DNA from: Prevotella sp.
Lineage (GTDB): Bacteria > Bacteroidota > Bacteroidia > Bacteroidales > Bacteroidaceae
Direction of reading: 5' to 3'
Assembly (NCBI GenBank): GCA_017538105.1
Contig: JAFYJN010000076.1
Span: forward strand, 1-64,000
Length of the DNA stretch: 64,000 nt
A program made the position numbers and the translations under genes. Below the pieces are notes generated by a model. The model ran no database searches, had not been told where the DNA came from, and saw only the letters and a list, made by a program, of their open reading frames with translations. Positions within the stretch are counted from its first letter, which is position 1. The number at the start of each line of letters is the position of its first letter. Of the stretch, positions 1 through 64,000 are shown piece after piece.

Positions 1-2403
1 AATGTACATTCACATTATTCTATTCTTAACGGATGCTCCACCATCCAACAAATTGTGGACTCTGCCATAAAAAACAAGATGCCAGGCATAGCCATCACAG
101 ACTATGGGAATATGTTTGGTATTATGGAGTTCATTGAATACGTGGCTCGCATCAATAAAGTAAGACAAGAGAAGGGAAAGAAACAATTTAAGCCTATTAT
201 CGGCTGTGAGTTGTATGTAGCAAAGCATGGTTCTAAAGAACAGAAGAATGGAGCCAAGGATATTAAGGGCTATCATCTGACAGTTCTTGCTAAAAATCTG
301 ATAGGCTATAAGAACCTTATCAAGATTGTAAGCAATGCCTGGAATGACGGATTCTATGCGGCTCCTCGAACAGATCGTAAGGATTTGGAGAAGTATCACG
401 AGGGATTAATTGTCCTATCAGGCGGCTTTAGCAGTGAGGTTTTCACTCATGCCATGAAGGAAGATATGACAGCTTTAGATGACACCATCAAATGGCATAA
501 ACAAGTCTTTGGCGGTGACTATTATCTAGAAATTCGCCGTGAAGCAGACTATAACCTTTCAAAAGACGCTCAAAGCGAACTTATGATTGAACAGGAAAAA
601 GTAAACAAAGTTCTCATACAGAAATCGAAAGAACATGGCGTTAAAGTAGTCGCCACGAATGATGTCCATTATGTCAATCCTGAGGACTTAATCGTTTATA
701 ACATCCAACAATGTATTGCAGTGGGGAAAACCTTGGAAGAATTCGATACAACTCCACTACGATTCCGATGGTTAAGAAGCAAACGTGAAATGTGTGACTT
801 GTTCTCAGATATTCCATCGGCCATTTCTAACACGATGGAGATATTCGACAAGGTAGAGACATACGATATTCATCATGCTCCTATAATGCCACCAGTCTCA
901 ATTCCAGAAGGTTTCAAAAATGACACTGACTATTTGAAACAACTGACATATACAAAAGCAAAGGATATATACGGGAATCCACTTCCAGAAGAAGGAGATG
1001 ACCGTCTCCAATTTGAATTGGAAATCATCAAGAAGAATGGAGCAGAAAGATACTTCCTGTTTATACAGGATGTAGTTAACTATGCAGAAAAGGAGTTAGA
1101 TGCATTGGTCGGTCCAGGACGTGGTTCTGTAGCAGGGAGTCTGGTTGCATACTGTTTGGGAATAACCAAGATAGACCCTTTGAAACACGATTTGTTGTTT
1201 GAACGCTTTATGTGTCCTGATAGGCAAATGCTTCCGGATATAGATTTGGACTTTGATGAAGAGGGACGGTCTCATGTCATAGAATGGCTCGAAAAGAAAT
1301 ATGGGAAGGAATACTGTGCACATATCATAAGCTACTCAACATTTAGCACGAGGTCAGCATTTAGTTCTATAGCACAAGTAAAACAGTTGCCGGCAAAAAC
1401 TGCTAATGCCATTCACCAAGCCATTCCTGTGTATTACCCATATTATCCGAAGACTATGGAGAATGCAATAAAAAGTACTCCAGAACTTAGGAAGTTAGTA
1501 CGTTCTGCAGACCAGACTGTTCAAAATGCGATTAGTGACACTAAGGTCTTGGAAGGCACAATTAAAGGAATAGGAGTACATGCCTGTGGCTTCATTGTCA
1601 GCGACAGTCCCATCAGTGATTGGGCACCAGTTTGTGTTCAGGAAGACCCTTACATTGAAGGGAAAAAAGTTCGATGTACCCAATACGATGGCAGAACCAT
1701 CGAAGAAACTGGTTTGATTAAGTTTGACTTTTTGAGTCTTAATACTCTTTCTCAGCTAAAAATGATTTGCGAAAGAATCAAGGTAAACACAGGGAAAGAC
1801 TTCGATATAGAGAAGATACCTCTTGATGACCCAAAGACTCTTGAACTGTTCCAGCAAGGCGAAACAGAAGATATTTTCCAATACGAGACCCAAGGAATGA
1901 GACAATATCTTCGTGAACTCCATCCTACGACATTTGAAGATCTTGTACTTCTGAATGTCATGTATCGTCCTGGAACGATTGAAGACCTCCCTTTGCTGCT
2001 AAAAAGAAAGAGAGGTAGAAGTAAAATCAAATATGCCATACCCAACATGGAGAAATACCTTCACGACACGTATGGAATACTGGTATATCAAGAGCAACTA
2101 ATGCTACTCTCCCGTCTGATTGCAGACTTTAACAGAGGCGAAAGTGATGCCTTACGAAAGGCAATGGGTAAAAGAAAACAGGATAAGTTAGCTGAATTAA
2201 AGCCAAAATTCATCGAGGGTGGTCTTCGAAATGGATATAAAAAGAGCACACTTGAAAGAATATGGAAAGACTGGGAACACAAAGGTATGTACGCCTTTAA
2301 CAAGGCTCATGCTGTTTGCTATTCGTGGTTAGCCTATCAGATGGCTTACCTGAAAGCAAACTATTCAGAAGAGTTCCATCTGGTCATTAAAGACAGTCAA
2401 TGA
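1..2403 (+). CDS. Short DnaE-type DNA polymerase III alpha subunit (5' partial)
   Basis: Replicative or translesion polymerase of the C family. The frame is open from base 1, and the PHP motif (VHSHYSILNG) is read before the first in-frame GTG at 55, so the true start lies outside the window. In order: PHP domain; palm with GPGRGSVAGSLVAYCLGI (about residue 380) and the catalytic Asp motif PDIDLDF; fingers with RKAMGKR and FNKAHAVCYSW. The protein stops about 20 residues after that last motif. Ordinary DnaE continues for roughly 300 residues with helix-hairpin-helix, OB and clamp/tau-binding parts, which are missing here. This is therefore probably an accessory paralogue, on a mobile element or in a mutagenesis cassette, rather than the housekeeping enzyme. 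Followed 21 bases later by a metallopeptidase-like gene on the same strand. Confidence 0.85.
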   Translation, partial: NVHSHYSILNGCSTIQQIVDSAIKNKMPGIAITDYGNMFGIMEFIEYVARINKVRQEKGKKQFKPIIGCELYVAKHGSKEQKNGAKDIKGYHLTVLAKNLIGYKNLIKIVSNAWNDGFYAAPRTDRKDLEKYHEGLIVLSGGFSSEVFTHAMKEDMTALDDTIKWHKQVFGGDYYLEIRREADYNLSKDAQSELMIEQEKVNKVLIQKSKEHGVKVVATNDVHYVNPEDLIVYNIQQCIAVGKTLEEFDTTPLRFRWLRSKREMCDLFSDIPSAISNTMEIFDKVETYDIHHAPIMPPVSIPEGFKNDTDYLKQLTYTKAKDIYGNPLPEEGDDRLQFELEIIKKNGAERYFLFIQDVVNYAEKELDALVGPGRGSVAGSLVAYCLGITKIDPLKHDLLFERFMCPDRQMLPDIDLDFDEEGRSHVIEWLEKKYGKEYCAHIISYSTFSTRSAFSSIAQVKQLPAKTANAIHQAIPVYYPYYPKTMENAIKSTPELRKLVRSADQTVQNAISDTKVLEGTIKGIGVHACGFIVSDSPISDWAPVCVQEDPYIEGKKVRCTQYDGRTIEETGLIKFDFLSLNTLSQLKMICERIKVNTGKDFDIEKIPLDDPKTLELFQQGETEDIFQYETQGMRQYLRELHPTTFEDLVLLNVMYRPGTIEDLPLLLKRKRGRSKIKYAIPNMEKYLHDTYGILVYQEQLMLLSRLIADFNRGESDALRKAMGKRKQDKLAELKPKFIEGGLRNGYKKSTLERIWKDWEHKGMYAFNKAHAVCYSWLAYQMAYLKANYSEEFHLVIKDSQ

Positions 2404-2424
2404 TGTATTATAAAACAGGAATAC

Positions 2425-3030
2425 ATGATAAAAAGTATGAACCCTATTCATGATAATGATTTGGCAGCGATGAGTTGCAGATGTCAGGCAATAATGGCTA
2501 TGCCCATGAAGGAGATTACCCAAATACCATTTGAAGACTTCGCTTCTCTATACAATTCTATTCAGCCAACTATCAGCGCATGGACGTATAATGCAGCTGA
2601 TATGCTGGAATTTCCACGACCACAAAAAACAGTTGTCCGTTGCCCGTCATATCGTATCAAGTGGGCTGCACGTGTGGTTGATGGTATGATTGAATTCAAT
2701 CTCCGAACCATGTTCTACGCTGACCTAACTTGGCTTAAAGGGTGTGTCATCCACGAACTATGTCATTTGTTTGTCAAAGATCACACAAAGAATTTCTGGA
2801 TGCTCTATAATCAGAAAATTAAAGAGGCTGAAATCGTAGATGTGACTTATGACGGATGGAAAAAAGAACGGGTCATTGAAAAGGATGATCCATTCATGTT
2901 CTCTCATCCTGGGCATTTTCAAGTCCATCGCCAGAAATTCAACTGCATGTTAAATACTTTTTTCCATAAGGGATATACACATTGTACTCCTGTAAAAATA
3001 GATTATAAACTTTTGAATGATAATAGTTAA
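2425..3030 (+). CDS. YgjP/DUF45-like zinc metallopeptidase-type protein
   Basis: 201 residues. The centre carries a zinc-protease signature, CVIHELCHLFVKDHTKNFW, that is HExxH followed by a third likely ligand (H) and the Phe-Trp typical of the YgjP/DUF45 (SprT-like gluzincin) group. The N-terminal 100 residues are not recognised. No signal peptide, so cytoplasmic. It starts 21 bases after the short DnaE gene and probably shares its transcript; a protease-like partner beside a polymerase could act in DNA repair or processing, but that is inference from position only. Confidence 0.6.
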   Translation: MIKSMNPIHDNDLAAMSCRCQAIMAMPMKEITQIPFEDFASLYNSIQPTISAWTYNAADMLEFPRPQKTVVRCPSYRIKWAARVVDGMIEFNLRTMFYADLTWLKGCVIHELCHLFVKDHTKNFWMLYNQKIKEAEIVDVTYDGWKKERVIEKDDPFMFSHPGHFQVHRQKFNCMLNTFFHKGYTHCTPVKIDYKLLNDNS

Positions 3031-3078
3031 TAGAGACTCTATAAAGTCTTTAATGTTTCATCTTTAATTATAATAATT

Positions 3079-3312
3079 ATGGCACTTTGGAGAATTGTTG
3101 TCAAGAACAGCGGAAACGCTGCTTGTAAAGACAAACGTCAACGCCTTGAAAAGGGCATGTTCATTGAAACAAGTACAGTATCACCCATACCTCCGATAGG
3201 GGTTTCACGAGAACGACCAATGCTGGCACAGCTGTTCCGGAACAAGTATGGTATAGAGATTAATGTCAATAACATGAACAGTGGATATTTCAATTGCGAA
3301 AAGATTGGATAA
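3079..3312 (+). CDS. Small conserved-looking hypothetical protein
   Basis: 77 residues, soluble, basic N-terminus; no family recognised with certainty. It lies 48 bases after the metallopeptidase-like gene on the same strand and is the last gene before a long gene-free gap. Coding is supported by position, a clean ATG and ordinary amino-acid composition. Function unknown; probably accessory cargo with its two upstream neighbours. Confidence 0.5.
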   Translation: MALWRIVVKNSGNAACKDKRQRLEKGMFIETSTVSPIPPIGVSRERPMLAQLFRNKYGIEINVNNMNSGYFNCEKIG

Positions 3313-3942
3313 TCTACGTAGAAAAGGCATTGTGAGAGTTCACCTTTGAGTGGACTCTCTTTTTTTATCAATTTTATTTCAATTAAAAGAAGAAATGGCA
3401 AGTTTAAGCTTTACGTTTACCCATGTATATATACATGCACCTCTAAACTGACAAAAATAAACCTTCATAATTCATATTTTGGTTTACCTCACCTTATTAT
3501 ATATAAGAACATCTAAACTTAAACCTAAACTTACATCGTTGAAATATACCTGTTTTTCTTTTAATTGAAACATATTGCGAGAATAGTTATTGCTTTTCCT
3601 AAAAATGTTAAATATCAAACATATTCTGCAAGAAAAACGTGTAAAATGTGCGTAAAGTCGTAAGGATTTATTAATTTTGCAAGCAAAATTTGCAGAACGT
3701 GCTGAAAAGTCGTAATGCAATCTGTGATCTAACAGTTAGTGTTTAACAAATAAAATATCGAAATAAGTAGTCGAAGTGGCAAAAATGGTCGGATATTTTG
3801 AGGAAATCGGGCGCAGAATGTGCAGTACATGCTCATAATGTTTCCCAAATGTTTCCCAGATTCGCTGTAATATGCTGATAATCAGTGTTCGTTAGCCGCC
3901 GCACAGGCAGCAGTTGAAGGATAATCAATCTGATGAAATGAC

Positions 3943-3979
3943 AAAAAGCGGTGAGGTCAATCGGCCTTACCGCTTTTTT
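3943..3979 (+). terminator. Rho-independent terminator
   Basis: Stem AAAAGCGGTGAGG with CCTTACCGCTTTT (13 pairs, one G-U), 8-base loop, then TTTTTT. It points rightward but no gene lies within 600 bases upstream; it may end a transcript through the gap or insulate hppA. Confidence 0.75.
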
Positions 3980-4051
3980 ACGTTTCCAATGAAAAAGAAT
4001 AAGATAGATTAAAATAATTAGGTGTATAGCTTACAATAATCAATAAAAAAA

Positions 4052-4083
4052 TTGTCAATTCTCAATTATTTTGCTTAATTTTG
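4052..4083 (+). promoter_or_regulatory. hppA promoter (Bacteroidetes type)
   Basis: -7 box TAATTTTG at 4076-4083 and TTG at 4052-4054 with a 21-base spacer; about 65 bases of leader before the hppA ATG. Confidence 0.6.
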
Positions 4084-4152
4084 CAGCATCTTATATGTAA
4101 ATGAGCATAGAAATCTGTCAAATTAAAAGTCTATACCTTATTTTTTTGAATT

Positions 4153-6354
4153 ATGAACATTACACCTATTTTCTGGTTAGTTCCCATTGCATCCATCATT
4201 GCATTGGGCATGGCATGGTATTTCTTCAAGCAGATGATGCGCGAAGACGAGGGTACCCCACGTATGTGTGAGATAGCCGCCCATGTGCGCAAAGGCGCCA
4301 TGGCCTATCTGAAACAGCAATACAAAGTAGTGCTCATCGTATTCATTGTATTGGCCATTCTGTTTGCATTCATGGCTTATGTACTTCACGTGCAAAACCC
4401 CTGGGTACCATTTGCCTTCCTCACCGGCGGTTTGTTCTCAGGCTTATCCGGTTTCTTCGGCATGAAGACCGCCACCTACGCTTCCGCTCGTACTGCCAAT
4501 GCCGCCCGCACAGGTTTGAACCGCGGTTTAAAAGTAGCTTTCCGCAGTGGAGCCGTCATGGGACTGACTGTCGTTGGACTTGGACTATTAGACATCGCCA
4601 TATGGTTTTTAATTTTGAATAGTGTTTATGACGGTGAGGCCAATGCCTTAATCACCATCACCACGACGATGCTGACCTTCGGTATGGGTGCCTCTACCCA
4701 GGCCTTGTTTGCCCGTGTCGGTGGTGGCATCTACACCAAAGCCGCCGATGTTGGAGCCGACCTTGTAGGCAAGGTAGAAGCCAACATCCCCGAGGACGAT
4801 CCCCGCAATCCCGCCACTATTGCCGACAATGTTGGTGACAACGTTGGTGATGTTGCCGGTATGGGTGCCGACCTATATGAAAGTTACTGCGGCAGCATCC
4901 TGAGTACCGCCGCCCTTGGTGCCACTGCCTTTGCCATGAACGGCGACATGCAATTGAAAGCCGTCATGGCCCCGATGATCATCGCCGCCGTTGGCATCTT
5001 CCTGTCGTTGTTCGGCATCTTCCTGGTTAAGACCCGCGAAGGCGCCACGATGAAAGACCTGCTCCATTCTTTGGGTCTGGGCACCAACATTGCCTCCGTG
5101 TTAATTGCTGGCGCTTCGTTCCTTATTTTATATTTATTGGGCATCGAGAATTGGTTGGGCGTTTCGTTCAGTGTAGTCACGGGTTTGGCGGCTGGTGTCA
5201 TCATCGGTCAAGGCACTGAATACTACACCTCGCACAGTTACAAACCAACACAGAAAATTGCCGAATCTTCACAGACTGGTGCCGCCACAGTGATTATCAA
5301 AGGTATCGGTACCGGTATGATTTCGACGATGATTCCCGTGGTGACCATTTCCGTAGCCATCATGTTGAGTTTCCTTTGTGCCAATGGTTTTGACATGTCG
5401 ATGAGTGCAACGAGCATCTCCCATGGATTATACGGTATTGGAATTGCCGCCGTAGGTATGCTTTCCACTCTTGGCATCACTCTTGCTACAGACGCTTACG
5501 GACCTATCGCCGACAACGCCGGAGGCAATGCCGAGATGAGCGAGTTGGAACCCGAGGTTCGCAAGCGCACCGATGCTTTGGATGCTTTGGGCAACACCAC
5601 CGCCGCTACGGGCAAGGGCTTTGCCATTGGCAGTGCTGCGTTGACCGCCTTGGCCCTGTTGGCCTCGTATGTGGAAGAGATTAAGATTGCCATGGTACGT
5701 GCGATGAACGAAGGTGAGAAGTTCCTTACCGCCGCTGGTGAGGTGTTCAATCCAGAAGGCGCGACGATGGGCGATTTTATGGACTTTTTCCAAGTAAACC
5801 TGATGAATCCCAAAGTTCTTGTTGGAGCCTTTATCGGTGCCATGGCCTCGTTCCTATTCTGCGGCCTGACAATGGGTGCCGTAGGTAGAGCCGCCCAATC
5901 GATGGTAGAGGAAGTACGTCGTCAGTTCCGTGAGATAAAAGGTATTCTGGAAGGTAAGGGTACCCCCGACTACAGTCGTTGTGTGGAGATCTCCACGCGG
6001 AGTGCCCAGCGTGAGATGATATTCCCCTCGCTATTGGCCATATTGATACCCATCATAGTAGGTGTGGTACTCGGCGTTGGCGGTGTATTAGGTTTGCTCG
6101 TTGGCGGTCTGGCTTCCGGTTTCACACTGGCTGTATTCATGGCCAATTCCGGCGGTGCTTGGGACAATGCCAAGAAAATGGTTGAAGAAGGTAACTTTGG
6201 TGGCAAGGGTAGTGCCTGCCACAAAGCCACGATAGTGGGTGATACAGTCGGCGATCCGTTCAAAGACACAAGCGGTCCCAGTCTGAACATTCTGATTAAA
6301 CTGATGTCGATGGTTAGTATCGTAATGGCCGGACTTACAGTGGCTTTCCTGTAG
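4153..6354 (+). CDS. hppA: Membrane-bound ion-pumping pyrophosphatase, K+-dependent type
   Basis: Integral membrane enzyme that hydrolyses cytosolic pyrophosphate and pumps Na+ and/or H+ across the inner membrane. 733 residues, about 16 hydrophobic segments, full family length. Signature substrate-binding loop DVGADLVGKVE then EDDPRNPATIADNVGDNV near residues 195-225, and a C-terminal loop with GDTVGDPFKDTSGPSLN near 695-712. GNTTAATGKG (Ala after GNTTA, about residue 480) is the arrangement of the K+-dependent subfamily; K+-independent enzymes have Lys there. Na+ versus H+ specificity cannot be settled by eye. Monocistronic: own promoter upstream and a 12-bp-stem terminator at 6381-6422. Confidence 0.95.
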   Translation: MNITPIFWLVPIASIIALGMAWYFFKQMMREDEGTPRMCEIAAHVRKGAMAYLKQQYKVVLIVFIVLAILFAFMAYVLHVQNPWVPFAFLTGGLFSGLSGFFGMKTATYASARTANAARTGLNRGLKVAFRSGAVMGLTVVGLGLLDIAIWFLILNSVYDGEANALITITTTMLTFGMGASTQALFARVGGGIYTKAADVGADLVGKVEANIPEDDPRNPATIADNVGDNVGDVAGMGADLYESYCGSILSTAALGATAFAMNGDMQLKAVMAPMIIAAVGIFLSLFGIFLVKTREGATMKDLLHSLGLGTNIASVLIAGASFLILYLLGIENWLGVSFSVVTGLAAGVIIGQGTEYYTSHSYKPTQKIAESSQTGAATVIIKGIGTGMISTMIPVVTISVAIMLSFLCANGFDMSMSATSISHGLYGIGIAAVGMLSTLGITLATDAYGPIADNAGGNAEMSELEPEVRKRTDALDALGNTTAATGKGFAIGSAALTALALLASYVEEIKIAMVRAMNEGEKFLTAAGEVFNPEGATMGDFMDFFQVNLMNPKVLVGAFIGAMASFLFCGLTMGAVGRAAQSMVEEVRRQFREIKGILEGKGTPDYSRCVEISTRSAQREMIFPSLLAILIPIIVGVVLGVGGVLGLLVGGLASGFTLAVFMANSGGAWDNAKKMVEEGNFGGKGSACHKATIVGDTVGDPFKDTSGPSLNILIKLMSMVSIVMAGLTVAFL

Positions 6355-6380
6355 CGCACCTGTCTAATTTAACATTTAAT

Positions 6381-6422
6381 AGCACTAATTATTCTTTTGT
6401 ATGGATAATTAGTGCTATTTTT
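6381..6422 (+). terminator. hppA terminator, overlapping the next promoter
   Basis: Perfect 12-bp inverted repeat AGCACTAATTAT (6381-6392) / ATAATTAGTGCT (6405-6416) followed by ATTTTT. The right arm's last base and the T-run are also the -7 box TATTTTTG (6416-6423) of the following gene. Confidence 0.75.
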
Positions 6423-6423
6423 G
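6396..6423 (+). promoter_or_regulatory. Candidate promoter of the His-rich protein gene
   Basis: -7 box TATTTTTG at 6416-6423 with TTTG at 6396-6399 (spacer 16, shorter than usual). It sits inside the hppA terminator, so termination and initiation share the same bases. Confidence 0.5.
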
Positions 6424-6471
6424 TACGCTATAACTCAAAAACCTAAAAAACAAATACTAAATGATAGTATA

Positions 6472-6750
6472 ATGGGATCAGAAGAAACACAAAGCACTAG
6501 CAGCCATCATACCCATCATCATCATAGCCACCACCATCACCATAGCCACAGCAGTAGTAGCAGCAGTGGTAGCAGTAGTCGTAGCAGTAAGAGCAAACAC
6601 CGTCACCATGGCGATTCGTCTGAGGCATTCAAACGTCATGGGTTATCCTCGATTAAACGTAGGAAAATAATCAGCCGTGTTTTGTTTGTAGCTTTGTCTG
6701 CTGTTGCCATTTGCATTGTTTTGGCATGTGTTTGGTTATATACACACTGA
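6472..6750 (+). CDS. His/Ser-rich small membrane protein
   Basis: 92 residues from the ATG at 6472; an in-frame ATG at 6412 lies inside the promoter box and is unlikely. Residues about 10-25 are a poly-His tract broken by Ser, 26-42 a poly-Ser/Gly/Arg tract, then a basic stretch (SIKRRKIISR) and one C-terminal transmembrane helix ending in a short tail. By the positive-inside rule the His-rich part is probably cytoplasmic. His clusters suggest binding of Ni, Zn or Co, but no family is recognised. The DNA of the tract is trinucleotide-repetitive (CAT/CAC, AGC/AGT) and could vary in length. Confidence 0.6.
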   Translation: MGSEETQSTSSHHTHHHHSHHHHHSHSSSSSSGSSSRSSKSKHRHHGDSSEAFKRHGLSSIKRRKIISRVLFVALSAVAICIVLACVWLYTH

Positions 6751-6752
6751 TG

Positions 6753-6857
6753 AAAGGTAAAAGGGTAAAGAAGTAAAAAGGTAAAAGAGTAAAAAGGTAA
6801 AAGGGTAAAAAGGTAAAAGGGTAAAAAGGTAAAAGGGTAAAAAGGTAAAAAGGGAGA
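6753..6857. repeat. Tandem repeat, 8-base period (GGTAAAAG / GGTAAAAA)
   Basis: About 13 imperfect copies of an 8-mer, alternating GGTAAAAG and GGTAAAAA so that a 16-base higher-order unit recurs. Strand-asymmetric (no C). It begins two bases after the stop of the His-rich protein gene and lies within its 3' untranslated region before the terminator at 6893. Confidence 0.9.
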
Positions 6858-6892
6858 AGGGGCTACTATTTGAGAAATAAGTTTTCACAATA

Positions 6893-6918
6893 AAAGCGCA
6901 GGCGTTTGCCTGCGCTTT
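6893..6918. terminator. Bidirectional terminator
   Basis: Perfect 11-bp stem AAAGCGCAGGC/GCCTGCGCTTT with loop GTTT, between convergent genes (6472-6750 plus, 6940-7497 minus). Confidence 0.85.
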
Positions 6919-6939
6919 CTATTTGGATAACGTTTTGTT

Positions 6940-7497
6940 TTATCTGTTAAATGGCATCCAGTAGAGGCGACTATAGACAGGATCGGTTTCGGGAAATTCC
7001 GCTATCATGTCAAGAAGCGGTTTAAAGCTCTCCTGTTCCACTCCGAAATACATCATCTGCTTGGGTTCATAATCACCCGTATTCTTATTCGGGGTTTCAA
7101 TAAGGAGGATGTCTGTCATTACCACACCATCTTGCAAAGCAATCCAGTGCTTTTGATGATAATTATATCCAGCCATTCCATCCACTACAATAAGGTTGGC
7201 AGCGACCTCCATCTGTGAATTGCCTTCGGTGCGAGCTAATTCTGTCCATCCGCTTCTCTTTGGATGTGCGTAAGCTACCGTCTGCTGTTCGTTCCTGAGG
7301 AAGAGTTCGTAGCGTCCATCGTTGTCAACATCGAAGAAAGCATACTGTTTGGGGAAATTTTCCTGTGTCATCAGCTCTTTTCCCACGAACGACGTTTTCA
7401 GTTCACGAACTTCATCGCGTGACAGTTGGTTGATGTCTTGTGCGTTGGTTGCCATTGCCATGAAAGCCAATAATAATGTTGATGCTAGTTTTTTCAT
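6940..7497 (-). CDS. Secreted hypothetical protein with Asp-rich Ca-binding-like loop
   Basis: 185 residues. N-terminal signal peptide (MKKLASTLLLAFMAMATNAQ, cleavage after NAQ likely). Residues about 55-65 read FDVDNDGRYELFL, a DxDxDG loop like those of FG-GAP/dockerin-type Ca2+ sites. The rest is soluble, with no recognised enzyme motif. Exported to periplasm or surface. It ends just before the bidirectional terminator; the ATP-grasp-like gene upstream on the same strand ends 22 bases before its start, so the two may be co-transcribed. Confidence 0.6.
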   Translation of the reverse strand: MKKLASTLLLAFMAMATNAQDINQLSRDEVRELKTSFVGKELMTQENFPKQYAFFDVDNDGRYELFLRNEQQTVAYAHPKRSGWTELARTEGNSQMEVAANLIVVDGMAGYNYHQKHWIALQDGVVMTDILLIETPNKNTGDYEPKQMMYFGVEQESFKPLLDMIAEFPETDPVYSRLYWMPFNR

Positions 7498-7519
7498 TTT
7501 GTTTTATGGTTTGTTTTGT

Positions 7520-8608
7520 TTATAATACTTTGACGAACGCGTTTTCAATAGGTTTAACGTGCAGTTCAAAATTGACGCCATCCCTCACTCGGACGATTCT
7601 CTCGGGCTCAATCGGCGACGCATTCCATGCAAGCGCCAGATGGCCCATAGTGCGTCTGAGGTTCATCTCCACTAGTGGATGGAGCAGAAACCGTCCTTCA
7701 TCCAGCACCACCATCATGTCGACGCCTAACGGTCCTACATATTTACCTTTGAACAAAGTAGCCAGTTCATTCTGCAGCGTAATCTTTACAGTTTCCAACA
7801 ATTCAGATGGGATATATTTCACTATCCGCTCCATTTTTCGCCGCTCCGTGGTTATGACATTACCTATGTATGCCCCATTTTCCGTGTGAAACACAGACAA
7901 CCCTTCATACCTTATGGTTCCATCGCCAAGCGCAGAAAATTCCATCCCGAAGTCCAGCACCTTATGATACAAAGGTTCTATGGTGACAGCCCCCTGTTGG
8001 TCGATGATGTTACTCAACCACCTTTCCATTCCCCCTTCGAACCGTCCCAATACGTAACGTATGCCCCTTCCACTGCAGCTCCATGGTGCCTTAACGACCG
8101 CATTATGGTATTTTGAGCACATATCAGCCACCTCATCGACAGAGGTGCAAATAACGCTCTCCCCCACTGTTTCGGGTATGAACTTTCTGACGTTTCCCAA
8201 CAATGCCACACCCGTCTTCCTGTTTGACCAGTTGCGAATGAGGGTCATTTGGATATGGTCAGGCAACGACGATTGTGGGAAACAAGCCCTTTCTAATTGC
8301 TTGCGCACCGCCTCATCCCATCCCCATGGTTGAATGTCAACAAGCCCTGGATCACTTTCCGCCGCCATTCTTGCCGCCTCGGAAACCGTCACAAAAAGAA
8401 CCTTTTCCTCGAGCCTTCCTGCCTTATGGGCAGCTTTCAGAGCATAATCCACATCGTCGACGATGACCACGTCCCCTTTTTCAGCCCACAGTGCCGGGAG
8501 GAACCCAAGATTAATCCTCATGGCCCTGACCACATGGGGAGGCGTGAAATTTGGCTTGCCAAAAGCAAGTGCCATGTCGTGTTCCGGATTGAAAATATGG
8601 AAAACCAC
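7520..8608 (-). CDS. ATP-grasp-like conserved Bacteroidetes protein
   Basis: 362 residues with a GTG start at 8608; the frame is closed by a stop five codons upstream and no ATG lies before the conserved-looking beginning VFHIFNPEHDMALA. A middle motif VVKAPWSCSGRGIRYV (about residues 167-182) resembles the ATP-grasp nucleotide loop (Lys plus Gly-rich turn), and HPLVEMNLRRTMGHLAL near residue 318 looks like the metal/ATP-binding end of that fold (E.N.R). Probably a carboxylate-amine ligase-type enzyme; substrate unknown. Its promoter is back-to-back with that of the DUF4143 ATPase at 8797. Confidence 0.55.
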   Translation of the reverse strand: MVFHIFNPEHDMALAFGKPNFTPPHVVRAMRINLGFLPALWAEKGDVVIVDDVDYALKAAHKAGRLEEKVLFVTVSEAARMAAESDPGLVDIQPWGWDEAVRKQLERACFPQSSLPDHIQMTLIRNWSNRKTGVALLGNVRKFIPETVGESVICTSVDEVADMCSKYHNAVVKAPWSCSGRGIRYVLGRFEGGMERWLSNIIDQQGAVTIEPLYHKVLDFGMEFSALGDGTIRYEGLSVFHTENGAYIGNVITTERRKMERIVKYIPSELLETVKITLQNELATLFKGKYVGPLGVDMMVVLDEGRFLLHPLVEMNLRRTMGHLALAWNASPIEPERIVRVRDGVNFELHVKPIENAFVKVL

Positions 8609-8689
8609 TATGGAGGAGTGTTAAATGTTGATTATTAACTGTATTGGAGAATTGAGTATTTGTTCATGTGATAAAGTATAAAACTGCTG

Positions 8690-8721
8690 CAAAAATAACA
8701 AAAAAAATCATATTTTGCAAA
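8690..8721 (-). promoter_or_regulatory. Promoter of the ATP-grasp-like gene
   Basis: On the minus strand, -7 box TATTTTTG (8697-8690) and TTTG (8721-8718), spacer 20. Divergent partner lies 6 bases away. Confidence 0.7.
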
Positions 8722-8727
8722 CTTGAC

Positions 8728-8758
8728 TTTGCAATTACAGAAAAAAGTCGTACCTTTG
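8728..8758 (+). promoter_or_regulatory. Promoter of the first DUF4143 ATPase gene
   Basis: TTTG at 8728-8731 and -7 box TACCTTTG at 8751-8758, spacer 19; ATG 38 bases downstream. Confidence 0.7.
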
Positions 8759-8796
8759 CAGTTGTATTGCAATAAATCAGAGTATTAGGAGTATTC

Positions 8797-9984
8797 ATGG
8801 AGGCATTTTTCCGTACACACGCATATTTGGTGGAGCACACCACCACGCCTGTTCGTCGTGGATTGATGGACGAAATAGACTGGAATGCCCGTATGATAGG
8901 CATTAAGGGTACGCGTGGTGTTGGCAAGACCACCATGTTGTTGCAATACGCTAAGGAACGTTTTGATATTCACGACCACCAGTGTCTGTATATCAACATG
9001 AATAACTTCTATTTTCAGGGGCGCGGTATTGCCGATTTTGCAGGAGAGTTTTACCACCATGGCGGCAGGGTGCTGTTGATTGACCAAGTGTTCAAACATC
9101 CTGATTGGAGCAAGGAACTTCGTAAGATTTACGACAACTATCCCAATCTGCATATTGTTTTCACTGGCTCGAGCGTGATGCGTCTGAAAGAAGAGAATCC
9201 AGAGTTAAACGGCATTGTCAAGAGCTACAATCTTCGCGGTTTCTCATTCCGTGAGTTTCTTAACTTGCAGACCGGTCACCATTTCCGTCCCTATAGCTTG
9301 GAGGAGATTATCAGTGACCACGAGCGCATCGTAAAGCACATCCTCCCCCACGTCAGCCCCGCACAGCACTTCAGTTCATATGTTCACCATGGTTTCTACC
9401 CCTTCTTTCAAGAGCACCGCAACTATTCCGAGAACCTGCTGAAGACGATGAACATGATTACGGAAGTGGATATCCTGCTCATCAAACAAATAGAGTTGAA
9501 ATACCTCACAAAGATAAAGAAGTTGTTTTATCAATTGGCCGTCGGCGGTCCGTCAACACCAAATATCAGTCAACTAGCCCAAGACATTGAAACGAGTCGT
9601 GCCACTGTGATGAATTACATCAAGTATCTCGCCGATGCCCGTTTAATCAACCTGATATACACCCCTGGCAATTCCTTCCCCAAGAAACCATCAAAAGTAA
9701 TGGTCCACAATCCCAACCTGATGTATGCCATCTATCCCATTCAAGTAAATCTCCAAGATGTGATGGAGACTTTTTTCGTTAATTCGTTGTGGAAAGACCA
9801 TAGTGTGAATCTCGGAGAGAAGAGAGGTTCCTATCTTGTTGACGGTCATTTGCTGTTCAGCATAGAAGATGCCGGCGTCCGCCAGCGTCAGCGTTTTCCC
9901 GACAATACCATTCACGCTCGCTACAACACCGAGGTTGGATATGGCAAGCAATTGCCACTATGGCTTCTTGGTTTTCTGTATTAG
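8797..9984 (+). CDS. AAA ATPase with C-terminal DUF4143
   Basis: 395 residues. Walker A GTRGVGKTTM (about residues 35-44); the Walker B region reads VLLIDQVFKHPDW, with Gln where most relatives have Glu (DEVH), so hydrolysis may be altered. A sensor-like FTGSS follows near residue 127, a winged-helix-like middle, then DUF4143 at the C-terminus ending in PLWLLGFLY as in this family. These cytoplasmic ATPases are abundant and often multi-copy in Bacteroidetes; their role is not established. It stands alone with its own promoter, between the ATP-grasp gene and nifJ. A second DUF4143 ATPase lies on the other side of nifJ. Confidence 0.85.
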   Translation: MEAFFRTHAYLVEHTTTPVRRGLMDEIDWNARMIGIKGTRGVGKTTMLLQYAKERFDIHDHQCLYINMNNFYFQGRGIADFAGEFYHHGGRVLLIDQVFKHPDWSKELRKIYDNYPNLHIVFTGSSVMRLKEENPELNGIVKSYNLRGFSFREFLNLQTGHHFRPYSLEEIISDHERIVKHILPHVSPAQHFSSYVHHGFYPFFQEHRNYSENLLKTMNMITEVDILLIKQIELKYLTKIKKLFYQLAVGGPSTPNISQLAQDIETSRATVMNYIKYLADARLINLIYTPGNSFPKKPSKVMVHNPNLMYAIYPIQVNLQDVMETFFVNSLWKDHSVNLGEKRGSYLVDGHLLFSIEDAGVRQRQRFPDNTIHARYNTEVGYGKQLPLWLLGFLY

Positions 9985-10047
9985 CGATGAGGAACAAAGA
10001 ATAAGAGAATAAAATTGAACATTCATATATAATAACTTTATTATTTT

Positions 10048-13000
10048 ATGGCAAAAGAAAAAAAATTTATCACCTGTGATGGTAACGAGGCTGCTGCTCA
10101 TGTGAGTTATATGTTCTCCGAAGTAGCCGCCATCTACCCCATCACCCCGTCTTCGCCTATGGCGGAGCATGTTGACGAGTGGGCCGCCCGTGGCAGGAAG
10201 AATCTGTGGGGCCAGACCGTCAGTGTTCAGGAAATGCAGTCTGAGGCTGGTGCAGCCGGTGCCGTTCATGGTTCATTGCAGGCTGGTGCCTTGACCACCA
10301 CGTTCACCGCCTCTCAGGGTCTGTTACTGATGATTCCCAACATGTACAAGATTGCCGGCGAGTTGATACCTTGCGTGTTCGATGTGTCCGCCCGTACCTT
10401 GGCCAGCCACTCTCTTTGTATCTTTGGTGACCATCAGGACGTGATGGCCTGCCGCCAGACTGGTTTCGCCATGTTGTGCGAAGGAGGAGTGCAGGAAGTG
10501 ATGGACCTGACCGCCGTTGCTCACCTGGCCTCTTTGGAGACGATGGTTCCGTTTGTGAATTTCTTCGACGGTTTCCGCACCTCCCATGAATACCACAAGA
10601 TAGAGTTGATGGACCAGGAAGATATCCGTCCGTTGGTTAAGGAAGAGTATATCAAGCGTTTCCGCGACCGCGCGATGAGCCCAGAGCGTCCCATCACCCG
10701 TGGTACTGCCGAGAACCCCGAGACTTTCTTCACCCACCGCGAGGCCTGCAACCCTTACTATGACAGTGTACCCGAAGTGGTAGAGAAATATCTTGGCGAG
10801 ATTTCAAAGATTACCGGCCGTGAATACCATCTGTTTAGTTACTATGGTGCCGAAGATGCCGACCGTATGATTATCCTGATGGGTTCGGCCACCGATGCCG
10901 CTCGTGAGGCTATCGATTACCTGAACGCCAACGGGCAGAAGGTAGGTATGATCAGCGTTCACCTCTATCGTCCTTTCAGCGTGAAACATCTGTTGGCAAG
11001 CGTTCCCAAGAGCGTGAAGCGTATTGCCGTACTCGACCGCACGAAGGAGCCCGGTGCTAATGGTGAGCCTCTGTACCTCGACGTGAAGGATGCTTACTAC
11101 GACGTAGAAGATCGTCCTCTCATTGTTGGTGGCCGCTATGGTCTTGGTTCTCACGACACCACTCCCGCTCAGATTATCAGCGTGTTCAACAATTTGGCCA
11201 TGCCTGAACCCAAGAACCACTTCACCATTGGTATCGTTGACGATGTCACCTTTACCTCACTCCCCGAAGTGGAAGAGATTGCCCTTGGTGGAGCCGGCAT
11301 GTTCCAGGCCAAGTTCTTCGGTCTCGGTGCAGATGGTACCGTGGGTGCCAACAAGAACAGTGTGAAGATTATCGGCGACAACACCGACAAGTACTGCCAG
11401 GCCTATTTCTCATACGACTCGAAGAAGTCGGGCGGTTTCACTTGTTCACACCTTCGTTTCGGTGACACACCCATTCGTTCCACATACCTGGTGACCACGC
11501 CAAACTTCGTGGCTTGCCACGTACAGGCATACCTCCATATGTACGATGTGACCCGTGGTCTTCAGAAGAACGGTACGTTCCTGCTGAACACCATCTTCGA
11601 CGCTGACGAACTGGAGAAATTCATGCCCAACAAGGTGAAGCGCTATTTCGCTCAGAACAACATCACAGTCTATACCATCAATGCCACGAAGATTGCTCAG
11701 GAGATTGGTCTCGGCAACCGCACGAATACCATTCTTCAAAGTGCTTTCTTCCGTATCACTGGTGTCATCCCCGAGGAACTGGCTATTGAGCAGATGAAGA
11801 AGTTCATCGTGAAGAGCTACGGCTCGAAGGGTGAAGACGTGGTGAACAAGAACTACGCCGCCGTGGACCGTGGTGGTGAGTATGTACAGTTTGCCGTGAA
11901 GCCGGAGTGGGCCAACCTGCCCGACGACGAGGTGAAGGCTGATGATGCTCCTGCCTTCGTGAAGGAGTTGGTACGTCCTATCAACGCCCAAGCCGGCGAC
12001 TTGCTGCCCGTAAGTGCCTTTGCCAAGTTCGGCACCGCCGATGGTTCTTGGGAAGTGGGTACCGCGGCTTACGAGAAACGTGGTGTGGAAGCCTTCGTTC
12101 CCGCTTGGAACATGGACAACTGTATCCAGTGTAACCAATGTGCTTACATCTGTCCTCACGCTGCCATCCGTCCGTTCGTGCTTACCGACGACGAACTGGC
12201 CGGCTTCGATGGTCTGAACACCCTCGAGATGAAGGCACCCGCCGCCATGAAGGGCATGCACTTTGTTATCGAGCCCAGCGTGCTCGACTGTCTCGGCTGC
12301 GGCAACTGCGCCGACATCTGTCCGGGTCATCCAAAGAAGGGTAAGGCCCTCACCATGGTTCCGTTCAATCCCGATGCCGCCGATATGAAGAAGATGGCAG
12401 CCGACTGGGACAAGCTCGTGAAGATTCCTTCGAAGCAGGATCTCGTAGATATCCGCTCGAACGTGAAGAACTCGCAGTTTGCCAAGCCGCTGTTCGAGTT
12501 CTCAGGTGCCTGTGCTGGTTGCGGTGAGACGCCTTATGTGAAGTTGATTTCACAGTTGTTTGGTGACCGTCAGCTTATCGCCAATGCTACGGGCTGTTCG
12601 TCCATCTATTCCGCTTCCATCCCCTCGACACCATACACCAAGAACGACAAGGGTCAAGGCCCATGCTTCAACAACTCCCTGTTCGAGGACTTCTGCGAGT
12701 TCGGCCTCGGTATGGCTCTCGGTAACAAGAAGATGAAAGAGCGCGTGGCCAAGTTGTTGCAGGAAATGATAGCCAGCGACAAGACCAGCGCTGAGTACAA
12801 GGCTCTCGCTCAGGAGTGGATCGACAACAAGGAGGATGCCGACAAGACCAAGGAGATTGCTCCGAAGCTTCGTGCTTGCATCGCCGAGAGCGCTGCCAAG
12901 GGCTGCCCTGTCTGCAAGGAACTCCAGACGCTCGACCACTACTTGGTGAAGCGTTCACAGTGGATTATCGGTGGTGACGGTGCCTCCTACGACATCGGTT

Positions 13001-13620
13001 ACGGTGGTCTCGACCACGTGATTGCCACTGGTGAGGATGTCAACATCCTTGTCCTCGACACAGAGGTATACTCCAACACTGGCGGTCAGGCCTCCAAGGC
13101 AACTCCGCTTGGTGCCATCGCCCAGTTCGCTGCCCAAGGCAAGCGCATCCGCAAGAAAGATCTTGGTATGATTGCCACCACCTACGGCTATGTGTATGTC
13201 GCTCAGATTGCTATGGGTGCTGACCATGCGCAGTGTCTGAAGGCTATCCGCGAGGCCGAAGCTTGGCACGGACCTTCCATCATCATCGCTTACGCTCCCT
13301 GTATCAACCACGGTCTGAAAGCCAAGGGCGGTATGGGTAAGAGCCAGGCCGAGGAGAAGAAGGCTGTGGAGTGCGGTTACTGGCATCTCTGGCGCTTCAA
13401 TCCCGCCCTCATCGAGGAAGGCAAGAACCCATTCTCTCTCGACTCTAAGGAGCCCAACTGGGAGAACTTCCACGACTTCCTCATGGGCGAGGTCCGTTAC
13501 CTCTCCGTCAAGAAGGCTTATCCCAACGAGGCAGAAGAGCTCTTCGCTGAAGCCCAGAAGATGGCTCAGATCCGCTATAAGAGCTACGTCAGGAAGACGC
13601 AAGAGAATTGGAGCGAGTAA
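10048..13620 (+). CDS. nifJ: Pyruvate:ferredoxin (flavodoxin) oxidoreductase
   Basis: Oxidatively decarboxylates pyruvate to acetyl-CoA and CO2 and reduces ferredoxin/flavodoxin; the central anaerobic pyruvate enzyme. 1190 residues, full length, single-chain type. In order: N-terminal pyruvate-binding domain (YPITPSSPMAEHVDEW); CoA and gamma domains; two 4Fe-4S motifs CIQCNQCAYICPHAA (about 692-706) and CLGCGNCADICPGHP (about 750-764); TPP domain with CAGCGETPY, ATGCSSIYSAS and GDGASYDIGYGGLDHV (about 980). Highly expressed-looking codon use (CGT, GGT, AAG). It ends at a bidirectional terminator; 1.5 kb downstream sits a 35-codon remnant of a divergent nifJ tail. Confidence 0.97.
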   Translation: MAKEKKFITCDGNEAAAHVSYMFSEVAAIYPITPSSPMAEHVDEWAARGRKNLWGQTVSVQEMQSEAGAAGAVHGSLQAGALTTTFTASQGLLLMIPNMYKIAGELIPCVFDVSARTLASHSLCIFGDHQDVMACRQTGFAMLCEGGVQEVMDLTAVAHLASLETMVPFVNFFDGFRTSHEYHKIELMDQEDIRPLVKEEYIKRFRDRAMSPERPITRGTAENPETFFTHREACNPYYDSVPEVVEKYLGEISKITGREYHLFSYYGAEDADRMIILMGSATDAAREAIDYLNANGQKVGMISVHLYRPFSVKHLLASVPKSVKRIAVLDRTKEPGANGEPLYLDVKDAYYDVEDRPLIVGGRYGLGSHDTTPAQIISVFNNLAMPEPKNHFTIGIVDDVTFTSLPEVEEIALGGAGMFQAKFFGLGADGTVGANKNSVKIIGDNTDKYCQAYFSYDSKKSGGFTCSHLRFGDTPIRSTYLVTTPNFVACHVQAYLHMYDVTRGLQKNGTFLLNTIFDADELEKFMPNKVKRYFAQNNITVYTINATKIAQEIGLGNRTNTILQSAFFRITGVIPEELAIEQMKKFIVKSYGSKGEDVVNKNYAAVDRGGEYVQFAVKPEWANLPDDEVKADDAPAFVKELVRPINAQAGDLLPVSAFAKFGTADGSWEVGTAAYEKRGVEAFVPAWNMDNCIQCNQCAYICPHAAIRPFVLTDDELAGFDGLNTLEMKAPAAMKGMHFVIEPSVLDCLGCGNCADICPGHPKKGKALTMVPFNPDAADMKKMAADWDKLVKIPSKQDLVDIRSNVKNSQFAKPLFEFSGACAGCGETPYVKLISQLFGDRQLIANATGCSSIYSASIPSTPYTKNDKGQGPCFNNSLFEDFCEFGLGMALGNKKMKERVAKLLQEMIASDKTSAEYKALAQEWIDNKEDADKTKEIAPKLRACIAESAAKGCPVCKELQTLDHYLVKRSQWIIGGDGASYDIGYGGLDHVIATGEDVNILVLDTEVYSNTGGQASKATPLGAIAQFAAQGKRIRKKDLGMIATTYGYVYVAQIAMGADHAQCLKAIREAEAWHGPSIIIAYAPCINHGLKAKGGMGKSQAEEKKAVECGYWHLWRFNPALIEEGKNPFSLDSKEPNWENFHDFLMGEVRYLSVKKAYPNEAEELFAEAQKMAQIRYKSYVRKTQENWSE

Positions 13621-13648
13621 GACAACGAATTAACTCAATTCATAGAAA

Positions 13649-13680
13649 AAAGAGGTGGAACTACACAGTTTCACCTCTTT
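13649..13680. terminator. Bidirectional terminator, nifJ / DUF4143 ATPase
   Basis: AAAGAGGTG (13649-13657) pairs with CACCTCTTT (13672-13680), plus G-T and AAC/GTT extending the stem; an A-run on the left gives a minus-strand T-run. Lies between convergent genes. Confidence 0.8.
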
Positions 13681-13712
13681 ATCGTAATGACGCGCTACCA
13701 CGCTGATGCGCC

Positions 13713-14900
13713 TCATTCAAGCAACCTGCCTATATCCCATGTAAGGAACTCTTCAACGGGAATACCACCAGAACCAACTATGAAAGAATGAACAGGATGA
13801 AACTTCTCGCCAAACAACGGAAGGCCATTATTGGTAGTCCGACGGCCACTCTTAACCTCTATGGCAATAAGTTGTTTGTCGAACTCTATGACGAAATCCA
13901 CCTCGTCGTCCTTCTCACGCCAGAAGCAGAGCTTGTAGTCGTACTCATCAGCCTGATTCAGTAGATGTGCCCCAACAGCACTTTCCACCCAGTGCCCCCA
14001 AAGATTAGGCGTGGTAAATGCCTTATTGAAAGTCATACCACTCTGAACCGAGAAGAGAGCTGTGTTGTAAACCATCAGTTTTGGCACAGAATTGTATTTG
14101 CGTGCATTGTCTGACGCATATTTCTGCAGTCCACAGAGCAGTCGCGACTCGTTGAGAGTAGTCAAATAACTTGCTAATGTCGTTACATTGCCTGCATCCT
14201 GCAATTGGCCCAACATCTTGTTCAGTGACAGTTCTTTGCTGGAGTAAGCACAACCCAACTCAAACAATTGCTTCATCAAGGCCGGCTTATAGATAACCTT
14301 TGTCCTCAGTACGTCTTTCTCTATCGCAGGAGCCACAATGCTGTCCTTGATATACTTACGCCATCTTCGTTCGTCTTTGAGATACATGGATCCTCCAGGA
14401 TAGCCGCCATAATAGATGTATTGGTCAACATCCATATTAAATGCCTCGTGCATCTCTGCATAACTCCAATGTGGCATTCTTATCATTTCATACCTGCCTG
14501 CCAGCGATTCCGTCAAACCGTCTTTCAGAAGTAGCCTTGATGAACCGAGGATGACCACTTTCATGTTGAGGTCTTTAAACGTATCCTCATCCCATTCTTT
14601 CTTGACAGCCTCGCTCCAGTTGTCTATCTTGTGTACCTCGTCAACCACAAGCAGGTATTCCTTTGCCTGTGCCACCTTCATACGTGCACGTGCAGTAGCC
14701 CACATCTCGCCAATCCAAGCCGTGTTGGCATGGTCAATATTGTCGGCACTGACCAGCAGGTAAGGGACATCTGTTTCCTGAAGCACCTGCTTCACCATCG
14801 TAGATTTACCCACCTGACGAGGCCCAGAGATAACTTGAATCTTACTTCTTGGCTCAGGAATCCTCGAATTCAATTCTTGGAATTGCGCTCTTTTAAACAT
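13713..14900 (-). CDS. AAA ATPase with C-terminal DUF4143 (second copy)
   Basis: 395 residues from the ATG at 14900. An in-frame start at 14951 lies upstream of the -7 box (14928-14921), so 14900 is preferred. Walker A SGPRQVGKSTM (about 26-36), Walker B YLLVVDEVHKIDNW (about 82-95), sensor LGSSR; the C-terminal part holds a nuclease-like strand pattern, DEVDFVIEF..IAIEVKSG, as in DUF4143/PD-(D/E)xK-like ends. It is inserted between nifJ and a nifJ tail remnant, which marks it as a recently acquired cassette. Upstream it carries three 12-bp repeats phased at 22 bases. Only distantly similar to the DUF4143 ATPase at 8797. Confidence 0.85.
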   Translation of the reverse strand: MFKRAQFQELNSRIPEPRSKIQVISGPRQVGKSTMVKQVLQETDVPYLLVSADNIDHANTAWIGEMWATARARMKVAQAKEYLLVVDEVHKIDNWSEAVKKEWDEDTFKDLNMKVVILGSSRLLLKDGLTESLAGRYEMIRMPHWSYAEMHEAFNMDVDQYIYYGGYPGGSMYLKDERRWRKYIKDSIVAPAIEKDVLRTKVIYKPALMKQLFELGCAYSSKELSLNKMLGQLQDAGNVTTLASYLTTLNESRLLCGLQKYASDNARKYNSVPKLMVYNTALFSVQSGMTFNKAFTTPNLWGHWVESAVGAHLLNQADEYDYKLCFWREKDDEVDFVIEFDKQLIAIEVKSGRRTTNNGLPLFGEKFHPVHSFIVGSGGIPVEEFLTWDIGRLLE

Positions 14901-14920
14901 AACAAACTGATTTTCTGCCG

Positions 14921-14928
14921 CAAAGATA
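14921..14928 (-). promoter_or_regulatory. -7 box of the second DUF4143 ATPase
   Basis: Minus-strand TATCTTTG, ending 20 bases before the ATG at 14900. The expected -33 region falls within the phased repeats at 14932-14987. Confidence 0.65.
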
Positions 14929-14931
14929 AAT

Positions 14932-14987
14932 AAAATTCTCAAATCTACCAAGAAAAATTCTCAAAAGCTACCCGAAAAATTCTCAAA
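14932..14987. repeat. Three AAAATTCTCAAA repeats at 22-bp spacing upstream of the DUF4143 ATPase
   Basis: Identical 12-mers at 14932-14943, 14954-14965 and 14976-14987; the 10-base linkers are also alike (TCTACCAAGA, AGCTACCCGA). The array abuts and overlaps the -33 region of the ATPase promoter, as an operator array would. A short inverted repeat (TTAGATTATTAATCTAA) follows at about 14989-15005. Confidence 0.85.
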
Positions 14988-15065
14988 TCTTAGATTATTA
15001 ATCTAAAACCAATGGGGTTGGAGAAAACAATCACATTCTCCGTCCTCGTGATTACCACAAAAAAC

Positions 15066-15173
15066 GAGGCTTATCCCAACAAATCAAAAGAACTCCTCAA
15101 CGAAACCCAGAAGATGGCTCAGATCCGCTACGAGAGTTACGTCCGCAAGACGCAGGAGAATTGGGAAGATTAA
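15066..15173 (+). pseudogene. nifJ 3'-end remnant (35 codons plus stop)
   Basis: Translates to a 35-residue tail ending in RKTQENWED and a stop, aligning without gaps to the last 35 residues of NifJ (encoded at 13513-13620, ending RKTQENWSE). I count 25 of 35 identical residues; the nucleotide core from CAGAAGATGGCTCAGATCCG onward is nearly identical. There is no start and no homology to the rest of nifJ upstream. The segment 13621-15065, with the DUF4143 ATPase, thus sits between a complete nifJ and a second, diverged nifJ tail, as expected if a foreign nifJ-ATPase segment was recombined in, or a cassette inserted with partial duplication. Confidence 0.85.
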
Positions 15174-15219
15174 GATTTATCTTCATTCTATATCAAGCAG
15201 GGCACCCACATCGGATGCG

Positions 15220-15520
15220 CTGCTTTATGTTTTCTTGCCGTTAAGATTATCGCCGGAATCTCTGGTGCGGGTGTCAACGGCGTTGAGAGTGCTACCCGTG
15301 TCTCGGGTGTGAGTGTCAGCGACGTTGAGGGTGCCGACGGAGGCGCGGAATGGGTGTCTACGGCGTAGAAACCGTGAACGGCGGTTCGGAAGGGCATTCT
15401 ACGGCGTAGAAACCACCAGCGAGGTCGGCGAAGTATGTTTCGCACCATGCGCGAGTCATTCCGAGCCACCGTTCATGGTTCCGCAGCGTGCGCCACCGCC
15501 GTACCTCCCGCCGGACACGC
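15220..15520. repeat. GC-rich patch with repeated palindromic motif TCTACGGCGTAGAAACC
   Basis: Base composition is clearly richer in G+C than both flanks. TCTACGGCGTAGAAACC occurs at 15357-15373 and 15398-15414 (41-base period); its core CTACGGCGTAG is a near-perfect dyad. Related degenerate units (GTGTCAACGGCGTTGAGAG, GTGTCAGCGACGTTGAGG) precede it at about 15269-15332. No frame looks like a real protein. It could be an intergenic mosaic repeat or the debris of a gene. Confidence 0.55.
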
Positions 15521-15557
15521 AAAAATCGCATAGGACATATGCTTTCCTATGCGATTT
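15521..15557 (-). terminator. Terminator of the GNAT gene
   Basis: Perfect 13-bp stem AAATCGCATAGGA (15523-15535) / TCCTATGCGATTT (15545-15557); on the minus strand it is followed by T5. Confidence 0.85.
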
Positions 15558-15587
15558 CGCGAAAAGTTTCAATTTGCAAAAGCTTTA

Positions 15588-16175
15588 TTACATACGATAT
15601 ACGTATAGATATGGTTTATTGCCTGTTGATTCATTGATTGCCATCTGTCTATTACCCGTATCGGCAAAGCCAACTGTTTCTAATACATGAATTGATGCCT
15701 TATTGCCTGAATCTACCATTGCATAGACTTCTTCGACATCCATATCGTCACGCATGAGGTCTAAAATGATAGGGATTGACGCCTTCATCAAGTTCTTATT
15801 ACGGAACATCGGCAATGTTACAAAATCTATGAGCCAGTTAGAGAAATTGTTTGTCACTATGTTATGGCTTGGACTTGTAACTTTTATCCAGCCACAAAGT
15901 CCAGCATTCAACCTGATAGAGTATGCAAAAGCAATTCCAATCTGAGTAGTCATGATTGTATTTACCAGATATTCCTTTCTTCGCTCCACGGCATCTGGCT
16001 CAATGCCGTAGAATCCGGACATATACTTTTTGACTTCTTGGTCAAATGCCAACATGTTTAGGGCTGCAAGGTCTTCCTCTAAGTATGTTTCATCAAAAGG
16101 CCTTAAAAATATTGACTGATTGAGACGATAGGCTCGCAAGTCTGTCGCTGGATTAAAGTATGCTTTAATATTCAT
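15588..16175 (-). CDS. GNAT-family N-acetyltransferase (RimJ/RimL-like)
   Basis: 195 residues. Fold cues: N-terminal LRPFDETYLEEDLAAL; central strand CGWIKV; RNKNLMKASIPIILDLM near residue 123, a degenerate acetyl-CoA pyrophosphate loop; and the C-terminal VDSGNKASIHVLETVGFADTG, the usual 'N..S..vleklGF' of RimJ/RimL-type acetyltransferases. Transfers acetyl from acetyl-CoA to an unknown amine. It starts 12 bases after the stop of the tail-anchored gene (16188-17345) on the same strand and ends at a strong terminator, so the two probably form an operon. Confidence 0.75.
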   Translation of the reverse strand: MNIKAYFNPATDLRAYRLNQSIFLRPFDETYLEEDLAALNMLAFDQEVKKYMSGFYGIEPDAVERRKEYLVNTIMTTQIGIAFAYSIRLNAGLCGWIKVTSPSHNIVTNNFSNWLIDFVTLPMFRNKNLMKASIPIILDLMRDDMDVEEVYAMVDSGNKASIHVLETVGFADTGNRQMAINESTGNKPYLYVYRM

Positions 16176-16187
16176 GTGGATAATACT

Positions 16188-17345
16188 TTAGCTAAAATAG
16201 AGTGTAATAGATGTTATTAGTATTAGGGCAAATGCAAGAACTGAGATGCAACCGCTATTTGAAGACTTTCTGTTAGCGTTAGAATTGGGCGGTTCTTCCT
16301 TCTTTTTTGAATTCAAGTCAATTGCAAGATTTATCGAATCGATATGATCATCTATGAGTTTAATAAATGAAGCTAATAATTTCTCGCCACTTTCTATGGA
16401 TTTCTTTTTGGCATCTGTATTGCTATTTTTATTAAGAGCTAAGATTAGGGTAGCGCATCTTTTTCTCGTTTCTAAACCTTGCTCAAACATAGGTTTTATA
16501 ACTAAAAGCATCTCATTCTTCTCAGCATTCAACTGTTCAATAGTCATCCCAAACAGTTTTGACATCATCTGTATATGGCTATCAGCAATATCAGCTATGT
16601 TACTACCAGCTGAGTTTAGTAACATGAAATCCATTGACATTGCTGCTTTTGAAACTATCTGGTCAATCATTCCAAGTTCAATATAAGGCGGTATAAGTAA
16701 GTCTTCAAGAGGGATATCTTTGTCTCCATTCTTTATTCGACGTTTCAATCTTTCTTCAAAATCGGAATAAAAACCCTTATTGGCAGAATCGTTGTTGACA
16801 ATCTCCTTTGCCAAGTTCTTATATGAATTAGAATCAGCCTCAAAATCTTTATAATCATCTATAAGTTTGTTATAATACGTTTCAAATACGGCAAGAAAAT
16901 CTACAAGATTAGATGGGTCAATCTGCTCTTCCCTCCTCACCAATTCATTAGAACTATAGAGGACTAAAGGAGAATCCACAAAACACAAATACAGATAATC
17001 AGAAAGGTATTGCTTCGTTTGAGGATAGTTTGAGCGAGCTAACGAATTCGTATCTTTCTCCCAATCCTCATTCCTTAGCACAAACAGCCGTTCCGCTTTT
17101 TTTTCTGGCGGAATCCCCAGCCGCTTCGCATAATCTACCAAGAACTCATTTACGTTAGAAAGCGATTCCTTATAGTTTTGCGGTATTCCAAACTCATCCA
17201 ATGCTTTCATCCCCAACCAAATTCCATACATCAGGACTTCAAACTTCCCTTCATTGGTCAAGGGCATATTGAACTCTGTCATGCCATGCTCTGCCGATTT
17301 GAAAATCGACTCAAGATAATTCTTTCCGTTCTCTGTTGAATCCAT
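16188..17345 (-). CDS. Hypothetical C-tail-anchored protein
   Basis: 385 residues from the ATG at 17345; the frame extends to a TTG at 17474, but the ATG gives the better start. Mostly alpha-helical and acidic, with regularly spaced Leu/Ile suggesting coiled-coil or helical-bundle segments (about residues 200-340). It ends with a linker rich in Lys/Asn/Ser and a single C-terminal hydrophobic helix (VLAFALILITSITLYF), so it is probably anchored in the inner membrane by its C-terminus with the bulk in the cytoplasm. No family recognised. Co-directional with the GNAT gene 12 bases downstream. Confidence 0.55.
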   Translation of the reverse strand: MDSTENGKNYLESIFKSAEHGMTEFNMPLTNEGKFEVLMYGIWLGMKALDEFGIPQNYKESLSNVNEFLVDYAKRLGIPPEKKAERLFVLRNEDWEKDTNSLARSNYPQTKQYLSDYLYLCFVDSPLVLYSSNELVRREEQIDPSNLVDFLAVFETYYNKLIDDYKDFEADSNSYKNLAKEIVNNDSANKGFYSDFEERLKRRIKNGDKDIPLEDLLIPPYIELGMIDQIVSKAAMSMDFMLLNSAGSNIADIADSHIQMMSKLFGMTIEQLNAEKNEMLLVIKPMFEQGLETRKRCATLILALNKNSNTDAKKKSIESGEKLLASFIKLIDDHIDSINLAIDLNSKKKEEPPNSNANRKSSNSGCISVLAFALILITSITLYFS

Positions 17346-17650
17346 GTCGTTAATTGTATTAAGTTCTACCTTTTGGAACGAAAGAAGCTCTATCTGCTCG
17401 TTTATCTTCGAGGTGGTGATACAGTGATGTAAGAGCCTATGTCTTTGCACTCTCTTTCGAGAATACTGCTGCAAATTAACTAAATTTTATTGAGTTTTGA
17501 ATCGGAATCATCCAAAAAGTGCAAAAACAAAATGTTTTTTACATCTTTTGGCTATAAATGAGTACAATGTATGGGATAATGCCCTATCTTCGCCCCCAGA
17601 ACATCAAGGGAAGGAAAAAGATAGTTGGGACGGAAAGTAGTTCGGTGATT

Positions 17651-17738
17651 AAAAGTAGCCCATTTCGAGTTACCCACTAACTCTAAGAGATTTGCCCACT
17701 AACTGCAATAGAGTTACTCACGAACTCAATGACCCCCA
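17651..17738. repeat. 22-bp phased direct repeats upstream of the HU-like gene
   Basis: Units begin at 17673 (CCCACTAACT), 17695 (CCCACTAACT) and 17717 (CTCACGAACT), exactly 22 bases apart, each followed by an A/G-rich linker ending near GAGTTA or GATTTG; the preceding 22 bases (17651-17672) end in the same GAGTTA. The array lies about 60-145 bases before the HU-like ATG, suggesting cooperative binding on one DNA face. Confidence 0.7.
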
Positions 17739-17796
17739 CTACGAGCATCCTTTCGGGTAATGTTTTCAGGATAACAACTTAAATACCTTTAAGATT

Positions 17797-18360
17797 ATGG
17801 CTAAAGTGAAGTATTATGCTAAAGAGAACACAAAGTTAGGTACGCACAGTTTCTATGCTGTCCCTGTGCCCAATGGTACACTGACCTTCAATGAACTTTG
17901 TGAGGAGGCTTGTCGTAACACAAGCATTGAGCCTTCGATTATGAAGGCTGCGGTGTCGGAGTATATGAAGACGGTGCTGTCGAACGTGCTGAAGGGGTTC
18001 CGCGTTCCTGTGGGCGAGCAGTTCATTACGGTTTATCCGAACTTGAACTGCTCAGTGAAGGACACGAAGAACCAAGACGGCACTGTGAATGAAGCTGCCA
18101 CGGCCAAGAAGGTGACCGCCTCGAAGGGCATGAGCCGTCTAGGCGCATCGGTCAGCATCAAGTTCAGCAAGCAGTTTACATGGAAGTGTCGTGGCAGAAG
18201 GTTAACGAGACTGGTGCGGCCGTCGAAGAAGAGAACATCACCGATGGTGGCTCTGATTCTGGCGGCGAGGGCGGCAACGGTAACGGCAGCAACGACAATC
18301 ATCCCGGAAAGCTCGAAGGGTAAGGTCGAAGCAAATAATATCAAAACATTCGGCAAGTAA
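17797..18360 (+). CDS. HU-like DNA-binding protein, frameshifted near its C-terminus
   Basis: Bacteroidetes HU/IHF-like family (nucleoid-associated). Residues 1-127 are intact and typical (MAKVKYYAKENTKLGTHSFY.., CRNTSIEPSIMKAAVSEYMK, FRVPVGEQFITVYP). After SIKFSKQF at about 18176 the reading frame turns to an Arg-rich nonsense tail that runs to the stop at 18358. Restoring one base in the run at 18174-18178 (CAGTTTACATGG) recovers MEVSWQKVNETGAAVEEEN followed by a Gly/Asn/Asp-rich tail and a stop at 18321-18323, the normal ending of the family. So a one-base deletion (or a sequencing error) truncates the native C-terminus. The DNA-binding body is probably unaffected. Confidence 0.75.
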   Translation: MAKVKYYAKENTKLGTHSFYAVPVPNGTLTFNELCEEACRNTSIEPSIMKAAVSEYMKTVLSNVLKGFRVPVGEQFITVYPNLNCSVKDTKNQDGTVNEAATAKKVTASKGMSRLGASVSIKFSKQFTWKCRGRRLTRLVRPSKKRTSPMVALILAARAATVTAATTIIPESSKGKVEANNIKTFGK

Positions 18361-18475
18361 AGGATGGAAACTTTGCTTGCCGAATTCAACGAAACAAAGG
18401 GTACGAATACTTTTCTATAATGTCGTATTGCCTTTTATCTGTCCATTGGCGTATCTGTTTTTGCTAAACTTGCTG

Positions 18476-19015
18476 CTAACCTTCAAACATCATTTTTAGT
18501 TCTGTTGCGTCACACTTATATTGCTTGTCGTTCATGTAGTTTATTACAGAACGAAGCTTTGATAATTCTTTTGAGTCCTTAAGTGCTCCAAAAAGAGACT
18601 TGAAGCGGTAATCGTTTTTGGCTTTGACGTCCTTCGTTATCTTAGTGAACTCTGAAAGATCAGAGGGCAAACCATAATCTTGGAGATTAAGACCTTGCTC
18701 GGCAGCACAATCCAAAAGGAATTGATCCATCGCAGGACTTATCCTTACGAAATAGTGAGGGCGCTCTTTGTGTTTCAAGAGTGTCACATGTTGGGTGTGC
18801 GCAATCTCTGTGAACTCGCTTACGTATGAATGTTGCCGTTTGTCGTTGTCAATAATACCAATAGAGAACTGGTCTTTCAAGTTGGATTCCATCATTTTTT
18901 TTGCAACAGCATTGCAACCTTTCTGATGGTTGACCCCATGAGAATCGAGCAGAAACTCTGCCAAGTTAGTGTCGATATAGCACTCAGGGACAATATGCCA
19001 GTCTTTCTTCTCCAT
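18476..19015 (-). CDS. Small TOPRIM-like partner of the adjacent AAA ATPase
   Basis: 179 residues, soluble. FSIGIIDNDK (about residues 50-59), a hydrophobic strand ending in a DxD motif, resembles the second metal-binding motif of TOPRIM nuclease/primase domains; CYIDTNLAEFLL near the N-terminus may be a degenerate first motif, with Asp where Glu is usual. The rest is unfamiliar. It begins 3 bases after the stop of the AAA ATPase, so the two are certainly co-transcribed and probably work together. ATPase plus small nuclease-like gene is a common build of phage-defence modules (OLD/Gabija, PARIS, Septu), but this protein matches none that I can name. Confidence 0.55.
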   Translation of the reverse strand: MEKKDWHIVPECYIDTNLAEFLLDSHGVNHQKGCNAVAKKMMESNLKDQFSIGIIDNDKRQHSYVSEFTEIAHTQHVTLLKHKERPHYFVRISPAMDQFLLDCAAEQGLNLQDYGLPSDLSEFTKITKDVKAKNDYRFKSLFGALKDSKELSKLRSVINYMNDKQYKCDATELKMMFEG

Positions 19016-19018
19016 GAC

Positions 19019-20095
19019 TTACCCCAGTGTCTCAATGTTGAAGAATGCGTCCACGCCATAGTCATAGATGTCTTGGAAATCTTGATCCTTTGCGGTCTTT
19101 ACCGTTATCAATCCGTCTGACGTTCTGGTATATAGAAGAGTCATGTCAATGTCTTGCTTCTCCATAAAAACATTCAAGATGTATGGACTATGGGTAGCGA
19201 TGAAAAGATTGCTTGGCAGCTCTTCCTTCGTCATATCAAGGAGCCACTCAACAAGGCGCGATTGGGTTGGCGGGAAAAGATTGGCTTCAGGTTCCTCAAG
19301 GAAGATGTCACAACAATGTGGAATCGAATAATGTGAGAAGATATCCATCGCCTCCTTCTCGTTATCTATATTTTCTTGTATCTTTCTCCAAAGGATTTCG
19401 TTTTCTTGTCGTTCTTTTACGCTTTCCGTGTTTACATTTCCAAAGAGCAAAAACTGGAGAAACTGTAAATGCACGTATAAGGGAATCAGCGACTGCAAGC
19501 CACTCGATGTGTTTGTAAAGTCGAGGGTCACGCCATCAGCAACTTGAACCTTATCTGATTTTGTGTTCGCATCGTAGCGATACGAAATGCCAAGGTTCAA
19601 TACAGACAAATCATTTGTTGTAGCTTGTCGGGCAGTCTCCCAATCGGCCATGAAATCGCGGATATTGTCGTCGGCGAACTTCACCTGGAACCAGTTGGGG
19701 ATGGCGGCTACAAGATTGCGCTCAGCAGGGATATACGTCACCTTGGAACGTCGGTAATCCCACCTACCTTCCTTCCAGTTGAAGGAGAATGACTTTGTGG
19801 CATTGTCATATGAGAACGACATGAAATCTGACTCGTAACTAATGAAGGTTTCATCTCTGATGTAGCCCTTCAATTTATGAAAACGCTCCAGTTCATTGAG
19901 GAAATTGTTGTCTTTCGCAAAGAAATCCGCTGTCTGCGTCAGTTCAATACGCTTCTCAACCCATGTGCAATAGCAAGCGGTCTTCAGCACACAACTTTTG
20001 CCCGAACTCTGCGAACCAATTATAACATTGATGCGTTTAAGTTCGATGTCAGCCTCCTTCAGCGGCCCCAGATTACGAATTACAAGGTGTTTCAT
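19019..20095 (-). CDS. ABC/SMC-type AAA ATPase (AAA_15/21-like), leaderless
   Basis: 358 residues. Begins with RNLGPLKEADIEL.RINVIIGSQSSGKS: Walker A at residues 27-34, as in RecF/OLD-like ATPases. ABC-type signature region TSSGLQSLIPL, Walker B DIFLEEPEANLFP (about 263-275), H-loop FIATHSPYIL (His 302). No signal or membrane segment. Its -7 box TATCTTTG ends five bases before the ATG at 20095 and a TTTG lies at ideal distance, so the mRNA probably has no leader. Followed after 3 bases by the TOPRIM-like partner. Likely a two-gene ATPase-effector module, possibly anti-phage. Not linked to the genes on either side. Confidence 0.75.
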   Translation of the reverse strand: MKHLVIRNLGPLKEADIELKRINVIIGSQSSGKSCVLKTACYCTWVEKRIELTQTADFFAKDNNFLNELERFHKLKGYIRDETFISYESDFMSFSYDNATKSFSFNWKEGRWDYRRSKVTYIPAERNLVAAIPNWFQVKFADDNIRDFMADWETARQATTNDLSVLNLGISYRYDANTKSDKVQVADGVTLDFTNTSSGLQSLIPLYVHLQFLQFLLFGNVNTESVKERQENEILWRKIQENIDNEKEAMDIFSHYSIPHCCDIFLEEPEANLFPPTQSRLVEWLLDMTKEELPSNLFIATHSPYILNVFMEKQDIDMTLLYTRTSDGLITVKTAKDQDFQDIYDYGVDAFFNIETLG

Positions 20096-20100
20096 AGGGG

Positions 20101-20131
20101 CAAAGATACTATTTTATATTTAATAATCAAA
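20101..20131 (-). promoter_or_regulatory. Leaderless promoter of the AAA/TOPRIM-like module
   Basis: Minus strand: TTTG at 20131-20128, 19-base spacer, -7 box TATCTTTG at 20108-20101. The ATG begins at 20095, where transcription itself is expected to begin. Confidence 0.75.
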
Positions 20132-20173
20132 TACTATGTTGAATTCTTCACCTTTTTTATTATCTTTCACGCC

Positions 20174-21136
20174 TTACATATTCTCTTTGATTTCAAGCCA
20201 CAGGGATTCTACATCATCTTGGAGCCATTCGAGGTCACAGGCTTCGGAATCATAATCGTTGGTAATGTCATACCATTCGAGGCGTTCTTTGTCTTCGGCA
20301 GACTTACGTTTCTTCTTGTTCAACTCAAGGAGTTCGGCATATCCCCATACGCCGCCGCAATCTTCTGGCGGGCACTCACCATGGGCTTTTATCAGTTTTA
20401 TGACAGGCTCCTCGTCTTGAGCATAGTCACGTGCACCCTTTACCCATAGGTCGTGTGTCCATGAATCTCCGAAGTCATACTCAAACTTCAGCCGCTCACC
20501 CTTAGGTTGCAAAACCATCTCCAGCGAAGTTTCTTCGCTGTTCTTATATCGTGCACGAGCAAAGAAAGCCATGAAACTGTCAGTCTCCTCCTTCATCTGT
20601 CTGGAATTCACATAATAAAGATTGTTCTTTCCTACGAACTGATACAGGTGTTCATGTTTCCAACCCATCGCATTAATCAACACATATGCTAACAATTCCA
20701 TAGTGATGTTTGACGGAACAACAAGTTCGCGCCAAATCGGGACTGGGGCATTGTTCAATTTGATTCGAATATAGTACTCTCGTTTCATCGGCCCGATAAA
20801 CTTCTGCTTGGGCAACTTTAAGCCAAGCAGATAATCTTCATCGCCAAAGCCGTAATTGTCATCACCGATGTCTTCATCACTATCATCGTCAATCATAACA
20901 TCATTCATGTCGAAGTCGTTATTCAAGAGTTTATCGTTGGAAAGAGAAGCCACTTTGAGAGGGTCTATTCCGTTCATCAACATAAAGCCTAACAATTCTT
21001 CGAAACTCTGAATATTATGTTTTCTCATTTCATCAGCTACGTCCTTCGGCAGAGAATTGAGCAACTCATCAAAACTAAAGGGTCTCTCCTGTCTGTCTTT
21101 CTTGTTTGACTGTTTTGACCTTTTGATCTTTGCCAT
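20174..21136 (-). CDS. pRiA4b ORF-3-like family protein
   Basis: 320 residues from the ATG at 21136 (an upstream in-frame ATG at 21172 precedes a less typical sequence). N-terminal 120 residues: basic start, then an acidic Asp-rich linker (DVMIDDDSDEDIGDDNYGFG). C-terminal part is the pRiA4b ORF-3 fold: YYIRIKLNNAPVPIWRELVVPS, WKHEHLYQF, RLKFEYDFGDSWTH and CPPEDCGGVWGYAELL. These proteins occur on plasmids and in IS1096-like elements; their molecular role is unknown. Stands alone, between the AAA module and a hypothetical gene. Confidence 0.85.
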   Translation of the reverse strand: MAKIKRSKQSNKKDRQERPFSFDELLNSLPKDVADEMRKHNIQSFEELLGFMLMNGIDPLKVASLSNDKLLNNDFDMNDVMIDDDSDEDIGDDNYGFGDEDYLLGLKLPKQKFIGPMKREYYIRIKLNNAPVPIWRELVVPSNITMELLAYVLINAMGWKHEHLYQFVGKNNLYYVNSRQMKEETDSFMAFFARARYKNSEETSLEMVLQPKGERLKFEYDFGDSWTHDLWVKGARDYAQDEEPVIKLIKAHGECPPEDCGGVWGYAELLELNKKKRKSAEDKERLEWYDITNDYDSEACDLEWLQDDVESLWLEIKENM

Positions 21137-21490
21137 ATAATTTGGATTTAAAACATTATTCAACTTCCACAAGTTCCAGTTGTAAGGAGTTAAAAAAGTA
21201 AGGAGGAGTTAGAAGGTTTTAGATGCCAATAGCCCAGAACCCATCAACGTGGTCGGGCAAGGTATTGCCCTTTATCTTCGCCGCTGACAAGCGGCTATCT
21301 TCCTTAATCTTCTTTTATCTCCATAACAAGAGGAACTTGAAAACATTATTACCAGATGAATCCTCATTGCAAATATCGTAAAAAAAAATGAAATCTGCAA
21401 ATAAAACAAAAGATATACATTATCGTTTCATAAGATAAGCGGCATTTCGAGATAAAAAAGCCACAAATCCAATTGTATGCTTGATTTCCT
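21137..21490. other. 354-base gap without a gene
   Basis: No credible ORF. Small imperfect hairpins only (GGGCAAGGTATTGCCC near 21265-21280; CCGCTGACAAGCGG near 21280-21294). AT-rich toward 21490. Confidence 0.6.
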
Positions 21491-21895
21491 TTACTGGAAA
21501 ATTGGGTAAACAGGAGAACGCAATTGTCTTATTATCTCCAGTACACGCTCAATACTACCGCTCCTGAATTCAAGTGGTAGCATTTTGAGTTGCTCTTCGG
21601 TGATGAAGAATGAGAAACCTTGCAGCCGACTGAAGAGGTTATTGTAGTTTACCTTCACCTGTGCCCTCATTCTTTCAAACAATTCTTTATTCTCTTCGTC
21701 TACCAGATGTATATACAGGGCATCGCTTCGCATAGGTGAATGTGGTGCAAAGGCCGTCCCCTTTGGAACAAGGCACTTGTCGCAACCTGTAAATGGAGCC
21801 GCAAAATGAACGAGATACTCAAGTGTCGTGTCTTCTAACAACTCAAATACATTTTCGTCTATTTTCAAAGATTTTATTTGTTCTTGTGTAGCCAT
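21491..21895 (-). CDS. Hypothetical soluble protein
   Basis: 134 residues, no family recognised. Contains a Cys pair (FTGCDKCLVPKGTAF, about residues 36-50) that could hold a metal or a disulphide. No signal peptide or membrane helix. It has its own promoter: minus-strand -7 box TACTTTTG at 21926-21919, 23 bases before the ATG. Confidence 0.6.
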   Translation of the reverse strand: MATQEQIKSLKIDENVFELLEDTTLEYLVHFAAPFTGCDKCLVPKGTAFAPHSPMRSDALYIHLVDEENKELFERMRAQVKVNYNNLFSRLQGFSFFITEEQLKMLPLEFRSGSIERVLEIIRQLRSPVYPIFQ

Positions 21896-21918
21896 GCGTT
21901 AAATGTTTTTTTTAATTG

Positions 21919-21926
21919 CAAAAGTA
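21919..21926 (-). promoter_or_regulatory. -7 box of the 134-residue hypothetical gene
   Basis: Minus-strand TACTTTTG. Confidence 0.55.
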
Positions 21927-21962
21927 GGTAAATCCCTCGAATATTCCAAACAAAAAAGTTTC

Positions 21963-21975
21963 CACAAGGCTTGTG
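21963..21975. repeat. 13-bp palindrome CACAAGGCTTGTG, left copy
   Basis: Reverse complement of the copy at 23340-23352. The two flank the gene at 22054-23286 on both sides, 75-90 bases from its ends. Confidence 0.7.
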
Positions 21976-22022
21976 AATGATACTTTTCTAGTTTATGATG
22001 TATAACATTAGGATTTTATTCG

Positions 22023-22030
22023 TATTTTTG
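22023..22030 (+). promoter_or_regulatory. -7 box before the SnoaL-like gene
   Basis: TATTTTTG, 23 bases before the ATG at 22054. Confidence 0.55.
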
Positions 22031-22053
22031 TACTCAAAGTATGGCAAATCAGA

Positions 22054-23286
22054 ATGGATTATTTCGACTATATCATTAATAGGAATGCAGCTAAGAAAGA
22101 AAATCCGGGCAAACTATCTTCATATAGAGAGGCTGCGGAACTGATATGTATGTGCTGGGATAGACTGGACATGAGTTTCGTCGCGCCTTATCTGGACGAG
22201 AACATAATCTGGAAAGGAGGCGAGCCGTATAAAGTCATCAAAGGAAAGGAAAACTACCTGAAGTTGATGGCTCAAGTGTTTGATTCACTTCATTATTCAA
22301 AGAAGTGTTTTAGGGCGGATGTTGATGGGGCAGATGACAGGTCATGTGCTATTATTACCGTTGACGGCGAGTATCAAGACATGATGCATCGCATGAAAAT
22401 AGAGGATGGACTTATCAAAGAAATTGAGGTGAAGCCCTCGCCTTACTGGTGGTGCAAGCAATTAGGAGGCAGGTCTCCATTTGGAGTCATAACTCAGACA
22501 TCATTGCATGAACAAGCAGCTGCTGTGGCAGCAATAGAACAGTATATCAAAACGGAAGTGGGCAACAAGGGTATCACATGGGCTACACCATACGAGTTGA
22601 AGAACTCTCATTGCCAACTATCATTCACATGCGACGGACTGTCATACGACGTTTTGGTGGAAATTCATAGCTTTGACGACAATAAATGCCGTTTCGTGAT
22701 GTATACGGAATACCACAACCTTATTGTAAGTTGCAAGGAGAATAACCACATTCCTTGTATCCTGGCACTCAATGAAGACCAAGAATTTGTAAGTCTGACA
22801 ATTCTAGAGGATATGGATGTTAGAATACAAAAGTTGAGGAGTAAAGGCATCAACGAATGGACGTTCAGAGGGCTGTTCAAGACGAAGGCACAACTAAGCA
22901 GGCTCATCATCACCAAAGACTATAAGATTTTGTTACCCGACTATAATGACATCGAGGTAAAGATGGAACCGCTTGTTAAAGCAGTGTATTTCTTGTTCCT
23001 AAAGCATCCAGAAGGTATTGCATTTAAGGAATTGACTGATTATAGGGAGGAATTGCAAGATATATATAAGATTCTGAAGCCCATGGGATTGAGCAAGCGA
23101 ACAATTCAAAGTATAGAGGATGTTACAAATCCTTTACTTAATTCCATCAATGAGAAATGCGCCAGGATTCGCTCTTCATTTGTGAAGGAATTCGAAGAAG
23201 GTCTTGCCAAAAACTATTTTGTAACCGGAGAACGAGGTGAGGCAAAAAAGGTGACATTGCCCAGAGACTTGGTTGTCTGGGAATAA
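22054..23286 (+). CDS. Hypothetical protein with N-terminal SnoaL/NTF2-like domain
   Basis: 410 residues, soluble. Residues about 25-130 look like a SnoaL/NTF2-like cone fold (AAELICMCWDRLDMSFVAPYLDENIIWKG.. to ..MKIEDGLIKEIEVKP). Residues about 150-270 form a second alpha/beta domain of unknown type, and the rest (about 300-410) is helical and charged. Function unknown; NTF2-like domains bind small ligands or mediate dimerisation. Flanked on both sides by the palindrome CACAAG(G/C)CTTGTG. Confidence 0.55.
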   Translation: MDYFDYIINRNAAKKENPGKLSSYREAAELICMCWDRLDMSFVAPYLDENIIWKGGEPYKVIKGKENYLKLMAQVFDSLHYSKKCFRADVDGADDRSCAIITVDGEYQDMMHRMKIEDGLIKEIEVKPSPYWWCKQLGGRSPFGVITQTSLHEQAAAVAAIEQYIKTEVGNKGITWATPYELKNSHCQLSFTCDGLSYDVLVEIHSFDDNKCRFVMYTEYHNLIVSCKENNHIPCILALNEDQEFVSLTILEDMDVRIQKLRSKGINEWTFRGLFKTKAQLSRLIITKDYKILLPDYNDIEVKMEPLVKAVYFLFLKHPEGIAFKELTDYREELQDIYKILKPMGLSKRTIQSIEDVTNPLLNSINEKCARIRSSFVKEFEEGLAKNYFVTGERGEAKKVTLPRDLVVWE

Positions 23287-23339
23287 TAACGTCTTTTAAA
23301 CATTCTTTTTAGGACTTCACAAGGCAAAAGTTCAACTTT

Positions 23340-23352
23340 CACAAGCCTTGTG
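23340..23352. repeat. 13-bp palindrome CACAAGCCTTGTG, right copy
   Basis: Counterpart of 21963-21975; a half copy (CACAAGGC) lies near 23318. It is just upstream of the promoter of the structured RNA. Confidence 0.7.
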
Positions 23353-23364
23353 ATTGGATTTTGC

Positions 23365-23395
23365 TTGGCAAGAATAACAGAAAAAGATATATTTG
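23365..23395 (+). promoter_or_regulatory. Promoter upstream of the structured RNA
   Basis: TTGG at 23365-23368, 19-base spacer, -7 box TATATTTG at 23388-23395. A second TATATTTG lies at 23450-23457, directly before the structured part, and may be the real start. Confidence 0.65.
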
Positions 23396-23460
23396 CACAC
23401 GAAAAAATCAAAAATAAACAAATAATGAATATGTTTGAGTTTTTTTATTTATATTTGCAT

Positions 23461-23770
23461 CGGCTGATTGTGTGAGGCACCTATCGATGACGTTCATAGT
23501 CAGTCAGACAATTACATACAGGCGTTTACTGCGCTTTGGTTTTGACGTATTGGAATCCGGAAAATTCAAATGTCAGTCAGAAACAAGGCAACGTGACGCC
23601 CCTTGGTGTATATTATTATACACGTGGGGCTTTAACGTTGCTCGTCTTCCACTGACAGGGCGATTTCCGGAGCCTCAATACGTGAAGCGAGCATCAGAAA
23701 GGCTCCACGTTTTGTATCGTTTTTGGCAGATATCATTATTCGTTGTATATACGTCTTGGAGCCGGGCGGA
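23461..23770 (+). ncRNA. Highly structured RNA: nested long hairpin with alternative pairing
   Basis: Six perfectly nested helices: ACGTATTG 23545-23552 with 23676-23683; TCCGGAAA 23556-23563 with 23664-23671; TGTCAGT 23571-23577 with 23651-23657; GCAACGT 23588-23594 with 23635-23641; GCCCC 23598-23602 with 23626-23630; GTGTATA 23606-23612 with 23617-23623 (loop TTAT). That is 42 pairs in about 140 bases. GGCTCC at 23701 can pair with GGAGCC at 23669 (breaking the long hairpin) or at 23758 (keeping it), a switch-like choice. The 102-residue frame here looks spurious. I recall close relatives of this sequence elsewhere in Prevotella genomes, but cannot confirm. It lies 25 bases before a membrane-protein gene: either its leader or a separate RNA. 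Confidence 0.65.
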
Positions 23771-23794
23771 GAAGAAGTAAAAAAGACTATAGTT

Positions 23795-24229
23795 ATGGGC
23801 TATGTTTTAAGGTTTATAGGAGCTATACTTGCTACAGTTGTATTTGCTATGATTGCTGTTTTGTTTCATTTCTTGTTTTTCGGAGGAGCGGCCCACTTCT
23901 TCGCTAATATATCATGGCATAGCCTGTTTAGTTTCGATTCACTGCGAGGTCTTCTGTTACCTTTGGCATGGACTATCATGTGGTTAGTAGCCATGGGAGC
24001 AAAATGGATTGTGAAAGGGAACATCTGGTTAGCTGTCATCCCTATCTTAATCTGTATTTTAGGTTTGATTCATGGATTCGACATTTTGTTCCTCCATCCG
24101 TATGAAGTAATTATTTCAGACATTGGCCATGGTTTTTGGTACTATTTAGGAGCGATACTAACTTATATTGGAATGATTGTGTTCTTTGCGATTTTTGGAT
24201 TTTTTATTCTGTCAAAAGAAGGCATCTAA
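23795..24229 (+). CDS. Small multi-pass membrane protein
   Basis: 144 residues from the ATG at 23795; the longer in-frame start at 23723 would begin inside the structured RNA. Four hydrophobic segments (about residues 2-30, 50-68, 75-95, 115-138). No family recognised. Follows the structured RNA by 25 bases, and 32 bases later comes another small membrane protein, so the group 23795-27483 may be one transcript controlled by that RNA. Confidence 0.6.
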   Translation: MGYVLRFIGAILATVVFAMIAVLFHFLFFGGAAHFFANISWHSLFSFDSLRGLLLPLAWTIMWLVAMGAKWIVKGNIWLAVIPILICILGLIHGFDILFLHPYEVIISDIGHGFWYYLGAILTYIGMIVFFAIFGFFILSKEGI

Positions 24230-24261
24230 GTTTTTTTTAATTTAATAAAAGTAATACTTCC

Positions 24262-24546
24262 ATGAAATACTTCTGTTTGATTGTTGCAGCCATGCTGCTT
24301 CTGTGTTTAGCACCGATGCCATACGGGTATTATATGCTCTTACGTTTCGTTGCCATGATTTGTTTTGGAGTTTTGGCCTATCAATATTATGATAAGGAGC
24401 AACCTGCACTAATGGTTACATTTGGTGCCCTTGCTCTGCTTTTCCAACCATTTTTCAAAATTGCTTTGGGACGTACAATCTGGAATATTGTGGATGTTGC
24501 CGTAGCTGTATTTCTTATTGGCATTATCATTATAAAGGAAAAGTAA
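24262..24546 (+). CDS. Small membrane protein (DUF6804-like)
   Basis: 94 residues, three hydrophobic helices; MLLRFVAMICFGVLAYQYYD, then FQPFFKIALGR.IWNIVDV, the pattern I associate with small DUF6804-type proteins. Function unknown. Same strand and close spacing with neighbours. Confidence 0.6.
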   Translation: MKYFCLIVAAMLLLCLAPMPYGYYMLLRFVAMICFGVLAYQYYDKEQPALMVTFGALALLFQPFFKIALGRTIWNIVDVAVAVFLIGIIIIKEK

Positions 24547-24622
24547 CTTTATTATCTTCAGTGTAAGGACTATAATTGCATTATTTCGTCATTCTTCAAA
24601 TAAACAAATAAATAGAAAAACT

Positions 24623-24784
24623 ATGAAATGTAAAAAGTGCGGAAAGGAGATTGAGGACTATTCCTTATTCTGTAAACATTGTGGTAAAAACCAACAAGAT
24701 ACTATGAAATGTAATAAATGCGGTAAGGAGATTGAAGACAATTCCTTATTCTGTAAATATTGTGGTAAAAACCAACAAGAAAAA
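24623..24784 (+). repeat. 81-bp tandem duplication encoding the two zinc ribbons
   Basis: Copies 24623-24703 and 24704-24784, both starting ATGAAATGTAA and ending AACCAACAAGA plus three bases; few differences, so fairly recent. The second copy begins with an in-frame ATG that could serve as an alternative start. Confidence 0.9.
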
Positions 24785-25018
24785 AAGTATTTACCGGTGT
24801 TAAAAGGATACCAATACGCCTTGATAGCACTATGGCTTATTTTCAATCTTTATTGTTTGTCTACCTATACTCTTGATGGAGCAAGAAGAGCTTTATACCC
24901 TATTCAAAGATCAAGCCTTGACTATTATGACTTTTCAGAATTTATGTTATATGGTTTGGGAGGGGTGGCTCTTATGGTGAGTTTTTGGCTCTATATTGGC
25001 TCAAAAAAAAAAGAATAG
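24623..25018 (+). CDS. Double zinc-ribbon membrane protein
   Basis: 131 residues. Two consecutive zinc ribbons (CKKCGKEIEDYSLFCKHCG, about 3-21, and CNKCGKEIEDNSLFCKYCG, about 30-48), each with two CxxC pairs binding one Zn, then two transmembrane helices (about 60-82 and 105-125). The ribbons are encoded by an 81-bp tandem duplication (24623-24703, 24704-24784). Topology suggests a cytoplasmic zinc-ribbon head on a small membrane anchor, a common design in Bacteroidetes with unknown role. Confidence 0.75.
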   Translation: MKCKKCGKEIEDYSLFCKHCGKNQQDTMKCNKCGKEIEDNSLFCKYCGKNQQEKKYLPVLKGYQYALIALWLIFNLYCLSTYTLDGARRALYPIQRSSLDYYDFSEFMLYGLGGVALMVSFWLYIGSKKKE

Positions 25019-25068
25019 TCCCAAATGACGGAAAACGAAAACGGATACTAAACAAAAATTATAATATC

Positions 25069-25986
25069 ATGAAAGATTACTATGAGATATTAGGTATGGG
25101 GAATAACGCCACCTGCAAACAAATCGATATGGCATTTAAGGTCGCATACAAGAAATGGCAACGAAAAGGCGATTGGAACAAATTGAATGATGTGCGTGAA
25201 GCCTATAACATATTGCACTTTCCGAAGAACAGACAGATGTATGACACCGAGTATGCATCATTCACTATGGCAGAGAACAAGGATGAATATATCATCAAAA
25301 ATCCTGAACTGTCAATTGTTGTTAATAGACTACAAGAAAATATCAAGAGCAATAATGATGGTGTTATGAAACCTATGTCAATAGGTCATCGTTTGACGAG
25401 TACTATAGTTGATAAAGTATTTATTCTTTTGATCTTTGTTGTGACGGCAATGGCTTTCTGTTCAGGAAGGCCAGGTTCTGAATTAGGAATTTTTGTAGGG
25501 GAATTAAGCAGCGAATACAACAAGATTGAATCTACTAAGAGTATATATGAGTCTAACAAAGAGGTTGACATATATTTAGGATACACCTTGCTAACCGAAG
25601 ATATTGAAGATTACGAGTACGAGAAAAGCTATATGGACATTTATCAAAAGTATGTATTTATCATGATTCTTATTAATTTGCTTTACTATTTAATTTGCGA
25701 ATTGCTTTTCAAGGCATCTTTAGGTAAAAGGATCATGGGCTGTGAGGTACGGAAAGAAGATGGCACTCCAATGGGATGGAAAAGGGTGTTCATTCGGGCT
25801 GGAGTACTGGGGTTATTATTAGTTCTTGCAGCACTCATACAACCCTACTTGAATGTGAACGGTTGGATTGTCAGCGTGCTGTTCTTCATAGCGTTGGACT
25901 TTACTGTGCCGTTCAAGAATCAATCGCTCATTGATTTGGGTACGGACACTATTGTCCTCAAGAAGAGTGTAAAAAGAGCAATTTAA
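25069..25986 (+). CDS. Degenerate J-domain fused to RDD membrane domain
   Basis: 305 residues from the ATG at 25069; the longer in-frame start at 24985 overlaps the zinc-ribbon gene. Residues 1-65 are J-domain-like (MKDYYEILGMGNNATCKQI..., LNDVREAYNIL....RQMYD), but the HPD tripeptide needed to stimulate DnaK is replaced (YKKWQRKGDW). Residues about 100-300 are an RDD domain: membrane helices and SLGKRIMGCEVR..DGTPMGWKRVFIRAG. Inner-membrane protein. Probably not a classical co-chaperone; the J-like part may be a protein-binding module. Next to the zinc-ribbon membrane protein. Confidence 0.75.
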   Translation: MKDYYEILGMGNNATCKQIDMAFKVAYKKWQRKGDWNKLNDVREAYNILHFPKNRQMYDTEYASFTMAENKDEYIIKNPELSIVVNRLQENIKSNNDGVMKPMSIGHRLTSTIVDKVFILLIFVVTAMAFCSGRPGSELGIFVGELSSEYNKIESTKSIYESNKEVDIYLGYTLLTEDIEDYEYEKSYMDIYQKYVFIMILINLLYYLICELLFKASLGKRIMGCEVRKEDGTPMGWKRVFIRAGVLGLLLVLAALIQPYLNVNGWIVSVLFFIALDFTVPFKNQSLIDLGTDTIVLKKSVKRAI

Positions 25987-26005
25987 AACTAAAATAATAA
26001 GAGAT

Positions 26006-26086
26006 ATGAACAGATACGGATTGGGGCTGATTCGAGCAGCCTATTTAACAGTCATTATCTTTTTTGTCATCACAAGATGTACGTGA
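26006..26086 (+). CDS. Possible 26-residue membrane peptide
   Basis: Short ORF with an ATG 7 bases after AATAATAAGAG: Met-Asn-Arg-Tyr-Gly start, then a hydrophobic stretch (AAYLTVIIFFVIT) and a Cys near the end. It sits between two co-directional genes, 20 bases after the J/RDD gene. It could be a real small membrane peptide or chance. Confidence 0.3.
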   Translation: MNRYGLGLIRAAYLTVIIFFVITRCT

Positions 26087-26119
26087 GATTATGAATTTTA
26101 AAACGTCAGGACATAGGAA

Positions 26120-26800
26120 ATGAAAAAGTATATAAAAAAGTATATAATTGGCTTTATCGTGACATTATTTGTCGCAACGATAATTGGTGCCATACCAAAA
26201 CATATTACGACGGAGGAAAAGACGCATGAGTGTCTCCATCCACAACAATGTGATGAAGCAAATACAGACTCTTCCATATATAAACAAAATCCATCGCGTA
26301 TTATCGTGTATGAGGAAAAGGGAAGATTGATTTATCTTTCAAGGGACAGCGACTTGGTAAGATGTTACACAGAAGAAAACGATGACTCTCCCCGAAAAGT
26401 GCTTTTCAGAAATGAGTATTACAATGATGGTTTCCCCACTATCTATAGTAACAGGTATGGTGAAGATATCTTTATTGTAGGAGATATTATGCCCAACAGT
26501 AACGGATGGACAATAAGATACCCCATTTACCATATAGATGCCAAAACATTCAAGATGCGTTTTGTGGATGAAGGAGCAGCCGTTCACTTTGACAAGGATG
26601 GTTTCAAAATTGCCAAATGCAGACTTGTCAACCCCGACGCAACATGTACAGCTGAAGAAATATGGATGATGCATGACTTATATTATGATTGTCATGGTAT
26701 AAAGAAAAGAGAAGACGGAAGTGAATACGATTGGAATAAGATGGAGAAAATATATGGTGATACGTTGGTAAATGTTTGCGGCGTAGGTTGGAGATTGTAA
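26120..26800 (+). CDS. Hypothetical membrane-anchored or exported protein
   Basis: 226 residues. A basic start and one N-terminal hydrophobic helix (IIGFIVTLFVATIIGAI, about 9-25), then a soluble, mostly beta-rich acidic domain with scattered Cys (ECLHPQQCDE). Probably signal-anchored with the domain in the periplasm. No family recognised. Confidence 0.5.
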   Translation: MKKYIKKYIIGFIVTLFVATIIGAIPKHITTEEKTHECLHPQQCDEANTDSSIYKQNPSRIIVYEEKGRLIYLSRDSDLVRCYTEENDDSPRKVLFRNEYYNDGFPTIYSNRYGEDIFIVGDIMPNSNGWTIRYPIYHIDAKTFKMRFVDEGAAVHFDKDGFKIAKCRLVNPDATCTAEEIWMMHDLYYDCHGIKKREDGSEYDWNKMEKIYGDTLVNVCGVGWRL

Positions 26801-26862
26801 ATGAAGGATGAACGAATAGAAGAAAGCATACTCTTAAAAATATATTTTATACTTAAATCATT

Positions 26863-27483
26863 ATGAATCATCAATATTTTTCAACTAAAGAGGGAGAAGA
26901 GGGAAAAAAGCCAAACATCGATGCTGTAATAAGAATCAAGGATGGAGAGTGGTTGTGTGACGAGAATAACAAACATTTACAATTGCTTTTAATATCCTTT
27001 GACAGATTAGAACTACGTATCGTTAAAGTTGGTATGGTAGGGACAGATATTATCATTGCCTTTTCAAAAGCAGATAAAATTTTTGGCTTTTCAAAAAAAG
27101 AAAATAGTGCTATGCCATTTCCTGATGTTGTTACCTACGCCATTGCGATAACGGAAAGATACGCCCACTTAATTGATCAGGATGCAATAATAGAAATTGT
27201 TACGCCCAACATCGACAATCTAAATGAAATTGAACCGATAAATCTTGAAAAAGATTCCATCAATATCTTTAATAAAGGTCATAATAATATGAGACGTGAT
27301 TTCATTCCTATAAGCATTATGGAAAAAGTTAACAATTATATCGATTTCGTGATGGCACCACGAAAGAAGATGCTTGGAGATTGCCATTGGGCATGGCATA
27401 TGAAGAAGCTCATTCTATTTCATGTTTTCCATTTGCGTTGGCTTACTCCTTCTGAAATGAATCCAGACATTCTCTTCGATTAA
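26863..27483 (+). CDS. Hypothetical soluble protein
   Basis: 206 residues without signal or membrane helices. N-terminal half looks alpha/beta; the C-terminus is helical and His/Trp-rich (GDCHWAWHMKKLILFHVFHLRWLTP). No family recognised. Last gene of the co-directional hypothetical series starting at 23795. Confidence 0.5.
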   Translation: MNHQYFSTKEGEEGKKPNIDAVIRIKDGEWLCDENNKHLQLLLISFDRLELRIVKVGMVGTDIIIAFSKADKIFGFSKKENSAMPFPDVVTYAIAITERYAHLIDQDAIIEIVTPNIDNLNEIEPINLEKDSINIFNKGHNNMRRDFIPISIMEKVNNYIDFVMAPRKKMLGDCHWAWHMKKLILFHVFHLRWLTPSEMNPDILFD

Positions 27484-27625
27484 AAACCAAGAGCCAGTTC
27501 CAAGGGGTATTTCCTCTTTTGCTAAGGATAATGTTCAATTCAAGAAGTATACTTCGGTTCCCATACTCTATTATCGGTTATTTGCCATTTTCTTCTCATA
27601 GCACCTATAGTTGAAGGGGTAAATG

Positions 27626-27656
27626 TTGGAAAATAAGGATAAAAACATTATCTTTG
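27626..27656 (+). promoter_or_regulatory. Superoxide dismutase promoter
   Basis: TTG 27626-27628, 20-base spacer, -7 box TATCTTTG 27649-27656, ATG 27 bases downstream. Confidence 0.7.
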
Positions 27657-27683
27657 CAATTGTAACCTAAACATCATACAATC

Positions 27684-28271
27684 ATGGCTAAATTTGAATT
27701 ACTGGCACTCCCGTATGCGGAGAAAGCATTGGAGCCTGTCATCAGCAGCAAGACTATTGGATATCACCACGGAAAGCACTTGGCAGCATACGTGAATAAC
27801 CTTAACGGACTGCTTGAAGGCAGCGGTTTTGAAGAGGCTACACTTGAGGATATTGTCTGCAAGTCAACAGGTGGCATTCTCAATAATGCCGGGCAGATTC
27901 TCAACCATAACCTTTACTTCTCGCAATTCAAGAGTCCGTTGGAGAATAACGCTCCTAATGGAAAGATAGCAAAGGCTATCGATGAGCAGTTCGGCTCATT
28001 CGATGCATTCCAAAAAGAATTTGTCCAGAAAGGTGCTACTCTCTTTGGCAGCGGATGGGTGTGGCTGTCGAAAGACAAAGAGGGAAAATTAGTCATCACA
28101 CAGGAGACGAATGCCGCCAATCCTGTTCAGCGGGGTTTGACTCCCCTACTCACTTTTGACGTATGGGAGCATGCGTATTACCTTGACTATCAGAACCGCC
28201 GACCAGACCATCTCGCCGCCCTATGGCAGATTGTCAACTGGGATGTCATAGAAAAAAGGTACGAACAATAG
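27684..28271 (+). CDS. sodB: Fe/Mn superoxide dismutase
   Basis: Converts superoxide to O2 and H2O2 in the cytoplasm. 195 residues, full length. Metal ligands as in the family: His 28 (GYHHGKHLAAYVNNLN), His in LNHNLYFSQF (about 75), Asp and His in DVWEHAYYLDYQN (about 158 and 162). Metal preference cannot be fixed by eye; Bacteroidetes enzymes are often cambialistic. Monocistronic with its own promoter, followed by hairpins at 28282-28346. Confidence 0.95.
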   Translation: MAKFELLALPYAEKALEPVISSKTIGYHHGKHLAAYVNNLNGLLEGSGFEEATLEDIVCKSTGGILNNAGQILNHNLYFSQFKSPLENNAPNGKIAKAIDEQFGSFDAFQKEFVQKGATLFGSGWVWLSKDKEGKLVITQETNAANPVQRGLTPLLTFDVWEHAYYLDYQNRRPDHLAALWQIVNWDVIEKRYEQ

Positions 28272-28281
28272 ATTCTGTCTA

Positions 28282-28310
28282 GAATCAATATTGTGTTGAT
28301 TCATATTGTT
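28282..28310 (+). terminator. Probable sod terminator
   Basis: GAATCAA/TTGATTC stem (28282-28288, 28296-28302) followed by ATATTGTTTTTT. A-T rich, so moderate strength. Confidence 0.55.
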
Positions 28311-28313
28311 TTT

Positions 28314-28346
28314 TGTGTAACCATATAAAAAATGTATGGTTACACA
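28314..28346. repeat. Perfect 12-bp inverted repeat TGTGTAACCATA / TATGGTTACACA
   Basis: Arms 28314-28325 and 28335-28346, loop 9, then TAATTTTT. Lies between sod and the putA promoter. May be a second terminator for sod or a dyad operator for putA. Confidence 0.7.
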
Positions 28347-28389
28347 TAATTTTTCATGCCAATCTTTAACAATGTATTGGAAAAAATTT

Positions 28390-28397
28390 TAACTTTG
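28390..28397 (+). promoter_or_regulatory. putA -7 box
   Basis: TAACTTTG, 55 bases before the ATG at 28453; no good -33 box seen. Confidence 0.5.
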
Positions 28398-28452
28398 CAG
28401 AAGTTAACCGATTGATTCGAAAAAACATATCATCACCTTAAATTTTGAGACG

Positions 28453-31400
28453 ATGGAAACACATTCCCTACCTACCATTGAAGAAGTGTTTACATGGATG
28501 CGCAAGCTCTATGATGAGAGCTATGCCGGCTTGACCCGTTTGGAACGCGGTGAGCAGCACATGTACGGAACCATGGTCACCACACCGAGCGACAAAAAGT
28601 TCATTGTCCGCATGCTTGACGAGACCAGTCAAGTGCGCGACACCCAAAAGTTAGCACGTCGTGTGAAAGACCTCATCGACCAATACGGCATCCCCAAGTT
28701 TTTGGGAGGCACCGACCATGCCCTGTTCTGGATGTACCAGAAATTCGCCTACCTACCCCTGTTCAACTGGGCATCCGTGCCCATCATCAAATGGCGTCTT
28801 CGCCGGGATACCAGTCGCGTGATAATCAATGCAGCCCGTCCTAACCTGACGAAGCATTTGGCTACCCGTTTCCAAGAAGATGTAGGTCAAAACGTCAACC
28901 TTCTCGGCGAAGTGGTGTTAGGCAACGGCGAGGCCGACAAGCGCTACCAATCGTATCTTGAAGCATTGAAGGAGCCCGACATCAACTATATCTCCGTAAA
29001 AATATCAGGTATTTATGCCCAGACACATGCCCTGAACTACAAAGAAAGTTTCCCTGAACTCATCCGTAGGATGTCGGCATTGTATCAAGCAGCCATTGAC
29101 AACCCCTACACCACTCCATCTGGCGAGACCCGTCCCAAGTTCATCAATCTCGACATGGAAGAGTATAAAGACGCCCATTTGACGATGAAATTATTCAAGG
29201 ACGTGCTCTCATTGCCCCAGTTCAAGAACTACGAGGCTGGCATTGTGGTGCAGGCCTATCTCCCCGATGCCTGGGGTTTCCAGAGTGAGTTGTTGGAGTT
29301 TGCTCGCGAACGTGTTGCCGCAGGCGGAGCCCCTATCAAGATGCGTATCGTGAAGGGTTGCAATCTTGACATGGAAAATATCGTAAGCGATCTGCGCGGT
29401 TGGCCCAATCCTGTAAGGAGCAACAAGACCGAGGTGGATGCCAACTACCTGCACATTATCGAGCGTGGTTTGAAGCCCGAGAATGCGAAGGTGCTTCATA
29501 TTGGAATGGCCTCACATAACCTGTTCACCATCTCCTATGCTTACCTTCTCACGGAGAAGTACCACACCCCAAAAGACTGTTTCTGTTTTGAGATGCTCGA
29601 AGGCATGGCCAACCATGTATGGCGCGCCCAAAAGAAATTGGGCAACCACGTCATCCTGTACACCCCTGTGGTGAAGAAAGAGCATTTCCTCAACGCCATT
29701 TCCTATTTAGTGCGCCGCATGGACGAGAACACCGCGCCCGACAATTTCCTCACCCACTCATTCTCTCTGAAGCCCAACACCAAGGAGTGGCACGAATTGG
29801 AGCAGCAGTTCATCGACGCCTACAATATGAAAGACAATTTGTCGCATACCCCCACTCGTACCCAAGACCGCAACAAGCCCTATATAGGACAGGCTCCTCG
29901 TGATGAAATGGTGAACGAGCCAGACACTGACTTCGACCGTTTCTGCAACCAAGAATGGGTGGAGAAGATATTCGCCAAATGGAAGAGCAATGGCAATATG
30001 AATGGTGGGCAGGCGACTTGGAACGGCTGGCATCCCGGTCAATTGTTACCCACCCAAATAGGCAACGAGTTGGTATACAACGTTGATCGCGTAAGTTATT
30101 ACGACCGTTCCCAAGACGGTGATGTCAAGGTATGCGAGATGTCGCGTTCCAATATAGAACAGACAGGGCGAATATTGGAAATCGCCGATAAAGACCCAGG
30201 CGGTTGGCGGAACACCACCATTGACGAGCGCCATGCCATCATGTACAAAGCCGCGAATAATCTCGGAACGATACGAGGTGACCTCAATGGAGCCATGTGC
30301 GCCATTACCGGCAAGACGATTGAAGAAGCCGATGTCGAAGTGAGCGAGGCCATCGACTACTGCCGATTCTACACCACCACGATGAAGAAATACGCCCAGT
30401 TGACAGATGTAGAAATGAAATCAAAAGGTGTTGTTCTAGTCTTGTCGCCCTGGAATTTCCCCTGTGCCATTCCCTGTGGCGGTGTTGTTGCCGCCTTGGC
30501 TTCTGGTAACACTTGCATTCTCAAGCCCGCTACCGTGGCCGCCCCTGTGGCATGGCTCTTTGCCCAAGCATTTTGGGATGCCGGAGTGCCTAAGGAAGCA
30601 CTTCAGGTGATTATTACCGACCACGAGGCCACGCCTCTGCTTACCTCGTCGGAGGTTGTACGACACATCATCCTTACCGGTGGCACCGATACCGCCCAAA
30701 GTATAGCCAAAGCCAACCCCCGCAAACCATTATCGGCCGAGACAGGTGGCAAAAACGTGATGATACTCTCTGCCAAAGGTGACCGCGACCATGCCATCAT
30801 GAACGCCTGCCGCAGCGCTTTTGGCAATGCCGGACAGAAATGTTCCGCCTGTTCGCTACTCTTGGTGGAACATTCAGTGTATAACAATCCCGAGTTCTTT
30901 GAAAAACTGAAAGACTGCGCGTCGTCGCTGAAGGTCGGTGGCGTGTGGAATGCCGGCAATATCGTTGGTCCGATGATTACCAACAAGAACGAGAAGCTGG
31001 AACAAGCCTTCAAGTTGGAACCCGGTGAGCGATGGCTCATCGCCCCCGAATTTGTCGATGAAAAGAAATATATACTGAAACCCACCATCAAAGTAGACGT
31101 AAAACCCAGTTCCTTCACCTTCCGCACCGAACTGTTCGCCCCTCTACTCGCCGTGGCCCCCTATGACTCGTTGGAAGAAGCCTTGGCTCTTGTCAATGGT
31201 CTTGACTATGGTCTTACCAGCGGTCTCCAGTCTCTCGATGAGCAGGAGCAACAATATTGGAAAAACCACATTGAAGCCGGCAATCTTTACATCAACCGTG
31301 GCATCACAGGCGCAGTGGTAAACCGCCAACCCTTCGGAGGCATGAAACTCTCAGCCTTCGGTCCAGGTTTGAAAGCTGGCGGTCCCAACTACTGCTTGCA

Positions 31401-31932
31401 GTTTATGACTATCACCGACAAACCCGATAGTGACACCGACTACGTGAAATCGTATGCCGAATGGTATGAAAAAGAGTTCAGGCATGCCCGTAACATCCAG
31501 CCCAAGATACGCGGTGAACAGAATGTCTTTAGATACCTGCCGTTAAGAAAAGGCATGGTCTTACGTCTGTTTGGCGATGAGACGTTGGCGCACATTCAGA
31601 TGGTGCAGTTGGCCGCCAAGACCGTTGGCACACCGCTGACCATCTCCGTAGCACCTGACCATCCGTTGCTGGATCAGGTTACGGGAGATATCCGCCAAGA
31701 GAGTCTTGAAGACTTCTGCCAAGGCATGAACCGTTATGAACGTGTACGCACCATCTCGAACAATGTACCCGATGCCGTATATGAAGCTGCCGCTCTTTGC
31801 AACAGGCATATTGCTTCGTCATTGCCCGTGAAGGACGGACGCGTGGAATTGGCCATGTATATCAAAGAGCAGTCAATATCCAACGAATACCACCGCTATG
31901 GTTCGCAGATTGAAGTACCAGAAGTAGAATAA
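28453..31932 (+). CDS. putA: Bifunctional proline dehydrogenase / glutamate-semialdehyde dehydrogenase
   Basis: Oxidises proline to glutamate: an FAD-dependent PRODH barrel in the first half (about residues 70-450) and an NAD-dependent P5C (aldehyde) dehydrogenase in the second (about 560-1010). PRODH cues: NLLGEVVLGNGEADKRYQSY, YISVKISGIYAQ, NLDMEEYKD, RIVKGCNLDMEN. ALDH cues: SPWNFPCAIPCGGVVAALA, catalytic Glu in LSAETGGKNVMI, catalytic Cys in GNAGQKCSAC, and QPFGGMKLSAFGPG. 1159 residues; lacks the ribbon-helix-helix repressor domain of enteric PutA, so it is not self-regulating in that way. Monocistronic; strong terminator at 31988. Confidence 0.95.
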   Translation: METHSLPTIEEVFTWMRKLYDESYAGLTRLERGEQHMYGTMVTTPSDKKFIVRMLDETSQVRDTQKLARRVKDLIDQYGIPKFLGGTDHALFWMYQKFAYLPLFNWASVPIIKWRLRRDTSRVIINAARPNLTKHLATRFQEDVGQNVNLLGEVVLGNGEADKRYQSYLEALKEPDINYISVKISGIYAQTHALNYKESFPELIRRMSALYQAAIDNPYTTPSGETRPKFINLDMEEYKDAHLTMKLFKDVLSLPQFKNYEAGIVVQAYLPDAWGFQSELLEFARERVAAGGAPIKMRIVKGCNLDMENIVSDLRGWPNPVRSNKTEVDANYLHIIERGLKPENAKVLHIGMASHNLFTISYAYLLTEKYHTPKDCFCFEMLEGMANHVWRAQKKLGNHVILYTPVVKKEHFLNAISYLVRRMDENTAPDNFLTHSFSLKPNTKEWHELEQQFIDAYNMKDNLSHTPTRTQDRNKPYIGQAPRDEMVNEPDTDFDRFCNQEWVEKIFAKWKSNGNMNGGQATWNGWHPGQLLPTQIGNELVYNVDRVSYYDRSQDGDVKVCEMSRSNIEQTGRILEIADKDPGGWRNTTIDERHAIMYKAANNLGTIRGDLNGAMCAITGKTIEEADVEVSEAIDYCRFYTTTMKKYAQLTDVEMKSKGVVLVLSPWNFPCAIPCGGVVAALASGNTCILKPATVAAPVAWLFAQAFWDAGVPKEALQVIITDHEATPLLTSSEVVRHIILTGGTDTAQSIAKANPRKPLSAETGGKNVMILSAKGDRDHAIMNACRSAFGNAGQKCSACSLLLVEHSVYNNPEFFEKLKDCASSLKVGGVWNAGNIVGPMITNKNEKLEQAFKLEPGERWLIAPEFVDEKKYILKPTIKVDVKPSSFTFRTELFAPLLAVAPYDSLEEALALVNGLDYGLTSGLQSLDEQEQQYWKNHIEAGNLYINRGITGAVVNRQPFGGMKLSAFGPGLKAGGPNYCLQFMTITDKPDSDTDYVKSYAEWYEKEFRHARNIQPKIRGEQNVFRYLPLRKGMVLRLFGDETLAHIQMVQLAAKTVGTPLTISVAPDHPLLDQVTGDIRQESLEDFCQGMNRYERVRTISNNVPDAVYEAAALCNRHIASSLPVKDGRVELAMYIKEQSISNEYHRYGSQIEVPEVE

Positions 31933-31987
31933 GCAATGTAGGGGTATTTTTACACGCCCAACATCTCCCAACAGGAAGGTTTCCTAT

Positions 31988-32038
31988 CCCTCCATTCAAG
32001 TTCTTCCCTGTAAGATACTTGAATGGAGGGAAATGTTT
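31988..32038 (+). terminator. putA terminator
   Basis: Perfect 13-bp stem CCCTCCATTCAAG (31988-32000) / CTTGAATGGAGGG (32018-32030), 17-base loop, then AAATGTTTTT. Confidence 0.85.
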
Positions 32039-32050
32039 TTATGTTTATCG

Positions 32051-32082
32051 TTTGGTAATTGTTATATTTGTTGTTATTTTTG
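32051..32082 (+). promoter_or_regulatory. GH43 gene promoter
   Basis: TTTG 32051-32054, 20-base spacer, -7 box TATTTTTG 32075-32082; ATG 39 bases downstream. Confidence 0.7.
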
Positions 32083-32121
32083 CAGAAGAAAAAGGAATAA
32101 GCTACAAAAACAAGCTACGAT

Positions 32122-33801
32122 ATGAAGAGGCGAAACATGAGAGCGACGTCCACGTTACCATTGTTCACTATACTTTTTTTGGCATTCGTGCCAAGAGTGA
32201 CCTATGGCCAGTACCGTTCAGAGGTATGGTCGCCAGACAATGGTGATGGCACATATACCAACCCCATCATCAATGCCGACTATTCAGACCCCGACGTTTG
32301 CGTGGGTGCCAGCGGTGAAGATTATTACATGACGGCCTCTTCGTTTCAGTGTGTGCCCGGCCTGCCCATTCTCCATTCCAAGGATTTGGTGAACTGGGAG
32401 ATTGTTGGCTATGCCCTGAAGGAGTTGTATACAGGCGACGCCTTCATGGTAGAACATTTCAGCGTCCCCCGTCATGGTGAAGGGGTATGGGCACCCTCCA
32501 TCCGTTACCATGCTGGGGAATACTATATCTACTGGGGGGACCCCGATTTCGGTGTATATATGGTGAAGACAAAAGATCCCGCGGGGGAGTGGGAACCTCC
32601 CCTGTGCGTCATTAAAGGCACCGGATATATCGACCCCACCCCTTTGTGGGACGATGACGGCCGTTGCTACCTTGTCAATGGTTGGGCCAATTCACGTGCC
32701 AAGTTTGCCTCGGTACTTACCGTTCGTGAGTTGTCGCCCGATGGCACCCGTGCCATTGGTCAGCCAGTCATTGTGTTCGACGGCAACGGCAACGAGAACC
32801 GCACCTGCGAAGGTCCTAAGTTTTACAAACGTGACGGTTGGTATTGGATTATGTGTCCTGCGGGCGGTGTGCCCACAGGCTTCCAGCTTGCCATGCGTTC
32901 CAAATCGCCCTATGGTCCATACGAAAGCAAGATTGTTCTTTCGCAGGGCAAGACCCATATCAACGGTCCCCACCAAGGCGGTTGGGTACACACCAAGTAT
33001 GGTGAAGACTGGTTCATCCATTTCCAAGACAAAGAAGCCTATGGGCGGGTCATTCACCTTAACCCCGTGGACTGGAGCAGTGGATGGCCCATCATGGGCA
33101 AGAATGGCGAGCCCGTGAGCACATACAAGAAACCCCGTTCCTCATCATCGACAATCGTCAATCCTGTGGAGAGCGACGAGTTCAGCAGTCCAGTAATAGG
33201 AAAACAATGGCAGTGGCACGCCAACTACGATGAGAAATTCGGCATGCCCACCGCTTTTGGCACTTTCCGCCTCTACACCTATAAATTGTCTGAAGGCTGG
33301 AAAAATCTTTGGGAAGTGCCCAATCTATTGTTGCAGAAGATTCCCGCCGACCGTTTTACCGTGACCACCAAGCTTCGTATGACCTCAAAGGCCGATGGCC
33401 AATTTGGCGGATTGATCATGATGGGTCTAGACTATTCCGCCCTTGTAGTGAGGCGTGAAGGCAAAGTGTTTCAGCTAGTGCAAATAACCTGTCATGATGC
33501 CGACAAAGGCAAAGCCCAGACGGAGAACCTCATCGCCACATTGAAGCCCACCTTCGAGGACAAAATAGAATACAAGCCAGGCATCCACGAAGACATCTTC
33601 CTGCGTATGAAAGTACAAGACAGCAAATTGCGTTTCAGCTACAGCACCGACGGCAAGAATTTCACCTCCTGTGGTGATGAGTTTCAGATGCGAGAGGGGA
33701 AATGGATAGGAGCAAAATTTGGTTTCGTGGCTGCTGAGAACAATGCCAATAGCGACCGCGGTTGGGTGGAAGCCGACTGGATTAGGGTGAGTGACAAGTG
33801 A
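32122..33801 (+). CDS. Secreted glycoside hydrolase family 43 (subfamily 12-like)
   Basis: Probable beta-xylosidase / alpha-arabinofuranosidase acting on hemicellulose oligosaccharides. 559 residues: signal peptide (about 1-29, ending VTYGQ), five-bladed propeller with YTNPIINADYSDPDV (catalytic-base Asp), YIDPTPLWDDDGRCYLV (pKa-modulating Asp), CEGPKFYKRDGWYWI (acid Glu), then a C-terminal concanavalin-like beta-sandwich (about 360-559). Exported to periplasm or surface. No SusC/D pair is nearby, which is unusual for a Bacteroidetes polysaccharide locus. The glycosyltransferase at 33829 follows after 27 bases. Confidence 0.9.
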   Translation: MKRRNMRATSTLPLFTILFLAFVPRVTYGQYRSEVWSPDNGDGTYTNPIINADYSDPDVCVGASGEDYYMTASSFQCVPGLPILHSKDLVNWEIVGYALKELYTGDAFMVEHFSVPRHGEGVWAPSIRYHAGEYYIYWGDPDFGVYMVKTKDPAGEWEPPLCVIKGTGYIDPTPLWDDDGRCYLVNGWANSRAKFASVLTVRELSPDGTRAIGQPVIVFDGNGNENRTCEGPKFYKRDGWYWIMCPAGGVPTGFQLAMRSKSPYGPYESKIVLSQGKTHINGPHQGGWVHTKYGEDWFIHFQDKEAYGRVIHLNPVDWSSGWPIMGKNGEPVSTYKKPRSSSSTIVNPVESDEFSSPVIGKQWQWHANYDEKFGMPTAFGTFRLYTYKLSEGWKNLWEVPNLLLQKIPADRFTVTTKLRMTSKADGQFGGLIMMGLDYSALVVRREGKVFQLVQITCHDADKGKAQTENLIATLKPTFEDKIEYKPGIHEDIFLRMKVQDSKLRFSYSTDGKNFTSCGDEFQMREGKWIGAKFGFVAAENNANSDRGWVEADWIRVSDK

Positions 33802-33828
33802 CGAATAACGAGTGAATGGAGATGAATA

Positions 33829-34818
33829 ATGAATAAGCCTTTTGTCAGCATATTAGTACCCATATATGGTGTGGAGCGTTATATGGAACGTTGCGCACGC
33901 AGTCTTTTTGAGCAGTCGTATGACAATTTGGAATATGTATTTGCCGACGACTGTACTCACGACCGCAGCATGGACATTCTCGGTGAAATAGCGGCACAAT
34001 ATCCCCATTTGTCAGACCGCATCCATATCGTGCATCATGACCGTAACCTTGGTTTAGCCGCCACGCGCAACACCCTGATGAGCCACAGCAAAGGAACGTT
34101 CGTTCTCCATGTAGACAGTGACGACTGGTTGGAGAAAGACGCGGTAGAACAATTGATGTCGGAACAACAGAAGAGCGACGCCGACATTGTTATTGGCAAG
34201 CATTATATACATTATGAAGACGGAATAGAAGAAGAACCGTATACAGGCAAGGGGTTAGACCACGACTCGTATTTTAATGCTTTTATTGAACACCGTGTAA
34301 GATGGTTTGTCGCCAATCGCATCATCCGTACCTCGCTGTTCACAGAGCATGATATCCATTGGGTGGCAGGCATCAATATCAATGAAGATTTCATGGTCAT
34401 GTCACGTTTACTTTATCATGCCAATTATGTGTGTGTGGCCGATGTCTTCACCTACCACTACAACCGCACCAATGAAGCATCCTACATGTCAAAACTCGCG
34501 CACTCCTGGGATTGTCAGTACCAAGTGGTCCGCTCGCACCATATTATAGCCGACTATTTCAGTGACAAGGCCGAAAACATCCGCAGGAAAGTGAACGCCC
34601 TTACCGTACGTCAATATCAGAGTATGCTTTGGCTAACCTTGGAGAACAAGAACCGTTCCGGGTACGACACCATTCTCTCACTCTTGGATGGTTGTTCTTC
34701 AGATGACTTGGCGGTCATCGGTTGGGACAATGGGATAAAACGTTGGTTGGAACATCATTATTTTCTGGCCCGTCTGACACTTCCATTAAGATACATGCAT
34801 GGAAGATTGAAAGATTAA
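33829..34818 (+). CDS. Family 2 glycosyltransferase
   Basis: 329 residues. GT-A fold: VSILVPIYGVERYMERCARSL, FADDCTHDRSMDI, RNLGLAATRN, and the DxD metal motif in VLHVDSDDWLEKDA (about residue 100). Transfers a sugar from a nucleotide donor in cell-surface glycan assembly; acceptor unknown. Cytoplasmic face; no C-terminal membrane helix. Begins 27 bases after the GH43 stop, so possibly read through from it, and converges with the flippase gene. Confidence 0.85.
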   Translation: MNKPFVSILVPIYGVERYMERCARSLFEQSYDNLEYVFADDCTHDRSMDILGEIAAQYPHLSDRIHIVHHDRNLGLAATRNTLMSHSKGTFVLHVDSDDWLEKDAVEQLMSEQQKSDADIVIGKHYIHYEDGIEEEPYTGKGLDHDSYFNAFIEHRVRWFVANRIIRTSLFTEHDIHWVAGININEDFMVMSRLLYHANYVCVADVFTYHYNRTNEASYMSKLAHSWDCQYQVVRSHHIIADYFSDKAENIRRKVNALTVRQYQSMLWLTLENKNRSGYDTILSLLDGCSSDDLAVIGWDNGIKRWLEHHYFLARLTLPLRYMHGRLKD

Positions 34819-34878
34819 GATTAAAAGATTATAAGATTATAAAATTATAAGATTTAAGGATTAAAAAGGGTAAAAGGG
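34803..34878. repeat. A/T/G simple repeat (GATTATAA-like, then GGGTAAAA)
   Basis: Overlaps the last codons of the glycosyltransferase and fills the gap between convergent genes: AGATTAAAAGATTATAAGATTA-type units (7-10 base period), then AAAAAGGGTAAAAGGGTT, similar to the repeat at 6753-6857. No recognisable terminator hairpin is seen here. Confidence 0.65.
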
Positions 34879-34882
34879 TTGG

Positions 34883-36370
34883 TTAATGGCGCAAGAGTTT
34901 TTCTTTTATCTTCGTCATGAGTTTTGTTTTCTTTTTCAAAGACTGGAAAGAGCAGTAAGCACTGACGGCGGCTAGTAAGATACCTAACGGATAGAGCACC
35001 CACCACTTGTTGACCGAGATGGCAATCACATAAGCCACCATGCCCAAAGGCAGCTGTATAGCCATCGTCTTCATGACCCTTGACGAGAAGACAAACCCAA
35101 ATTTTCGGTTCATGCAAACCGACTGAATAGCGAAATCGACCACTGCCGCCACTGAGAAAGCTATACCCGCACCTAACAATCCCCACTGCTTGTAACCAAC
35201 AATGCTAAACACTATATATCCCAGTGCAAACAAGGACTCCATCAACAAGAAGAAGAGCGAGTTGCCCTTCGCCAGCGGGATATAAGCGATGGGCAATTTA
35301 GCAGCCCTGAGATACAAGGAGCAAGCCATTATCTGGGCCATTGGCACCATCTCCATGAAATTGCCAGAGAAGAGCAACGGCACAATAAAAGGCAGGAACA
35401 CGATGAGCAAAATAATCAAAGGCGAGACGATGAGCAACGACACCTCCATCTGTTTGTTGACAAGCACGTTGAACGTTCTGTTGTCGTGTATAAGAGCCGA
35501 CAGACTCGGGAAATAATCCGTTTCCATGGCAGCGAAGAGCATTCCCCCATAGACAGAGATAAGCATATATCCCGCGTTATACAGTCCGAGGATCTCCAAC
35601 GACCCATTATTGTTGAGGAAAGCCCTAACAACGAATTCCGCAAAAGAAATGACAAAAGCCGCCGCCACGAAGCCTACACCCAGCCGTATCATACCCATCC
35701 CCTCCGCGATGAAAGATCTAACAAATGAGAGGCGTATGGGAAAGAGACGCCATGAATAAGCTATGGTAAGCACCATGAGCGTGGCTGCCATGAGCACCAA
35801 CGAAGGCACGATACCAGTTTCTCCAAGGTAGAAATAGAGTGGCACCGAGATGAGTAGCGCCAAGAGCACATGCATCACCGATATCGACGCCATCGCTTTC
35901 AGTTGACGTGTTCCTTTAAGAATCGCCATCTCCCCTCCAGTCATTGTCGTCAATGCTATAATGGGCGAGAGCAATACGAAATGCAGCGTATGCTTTCCCC
36001 AAGAGAACGTCCAGCTGTCGAGACATGGACTGAGCGCAACACAAAGCATCATTCCCACGACACCCGTCATGAAGCTCCACGACCTGATGAGCATCACCGT
36101 ATGTGTCAGTTGTCGTCTATCACCGTTTTGGTAGGCATCGGAAATATTTCTCACACCGCTGATTTGGATGCCCAATCCCGTAGCATCAGACAACATCTTA
36201 GTGGTAGAATTGAAGAGCGACACCAGTCCCATTCCCGACGGTCCGAGAAGCATAGCCACAAGTTTATTTCTCACTATTCCCAGAAGAATGGTGAGTAACT
36301 GCACACCGCCGAACAGGCCTGTATATTTGATGATATGCGAATAGCTAGTATTACCGTTGGTTTTGTGCAT
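34883..36370 (-). CDS. Polysaccharide flippase (Wzx / O-antigen translocase type)
   Basis: 495 residues, 12-14 hydrophobic helices, MATE-like/MOP superfamily. N-terminus IIKYTGLFGGVQLLTILLGIVRNKLVAMLLGPSGMGLVSLF is typical of O-antigen translocases. Moves lipid-linked sugar repeat units across the inner membrane. Surrounded by four family 2 and one GT4-like glycosyltransferases (33829-39472, 42190), all pointing to a surface polysaccharide locus, though it lies on the opposite strand. Confidence 0.85.
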   Translation of the reverse strand: MHKTNGNTSYSHIIKYTGLFGGVQLLTILLGIVRNKLVAMLLGPSGMGLVSLFNSTTKMLSDATGLGIQISGVRNISDAYQNGDRRQLTHTVMLIRSWSFMTGVVGMMLCVALSPCLDSWTFSWGKHTLHFVLLSPIIALTTMTGGEMAILKGTRQLKAMASISVMHVLLALLISVPLYFYLGETGIVPSLVLMAATLMVLTIAYSWRLFPIRLSFVRSFIAEGMGMIRLGVGFVAAAFVISFAEFVVRAFLNNNGSLEILGLYNAGYMLISVYGGMLFAAMETDYFPSLSALIHDNRTFNVLVNKQMEVSLLIVSPLIILLIVFLPFIVPLLFSGNFMEMVPMAQIMACSLYLRAAKLPIAYIPLAKGNSLFFLLMESLFALGYIVFSIVGYKQWGLLGAGIAFSVAAVVDFAIQSVCMNRKFGFVFSSRVMKTMAIQLPLGMVAYVIAISVNKWWVLYPLGILLAAVSAYCSFQSLKKKTKLMTKIKEKLLRH

Positions 36371-36453
36371 CTTTCATTATTAAAACGTCAAAAGGCTTTG
36401 AATATTTTATTATTACATAATAAAAACTAAAAAAATGCGTTAGTTTTACATCC

Positions 36454-37374
36454 ATGAAACTGAGCATTATCATCCCCGTTCATCATGCGGAATCCACCTT
36501 GGAATCCTGCGTCGACAGCATATTACAGCAAGGTATATCCGAAGCCGAGCTTATCCTCATTGACGACGGTTCAGATGTCCATTGTGCCGAGTTGTGTGAT
36601 GCCTTGTCGTCAGGTAACGACATGGTGTATGCGTATCATCAGAAGAACAGTGGCTATTCCGCATCCCGCAATAAAGGGATAGAATTGTCTACGGGCGATT
36701 ATATCATGTTTATCGACAGCGATGCAAAGTTGGCTCCGTACACCCTTCCCATCCTTCTGGCCCGTTTGGGAGCCCATCCCGATTATGACATACTGGAATT
36801 TCCCATCCTGTGGCATTCCGGCAGCGAAAATGAGTATCTGGAAAAGTTCGGTCGGCGCGAATACACCAACATGCGAGAATACTGGATAGACGGCAGAGCC
36901 TATGCCCATAGTTATGCCTGCAACAAAATATTCCGCAGGTCACTATTCGAAGAAGAGGTGTTTCCCATTGACATCACGTATGCCGATGCCTTCATCCTCC
37001 CCCGCCTTCTATCACACTGCCACGTTGTGGCCACCACAGAAGAAGGCGCGTACCAATATCCTACAAACCACATTGGTGACGGCAGCCGTTTGACGGAACT
37101 TCTCGATGTGCATGTGGGAATGGTTTCACAATACGGCCTTATCGATACCCCCTCTGTCTATTATGCCGATGTGCTGAACATACAGTTGGATGTGTATGAC
37201 CTGATGAAGGAAACACCCATTCTTCCTGTGCCATCCACCCTTAACCGCCGAACCATCAGCAAATTACCCATCAGTCGTAAGAACAAGATGAAACTCAGGC
37301 TCTTACGCATGTTAGGAATATATCGTTTATGCAAATTACACAGACTAAGACATCGACTACGACGGAGCCACTGA
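36454..37374 (+). CDS. Family 2 glycosyltransferase
   Basis: 306 residues. LSIIIPVHHAESTLESCVDSIL, LILIDDGSD, NSGYSASRNKGIELS, DxD-like IMFIDSDAKL (about residue 92). Basic C-terminal tail (RLCKLHRLRHRLRRSH). Its 3' end overlaps the next glycosyltransferase gene by 46 bases in another frame, so the two are translationally linked. Confidence 0.85.
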   Translation: MKLSIIIPVHHAESTLESCVDSILQQGISEAELILIDDGSDVHCAELCDALSSGNDMVYAYHQKNSGYSASRNKGIELSTGDYIMFIDSDAKLAPYTLPILLARLGAHPDYDILEFPILWHSGSENEYLEKFGRREYTNMREYWIDGRAYAHSYACNKIFRRSLFEEEVFPIDITYADAFILPRLLSHCHVVATTEEGAYQYPTNHIGDGSRLTELLDVHVGMVSQYGLIDTPSVYYADVLNIQLDVYDLMKETPILPVPSTLNRRTISKLPISRKNKMKLRLLRMLGIYRLCKLHRLRHRLRRSH

Positions 37375-38309
37375 TTAGTTTTATCATCACCTCGTACAAC
37401 CTGCCGATAAGCATGTTACGCGAGTGCCTTAACTCCATTCTCGCCCTATCGCTGAATAAGAGCGAGCGCGAGATTGTGTTTATCGACGATGGTTCGGCGA
37501 CATCACCGCTGAACGAATTGTCCAGTTATGCAGACGATATTATCTATATCCGCCAGTCGAACAGCGGTCTCAGTGAAGCTCGCAACCGCGGTATCCAATA
37601 CAGCAGTGGCACCTATCTTCAGTTTGTCGACGGCGACGACAAGCTGAACCCCACCGCTTATGATTACTGTCTCTCACTGCTTCGAAGCCACGACCCCGAC
37701 ATTGTGACCTTTCACCTCACCGAAAATCTTCATTCTCAGAAAACGCCCATATGCAATGGCCCGATGACTGGCAGCGAATACATGCGCCACCACAACCTTC
37801 GCGCCAGTGCCTGTGGCTATATCTTTAGGAGAACTCTCCTATTGGGCCAGCGATTCACTCCCGGCATCCTTCATGAAGACGAAGAGTTCACCCCGCTGCT
37901 GTTTTTGCGCGCCGACCGGCTATTCTCTACCGACGCCCAAGCATATTACTACCGCCCACGGGGTTCTTCAATTATGCACAAGAAAGATGAGCAATGGGTA
38001 ACTAAGCGGCTGGATGACACCCTCGGTGTGCTGTTTCGATTAAACGAACGGAGTGCCACCTTGCCCCAAGCCGAACGAGAAGCGCTGCAACGCAGGGTTC
38101 ATCAGCTAACGATGGACTATCTTTACAATGTGATTACCCTCACCCATAGTAAAACACTGTTGGAAGAAGCACTGGACAAGCTACACAGCCAAGGTCTGTT
38201 TCCCCTGCCAGCCAAAAATTACACCATGAAGTATGCGTTATTCAGAAGAATGGTGAACAGCCGCAATGGGAGAAGACTGCTGTTGTTAGGATCAAAAGCC
38301 GAACGATGA
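37329..38309 (+). CDS. Family 2 glycosyltransferase
   Basis: 326 residues. SFIITSYNLPISMLRECLNS, IVFIDDGS, NSGLSEARNRGIQYS, DxD motif YLQFVDGDDKL (about 96-106). Starts inside the preceding glycosyltransferase gene (46-base overlap). 56 bases separate it from the GT4-like gene. Cytoplasmic enzyme of surface-glycan assembly; sugar unknown. Confidence 0.85.
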   Translation: MQITQTKTSTTTEPLISFIITSYNLPISMLRECLNSILALSLNKSEREIVFIDDGSATSPLNELSSYADDIIYIRQSNSGLSEARNRGIQYSSGTYLQFVDGDDKLNPTAYDYCLSLLRSHDPDIVTFHLTENLHSQKTPICNGPMTGSEYMRHHNLRASACGYIFRRTLLLGQRFTPGILHEDEEFTPLLFLRADRLFSTDAQAYYYRPRGSSIMHKKDEQWVTKRLDDTLGVLFRLNERSATLPQAEREALQRRVHQLTMDYLYNVITLTHSKTLLEEALDKLHSQGLFPLPAKNYTMKYALFRRMVNSRNGRRLLLLGSKAER

Positions 38310-38365
38310 GAGAAAAAGTGCTCGCCAATGCACAAGGAGTTGTGACCTATGAATCGTGAATTGAA

Positions 38366-39472
38366 ATGAGAATACTATTGTTAGGTGAATACAGCAATGT
38401 ACATGCCACTTTGGGGCAAGCCTTAAAGACATTAGGACATGATGTCACGGTATTGTCGAACGGTGATTTCTGGAAAGACTATCCTCGCGATATCGATTTG
38501 GTGCGCCGTCCTGGGAAGATAGGGGGGCTACGCTACTTCTGGAAGGTGAAGCGCCTGCTGCCCCATCTTCGTGACTATGACGTTGTCCAGCTCATCAACC
38601 CCATGTTCCTTGAGTTGAAAGCCAATCGTCTGTTTTCCATTTACAGAACTTTGCGCCATCAGAATGCCAACATGTTTTTAGGCGGTTTTGGCATGGATTG
38701 GTATTGGTTGAGTACCTGCCGCACAGAAAAACACCTTCGATACAGCGACTTCAACATTGGCGATACGCTGCGTACCGATGCATGTGCCATGGAAGAAGTG
38801 GCCGATTGGTGCGACACCCCCAAAGAACGTCTAAACCGCATGATTGCAGAAGACTGCGATGGTATCATTTGTGGTCTGTATGAATACTGGACCTGCTACG
38901 ACCACCATTTCAAGGAGAAAAGCACCTATATCCCCTTCCCCATCGACTGTACCGATCCACCTGTCGTCCGTCAGGACATACCCACTCAGTTAAAAGTATT
39001 CATTGGAATCAACAAGAACCGGAGTGCATACAAAGGTACTGACATCATGTTGCGTGAGGCACAAGCCATAGCCGCCGAACACCCCGAAGACATGATACTG
39101 ACAGTAGCCGAGTCCGTACCATTTGAACAATACCAACGCCTGTTGGACGACAGTGACGTTTTGTTAGACCAGCTATACAGCTATACCCCCGCCATGAACG
39201 CCTTGATGGCCATGTCGAAGGGTATCCTTTGCATAGGCGGCGGGGAACCCGAACATTATGAGTTTTTAAGAGAGCATCATTGTCGTCCCATTCTCAATGT
39301 GAAGCCTGAGGACGGCAGCGTTCGTTCCGCTTTGGAATACCTGATAAGTCACAAAGAAGAGATTCCCCGTTTGAGACAAGAGAGCCAAGCCTATGTCATA
39401 CGCCATCATGACGCCTGTCATGTGGCCGAGAAATATCTACGTTTTTGGAACGAAAGAGGCCGGAATCGATGA
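38366..39472 (+). CDS. Glycosyltransferase, GT4-like (GT-B fold)
   Basis: 368 residues. N-terminal Rossmann half MRILLLGEYSNVHATLGQALKTLGHDV; C-terminal half with YKGTDIMLREAQAI and VLLDQLYSYTPAMNALMAMSKGILCIGGGEPEHYEF, the usual nucleotide-sugar site of GT-B enzymes, though the canonical Ex7E is written GEPEHYEF. Third gene of the 36454-39472 operon. The stop codon lies in the loop region of its terminator hairpin (39453-39485). Confidence 0.8.
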   Translation: MRILLLGEYSNVHATLGQALKTLGHDVTVLSNGDFWKDYPRDIDLVRRPGKIGGLRYFWKVKRLLPHLRDYDVVQLINPMFLELKANRLFSIYRTLRHQNANMFLGGFGMDWYWLSTCRTEKHLRYSDFNIGDTLRTDACAMEEVADWCDTPKERLNRMIAEDCDGIICGLYEYWTCYDHHFKEKSTYIPFPIDCTDPPVVRQDIPTQLKVFIGINKNRSAYKGTDIMLREAQAIAAEHPEDMILTVAESVPFEQYQRLLDDSDVLLDQLYSYTPAMNALMAMSKGILCIGGGEPEHYEFLREHHCRPILNVKPEDGSVRSALEYLISHKEEIPRLRQESQAYVIRHHDACHVAEKYLRFWNERGRNR

Positions 39473-39485
39473 TTCCAGCCTCTTT
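39453..39485. terminator. Terminator overlapping the end of the GT4-like gene
   Basis: AAAGAGGC plus GGAAT (39453-39466) pair with ATTCC plus GCCTCTTT (39472-39485), one mismatch. The stop codon (39470-39472) lies at the loop. Lies between convergent genes and may serve rpsP as well. Confidence 0.75.
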
Positions 39486-39537
39486 GTGTCGTATGACATT
39501 CCGATGTTGATCATCATCGGAACCTACTCAACTTTTG

Positions 39538-40071
39538 TTATGCTTCAGCAGGAGCCTCTGCATTTTCAGCGGTAGCCTCAGCAGCCTCTTGTTCAGCCTT
39601 GGCTGCAGCCTCGGCAGCCTTCTTCTCAGCCACTTTCTTTGCTATCTCTTCGTTGATTTTCTTCTCAGCTTCGAGTTCTTTGGCTACAGCAGCTTTCTTG
39701 GCTTTTTCCTCTTCAGTACGGATTTTCTCCAAGCCTTTCTGTTTGTCGTTTTTCCAAGCGTCGAATTTACGTTCAAGTGCAGCCTCGTCGAATGCGCCTT
39801 TCTTCACGCCACCTTTGAGGTGCTTCATCATGTAAACGCCCTCACGTTTGAGGATGTTGCGCACAGTGTCAGTAGGCTGGGCACCCACTTCGACCCAATA
39901 CAATGCACGTTCGAAATTCAAATCTACAGTAGCTGGATTGGTGTTGGGATTGTACGTACCAATCTTCTCAGTAAACCGACCATCACGTGGTGCTCTTGCG
40001 TCAGCGATCACGATGCTGTAGAAGGCATAGCCTTTGCGTCCGCGACGCTGCAATCTGATTTTTGTTGCCAT
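39538..40071 (-). CDS. rpsP: 30S ribosomal protein S16 with long Ala/Glu/Lys tail
   Basis: Structural protein of the small ribosomal subunit. Residues 1-80 are canonical S16 ([64 protein letters not shown]). Residues about 85-177 form a charged tail that turns into Lys/Glu/Ala-rich helix and then Ala/Glu repeats ending APAEA; S16 alone is about 80 residues, and extended tails of this kind are known from Bacteroidetes. Promoter at 40131-40124; a 7-bp hairpin lies at the very start of the leader. Confidence 0.97.
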
Positions 40072-40100
40072 TAATTTTGTATTTTAGGTTTGAATTAAAT

Positions 40101-40119
40101 GCCATTAGCTCGTAATGGC
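40101..40119 (-). promoter_or_regulatory. Hairpin in the rpsP leader
   Basis: GCCATTA/TAATGGC with a 5-base loop, immediately after the predicted transcription start, about 30 bases before the ATG. Could stabilise the mRNA end or act in feedback. Confidence 0.5.
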
Positions 40120-40123
40120 GGTG

Positions 40124-40131
40124 CAAAATTA
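40124..40131 (-). promoter_or_regulatory. rpsP -7 box
   Basis: Minus-strand TAATTTTG. Confidence 0.65.
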
Positions 40132-40146
40132 CTAGAATTATTTCGA

Positions 40147-40173
40147 ATAAAGCCCAGCCTTTTGCGGCTGGGC
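40147..40173 (-). terminator. Terminator of the M6 protease gene
   Basis: GCCCAGCC (40152-40159) / GGCTGGGC (40166-40173), followed on the minus strand by TTTATT. Confidence 0.8.
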
Positions 40174-40218
40174 CCAATAATTAACAGATATTAACTTTAA
40201 ATCTTGTCGTATCGCCTG

Positions 40219-42081
40219 TTATTTTGCCGGGAATGACACTTTAATGGACTGTCCATCGGTTGTTCGAACAATGTATAGACCCTGTGGAAGGTGTTCATTG
40301 CCCGAGAAAGAATCGGTTCTCATCAACAGAATACCGTTTGTCGTATAGATGTCTGCCCTCTTTCCATAAACATCACCCTTAGAGTCCAATCCTATCTCCA
40401 TGATGCCTGTTGAAGCATCGCTCCATTCCGTTTTTCCATCGTTGTATACGAAATCGATGACTCCACCTCTCTTCGACACCCTCACCTTAGCATGCAGAAG
40501 ATATGAGCCGTCGGTGTTAGGGTTATAAAGAGTGCATGCTGGTATTGACGTGTCAGAAAGCGTGTTGTTGTTTATTTTTTTACCCGTGTCTTTATCTGTA
40601 ACAAAAGTAGGCCAAGCATCACCAGCATCGCCATAACCCACGGGGTCACCGTTACTATTATAGATATATACACTTAATACTCTATCAGCAGGGACTGGGT
40701 TAAAACAAGGATTTCCGGATCCAGACGTGTTCACCGTGTTCCACATCCAACGTGCTGGTATATAGTTGACGTGGTAGATGAGCAATCCTTCACCTTCCAA
40801 TCCTTTGTCCCAACCTGCCTTGTATCGGTTTTCGAGCAGATAGTATTCGTTATTGTTTCCCGGGTTATATATGACATACGTTTCTCCTCCGCTATCCACG
40901 GATTTCAACCCTGTAACCTTACATGGATCTGTGAGTTTCCGATAATCGGCCCATCCACAGAATTTACGTTCATATCCGCTATAGTTGGACGGCACCCAAC
41001 CATTGTAATTATAGCATCCTGCATCCATAAGATCCCAGAATCCCATGCCATATTGCCCTTCGACCAATGCAGAGTTGCTGGCCGTATCGTAAAAATCTGG
41101 CAGTCCGAGGCAATGTGAGAACTCATGGCAAATCGTCCCGAGTCCGGAGAGCATCGGCACATAGGTCGGATCGTCGGCACCGTCACCATCACCTGACAGT
41201 TCCTCGCTGCACGCATAAGTGTCAATGGTCATCCCGTCGAAGGACATGGCATACGAACCGAGGTGCGACTCATGGGGCCAAATGGTGTAAGAAGGCGCTC
41301 CTCCCGCCTCGCCATAACCAGCATAGAGGATGAACACCTGGTCGACCTCGCCGTCGTTGTCCCAATCATAGTCTTGGTAGTCAACATCATCATTCGCCGC
41401 ACTGATGGCATAACGAATAAATTCCCTCACTGTCTGCGGGTTGTCGCCCCCACCACGGTTTGCTCCGTAATAGGTGACACTTTTAGGTGCCGTATATGGC
41501 CCGACGACATCAAAAGTGAGGTCGAATAGTCCGTTGCTCTGTTTAAGGAAATAGTCATGAACGCTTCCTATGGCTCCGTAATTATTGCGGTACCCCACGG
41601 TATTAACTATATCATTCCATGTTGCCATAGGATCGTCGGAATAGAAAGACAGGTCGCTGAACTGTACGAGGATGATAAGGCCTTTTTTACTACCCGTGAG
41701 GTCGCCGATAGGTTCACCTACGAAGCGCGGTTGCGTTACCCGAGGAGCCTTGCGCATTGCCTCCGCCAATCGCTCTTGTGAAGGCAGGTCGGCGATTGCT
41801 TGCAATTCCAAGGCGGAACGCTGTTCGACATTATGAGCAAGTTGGTTTGTTATTTTCAAGTTTTCGCCCTCCACAGTGGCATAATAATAGTTTCCTTGTT
41901 CTTCAAGCACTGGCAGCCCGTCGGTTGTGCGATAGAAATGGCAATTCTCATCACCAACGAGCATAAGAGTGACCTGTGTGCCGTCAGCTTGGTGAACAGA
42001 CTTCCACACTCTCTTTGCGGGAACGGCGCTCATAGTGAGTACAGTGGCCAGAAGAATTATTGACGATAGGAGTTTTTTCAT
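40219..42081 (-). CDS. Secreted M6-family metalloprotease with type IX-type C-terminus
   Basis: 620 residues: signal peptide (about 1-21), propeptide-like region, M6/InhA-like catalytic domain with zinc motif HEFSHCLGLPDFYD (HExxHxxGxxD, about 330-343), and a C-terminal region ending NGILLMRTDSF...LPQGLYIVRTTDGQSIKVSFPAK, the type A sorting domain of the Bacteroidetes type IX secretion system. Probably exported to the cell surface to degrade host or dietary protein. Monocistronic with promoter at 42137-42107 and terminator at 40147. Confidence 0.9.
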   Translation of the reverse strand: MKKLLSSIILLATVLTMSAVPAKRVWKSVHQADGTQVTLMLVGDENCHFYRTTDGLPVLEEQGNYYYATVEGENLKITNQLAHNVEQRSALELQAIADLPSQERLAEAMRKAPRVTQPRFVGEPIGDLTGSKKGLIILVQFSDLSFYSDDPMATWNDIVNTVGYRNNYGAIGSVHDYFLKQSNGLFDLTFDVVGPYTAPKSVTYYGANRGGGDNPQTVREFIRYAISAANDDVDYQDYDWDNDGEVDQVFILYAGYGEAGGAPSYTIWPHESHLGSYAMSFDGMTIDTYACSEELSGDGDGADDPTYVPMLSGLGTICHEFSHCLGLPDFYDTASNSALVEGQYGMGFWDLMDAGCYNYNGWVPSNYSGYERKFCGWADYRKLTDPCKVTGLKSVDSGGETYVIYNPGNNNEYYLLENRYKAGWDKGLEGEGLLIYHVNYIPARWMWNTVNTSGSGNPCFNPVPADRVLSVYIYNSNGDPVGYGDAGDAWPTFVTDKDTGKKINNNTLSDTSIPACTLYNPNTDGSYLLHAKVRVSKRGGVIDFVYNDGKTEWSDASTGIMEIGLDSKGDVYGKRADIYTTNGILLMRTDSFSGNEHLPQGLYIVRTTDGQSIKVSFPAK

Positions 42082-42106
42082 AGTTGTTCTAATTATATAT
42101 TCCGTG

Positions 42107-42137
42107 CAAATTTAATGAAATCGGTAGAATAATCAAA
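42107..42137 (-). promoter_or_regulatory. M6 protease promoter
   Basis: Minus strand: TTTG 42137-42134, 19-base spacer, -7 box TAAATTTG 42114-42107. Confidence 0.7.
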
Positions 42138-42176
42138 ATTATTAATAGAAAATATGTCAAAATGAGAAAAAAGGGG

Positions 42177-42184
42177 TACATTTG
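42177..42184 (+). promoter_or_regulatory. -7 box of a leaderless glycosyltransferase gene
   Basis: TACATTTG, five bases before the ATG at 42190. Confidence 0.6.
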
Positions 42185-42189
42185 CACAG

Positions 42190-43077
42190 ATGATTTCGGA
42201 GCTGAGCATCGTTATTCCCACGTACAACAAAGAATGTGTTCAACTCGTTGAGGTATTGTACGGGCAGGCATCGCAGGCTGAAAGTTTGCGTTATGAGATT
42301 ATTGTGGCCGATGATGGTTCGACAGACGAGCAGATCATCACATTGAACCGTCACATCAACACTTTTCCACACTGCCGTTATATAGAATGCAAGGAGAATA
42401 CCGGCCGTTCAGCCATCCGCAATTTCCTTGTCCGTGAATCTCAATACAACTGGCTGCTGTTCATAGACAGCCGTATGAGGGTAAGAAAGGAGGATTTTCT
42501 CCAGACCTATCTGGAGCAAGACAACAGCGACGTAGTATATGGTGGTTATATTGTGGAAGAAGATGTCATGATGCGGCATTGTCTACGTTACCTGTACGAG
42601 CGGCATTTCCTGCTACTCCATCCAGCCACAGAACGCCAGCGACATCCCTATCACGATTTTCACACCTCAAATTTCCTTATCCGCCGTAGCGTACTGGATC
42701 GCATTCCATTTGATGAGCGCTTCAAGCACTACGGGTATGAAGACGTTCTTTACGGTCGGCGGTTAGAAGAAGGAAAAATGGATGTCCACCACATTGACAA
42801 CGCCGTTTTATTCAGCGGTTTCGAAAGCAATGAAACATTCATCGAGAAGACCGAAGTTGCCCTTTATACCCTCTACACTTTCCGCCACGAACTAAAGGGT
42901 TATTCCCGTATGATACAGTTATCTGAGAAACTGCGCCGTTGGCGTATGCTGTGGTTGGTGCGGTTGGGATTCCGCATCTTTGGCAAGCACTGGCGAAAGA
43001 AATGTGTGGGTGAACGTCCCACGCTTCGTTCATTCAACTTGTATCGGTTGGGATTCTATTCGAATATAAAAGGATAA
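42190..43077 (+). CDS. Family 2 glycosyltransferase, probably leaderless
   Basis: 295 residues. Begins MISELSIVIPTYN, exactly the family start; IIVADDGSTDEQ; TGRSAIRNFLV; DxD-like LFIDSRMRV (about 92-100; the second Asp is replaced by Arg). Also HDFHTSNFLIRRSVL and GYEDVLYGRRLEEG, the galactosyltransferase-like acidic motif. The -7 box ends five bases before the ATG, so no leader or Shine-Dalgarno is possible if that promoter is used. Single gene. Confidence 0.85.
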   Translation: MISELSIVIPTYNKECVQLVEVLYGQASQAESLRYEIIVADDGSTDEQIITLNRHINTFPHCRYIECKENTGRSAIRNFLVRESQYNWLLFIDSRMRVRKEDFLQTYLEQDNSDVVYGGYIVEEDVMMRHCLRYLYERHFLLLHPATERQRHPYHDFHTSNFLIRRSVLDRIPFDERFKHYGYEDVLYGRRLEEGKMDVHHIDNAVLFSGFESNETFIEKTEVALYTLYTFRHELKGYSRMIQLSEKLRRWRMLWLVRLGFRIFGKHWRKKCVGERPTLRSFNLYRLGFYSNIKG

Positions 43078-43120
43078 AAAGTAAAAGTAATTTTCTAGAA
43101 ACGGCAAGGGGGGTATAAGG

Positions 43121-44665
43121 TCATAGAGGGTTTTGCGAAAACAATGTCTGTGATATGTTTTGTTCTCGGTGAGAGATACGCACCTCTATGCCATATTTGT
43201 GATGAATATGCTCAGCAAGATGCTGTGCACAGTAAACAGAACGGTGTTGGCCACCCGTGCAACCGAATGAAAACATCAAGTTCGTAAAACCTCGTTGGAG
43301 ATATCGTTCCACATGAGCATCCGCCAGTCGGTAAACACTATCAAGGAAGGTAAGGATCTCGCCATCATCTTCGAGGAAACGAATGACCGGTTCATCAAGT
43401 CCTGTTAGAAGTTTATATGGCTCATATCGTCCCGGGTTATGGGTAGACCGACAGTCAAAGACATATCCTCCTCCATTTCCTGACTCATCTTCAGGTATAC
43501 CTTTCTTATAAGAGAAACTGAATACCCTTACTACGAGTGGCCCCTTTCCATCATATTTCGAGTATGTTGCCGGTCCATCTTTAGGATGTGCGTCGTAGAC
43601 ATTCACTTCTGTTGTCTTGAATCCATCAGCCCTTGCCGCCACGCCATGACGTATTGGGGCGAACTGTGGCAACTGAGTAAGTCGCTGGAGCACCTCCATA
43701 AGATAAGGATAAGGAAATTGCAATGAATCAATCATCTCACGGAGGTTGTCCATAGCTGGCGGTATGGACTCGATGAAATGCCTTTTTCGCTCAAAATAGC
43801 CTCTGAAGCCATATGCACCAAGCACCTGAAGCGTACGGAATAGCACGAACAGACTCAATCGATCGACGAAATGGCGTTTTGCAGGCACCTCCGTCACATT
43901 TTTAAGAGCATCGTAATATTCAGCCACGAGTTCACGTCGCAGTTTGTTTGAATACTTCGCCGAAGCCTGCCAGATGAATGAAGCCAAGTCGTAGTAATAG
44001 GGTCCACGTCGTCCACCTTGGAAGTCAATAAAGAACGGGGCACCTTCATCGTCAAGCATCACATTTCTCGCTTGGAAGTCACGGTAGAGGAAACTGTCCG
44101 TTTTCTCCGCTGTTAGGTCTTTCGCCAAGAGTCGGAAATTCGCCTCCAACTTCAGTTCATGAAAATCGATGTCGGTAGGTTTGAGGAAACAGTACTTGAA
44201 ATAATTGAGGTCGAAAAGCACGCTGTCCTCGTTAAACTCTGGCTGGGGATAACACTGAGAGAAGTCCAGTCCCCTAGCCCCCCTTATCTGTATTTCCGGC
44301 AACAACCGAATGGTCTTGATAAGCAACTGCCGTTCGCTAAGGTTGTATCGTCCACCTGCTTCCCTACCCCCCTTTAACGCATCGAACAGAGAATACCTTC
44401 CGAGATCCGTTTGGAGATAACGTCGTTCATCATCACTCACAGCAATAATTTCTGGCACAGGCAGTTGGCGATGACGGAAATGTTTCGCGAGATAAATGAA
44501 CGCATGGTTTTCATCACGAGAAGTGCCCAGGACACCCACTACAGAAGAACCATCTTGTTGGAAGAATCTGTAGTACTGTCTATTACTTCCCGCCTTCGGC
44601 ATCTTTTCGATACGAGCCGGCTGATTCTGGAAATGCTGCTCGTAGAGTTGTACCAACAATTTCAT
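43121..44665 (-). CDS. Phosphotransferase (APH-like) fused to RapZ C-terminal domain
   Basis: 514 residues from the ATG at 44665, which overlaps the stop of the upstream gene (ATGA). Residues 1-330: aminoglycoside-phosphotransferase/AmgK-like kinase, with catalytic loop LYRDFQARNVM and metal motif FFIDFQGG. Residues about 390-514: RapZ-C, with VFSFSYKKGIP, FDCRSTHNPG and the signature FSFGCTGGQHRSVYCA. The P-loop N-terminal domain of RapZ is absent. In enterobacteria the RapZ C-domain binds glucosamine-6-phosphate and a small RNA, and AmgK phosphorylates MurNAc/GlcNAc at the anomeric carbon; a sugar kinase coupled to cell-wall precursor sensing is therefore likely, by inference. Confidence 0.8.
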   Translation of the reverse strand: MKLLVQLYEQHFQNQPARIEKMPKAGSNRQYYRFFQQDGSSVVGVLGTSRDENHAFIYLAKHFRHRQLPVPEIIAVSDDERRYLQTDLGRYSLFDALKGGREAGGRYNLSERQLLIKTIRLLPEIQIRGARGLDFSQCYPQPEFNEDSVLFDLNYFKYCFLKPTDIDFHELKLEANFRLLAKDLTAEKTDSFLYRDFQARNVMLDDEGAPFFIDFQGGRRGPYYYDLASFIWQASAKYSNKLRRELVAEYYDALKNVTEVPAKRHFVDRLSLFVLFRTLQVLGAYGFRGYFERKRHFIESIPPAMDNLREMIDSLQFPYPYLMEVLQRLTQLPQFAPIRHGVAARADGFKTTEVNVYDAHPKDGPATYSKYDGKGPLVVRVFSFSYKKGIPEDESGNGGGYVFDCRSTHNPGRYEPYKLLTGLDEPVIRFLEDDGEILTFLDSVYRLADAHVERYLQRGFTNLMFSFGCTGGQHRSVYCAQHLAEHIHHKYGIEVRISHREQNISQTLFSQNPL

Positions 44666-44844
44666 GGCTCGTTTTCTTTGTCTTTTTGCTCCTTCTTTTT
44701 TTGATAGACCTGGATGAATGAATCTGCCAGCATGAGGAGCATTAGTATACCGAGCGACATCCACCAGGATTCCGTTATGTAAAGCAGTCCGGCGGATACG
44801 ATGAAAATCATGATAATGTGGAGTATTTTTGCTTTTTTATCCAT
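44662..44844 (-). CDS. Small two-helix membrane protein
   Basis: 60 residues: a Lys-rich start, two hydrophobic helices (about 7-23 and 26-45), and a Lys/Glu-rich tail. Its stop overlaps the ATG of the phosphotransferase-RapZ gene, so the two are translationally coupled. The -7 box TACTTTTG ends seven bases before its ATG, making the mRNA nearly leaderless. It may anchor or regulate the kinase, judged only from coupling. Confidence 0.7.
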   Translation of the reverse strand: MDKKAKILHIIMIFIVSAGLLYITESWWMSLGILMLLMLADSFIQVYQKKKEQKDKENEP

Positions 44845-44851
44845 TATGGTG

Positions 44852-44859
44852 CAAAAGTA
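44852..44859 (-). promoter_or_regulatory. -7 box of the membrane protein / RapZ-fusion operon
   Basis: Minus-strand TACTTTTG, 7 bases before the ATG at 44844. Confidence 0.6.
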
Positions 44860-44921
44860 GAGAAAAAAAGGAAGAACAGGAAATTAATAGAATAGAAAAA
44901 TCAAAAAAACATTAGGAATAC

Positions 44922-45045
44922 AAAAAAATCGGATGTCTCTCGACAACCGATTTCCAAAAAACAAACTACTTAAAAACTAATCTACTAAAACAAATCAAAA
45001 AAATATCATGTTTCGGAATCACTCCGATACTTCTTTATGTATTGC
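44922..45045 (-). ncRNA. Candidate small RNA, about 120 nt, with own promoter and terminator
   Basis: Minus strand: TTGG at 45080-45077, 19-base spacer, -7 box TATATTTG at 45057-45050, then a transcript with an internal hairpin (TCGGA/TCCGA near 45029-45011) ending in a rho-independent terminator: AATCGG/CCGATT and TGTC/GACA stems with loop GAGA (44952-44927) followed by T5 (44926-44922). No ORF longer than a few codons. It fills the gap between the groEL terminator and the next operon's promoter, so it is not a leader of either. Confidence 0.65.
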
Positions 45046-45121
45046 TTTGCAAATATAATTGTTTCCGCGCACACTGCCAAGTAAACAGGAAAAAAAAACT
45101 CAAAAAAAACATCAGAAAGAC

Positions 45122-45153
45122 AAAAAAAGGGAGCATCCCATATGGATACTCCC
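45122..45153 (-). terminator. groSL operon terminator
   Basis: Stem GGGAGCATCCC / GGATACTCCC (45129-45153), followed on the minus strand by T7. Confidence 0.8.
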
Positions 45154-45216
45154 ATTTTTGCAAAGTTCAGTTGTCAAATTGACACTTTATTCAAACATCG
45201 TCTCTTTGAACAAGGA

Positions 45217-46875
<1,659 letters not shown>

Positions 46876-46938
46876 CTATTTACAAGTTTACTAGTTGAAA
46901 AAAGTTGTACTGTTTACCATTGAGGGCAAACACCATCA

Positions 46939-47208
46939 TTATTGGATGACTGCGAGCACATCACTTTGACGCATGATGAGGTATTTCTCACCTTCGAGTT
47001 CGATTTCCGTTCCAGCATATTTGCCATAAAGCACTTCATCACCCTCCTTGAGAATCATCTCCTCATCTTTGGTGCCGTTGCCAGCTGCGACAATTTTTCC
47101 GTGCAATGGTTTTTCTTTTGCCGTGTCGGGGATAATAATTCCACCAACTTTCTCTTCTGCCGGTGCAGGAAGGACAAGCACACGATCAGCTAAAGGTTTG
47201 ATATTCAT
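46939..47208 (-). CDS. groS: Co-chaperonin GroES (Hsp10)
   Basis: 89 residues, lid of the GroEL chamber. [34 protein letters not shown] with the mobile loop, and [33 protein letters not shown]. Directly upstream of groL. No CIRCE element was seen; upstream there is a sigma-54-like sequence (47276-47259). Confidence 0.98.
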
Positions 47209-47258
47209 AATTTTAAATATTTAAAGGTTTAAAAAATTCAAATTACACTATCCGTTAT

Positions 47259-47276
47259 AGCGAAAAGTGTGCCAAA
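47259..47276 (-). promoter_or_regulatory. Possible sigma-54-like element upstream of groES
   Basis: Minus strand reads TTTGGCACACTTTTCGCT. The -24 half (TGGCAC) is perfect; the -12 half would be TTCGC instead of TTGC. Fifty bases before groES. An ordinary TAnnTTTG box is not obvious here. Confidence 0.35.
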
Positions 47277-47328
47277 CCCGCAACAATGACAGATTTGACA
47301 CACCTATTTGTCATATATGGCAGAGAGC

Positions 47329-48405
47329 TTATTGCCATTGCATAAGATTTCGCAGATAGGGAGTGAGTTCATCCGCCATCTGTGCATGATGAGCCGCATT
47401 AGGGTGCCCCTGGCTTCCCATTCCCAGTTCCTTGTCAGACTCTTGGAATTCAAAGATGAAAAGATTGGTATCGCCCATAGCCGCATATTCATCAATAACC
47501 GTCTGTTGTGCGGTTTTGAGGTCGTTGCGTCGTTTTTCGCCCATCATTGGTCCTACAAGGAAGACGATTTTTGCATTGAGGTATCTTTCTCGTAACATTG
47601 CAACGAAGCGTCGGAACCCTCCGGTAAGCCCACTTACCGAATAAGAACCTGTTGTATCGTTTGTTCCAAGAGCCACGCAAACCACATCTGGCTGGTAAAG
47701 AGAGAAGTCCCACAATTCCCCCTTTGTGGTATACATCGTATGGGGGTAAATAAAGGGCATGATTTGCTCGGGAATCTTACCCATGTAGTTTCGGTATACA
47801 CCGATTCCAGACCTCGCCACCACATGATATTGTGCATCCAGAGCCTGCGCAGTAAGAAAAGCGTAAGTAAGACAGAAATTTTGAAGGCTGTAGTAGAATG
47901 TCTTTTCCTTTCCATTTCCCTCGATGCCGTATCCACATGTTATGGAATTGCCGATGAACTCAATTTTCCTATCCGGCAGTGAAGGTGGTTCTAGCAACCT
48001 CGCCCCATCGTCAAGGAACAATCCGTAAAACACCGGTTTTTTTCCATGTCCTTCAATGGCATAGATGATATGCAGTTCGTGAGTTTCATTTTTCAAGTTC
48101 TTGGCTATTGTTGTTATCTCCTCCCCTTTTTTCGACTCCACTTTGAACGGCATTCTGTCGTCGAGTTGGATGATATAGAATCCACTTCCAGGGTTGGTCT
48201 TCATACTAACCGACGAACCCGTAAAACGACAAATAACCTGTACGCCCGGATACGTCCAGGCCACCGTTCCGGGATTGGTCCTGCTAACACGCCCCATATA
48301 AACAAAGTTGGAATCGGCAGCTGTAATAAAGTTTGACGACCATGATTGCGCAATGGCAACCACAAGGAAGAAAAAGCATAATATGGAACGTCGAAGATTG
48401 AACAT
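47329..48405 (-). CDS. Secreted CE2-like SGNH carbohydrate esterase
   Basis: 358 residues: signal peptide (about 1-24), an N-terminal jelly-roll (about 30-135; VQVICRFTGSSVSMKT, FYIIQLDD), then an SGNH hydrolase domain with nucleophile Ser in KIEFIGNSITCGYG (about 147-160), block III VALGTNDTTG and catalytic His in GHPNAAHHAQMAD. This two-domain order is that of CE2 acetyl-xylan esterases. Removes acetyl groups from plant polysaccharide in the periplasm or outside. Same strand as the second SGNH gene. Confidence 0.8.
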   Translation of the reverse strand: MFNLRRSILCFFFLVVAIAQSWSSNFITAADSNFVYMGRVSRTNPGTVAWTYPGVQVICRFTGSSVSMKTNPGSGFYIIQLDDRMPFKVESKKGEEITTIAKNLKNETHELHIIYAIEGHGKKPVFYGLFLDDGARLLEPPSLPDRKIEFIGNSITCGYGIEGNGKEKTFYYSLQNFCLTYAFLTAQALDAQYHVVARSGIGVYRNYMGKIPEQIMPFIYPHTMYTTKGELWDFSLYQPDVVCVALGTNDTTGSYSVSGLTGGFRRFVAMLRERYLNAKIVFLVGPMMGEKRRNDLKTAQQTVIDEYAAMGDTNLFIFEFQESDKELGMGSQGHPNAAHHAQMADELTPYLRNLMQWQ

Positions 48406-48487
48406 CTATATTTTTAACAAAAACAAATTACACATATTTACTATAAATCACACATAGTATTTACTACACACTGTGCAAAACCGAGAT

Positions 48488-49297
48488 TTAATAGAACCCC
48501 TTGTCCTTTGTCTGCATCACCGTTAGGTTCTGAATCGTGGATTTCTGCTGAGGTTCATTGAGCAGAACTGGATGTCTGGTCAGATCGCTTTGCATCCATT
48601 GCGCCAGCTGGTCCATCCATACCACCGCTCCCTTCATAGTAGGATGGAGTCCATCGCGTGCACGATCCATCTGCATGTCTCGGCTATCGAAGAAGCGGTC
48701 GGCTCCCACCAGCTGAATAAGTTGGTCGTTGTAGCCATTGTCAATCCAACGTTTCACACCATTAGGATTGTTCTTCGTATAGCTCGGCGGCCCTATCCAA
48801 ACGAAGGGAATATCGCCCACTTTCTCGAGTACCTTGTTAACATTATTGGTGACCGTGTTCATATCCTTGAGCGTAAGTTCGTTACTACCCATACAGAGAA
48901 TGATGAACGTTGGCCTTGCTTCTTCCATAAAATGTTCAAGCGTACGCGTCCCACCCCAGCTGTATGACGATGAACCATACCATGTGACAGTATACAGTTC
49001 GTGTCCGTTTTCCTTCGCATAATTCCAAAAGTAGTGTGCGATAGGCTCTACCATGGAGTCGCCTACGAAGAGGAATCGTTGTGGGCTCTCGTCCTTCACT
49101 TTGTGTTGTATCATTGGTACCGAGTCGACAGGTTGCGTCGCTGTGGAGTCATTGTCCAACGCCGCCAGCGAAGCCTGCATGTCGACCTTCCTCACCGGTT
49201 CATCGCCGAGGGAGAGACTCAACGGACTGATGGCATAAGTGAAGATAACGATACAGACATTGAAAAGTATCAGAAGCGTTTTAACTTGGGTGTTCAT
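48488..49297 (-). CDS. SGNH/GDSL-family hydrolase, exported or anchored
   Basis: 269 residues: N-terminal hydrophobic helix (about 6-25, signal anchor or signal peptide), linker, then SGNH fold with RFLFVGDSMVEPI (nucleophile Ser, about 75-87), LCMGSNELT (block III Asn) and ARDGLHPTMKGAVVW (Asp/His pair, about 215-229). Proteins of this type de-O-acylate or O-acylate surface polysaccharides, often with an MBOAT acyltransferase; none is present in the window. Promoter -7 box TACCTTTG at 49340-49333 on the minus strand. 82 bases upstream of the CE2 gene, perhaps co-transcribed. Confidence 0.7.
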   Translation of the reverse strand: MNTQVKTLLILFNVCIVIFTYAISPLSLSLGDEPVRKVDMQASLAALDNDSTATQPVDSVPMIQHKVKDESPQRFLFVGDSMVEPIAHYFWNYAKENGHELYTVTWYGSSSYSWGGTRTLEHFMEEARPTFIILCMGSNELTLKDMNTVTNNVNKVLEKVGDIPFVWIGPPSYTKNNPNGVKRWIDNGYNDQLIQLVGADRFFDSRDMQMDRARDGLHPTMKGAVVWMDQLAQWMQSDLTRHPVLLNEPQQKSTIQNLTVMQTKDKGFY

Positions 49298-49332
49298 TTT
49301 ATAAGAATGAAGGAGTGAAGGAGTTTGGGGTG

Positions 49333-49340
49333 CAAAGGTA
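49333..49340 (-). promoter_or_regulatory. -7 box of the SGNH gene
   Basis: Minus-strand TACCTTTG, 35 bases before the ATG at 49297. Confidence 0.6.
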
Positions 49341-49378
49341 ATGAAAAAAAAGGGAATGGGGTAAAAAAAGGGTAATTA

Positions 49379-49410
49379 TTTGGTCGTTGTCAGAAAAAAC
49401 ACTATTTTTG
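49379..49410 (+). promoter_or_regulatory. sppA operon promoter
   Basis: TTTG 49379-49382, 20-base spacer, -7 box TATTTTTG 49403-49410. Confidence 0.7.
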
Positions 49411-49434
49411 CACAAATAAACCCACTGTATTGTT

Positions 49435-51198
49435 ATGAAAGAATTTTTCAAGATGGTATTTGCCACGATGGTTGGCATGTTGCTTTTCGGTTTGGTGATG
49501 ACCATCCTTGGCGTGATGTGCATTATAGGCATGGTAGCCTCCGGCAGCGGTACGCGCAGCGTGGAGAATAACAGCGTGATGGTGATGAATCTTACCGGTT
49601 CCATGGAAGAGCGCAGTGAAGGCAGCGTTCTTGACATGATAACCGGAGAAGGAGGCGGCATTGGTTTGGACGAAGTGCTCGCCTCTATCCGTATGGCCAA
49701 GGAAAATGAAGACATTCGCGGTATTTATATTGAAGCCGGCATGTTCGGCGCCGACTCCTATGCTTCGATACAAGCCGTTCGCAATGCCCTCTCCGACTTC
49801 CGCAAGTCAGGCAAGTGGGTCATCGCCTATGGTGACAGCTATACCCAATCGACCTATTACCTGGCCAGTGTAGCCGACAAGGTGTATCTCAATCCCCAAG
49901 GTCAAATAGACTGGCACGGTCTTTCTTCCGAGCCGATGTTTTTGAAAGACGTATTGGCCAAGTTCGGTGTTAAGGTACAATTGTCCAAGGTAGGCGCTTA
50001 TAAGAGTGCTCCTGAGATGTTCACATCGGATAAGATGAGCGATGCCAACCGTGAACAGGTAACCGCCTATGTCACTGGCATTTGGGATAACGTTTTGAAG
50101 GGCGTGTCGGAGAGCAGAAAAATAAGCGTTGACAGTTTAAACGCTTGGGCCGACCGTCTGATAACCTTTGATGCCCCCGAAAACTATGTGAAATATAAGT
50201 TGGTTGACGGACTGTTGTATACCGACGAAGTGAAGAAAGTAGTGAAAGAGCAGTTAGCCCTTGCCGAAGACGACCGCATTCCCCGTCTGAGCATGTCGGA
50301 CATGCTTCAAACCAAATACAAGCGTAATGGCGAGGAGGTAGCCGTGTACTACGCTTATGGTGATATTGTTGACGGCAACGCCCAAAGCATGATGGCTCAA
50401 GGTCACGTCATCGATGCACAGGAAGTGTGCAAGGACTTGGAACGCCTGATGAATGATGATGAGGTGAAGGCCGTAGTATTGCGCATCAATTCCGGCGGCG
50501 GCAGTGCCTACGCCTCTGAACAGATATGGCATCAAGTTGAGATGTTGAAACAGAAGAAGCCCGTTGTCGTCTCCATGGGCGGCATGGCTGCTTCTGGCGG
50601 CTATTATATCAGTTGCGGCGCCAACTGGATTATCGCCGAGCCCACCACCCTAACCGGTTCGATAGGCATATTTGGCATGTTCCCCGATGTCAGTCAGTTG
50701 CTCACCGAGAAACTGGGCGTCAAGTTTGATGAGGTGAAGACGAACAAGAACAGCGGTTTCGGAACCATGTCACGTCCTTTCAATTCCGAGGAGATGAGCT
50801 ATCTGGACGCTTATGTTGAGCGTGGTTATCAACTGTTCCGTAAGCGTGTTGCCGACGGCAGGAAACTCCCTATTGACTCCGTTGAAGCCATCGCCCAAGG
50901 ACATGTATGGTTAGGTCAAGATGCCTTGAAAATAAAGTTGGTGGACGAACTTGGCGGTCTTGATTCCGCAGTTAAAAAAGCTGCCCAATTGGCCAATCTT
51001 GAAGAATATCATGCCAGCTATTATCCTGGCAAAAAAGATTTCTTGGAGTCATTGCTCGGCGGCCAGCTTCAAAAAAGTTATCTTGATGAATGGCGTTCAA
51101 GCCTCGGCGACTACATGCAGTTGTTCACATTAATGAAAAACATGAACATGCACAATGCCATACAAGCCCGAGTACCCTATTATTTTAATATAAGGTAA
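49435..51198 (+). CDS. sppA: Signal peptide peptidase SppA, 67 kDa type
   Basis: Inner-membrane serine protease that degrades released signal peptides. 587 residues: one N-terminal membrane helix (about 5-35) and two tandem ClpP-like domains. Lys of the Ser/Lys dyad in YYLASVADKVYLNPQG (about residue 149); nucleophile Ser in TLTGSIGIFGMF (about residue 407). First gene of sppA-lpxK-punA-thiL with short gaps (35 bases to lpxK). Confidence 0.93.
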   Translation: MKEFFKMVFATMVGMLLFGLVMTILGVMCIIGMVASGSGTRSVENNSVMVMNLTGSMEERSEGSVLDMITGEGGGIGLDEVLASIRMAKENEDIRGIYIEAGMFGADSYASIQAVRNALSDFRKSGKWVIAYGDSYTQSTYYLASVADKVYLNPQGQIDWHGLSSEPMFLKDVLAKFGVKVQLSKVGAYKSAPEMFTSDKMSDANREQVTAYVTGIWDNVLKGVSESRKISVDSLNAWADRLITFDAPENYVKYKLVDGLLYTDEVKKVVKEQLALAEDDRIPRLSMSDMLQTKYKRNGEEVAVYYAYGDIVDGNAQSMMAQGHVIDAQEVCKDLERLMNDDEVKAVVLRINSGGGSAYASEQIWHQVEMLKQKKPVVVSMGGMAASGGYYISCGANWIIAEPTTLTGSIGIFGMFPDVSQLLTEKLGVKFDEVKTNKNSGFGTMSRPFNSEEMSYLDAYVERGYQLFRKRVADGRKLPIDSVEAIAQGHVWLGQDALKIKLVDELGGLDSAVKKAAQLANLEEYHASYYPGKKDFLESLLGGQLQKSYLDEWRSSLGDYMQLFTLMKNMNMHNAIQARVPYYFNIR

Positions 51199-51233
51199 CA
51201 AGTCGTTTCGCGTTTTGAGACAACAGTTTTATC

Positions 51234-52397
51234 ATGGAAGGTGACCACATTAAAGTGAACAAATGGCTTTTGCCTTTAAGTTGGCTCTATGGGTTGGCTG
51301 CGCGGTTTCGCAACAAATGCTTTGAATTAGGCATTCTCAAGAGCCGTTCGTTCAGTGTGCCCGTCATTTCCGTCGGCAATATCAGTGTTGGCGGCAGTGG
51401 CAAGACCCCCCATGTGGAATATCTGGTGAATTTGTTGAAAGACCACCTAAACGTAGCTGTATTAAGTCGCGGCTATAAGCGCAAGAGCAAGGGTTACCAA
51501 TTGGCATCCCCCCTGTCGACAGTATCTGACATAGGAGACGAGCCTTTCCAGATGAAGAAGAAATTTCCCCACATCCATGTCGCCGTCGACGCCAACCGAT
51601 GCGAGGGCATCGACCGTCTTACTCATGACGATGAAACGAAAAACACCGATGTGATACTTTTAGACGATGCCTATCAGCACCGATACGTGAAGCCTGGCAT
51701 CAACATACTGTTGGTAGACTACCACCGTTTGATTATCTACGACAAACTGTTGCCTGCCGGTCGGTTACGCGAGCCCAAGGAAGGCAAGCGTCGGGCCGAC
51801 ATGGTTATCATCACAAAATGTCCTGAAGGTCTGAACCCCATCGACTATCGTGTGGTGATGCGCGCCATGGACCTCTATCCTTACCAGACCCTGTTGTTCA
51901 GTCGTATGGTTTACGACAAACTCCATCCCTTGTTCTGTGGTGAGGACCGTTCATTGGAGAGTATAGGTAGCGATGAGCACGTGTTAGCCATAAGTGGCAT
52001 AGCCAGCCCCGAGCATTTTGAGGAGGACCTTCGTCAGCACTGCACATCCCTCACCACGATGCGTTTCAGCGACCACCATGATTTCACACCTGAAGACGAA
52101 GACCGCATCAACAGCACCTTTGAGTCGCTTCCCTCTCCAAAGCTCATCATCACCACCGAGAAAGATGCCGTTCGTATGATGTCGCTCACCGGCTTGAGTG
52201 AGGACGTACGCCACCATCTATACGTATTACCCATCAAAGTGTCCTTTTTGTTGGGTCAGGAAGACATCTTCACCCAAAAAATCTTCAGTTATGTACAAAA
52301 GAATTCAAGAAACAGCATCTTGGCTACGGGAAAGGTTGACCTCAAGCCCAAAGACAGCAATCGTGCTGGGGACCGGCCTCGGACAATTAGCTTCTGA
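51234..52397 (+). CDS. lpxK: Tetraacyldisaccharide 4'-kinase (lipid A)
   Basis: Phosphorylates the lipid A disaccharide at 4' on the inner membrane. 387 residues; P-loop [21 protein letters not shown] (about 43-62, Walker A GGSGKT), [34 protein letters not shown]-terminus [12 protein letters not shown] is followed by about 30 residues encoded in the overlap with punA. Its 3' end overlaps the punA start by 107 bases in another frame. Confidence 0.93.
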
Positions 52398-53097
52398 AAT
52401 TACCGATAGCTACGAGATACCCTATACCGAAATTCCTCACTTCCCCGTAAGTACTGTTGAAGGCCATGCCGGCAAGTTAATTTTCGGCAAGTTGGGTACT
52501 ACCGACATCATGGCCATGCAAGGGCGTTTCCATTATTATGAAGGTTATACCATGCAGGAGGTGACATTTCCTGTGCGGGTAATGTATGAATTGGGCATCA
52601 AGACTTTATTTGTGAGTAATGCCGCTGGAGGCATGAATCCCGACTTCAAGATTGGCGACCTGATGGTTATCACGGACCACATCAACATGTTTCCCGACCA
52701 TCCATTGCGAGGAAAAAACATCCCCACCGGTCCCAGATTTCCCGACATGCACGAGCCATACGACCATGCATTGATTGCAAAAGCCGACCAAGTAGCCCTC
52801 AAACACGGCATCCCTTTGCGGCATGGAGTGTATGTAGGCGTTCAAGGTCCCACTTTTGAGACCCCTGCCGAATATCGAATGTACCGAATCCTCGGCGGTG
52901 ACGCCATTGGCATGAGCACAATTCCCGAAGTTATTGTAGCCCGCCACTGCGGTATTAAGGCATTCGGTATCAGTATCATCACCGACCTTGGCGGTTTCGA
53001 CGTTCCAGTGGCCGTTAGCCATGATGAGGTGCAGGATGCCGCCAATAAGGCACAGCCTCTGATGACGAAATTGATGAGAGAAATGATCGAAGGGTAA
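52291..53097 (+). CDS. punA: Purine-nucleoside phosphorylase
   Basis: Splits (deoxy)inosine/guanosine with phosphate in purine salvage; trimeric PNP family. 268 residues from the ATG at 52291 ([12 protein letters not shown]); a longer in-frame start at 52198 lies deep inside lpxK. Phosphate site [15 protein letters not shown] and [18 protein letters not shown]; base-binding [39 protein letters not shown]. Starts 107 bases before the end of lpxK, so translation is likely coupled. Confidence 0.93.
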
Positions 53098-53127
53098 AAG
53101 AGTAATAGGCAAAGAAAGAGGTTTACA

Positions 53128-54198
53128 ATGACAGACATATCGACATTGGGGGAATTTGGTTTGATTCGCCATCTCACCAAGAACATCAAGATAAAGAATG
53201 AATCGACAAAATATGGCGTAGGAGACGACTGTACCGTGCTTCATTACCCTGACAATGAGGTTTTGGTGACCACCGACATGCTTGTTGAGGGTGTTCATTT
53301 CGACCTCACATATATCGACATGGCCCATCTGGGCTATAAGTCGGCGATGGTGAACATGAGCGACATCTTCGCCATGAATGGCGCCCCCCGTCAACTGTTG
53401 GTCAGTATGGCTGTGAGCAAGCGTTTCAAGGTGGAAGACTTGGAGCAATTCTACCATGGTCTTCACATGGCCTGTGACAAGTGGGGCGTCGACATTGTAG
53501 GAGGAGACACCACATCATCATATACTGGCCTCTCTATTAGTATCACCTGCATCGGCGAGGCGAAAAAAGAAGACATCGTTTACCGCCATGGAGCCAAAGA
53601 CACTGACCTCATCTGCGTCAGTGGTGACTTGGGAGCCGCCTACATGGGCCTACAGTTATTGGAGCGCGAGAAACGCGTTTATTACCAACAGGTTGACGAC
53701 GCGAGAAAGAAAGGTGACCAGCGCGCTTTAGACGCCCTCAGCGATTTCCAGCCCGATTTTGCTGGCAGGGAATACCTATTACAGCGTCAGTTACAACCCG
53801 AGGCGAGAGGCGACATACTTCAGCTGCTGCGCCAATATGGCATTCGTCCCACGTCGATGATGGACATCAGCGATGGTCTGAGCAGCGAATTGCACCATAT
53901 CTGCGAGCAGAGTGTCTGCGGTTGCCGTATTTTCGAGAAGAACATTCCCATAGATTACCAAACTGCCGTAATGGCTGAAGAGTTGAATTTGAACGTCACC
54001 ACTTGTGCCCTGAATGGCGGTGAGGATTATGAGTTGTTGTTCACCGTACCCATCGGTGACCACGAAAAGGTGGAGTTGTTGGAAGGAGTGAAACTCATCG
54101 GCCATATCACACGCAAAGAACTTGGTATGAAATTAGTGAGCCGCGATGGTCAGGATTTCGACCTTCCCGCCCAAGGTTGGAATCCCCTGAAAAACTAA
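53128..54198 (+). CDS. thiL: Thiamine-monophosphate kinase
   Basis: Makes thiamine diphosphate from the monophosphate. 356 residues: GVGDDCTVLHYPDNEVLVTTDMLVEGVHFD (metal Asp cluster), VGGDTTSSYTGLSISITCIG, MDISDGLSSELHHI, and ALNGGEDYELLFTV, the ThiL/PurM-like order. Last gene of the sppA operon (30 bases after punA); ends at the 18-bp hairpin at 54255. No other thiamine genes in the window. Confidence 0.93.
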   Translation: MTDISTLGEFGLIRHLTKNIKIKNESTKYGVGDDCTVLHYPDNEVLVTTDMLVEGVHFDLTYIDMAHLGYKSAMVNMSDIFAMNGAPRQLLVSMAVSKRFKVEDLEQFYHGLHMACDKWGVDIVGGDTTSSYTGLSISITCIGEAKKEDIVYRHGAKDTDLICVSGDLGAAYMGLQLLEREKRVYYQQVDDARKKGDQRALDALSDFQPDFAGREYLLQRQLQPEARGDILQLLRQYGIRPTSMMDISDGLSSELHHICEQSVCGCRIFEKNIPIDYQTAVMAEELNLNVTTCALNGGEDYELLFTVPIGDHEKVELLEGVKLIGHITRKELGMKLVSRDGQDFDLPAQGWNPLKN

Positions 54199-54254
54199 TG
54201 GGACGTTAAAGAGCAATAACAAGGAATATTAGTACTGAGTTTTTTGATAAACGA

Positions 54255-54293
54255 AATACGAACAGTGGGACCTGAGGTCCCACTGTTCGTATT
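54255..54293. terminator. 18-bp perfect hairpin between convergent genes
   Basis: Arms 54255-54272 and 54276-54293, loop TGA. No long T-run on either side, but position between thiL and the convergent secreted-protein gene fits a bidirectional terminator. Confidence 0.75.
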
Positions 54294-54312
54294 GATATAT
54301 AATGATTTCTGA

Positions 54313-55089
54313 TTATTTCACGAGCACTTTCTGTCCGTTGACCACATATACGCCCAGCTGAAGTTTCTGCAACTGTTCGGCATTAATGCCTGAAGCCACT
54401 TTCACACCAGCAATGTTGTATACATCCACCTTGCCATTAGTAGCGGTGATGGCACTAATGGACGTTGTCGCACCAGCAGCGAGGTGATAAGTAGTAAGTA
54501 CGGTGTTGTTGCCCGAATCAAGTTTCACGAAGCATCGTGTGGCATGGAAACCACCCTTTGCCTCGTCGACAGCCACAAATTTGGCTTCGCTGTTATCAGC
54601 GGCGAGGATTCCATATAATCCCGTTCCCTTGCAGGCTTTCTGAGCTGCCGCCATCTGCAGGTACTCACTACCAGCATGGAATCCCACAACAGCTTCACCC
54701 ATTGTTACGATGGTTTCCTTGGAGATACGTTTCGTTCCGTTCTCACCCGAATAATAAAGGATATAAGGCACGTTTGCCTCTATACCCACTTCTTTGCAAT
54801 CCTGGAAAAATAGGGACACTGCCGCCCCACTCTGTTCCACTGCCACCAGTTTTTCAAGACGGCAATCATTGCCGAAGACTTCGTTAAGTTCGTTTTCAGA
54901 GAGGGCGAATGGCAGTGATATGGTATTCCATCCGTTAAATACATAACGATTGACGTTCACCTTGCATACTTGTCCATCGTATTTCTGGAGGTTAGAACCA
55001 TTAGTAGTACTCAAGTTGAGCGTCTGTTGGGCATTAGCCGCAAGTGCGAGGATGGCAAAAGCCATAATAAAGTAGAGTTTTCTCATCAT
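54313..55089 (-). CDS. Secreted protein with type IX-type C-terminal sorting segment
   Basis: 258 residues (start at 55089 or the next Met at 55086). Signal peptide about 1-21 (ending AANAQ). The body has no recognised enzyme motif; beta-rich with RYVFNGWNTISLPFALSENE, which I associate with Prevotella surface proteins. C-terminus GKVDVYNIAGVKV....LQLGVYVVNGQKVLVK is the type A T9SS sorting domain. Promoter -7 box TATCTTTG at 55126-55119. Confidence 0.75.
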   Translation of the reverse strand: MMRKLYFIMAFAILALAANAQQTLNLSTTNGSNLQKYDGQVCKVNVNRYVFNGWNTISLPFALSENELNEVFGNDCRLEKLVAVEQSGAAVSLFFQDCKEVGIEANVPYILYYSGENGTKRISKETIVTMGEAVVGFHAGSEYLQMAAAQKACKGTGLYGILAADNSEAKFVAVDEAKGGFHATRCFVKLDSGNNTVLTTYHLAAGATTSISAITATNGKVDVYNIAGVKVASGINAEQLQKLQLGVYVVNGQKVLVK

Positions 55090-55118
55090 AATATCATTTA
55101 GTTAGTTGGTTTATTTGG

Positions 55119-55126
55119 CAAAGATA
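55119..55126 (-). promoter_or_regulatory. -7 box of the secreted-protein gene
   Basis: Minus-strand TATCTTTG, 30 bases before the start. Confidence 0.65.
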
Positions 55127-55229
55127 CGAAAGAAAATGGTATGCTCCAAATTTATTATCGTTTTTTATATCATTATTTACAAACGGGAGAAGACATATCA
55201 TCCAAGGCTATTCTCACAACGACTGAATA

Positions 55230-56255
55230 TTATTGCGCAGCCTCGTTTTTGTCGCTACTTTCCCGTATTTTCAGTATCATGGGTACCACTTCGCGATAAA
55301 TGGTCTGGTCGCCGGCAATGTTCTTTAGGAGCAGTTCACACGCCTTAATACCCTGTACCCGCGCCTGATCCATAATGGCCGACAGTTTAGGCGTTACGAA
55401 GGCCGCAGTTTCTCCTTCAGTAAAACCAATGATAGCCACATCCTGTGGTATACGCAGTTTTTTGCTTTTTATGGCATCGAAAGCGCCATAGGTAATAATA
55501 TCGTTGAAAGCCAATATGGCATCAGGAGGATTACTACTCTCCAGCATTTTCATCGTATTGTTGCGCGCTATATCGAAATCGATTTTGTCACAAATGATAA
55601 TGTCTCTATCGATAGGTATGCGGTGTTCTCTGAGAGCTTCCAAATAACCATGTTTACGACGCACCACCATATCAAGATGATGTGGTCCTCCGAGGAAAGC
55701 CACCCTTCGGCTTCCCGTGGCCAGCATGTGCATAGTAGCCTCGTAAGCCGCTTCATCGCCATTTGCCACAACTTGAGAGAACAGTTCAGGCAGGCACGTA
55801 CGAGCGAAGAAGACGAGAGGAATCCCCATATCATGTATTTCCTGGAAATGGGAATAGTCGACCGTATCCTGAGCCAAGCATGCGATGATACCCTCTACAT
55901 GGAGAGATATGAAATTGTCGAGGGCCCGTTCCTCCAGGTTATGGTCTTCATGGCTATTGCTACTGAATACCGAGTATCCTTCCTGCCGTGCCCTTTCCTC
56001 AATGCCGGCGAGTACAGCCGCATAGTAATGGGTAACAAGATTTGGCAACACGACCCCGATCATTTTCGGAGCCTCTTTGCGCAGGCTTTGAGCGAAGGGA
56101 TTAGGTCTATAGTTGAGTTTTTTGGCCAGGGCCTTCACTTTTTCCCTCATTTCCTCGCCCACCTCGTGACTATTTCTGAGGGCCCGTGACACAGTAGCTA
56201 TACTTACCCCCAGTTCATCGGCCAGGTCTTTTAATGAAGTACGACGTTTTTTCAC
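55230..56255 (-). CDS. LacI-family transcriptional regulator
   Basis: 341 residues. Helix-turn-helix TSLKDLADELGVSIATVSRALRNSHEV (about 6-32) with hinge LNYRPNPFAQSLRK, then a periplasmic-binding-protein-like effector domain (MIGVVLPNLVTHYYAAVLAGIEE ... AIIGFTEGETAAFVTPKLS). Probably binds a sugar and represses carbohydrate genes; its neighbours do not reveal the regulon. A near-palindromic operator at 56320-56332 overlaps its own promoter, suggesting autorepression. Confidence 0.92.
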   Translation of the reverse strand: MKKRRTSLKDLADELGVSIATVSRALRNSHEVGEEMREKVKALAKKLNYRPNPFAQSLRKEAPKMIGVVLPNLVTHYYAAVLAGIEERARQEGYSVFSSNSHEDHNLEERALDNFISLHVEGIIACLAQDTVDYSHFQEIHDMGIPLVFFARTCLPELFSQVVANGDEAAYEATMHMLATGSRRVAFLGGPHHLDMVVRRKHGYLEALREHRIPIDRDIIICDKIDFDIARNNTMKMLESSNPPDAILAFNDIITYGAFDAIKSKKLRIPQDVAIIGFTEGETAAFVTPKLSAIMDQARVQGIKACELLLKNIAGDQTIYREVVPMILKIRESSDKNEAAQ

Positions 56256-56292
56256 GTTGCTGATAAAAAGTGTGATAATAAGTTAGATGGTG

Positions 56293-56332
56293 CAAATATA
56301 TAACATTTCTTTTTTTTTCGCAAACGTTTACG
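56293..56332 (-). promoter_or_regulatory. LacI-type operator over the regulator's own promoter
   Basis: Minus-strand -7 box TATATTTG (56300-56293). GCAAACGTTTACG at 56320-56332, centred on AAACGTTT, is a LacI/GalR-type dyad and covers the -33 position. Confidence 0.65.
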
Positions 56333-56399
56333 TACTTTTTTGAAGGAAAAAGATTCAATTACTTTTCGATTTAATATAATCTTTATAGTTTTGCAAGCG

Positions 56400-56488
56400 A
56401 AAAGGTAAGAATGAGTAATGAATAGTTGATAATAAGTTAGTTAGAACTGGATTAGTGATGTTGCGAAACACCCTAATCCATTTTTTTA
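56400..56488 (+). ncRNA. Candidate small RNA, about 90 nt
   Basis: -7 box TAGTTTTG at 56386-56393 (no clear -33), then a short transcript ending in a rho-independent terminator: TGGATTAG (56448-56455) / CTAATCCA (56473-56480) with inner TGTT/AACA pairs, followed by T7. The only start codon gives a four-codon frame. Both flanking genes lie on the minus strand, so this is not a leader. It is divergent from the LacI-type gene. Confidence 0.5.
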
Positions 56489-56532
56489 TTTTCATACAAA
56501 TACGCCCTATGATAGAGGTCAATTGGTAACCA

Positions 56533-57018
56533 TCAGAAAGGGAAAAATTGTTCTTCCTCTACGTCGCAGTGAGAGAATCCCATTTCGCGAGCCTTCTCTT
56601 CGCCCATGGCGAAATAAGTAACATCCGCTTCAGCGCATATTTCTTTTTGGTCATTTTCCACAGTTACATGTATCTCCACGAAATTACGTTTCCTATTTGC
56701 TATCCATGCCCTTATCGTCAGTTGCGGGTCTTCGGAAGAGATAGGCTTTCGGAAAGAAACATTGAGTCGTGATGTCATGCCCGCTGTTTGCAATTTTCGA
56801 GTAACCACCCATCCCGCCGTTTCGTCGATGAGCGTGCCGATGATTCCACCATGAAGAGTGCCTATCCACCCTTGGAAATGTTGTTGCGGTTGCCAGTACG
56901 ACACCACTTGTTCGCCATCTTCATAGAAATGCATGTGCAAACCTATGGGATTCTCAGGAGCACAACCGAAACAGTTGTAACCTTCTTTATTAAGCCAAGG
57001 ATTTTTGATTTTTCGCAT
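56533..57018 (-). CDS. PaaI-like hotdog thioesterase
   Basis: 161 residues. CFGCAPENPIGLHMHF near the start, then GWIGTLHGGIIGTLIDETAGWVV, the hotdog active-site loop (HGG, Asp), and TSRLNVSFRKPI. Hydrolyses an acyl-CoA; substrate unknown. Lies 79 bases after the DUF5686 gene on the same strand and may be the last gene of the inositol-lipid operon. Confidence 0.75.
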   Translation of the reverse strand: MRKIKNPWLNKEGYNCFGCAPENPIGLHMHFYEDGEQVVSYWQPQQHFQGWIGTLHGGIIGTLIDETAGWVVTRKLQTAGMTSRLNVSFRKPISSEDPQLTIRAWIANRKRNFVEIHVTVENDQKEICAEADVTYFAMGEEKAREMGFSHCDVEEEQFFPF

Positions 57019-57097
57019 GAGAGTGAATGATTAGGAAAAGGTGGAAAGCTCGGATGAATAGATATGTAGAGGAAGACTTCCGTTTATGTGAATTGAT

Positions 57098-59662
57098 TTA
57101 GAATGTAAATTCGAAACCAAATCTGACACCATGTTTTTTGACACCTGGCAGGTCGGTATAGGTAAGTCGTCGTACATAGACAACCTGGAAGAATTTGAGG
57201 ATGTTATGGAATCCTGCCACCATTTCTAGATATGGCCGTCCCTTATCCATTACTCCCACATCCTCTGGGAACTTAAAAAGTAAGGGATCATTAGCATTAT
57301 TCTCGAGGAAAGGGTTGTTTTTAGACGTGAGATAGCCCATCATTCCCCTAATACCAACGATTTCCCTCATTTTCAACTTTTTGATGAGTGGTATTCGGTT
57401 CAGGATTTTTCCGTTGATGTCCCATTTTATATCCATCATGGCAATTCTGTCGTTAAGAAATTCCATGCTCTTCATCAAGGAAAAGGTCCTCTCGTTCAAT
57501 AGGAAAGAGAGGTTTGCGGGCGGCATAATGAGCAAGGGGAACGGCACCTTGTTCCATTGCGCACCTACCTTAGCATGCACATCCATTTTTCCCCAGCTTT
57601 TGAGCCATATACGTTTGTATACTCCCGCTTCAGTATAGTTATATTTATACTGTCCTCCGAGGAAGCCATCAAAGCCCATGGTATGAGAAAGGGTGAACTC
57701 TGGAGCATCGAGGTTAACCGGTATCCTCCTGTTTTTGGAGTTGACATAAGTACAACCCGGCTGCAGGCGAAAAGCCAGTGTCATTTCCGTTGTTCTTATC
57801 TTGCTTACAATTTGTCCGTCGTTGAGATGCTCGAACACCAAATCTCCCGTTGGTTCATTGCTTTCCATCTTCACGTCGAAGGTAGTTCGGAATCCCCAGT
57901 CCGTTTCCCAGTCAAACTTCAGTTTCTGTCGTTTGTAGAAATACATCTGATTCTTACGCTGCCACCTAATTGCCGTAAACACGTTATCTTTGTCAGTGCC
58001 AAGGAATTTATCGGTAGGCGCCATCACATCGTTGGACAATTCAAGAGAGATGGTCCTGATGGGGAACTCCGTGGGTAGATATTCCTTTTTATTAAAAGAA
58101 TAAGATATGGTAGAGCTATAGTAATTTCTATGGCTTTTCATTCCATGGGCATAGTATCCTTTCCAATACCAATGAGGGTTGAGTGCCGCTGTTGTCTGTC
58201 CGCTCGCCCTCAGTCGCATGCCATCGACGAAGTTGTTTGAAACAATGGTATTGATGGGTCCTATGTCGAATTTACTTTTCGTTGTCTGTGATCCTGTTTC
58301 CACAAAGTTTTCAATAAGAGCCTTTACCCCGAAAAGCACATATTTAAACCCTTTCGTCTGTTCCATCCTATGAATAAAGGCGTCCATCGATGACTCCCCT
58401 TTAGACAGTTCTACCGATCTATATTGCTGCCAGAATTTCTCATCCCTCATTCTGGCTTCCGCATCGTATCTTGTCGTAGCCCTACCCTTGAACAGTTTTT
58501 TAGGAAGTTCATCGAAAGCATAGTCAGAAAGCCTTGTTGTTCTCATGACCAACGCTTTGGAGAGGAACTGTGTGAGTGCCATTTCCGCAATCATATCATC
58601 GACCGAGAGAACCCATTCCCCATTGGGCAGTTTCGTGTATTCCTGGTCAACACGCAGATTCTCAACAAAATTGACATCGCTTCTCGACGGTATGGTAAGG
58701 CTGCATTTTTTCACATGGAGCGAACTATCGTTGACGATGTACAATTCTCCTCTGAATCCGAAGTCCTGTTGGTTGTTGGGCGTGAACTGCAGGTGAATGC
58801 ACTTGTCTTGTCCAACGAACACCGTGTCCTCAATATAAAACCTATAGAATGCTATGGCATCTTTTCCAATGGGACTGGTGAAAGGATATTGCAAGAGTCT
58901 GACCTGATCATCGTAAATATCGACATCGGAGAAAACCTCCTTAAGCATTTCGTTAAGCACCTGTCCAGTCTGCAGCAGTTGGTTCACTCCCGTGCTCGAC
59001 TGCCCCTTGATAATGTCCTTCTCGCTTCGCGGATTCTTTCTGTAGAGATGTTGCGACACTGTTTCGTCGACGCTGATGGGCAGAATCAGTTTTCCGTTGT
59101 ACGGACACAATTCCACCTGGTCGATGATCCACTGCATTTTTTTCTTTTGAGCATTCTCCAATTCTTCCGGCGAGACATCGTTCACCGCCAGCGTTATTTT
59201 CTGATATTTGTTGTATTGGTAGAAATCGTGGTTAGCCAGGTCGGTTCTTTTCTTCGCCTCGATAACCCTCTTCATCAACTCCACTGCCGGATTGTTCTTT
59301 CGAGAGTATTTGGATTTCTTCTTTGACTTCACCACCACTTCGTCGATATGTCGGGTATCCGAAACCAGGCGGACTACCATGTTGGCAGGAGTATTGGCCT
59401 TTATCTGAATCCGTTGTGGCTTATACCCCACCGCACTAACGGTAAGCGTCCACCCATTGTGTCTTTCTATAGAGAAACGACCCAAAGAGTCACCTGCCAC
59501 GGCAATGTGTTTCCCTTTGTATGCCGCAGTAGGAGCCTTTATCGTGTCGCCTGTCACATTATCGATGACAACGCCCGTAATCTGCGCGCTGGCCGTCATA
59601 GCCACCACGCAAAGTAACAGCAATATTATCCAGTGTTTAGTCAATTTCCTCGTCAGATTCAT
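57098..59662 (-). CDS. DUF5686 outer-membrane protein with N-terminal CarboxypepD-like domain
   Basis: 854 residues from the ATG at 59662 (the frame extends to 59686). Signal peptide (about 1-27, ending ASAQ), carboxypeptidase-regulatory-like beta domain (ITGVVIDNVTGDTI ... RFSIERHNGWTLTVSAVGYK, about 27-100), then a long DUF5686 region with amphipathic strands suggesting an outer-membrane barrel; it ends in an aromatic residue (GFEFTF), as barrels do. Role unknown. Its start overlaps the end of the inositol-phosphate synthase gene by 26 bases, so it is translated with that pathway. Confidence 0.8.
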   Translation of the reverse strand: MNLTRKLTKHWIILLLLCVVAMTASAQITGVVIDNVTGDTIKAPTAAYKGKHIAVAGDSLGRFSIERHNGWTLTVSAVGYKPQRIQIKANTPANMVVRLVSDTRHIDEVVVKSKKKSKYSRKNNPAVELMKRVIEAKKRTDLANHDFYQYNKYQKITLAVNDVSPEELENAQKKKMQWIIDQVELCPYNGKLILPISVDETVSQHLYRKNPRSEKDIIKGQSSTGVNQLLQTGQVLNEMLKEVFSDVDIYDDQVRLLQYPFTSPIGKDAIAFYRFYIEDTVFVGQDKCIHLQFTPNNQQDFGFRGELYIVNDSSLHVKKCSLTIPSRSDVNFVENLRVDQEYTKLPNGEWVLSVDDMIAEMALTQFLSKALVMRTTRLSDYAFDELPKKLFKGRATTRYDAEARMRDEKFWQQYRSVELSKGESSMDAFIHRMEQTKGFKYVLFGVKALIENFVETGSQTTKSKFDIGPINTIVSNNFVDGMRLRASGQTTAALNPHWYWKGYYAHGMKSHRNYYSSTISYSFNKKEYLPTEFPIRTISLELSNDVMAPTDKFLGTDKDNVFTAIRWQRKNQMYFYKRQKLKFDWETDWGFRTTFDVKMESNEPTGDLVFEHLNDGQIVSKIRTTEMTLAFRLQPGCTYVNSKNRRIPVNLDAPEFTLSHTMGFDGFLGGQYKYNYTEAGVYKRIWLKSWGKMDVHAKVGAQWNKVPFPLLIMPPANLSFLLNERTFSLMKSMEFLNDRIAMMDIKWDINGKILNRIPLIKKLKMREIVGIRGMMGYLTSKNNPFLENNANDPLLFKFPEDVGVMDKGRPYLEMVAGFHNILKFFQVVYVRRLTYTDLPGVKKHGVRFGFEFTF

Positions 59663-60956
59663 AGCCTCCCATCTCTCGAAGAGCATTTTTCAGCATTATG
59701 TATTGTTGATACAAATTATTCACCGGTTTTTCATTCTTGGTGAAGTCGTGCATAGGACTTTTCATGAAGAAGCTCAAGAAACGTTGTATGCCAAACCTTC
59801 CCGCCCGTGCCGCCAAATCGGACAGCAGACATAAGTCAAGCAACAGCGGAGCAGCCAGGATGGAGTCGCGGCAGAGGAAATTTATCTTAATCTGCATGGG
59901 ATAACCCATCCATCCGAAGATATCGATATTGTCCCATCCCTCCTTGTTGTCGTTTCGAGGCGGGTAATAGTTGATTCTCACTTTATGATAATAATCCTTA
60001 TACAAGTCTGGTTGTTCTTCCGATTGCAGTATCGTCTCCAGTGTTGACAGTTTGCTCACCTCCTTGGTACGGAAATTATCAGGTTCATCGAGCACCAACC
60101 CGTCACGATTACCCAAGATATTAGTAGAGAACCACCCGCTCAGTCCCAAGCACCTTGTGCCGATGATGGGAGCGAATCCACTTTTCACCAATGTCTGCCC
60201 TGTCTTGAAATCTTTTCCCGCGATAGGCATCCTACATTTCTCCGCCAATTGCCACATGGCAGGGATATCAATTGTGGTGTTAGGCGCCCCCATGATAAAC
60301 GGAGCCCCTTCTACGAGAGCGGCATAAGCATAACACATCGAAGGAGCCACATGCACCGTGTCGTTTTCCTTCATGGCTTTTTCAAGAGCATCCAGCGACC
60401 CATGCACCGGCATGAACAACGGCACATATATCTCCGTGGAAGCGGCCCAAATGACCACTACCCTATTGATGCCGTTTTCTCTCTTAAACCTTCGTATATC
60501 CTCTTGTAATTGTATTACCATGTCCCACCTTGTGCTGCAATCTTTCACGTTGTCACCATTGATTCGTTTGGCGTAATTTCTATCAAATGCAGCCTTCATG
60601 GGGACGATGCCTTCCAATTCCTGTTTTACCGGTTCAATATCCTTTTCTTGAAGCACTTCAGCATACATCGCTGCCTGATACGCGTTTTGTGGGTACACGT
60701 CCCACGTAGCAAACACCAAGTCGTCGAGTTTTGTCAGCGGTACAATGTCAGCATAATGCAAATATCTTTTTTCGTCACCTTTTCCGACACGTATTTTGTC
60801 ATATTGCGTCATGGAGCCGATGGGTTTGGCCAGTCCTTTGCGAGCCATGAGCACCCCAGTCATGAAAGTGGTGGCAACGGCGCCACATCCAACAATCATC
60901 ACGCCCAGTTTTCCCTCAGCCGGTAACACGTTTGTCTGTTTCTTTTTCGAGATCAT
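59637..60956 (-). CDS. ino1: Inositol-3-phosphate synthase
   Basis: Converts glucose-6-phosphate to 1D-myo-inositol-3-phosphate with NAD. 439 residues: Rossmann start KLGVMIVGCGAVATTFMTGVLMARKG, NRVVVIWAASTEIYVP, YAALVEGAPFIMGAPNTTIDIPAM, GKDFKTGQTLVKSGFAPII, LSGWFSTNILGNRDG. The family name is clear from these motifs. Situated between the HAD phosphatase (17 bases upstream) and DUF5686 (overlapping). Supplies inositol for lipid head groups in Bacteroidetes. Confidence 0.93.
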   Translation of the reverse strand: MISKKKQTNVLPAEGKLGVMIVGCGAVATTFMTGVLMARKGLAKPIGSMTQYDKIRVGKGDEKRYLHYADIVPLTKLDDLVFATWDVYPQNAYQAAMYAEVLQEKDIEPVKQELEGIVPMKAAFDRNYAKRINGDNVKDCSTRWDMVIQLQEDIRRFKRENGINRVVVIWAASTEIYVPLFMPVHGSLDALEKAMKENDTVHVAPSMCYAYAALVEGAPFIMGAPNTTIDIPAMWQLAEKCRMPIAGKDFKTGQTLVKSGFAPIIGTRCLGLSGWFSTNILGNRDGLVLDEPDNFRTKEVSKLSTLETILQSEEQPDLYKDYYHKVRINYYPPRNDNKEGWDNIDIFGWMGYPMQIKINFLCRDSILAAPLLLDLCLLSDLAARAGRFGIQRFLSFFMKSPMHDFTKNEKPVNNLYQQYIMLKNALREMGGYESDEEID

Positions 60957-60973
60957 ATCAGATATTATTACAA

Positions 60974-61705
60974 TTACAATTTAAGCAGTTCCTTCAGACC
61001 GCTAATATGAGAGACTACATAGTCGGCACATACATCCTGTGGTGTTGTCCCGTCCCACGTTTCCCCCTTCAACCATACCGTTTTACATCCCACCTGCTTG
61101 GCAGGAATGATATCTTTATCGATACTGTCGCCGACGACCAGCACCCTACTTGGTTCCACCCCTAAAGCCTCCACCCCCATTCTGAATATTGCAGGGTCAG
61201 GTTTTCTCACTCCCACCTTCATCGACTCCACCACATGGCAGAAATACTCTTCGAGTTGAAATTCACGCAGCACCACATCCATGTTCCCATAGAAATTAGT
61301 GACGAGTGCCAAAGGAAAGTGTCGTGCCAGAACATCTAGCCCCCCCTTGCTTTCAAACGTATATTCACTCACCTTATTGTATAAGAAGTCCAACAAAGTA
61401 TCGGGTGACAACATATTAGATTGTCTGTCCTCCGAACCGACGAGTCCCTTTTGCGCTAGCCATTGCATTTGGAGATTTATTTTCGTCTGAAGAGTTCGGC
61501 GAAAAGAGAAATCCGGCATAATGATCCGTTGTCTGGCCAGCGACCGTTCAGCATACACATATGCCTCTGCGAACTGGTGCCACGTTAGCGTCACATTCAG
61601 TTTCTGGTATGCATGCCAGAAGAACCGCCCCCAATGGCACCCTCCCGTGTCAAGCGTACCTCCAAAATCAAATATTAGAGCGCTCACATCATCCCTCATT
61701 CCCAT
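60974..61705 (-). CDS. HAD-superfamily hydrolase, probable phosphatase
   Basis: 243 residues. Motif I ALIFDFGGTLDTGG (nucleophile Asp; the usual second Asp is Gly, as in many FDFGGT members), motif II LALVTNF, Lys motif VGVRKPDPAIF, motif IV VLVVGDSIDKDI. The first 17 bases overlap the CDP-alcohol transferase gene. From its place in the operon it may dephosphorylate a phosphatidylinositol-phosphate or inositol-phosphate intermediate. Confidence 0.8.
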   Translation of the reverse strand: MGMRDDVSALIFDFGGTLDTGGCHWGRFFWHAYQKLNVTLTWHQFAEAYVYAERSLARQRIIMPDFSFRRTLQTKINLQMQWLAQKGLVGSEDRQSNMLSPDTLLDFLYNKVSEYTFESKGGLDVLARHFPLALVTNFYGNMDVVLREFQLEEYFCHVVESMKVGVRKPDPAIFRMGVEALGVEPSRVLVVGDSIDKDIIPAKQVGCKTVWLKGETWDGTTPQDVCADYVVSHISGLKELLKL

Positions 61706-62681
61706 TCTCCTCCATCCATTCGTTTCGTATCTCTCTGCACAGTTTCTCGTGTGATCGATGCATATGAATGTAAATGCACATGAGCACGATGATTTCGAAG
61801 AGGAAATACACCCACGGGCAATTCGCCAGACATGTGATGTAAAGCACGATAGCCCTGGTGTTGAACGAAAGGATGTTCGTATATTTCATCAGCGGCCTGC
61901 TCCCTTCGAGAAAACGCTCACGGCATTTGTCCGGCACATTTTCCACCTCGCCGTATTTTTCCTTCATGGCAGCATGTAACCGTTGAAATTCCGGGGTTCG
62001 TTTCTCTTGTCCTTTGCAGTAGTTGGCGTAGTTAAAATAGAACACCCTTTTCAGGAAAGCACCCTTTTTCGGTAGGCTGTCGTAAATAGCCCTCTGCTGC
62101 GCATAGGTATCCAATTCGCTCCCTTTTTTCCCTTTCAGGAAAAGCAAATGAATCTGCCTATAATAATCAGCGTCGGAACTCTGCGGCGAATGGCATATCA
62201 ATCCTGCCACAGCTGCGAGGATCCATATCCACACACCCCATTTAATGTCGGTACCAGGCATTAACTGTGGCATCGTCCTCATACAAATGGCGAAATAAAC
62301 AGAGAAGAACCACACATCTCCTGCAAATCCATCCAGCACCCTTCCAACAAGTGTTTTTTGGTTAGTGAGTCTTGCCAGCTGTCCGTCGGTACTATCGCAG
62401 AAGTTAGCCGTCATGAGAAGTGCCACACCCGCCAGGTTATGCCATACATCGGTATGATAGAACATGACCGCCGCGGCGATGCCCAAAAATATGGAAAGGA
62501 TGGTAATAGCATTCGGATGTACCCCCAAGCGTTTCCATATCAGAGCGAAGAACAGCCCTATGGGACGTGTGAAATGCACATCGAGCCACTCCTCCGTATC
62601 CTTCGATTTCAGAGAAGCTCTCAGCAATTCGCCGAACGACGGCTCTTTGCCGTTATTTGCCATTTTATCCTTACACGTCAT
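61689..62681 (-). CDS. CDP-alcohol phosphotransferase
   Basis: Integral membrane enzyme of phospholipid synthesis. 330 residues (an internal ATG six codons later, at 62663, is an equally possible start). The signature is complete: CDSTDGQLARL ... GRVLDGFAGD, i.e. DxxDGxxAR....GxxxDxxxD (about residues 92-118). Several hydrophobic helices. In this operon with ino1 and a nucleotidyltransferase it probably makes a phosphatidylinositol-type lipid; a relative of the characterised Bacteroides enzymes, by inference. Confidence 0.85.
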   Translation of the reverse strand: MTCKDKMANNGKEPSFGELLRASLKSKDTEEWLDVHFTRPIGLFFALIWKRLGVHPNAITILSIFLGIAAAVMFYHTDVWHNLAGVALLMTANFCDSTDGQLARLTNQKTLVGRVLDGFAGDVWFFSVYFAICMRTMPQLMPGTDIKWGVWIWILAAVAGLICHSPQSSDADYYRQIHLLFLKGKKGSELDTYAQQRAIYDSLPKKGAFLKRVFYFNYANYCKGQEKRTPEFQRLHAAMKEKYGEVENVPDKCRERFLEGSRPLMKYTNILSFNTRAIVLYITCLANCPWVYFLFEIIVLMCIYIHMHRSHEKLCREIRNEWMEENGNEG

Positions 62682-62689
62682 GACTATTC

Positions 62690-63502
62690 CTATTTTATGT
62701 TCATCTCCAACCGTCTAGTCGCCATTTCTGCAATAGCCTCCGCCGCATCATCCTTGAAGCGCGAAAAACTTGGCCAGTCATTGAAATCAATGAAGAAGAA
62801 GTTACCATCTTCACTGACGATGCAGTCGCCCCCAAAGACATCCACCCCAAGAGCTGTGGCCAGTCTTTCCGCCATCATCTTCATCCGCCCCTCATCAAAG
62901 TTATAGTGATGCGCGCATCCATTTATCCTCTCCAATGAGAATTTCGAGTCACCGTCGTCTGTGGGATAACAGCAGCGGAAAAAAACCGTTCGGGCCACAC
63001 CATAAAATTTCACTACATCTCCTGGCACATGAGCCGACACTGTCACCTGCATCACACCCCTCTTGCGGAAACGCTCCACGCACTCATCCACCGATTCCCC
63101 GTCGGGCACAAACACAACGTCGTCTACAGTCTGCGCGGCACCATCTCCCCTCTTCACCCAGTGACCGAACGATCCGTTATCAGGAGGTAATGGTCCATGC
63201 ATCTCTCTCATAACACGCTGCCACACTGTTCTGGAGCAATTCGCCACCCCTTGCGGTCGATTAATTACCACGGCCCCTTTCCGCATCATTCTCGTCAGAA
63301 ATGACAATGTTTGCGGCAATCTTCCCATGGAGAGGAACAGCGAATAGTCATTGAAACGTCCCTCAGCTCCCATCAGTTCTTTTTCGCCGATAATCTCTCC
63401 AATGTCCATACGCCGAGCCACCTCTTCGAGAATAGCCCTGTCCTTCTCAACGCAATGCGGTGAGTAGGACTCATCACGTAGTATAGCCACTTTACGCATC
63501 AT
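62690..63502 (-). CDS. ATP-grasp-like protein in the inositol-lipid operon
   Basis: 270 residues. The C-terminal part GVDVFGGDCIVSEDGNFFFIDFNDWPSFSRF has the D...G...D.ND pattern of RimK/ITPK-like ATP-grasp enzymes (metal-binding Asp and Asn); QVTVSAHVPGDVVKFYGVAR may be the ATP-binding strand pair. Inositol-phosphate kinases of the ITPK group share this fold, so an inositol-related kinase or ligase is plausible, but not shown. Overlaps the end of the nucleotidyltransferase gene by 11 bases and is 8 bases before the CDP-alcohol transferase. Confidence 0.6.
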   Translation of the reverse strand: MMRKVAILRDESYSPHCVEKDRAILEEVARRMDIGEIIGEKELMGAEGRFNDYSLFLSMGRLPQTLSFLTRMMRKGAVVINRPQGVANCSRTVWQRVMREMHGPLPPDNGSFGHWVKRGDGAAQTVDDVVFVPDGESVDECVERFRKRGVMQVTVSAHVPGDVVKFYGVARTVFFRCCYPTDDGDSKFSLERINGCAHHYNFDEGRMKMMAERLATALGVDVFGGDCIVSEDGNFFFIDFNDWPSFSRFKDDAAEAIAEMATRRLEMNIK

Positions 63503-64000
63503 GACAGAGAATAAACCTGTTAGCCAATGCTACGTCGGCCACGTGGTCGACATCTATCACCTTGGAAAATGCGAATGCCTTCAAGCGAAGTCCCTTTCGG
63601 AGCAAAGCTCTTTGGAAATTACGCATCCGTTGTTCGCCATGGAGGACACACTCTTCAAGCACCGGCCACACGGCAGGTGTCAGTCCATATATACCAGCTG
63701 ACACATACTTGCAGTTTGCCCCCTCGTCGCGAAAGCCTTTGATGTTCATGTGTTCATCAACGTCGACATAGAGTGGTTTTTCATCATCGATGAAATCAGT
63801 GACCCCCATAAGCGCGTCGCAATTCCCCCCCTCTGAGAGATTTGCGAACATATCCACATAGCATGTGAATTCCTTTTCGGAGAACACCGTATCGACAGTG
63901 GTGAGACAGAACTTCCCATCTCCGATGAGCCCATGCAAACGATAAAGACTGTGCATGGAACTAGGCGTGTTTTCCACCATGAACTGTACGGGCAGTCCTC
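63492..64000 (-). CDS. NTP transferase-like protein (partial, 5' end outside window)
   Basis: The frame stays open to the window edge; an ATG at 63980 is internal (the preceding residues GLPVQF belong to the protein). The visible 169 residues are the C-terminal half of a sugar/inositol-phosphate nucleotidyltransferase-like fold (FCLTTVDTVFS, CDALMGVTDFIDDEKPLYVDVD, YVSAGIYGLTPAVWPVLEE). The N-terminal nucleotide-binding motif is not in the window. With CDP-alcohol transferase and ino1 beside it, an inositol-phosphate cytidylyltransferase is the natural guess. Confidence 0.6.
   Translation of the reverse strand, partial: GLPVQFMVENTPSSMHSLYRLHGLIGDGKFCLTTVDTVFSEKEFTCYVDMFANLSEGGNCDALMGVTDFIDDEKPLYVDVDEHMNIKGFRDEGANCKYVSAGIYGLTPAVWPVLEECVLHGEQRMRNFQRALLRKGLRLKAFAFSKVIDVDHVADVALANRFILCHDA

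Follow-up and report, generated by a model that had tools for sequence, protein, structure and literature searches.

A long structured RNA in front of a gene series in Prevotella sp. probably belongs to a new class of attenuator RNAs that act in cis in the Bacteroidales and would decide on transcription of the gene or operon behind them. Judged from the sequence, an attenuator or riboswitch-like leader is the best reading of this element. The leader RNA is mostly preceded by a promoter box and followed by a gene on the same strand; by sequence, it features an intrinsic terminator ahead of this gene, the stem of which covaries; and three covarying alternative helices—the base of P2a, PK, and D—share nucleotides with the terminator. 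The element lies in the window, i.e., the whole stretch of 64,000 nucleotides that was analysed (assembly GCA_017538105.1, contig JAFYJN010000076.1, positions 1 to 64,000, forward strand). The Bacteroidales are a dominant order of the mammalian gut, and few RNA switches are known from them. The leader RNA is common, often multi-copy, and stands ahead of accessory genes such as those for surface proteins, capsule antiterminators, and defence-like helicases. The present analysis yields loci, a covariance model, and alternative helices with covariation, all of them open to direct tests, and identifying the signal could reveal what these bacteria sense when switching such genes on.

Table 1. Features of the leader RNA and its surroundings, in window positions.
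Feature	Position	Strand	Pairing or sequence	Basis
Bacteroidetes-type -7 promoter box	23450..23457	+	TAnnTTTG, TATATTTG	sequence
P0, variable 5' hairpin	23462..23505	+	23462-23472 with 23495-23505	MFE fold
P1, small hairpin	23521..23535	+		pairing across copies
A5, alternative 5' hairpin	23539..23584	+	23539-23546 with 23576-23584; apical GAA 23553-23555 with UUC 23565-23567	
Long hairpin P2a/P2b/P3/P4/P5/P6	23545..23683	+	six nested helices	covariation
P2a	23545-23552/23676-23683		8 pairs	read from sequence
P2b	23556-23563/23664-23671		8 pairs	limits are our own reading
P3	23571-23577/23651-23657		7 pairs	read from sequence
P4	23588-23594/23635-23641		7 pairs	read from sequence
P5	23598-23602/23626-23630		5 pairs	read from sequence
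P6	23606-23612/23617-23623		7 pairs	limits are our own reading
PK	23640..23692	+	GCUCGUCUUC 23640-23649 with GAAGCGAGC 23684-23692; one bulge in the window	
T, intrinsic-terminator-like hairpin and U-tract	23680..23724	+	ACGUG 23680-23684 with CACGU 23706-23710; U-tract 23710-23724	
D	23701..23763	+	terminator 3' arm GGCUCC 23701-23706 with GGAGCC 23758-23763	covariation across loci
Hairpin presenting the downstream element in its loop	23752..23768	+	CGUC-UUGGAGCCG-GGCG	flanking-stem count
Small membrane protein, encoded by the first gene past the RNA	23795..24229	+		ORF; no Pfam match

The leader has a length of approximately 260 nt in the window and of up to approximately 340 nt where the central loop is longer (Table 1). 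Transcription would start near 23463, a few bases past the TAnnTTTG box. The earlier note on this DNA had placed a clean promoter ahead of the RNA; the Bacteroidetes-type box lies there. A generic sigma-70 scan returned one other site and did no better than in shuffled sequence. The 5' part opens with P0, the ends of which are more complementary to each other than with one end shuffled (14.9 versus 11.3 in 133 copies), followed by P1, which is paired in 76-99% of 191 copies per position and varies little, so that covariation lends it no support (z 1.7, 44 of 500 permutations as high). The six perfect, correctly nested helices with 42 pairs described in the earlier note are all present in the sequence at 23545-23683, and their total agrees. 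The window RNA is more stable than its dinucleotide shuffles (z -3.9, none of 100 equals it); for the reverse strand, the margin over shuffles is even larger (z -5.5), and the direction of the element therefore rests on the promoter box, the U-tract, and the gene order. The ATG that had been noticed shortly past the RNA is found, in the downstream frame, at 23795. It opens the gene for the small membrane protein, which is followed by genes for a DUF6804 protein, a zinc ribbon protein, and a DnaJ-RDD protein, and these genes may form one operon. The 410-residue protein encoded directly upstream of the RNA (22054-23286 in the window) has no Pfam match.

The long hairpin is conserved by compensatory change. 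The first alignment, A1, holds 26 copies from 31 loci; L009, L011, L024, L025, and L026 were omitted as duplicates or near-duplicates, for one missing end of the core, or for want of a local blast match. RNAalifold predicted 51 pairs on these 26 copies, 19 of them with compensatory change. The nested structure—written from members of this same alignment—leaves 95.1% of the cells of A1 paired, with change on both sides in 18 of 40 pairs and 134 doubly changed cells against 40.8±7.0 in shuffled alignments. The covariation score of the structure is 0.365, compared with 0.150±0.009 for shuffles and no more than 0.081 upon sliding. Compensatory change in the helices had been named in the earlier note as the test of its reading, and the homologues that carry it bear out the further claim that these helices are not a product of chance. 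In the larger set, 255 loci gave 254 profile matches, of which 208 remained without short matches and identical cores; the 5' half was found in 198 of these, and 191 passed the gap filter. The covariance model R1 covers the 3' half only—the 5' halves were located separately—and the full-length alignment has 263 columns that are more than half occupied. The strongest Watson-Crick column pairs across the 191 copies fall in P2a, P2b, and P3. Shared descent adds to this signal, since several column pairs that also rank high, such as 5:42-3:48 and 3:4-3:9, are not base pairs. Upon permutation of the 3' strand among 82 copies less than 78% identical, P2a reaches z 17.8, P2b 12.9, P3 13.9, and P4 3.1, statistics that ignore kinship. 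P6 sits in the variable loop. Loci that came from the pattern scan have fixed pattern letters in part of the toggle strand (see below) and in part of the 3' strand of P2b.

Three further elements share sequence with the long hairpin or with each other. The hairpin A5 is built from the 5' half alone; P2a and P3 have bases in common with it and their 5' strands lie inside it, so that A5 would be expected to exclude both. It covaries at columns 5:26-5:68 (UA 80, CG 51, UG 35) and 5:39-5:53 (GC 110, AU 56), and its three parts reach z 7.4, 5.3, and 6.3, each with none of 500 permutations as high (82 copies; kinship ignored). In the pseudoknot PK, GUUGCUCGUUC reaches into the terminator loop through 11 pairs, each of them kept in 91-99% of 191 copies. 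It competes with P4, and its partner strand 23684-23692 comprises the 5' arm and the loop of the terminator. Change on both sides occurs at 3:27-3:64 (CG 94, UG 76, UA 18) and at 3:25-3:66, and PK reaches z 5.9 with none of 500 permutations as high, kinship being ignored and one strand being partly fixed by the pattern in loci from the pattern scan. On A1, A5 and PK together score 0.214 against 0.165±0.009, a smaller gain over shuffles than that of the long hairpin, with four doubly changed pairs, a number that 18 of 500 shuffles reach. A further hairpin considered as an alternative, 3alt (3:15-22/38-45), is weak (z 2.4, 14 of 500 permutations) and was set aside.

The third element, T, resembles an intrinsic terminator. 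Its stem covaries (3:62-3:87 UA 150, CG 16; z 3.4, 0 of 500 permutations, kinship ignored), and at least five T within the 10 nt past the stem are found in 151 of 155 copies, with a mean of 7.3 against a background of 2.8. The copy in the window is a weak one, with a stem of 5 bp and an interrupted U-tract, and it is absent from the output of a terminator scan restricted to loops of 3-8 nt. T has nucleotides in common with two covarying elements, the base of P2a and PK, and its 3' arm is also part of D; these overlaps suggest that all three would exclude T in the cell.

D connects the 3' arm of the terminator with an element past the U-tract. Within 23461-23800, there is a single GGCTCC, at 23701, and there are two GGAGCC, at 23669 and 23758. 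The earlier note had proposed that GGCTCC pairs with either of the two in the manner of a switch, and one half of this two-way switch stands. Covariation across loci shows that the pairing of GGCTCC with the downstream TGGAGCC at 23757 is real: its own score of 13.97 compares with 11.10±0.31 after permutation, and none of 1000 permutations is as high (51 loci less than 80% identical; kinship ignored). The pairing with GGAGCC at 23669 fails as a switch arm, with an own score of 9.40 against 9.29±0.21 and 308 of 1000 permutations as high; 8 of the 51 loci reach for it the threshold that 35 reach for the downstream option. The competitors are instead A5, PK, and T. A wider comparison of the terminator 3' arm with the following 96 nt gave 15.0 for the own sequence against 12.9±0.17 for permuted ones in 135 of 208 copies, namely those with a locatable arm and enough sequence downstream; in 58 loci with an arm outside the common type, the values are 14.8 and 11.9±0.24. 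The downstream element is mostly presented in a hairpin loop: a stem flanking the D partner is found in 84 of 105 loci with strong D, compared with 33% when the flanks are shuffled. The distance from the end of the D element to the next ATG has a median of 20 nt (101 loci in which an ATG was found).

The location of D also bears on how the RNA acts. As D reaches past the U-tract, pure attenuation cannot account for its conservation, and covariation across the U-tract within a locus needs an RNA that reads through the terminator. This argues against a discrete small RNA with a promoter of its own that is released at the terminator and acts in trans, the gene behind being a neighbour or a target. 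Such an RNA would fit the promoter box and the U-tract of nearly all copies examined, but the terminator arm covaries with an element past the U-tract of its own locus, and 145 of 182 copies are followed by a same-strand gene at no more than 250 nt; this reading is improbable, although a released RNA could still have a second role. For 177 of 192 copies, a TAnnTTTG box is present in the 170 nt ahead of P1, compared with 30 of 368 control stretches taken downstream; its median distance to P1 is 70 nt. Going downstream, 165 of 182 copies meet a same-strand ORF first, at a median distance of 72 nt; in the other 17, an ORF on the opposite strand comes first, and in 20 more, the same-strand ORF is more than 250 nt away. 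Going upstream, the first ORF shares the strand of the RNA in 103 of 166 copies. These counts come from a simple ORF caller, and the opposite-strand and distant cases are partly miscalls. Four multi-copy genomes contain 46 matches. The 30 of these that were read all have a forward frame starting 20-226 nt past the RNA; these frames have at least 55 residues in 29 cases and 36 in the remaining one (forward strand alone scanned).

The earlier note mentioned annotations of such sequences as spurious small proteins, and the frame 23472-23780 is indeed open in the window. Some open forward frame is found in 42 of 198 copies, more than in shuffles (39 of 990). However, the other 156 copies have stops in all forward frames over the core, no frame is conserved, and the freely varying central loop together with the compensatory changes accounts for the frame pattern. 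A small protein gene is thus the least credible of all readings, to the point of being negligible, and the view that the sequence has the look of a conserved regulatory RNA and not of a gene is supported by the covarying helices and the closed frames.

The attenuator reading suggests the following sequence of events. The 5' half of the nascent RNA would close first as A5. Upon emergence, the 3' half could dislodge A5 to form the long P2-P5 hairpin, the base of which would take the foot of the terminator stem and so let the polymerase read through. Should A5 persist, the foot would stay free, the terminator would form, and transcription would stop. The strand GUUGCUCGUU(C) would act as a toggle, pairing either within P4 or, as the pseudoknot, with the terminator loop. 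In the read-through RNA, the 3' arm of the terminator would pair with the loop shortly before the start codon—a pairing that may keep the terminator open and could tune translation as well. Candidates for the signal are a metabolite, a protein such as an UpxY/NusG paralogue, or other.

The leader RNA is widespread within the order. A blastn search with the window RNA returned matches in 36 of 200 genomes of the same genus, with its own genome counted, and so provides the Prevotella homologues that the earlier note had called for. R1 matches 184 of 299 genomes of this genus, in keeping with the claimed recurrence in Prevotella, and 54 of 393 genomes of the order in 29 of 206 genera; among 296 genomes drawn across the phylum, it matches one, which is the window's own. 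The range exceeds Prevotella: a pattern scan of named genomes gave at least 120 stretches with the motif, and among the 80 listed are Prevotella ihumii, Segatella copri, and Bacteroides caecigallinarum as well as MAGs of Muribaculaceae, Paludibacteraceae, Alistipes, and Alloprevotella, besides others. Two of the listed contigs with the motif, L123 and L152, are labelled Firmicutes and Lachnospiraceae; these may be binning errors, since the remaining listed names all belong to the Bacteroidales or Bacteroidia. Under a more sensitive setting of the R1 search with E <=0.001, the matches in four chosen genomes number 17, 13, 9, and 7, the weakest at approximately 28 bits. The genome of the window has two strong and two weak R1 matches; the weak ones (G000:C76:3812-3893 and G000:C88:115827-115920, E 8e-4 and 2e-3) are possibly further divergent copies.

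Many matches per genome in front of unrelated genes might also be the mark of a MITE-like mobile repeat that inserts before genes and whose structure is a property of the DNA, and a mobile element was one option of the earlier note. The copies, however, are not near-identical—within three genomes, they share 47-83% identity in the 3' half—and they mostly keep one orientation and spacing relative to the gene, the majority standing directly before a gene on the same strand. Phage and plasmid collections gave no match in a distant blastn search; two pattern matches, L225 and L226, occur in contigs of the viral collection IMG/VR. A mobile repeat is accordingly a very remote prospect. The nearest homologue, L003, has an RNA 94% identical to that of the window and the same flanks (92% over 2616 aligned bases), which indicates that the element there was inherited together with its gene. 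The RNA was absent from the examined stretches around 20 distant relatives of the L047 target protein (27-38% identity, 19 of 200 genomes); these relatives are too distant to judge gain or loss.

The genes behind the leader RNA are diverse and unrelated, with no single metabolic theme. The scan of downstream proteins covered 137 of the 149 eligible ones, truncated at 380 residues; the 12 omitted by hand were mostly short or near-duplicate. A crude rule, applied with no control, assigns 33 signal peptides and 23 lipoproteins to these 137. Among the 25 of 69 Pfam families listed, BspA-type LRR_5 and ResIII are found in five proteins each, SNF2 in four, PEGA, LytTR, and NusG in three each, and TerB and VWA_2 in two each. 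NCBIfam identifies three UpxY antiterminators and four DISARM DrmD-like helicases, and PADLOC returns matches of the DrmD/HKD-Snf2, BrxP, GajB, and TerY types. Further copies stand ahead of genes for NusG-domain (three by Pfam), LytTR, BspA-type, and C10 peptidase proteins. Similar small secreted proteins with the motif KATK(A/S)ARKEAK are encoded behind L086 and L090, both of one genome, and behind L294 of another, as if RNA and gene had been duplicated together.

The presence of antiterminators among these targets brings in a reading that overlaps with the attenuator and does not exclude it: the RNA may be a recruitment element for processive antitermination by a NusG paralogue of the UpxY type or by another protein, in the manner of LoaP and RfaH. 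The fold would then attract a factor instead of sensing a metabolite. The UpxY genes make up 3 of 137 targets by NCBIfam, and Pfam adds three more targets with a NusG domain. According to PMC7593976, adhesin and capsule operons are served by NusG paralogues, and how paralogues encoded within their own operons are recruited is reported as unknown. This report and the presence of UpxY genes among the targets make UpxY-type paralogues one candidate for the signal; the target list of the leader is of similar diversity. Two genomes with six and nine matches to the leader (G006 and G027) are without a PF02357 match, which speaks against such recruitment; yet 82 of 298 genomes, 11 of 130 good ones included, are without any, so that the search evidently misses NusG and this negative is weak. 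The recruitment hairpins known to us are less elaborate than the competition between A5 and P2, which we count against this reading, and we know of no antitermination recruitment element of the size of the leader RNA. The recruitment reading is rather unlikely.

For the attenuator, a broader proposal can be put forward tentatively, with somewhat less than even confidence: one class of RNA sensor could be a global regulator in gut Bacteroidales, by which a single signal, acting on up to approximately 17 copies per genome, would jointly control genes for surface proteins, capsule antiterminators, LytTR regulators, and phage defence by means of a two-fold switch, with the pairing across the terminator coupling transcription and translation.

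The leader RNA, as far as its sequence tells, works like a terminator-controlled leader and belongs to no Rfam family. It resembles terminator-controlled riboswitches and attenuators of the T-box type in being a large 5' leader with its own promoter, a sensor-like domain that covaries, and an intrinsic terminator that has its 5' foot in common with an alternative helix. In contrast to these, it has no Rfam match, no metabolic theme, and an additional pairing of the terminator arm past the U-tract. The leaders governed by UpxY in Bacteroides capsule loci, by LoaP, and by RfaH are likewise sites of control in the leader region; UpxY stems from the same order, and UpxY genes stand behind some copies, whereas most targets of the leader RNA are not NusG paralogues. 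PMC7593976 names adhesin, capsule, and other accessory operons as targets of these systems, similar to those of the leader RNA. OLE, GOLLD, ROOL, and raiA, which are large and complex structured RNAs of bacteria with no assigned function and a patchy distribution, are comparable in size, complexity, and spread; the RNA described here differs in that it matches no Rfam model, holds a leader position, and is often multi-copy.

No title among those listed from the open-licence literature describes the leader RNA. A survey of HMP2 data predicted thousands of structured-RNA candidates in human microbiomes, Prevotella and other Bacteroidetes included (PMC8040213); no candidate named in the passages compared fits, and a fragment of the leader RNA may be listed in its supplementary tables. 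The Rfam scan suggested in the earlier note gave no match in the window at the gathering thresholds of Rfam 15, and a permissive scan of 23300-23900 gave four matches far under their thresholds, the best with E 0.63. In 15 other loci, Rfam matched 5S rRNA and abiF RNA, neither of them at the leader RNA. The abiF RNA (RF03085, 47.8 bits) lies at L112:1254-1290 in Prevotella ihumii, approximately 430 bases from a copy of the leader.
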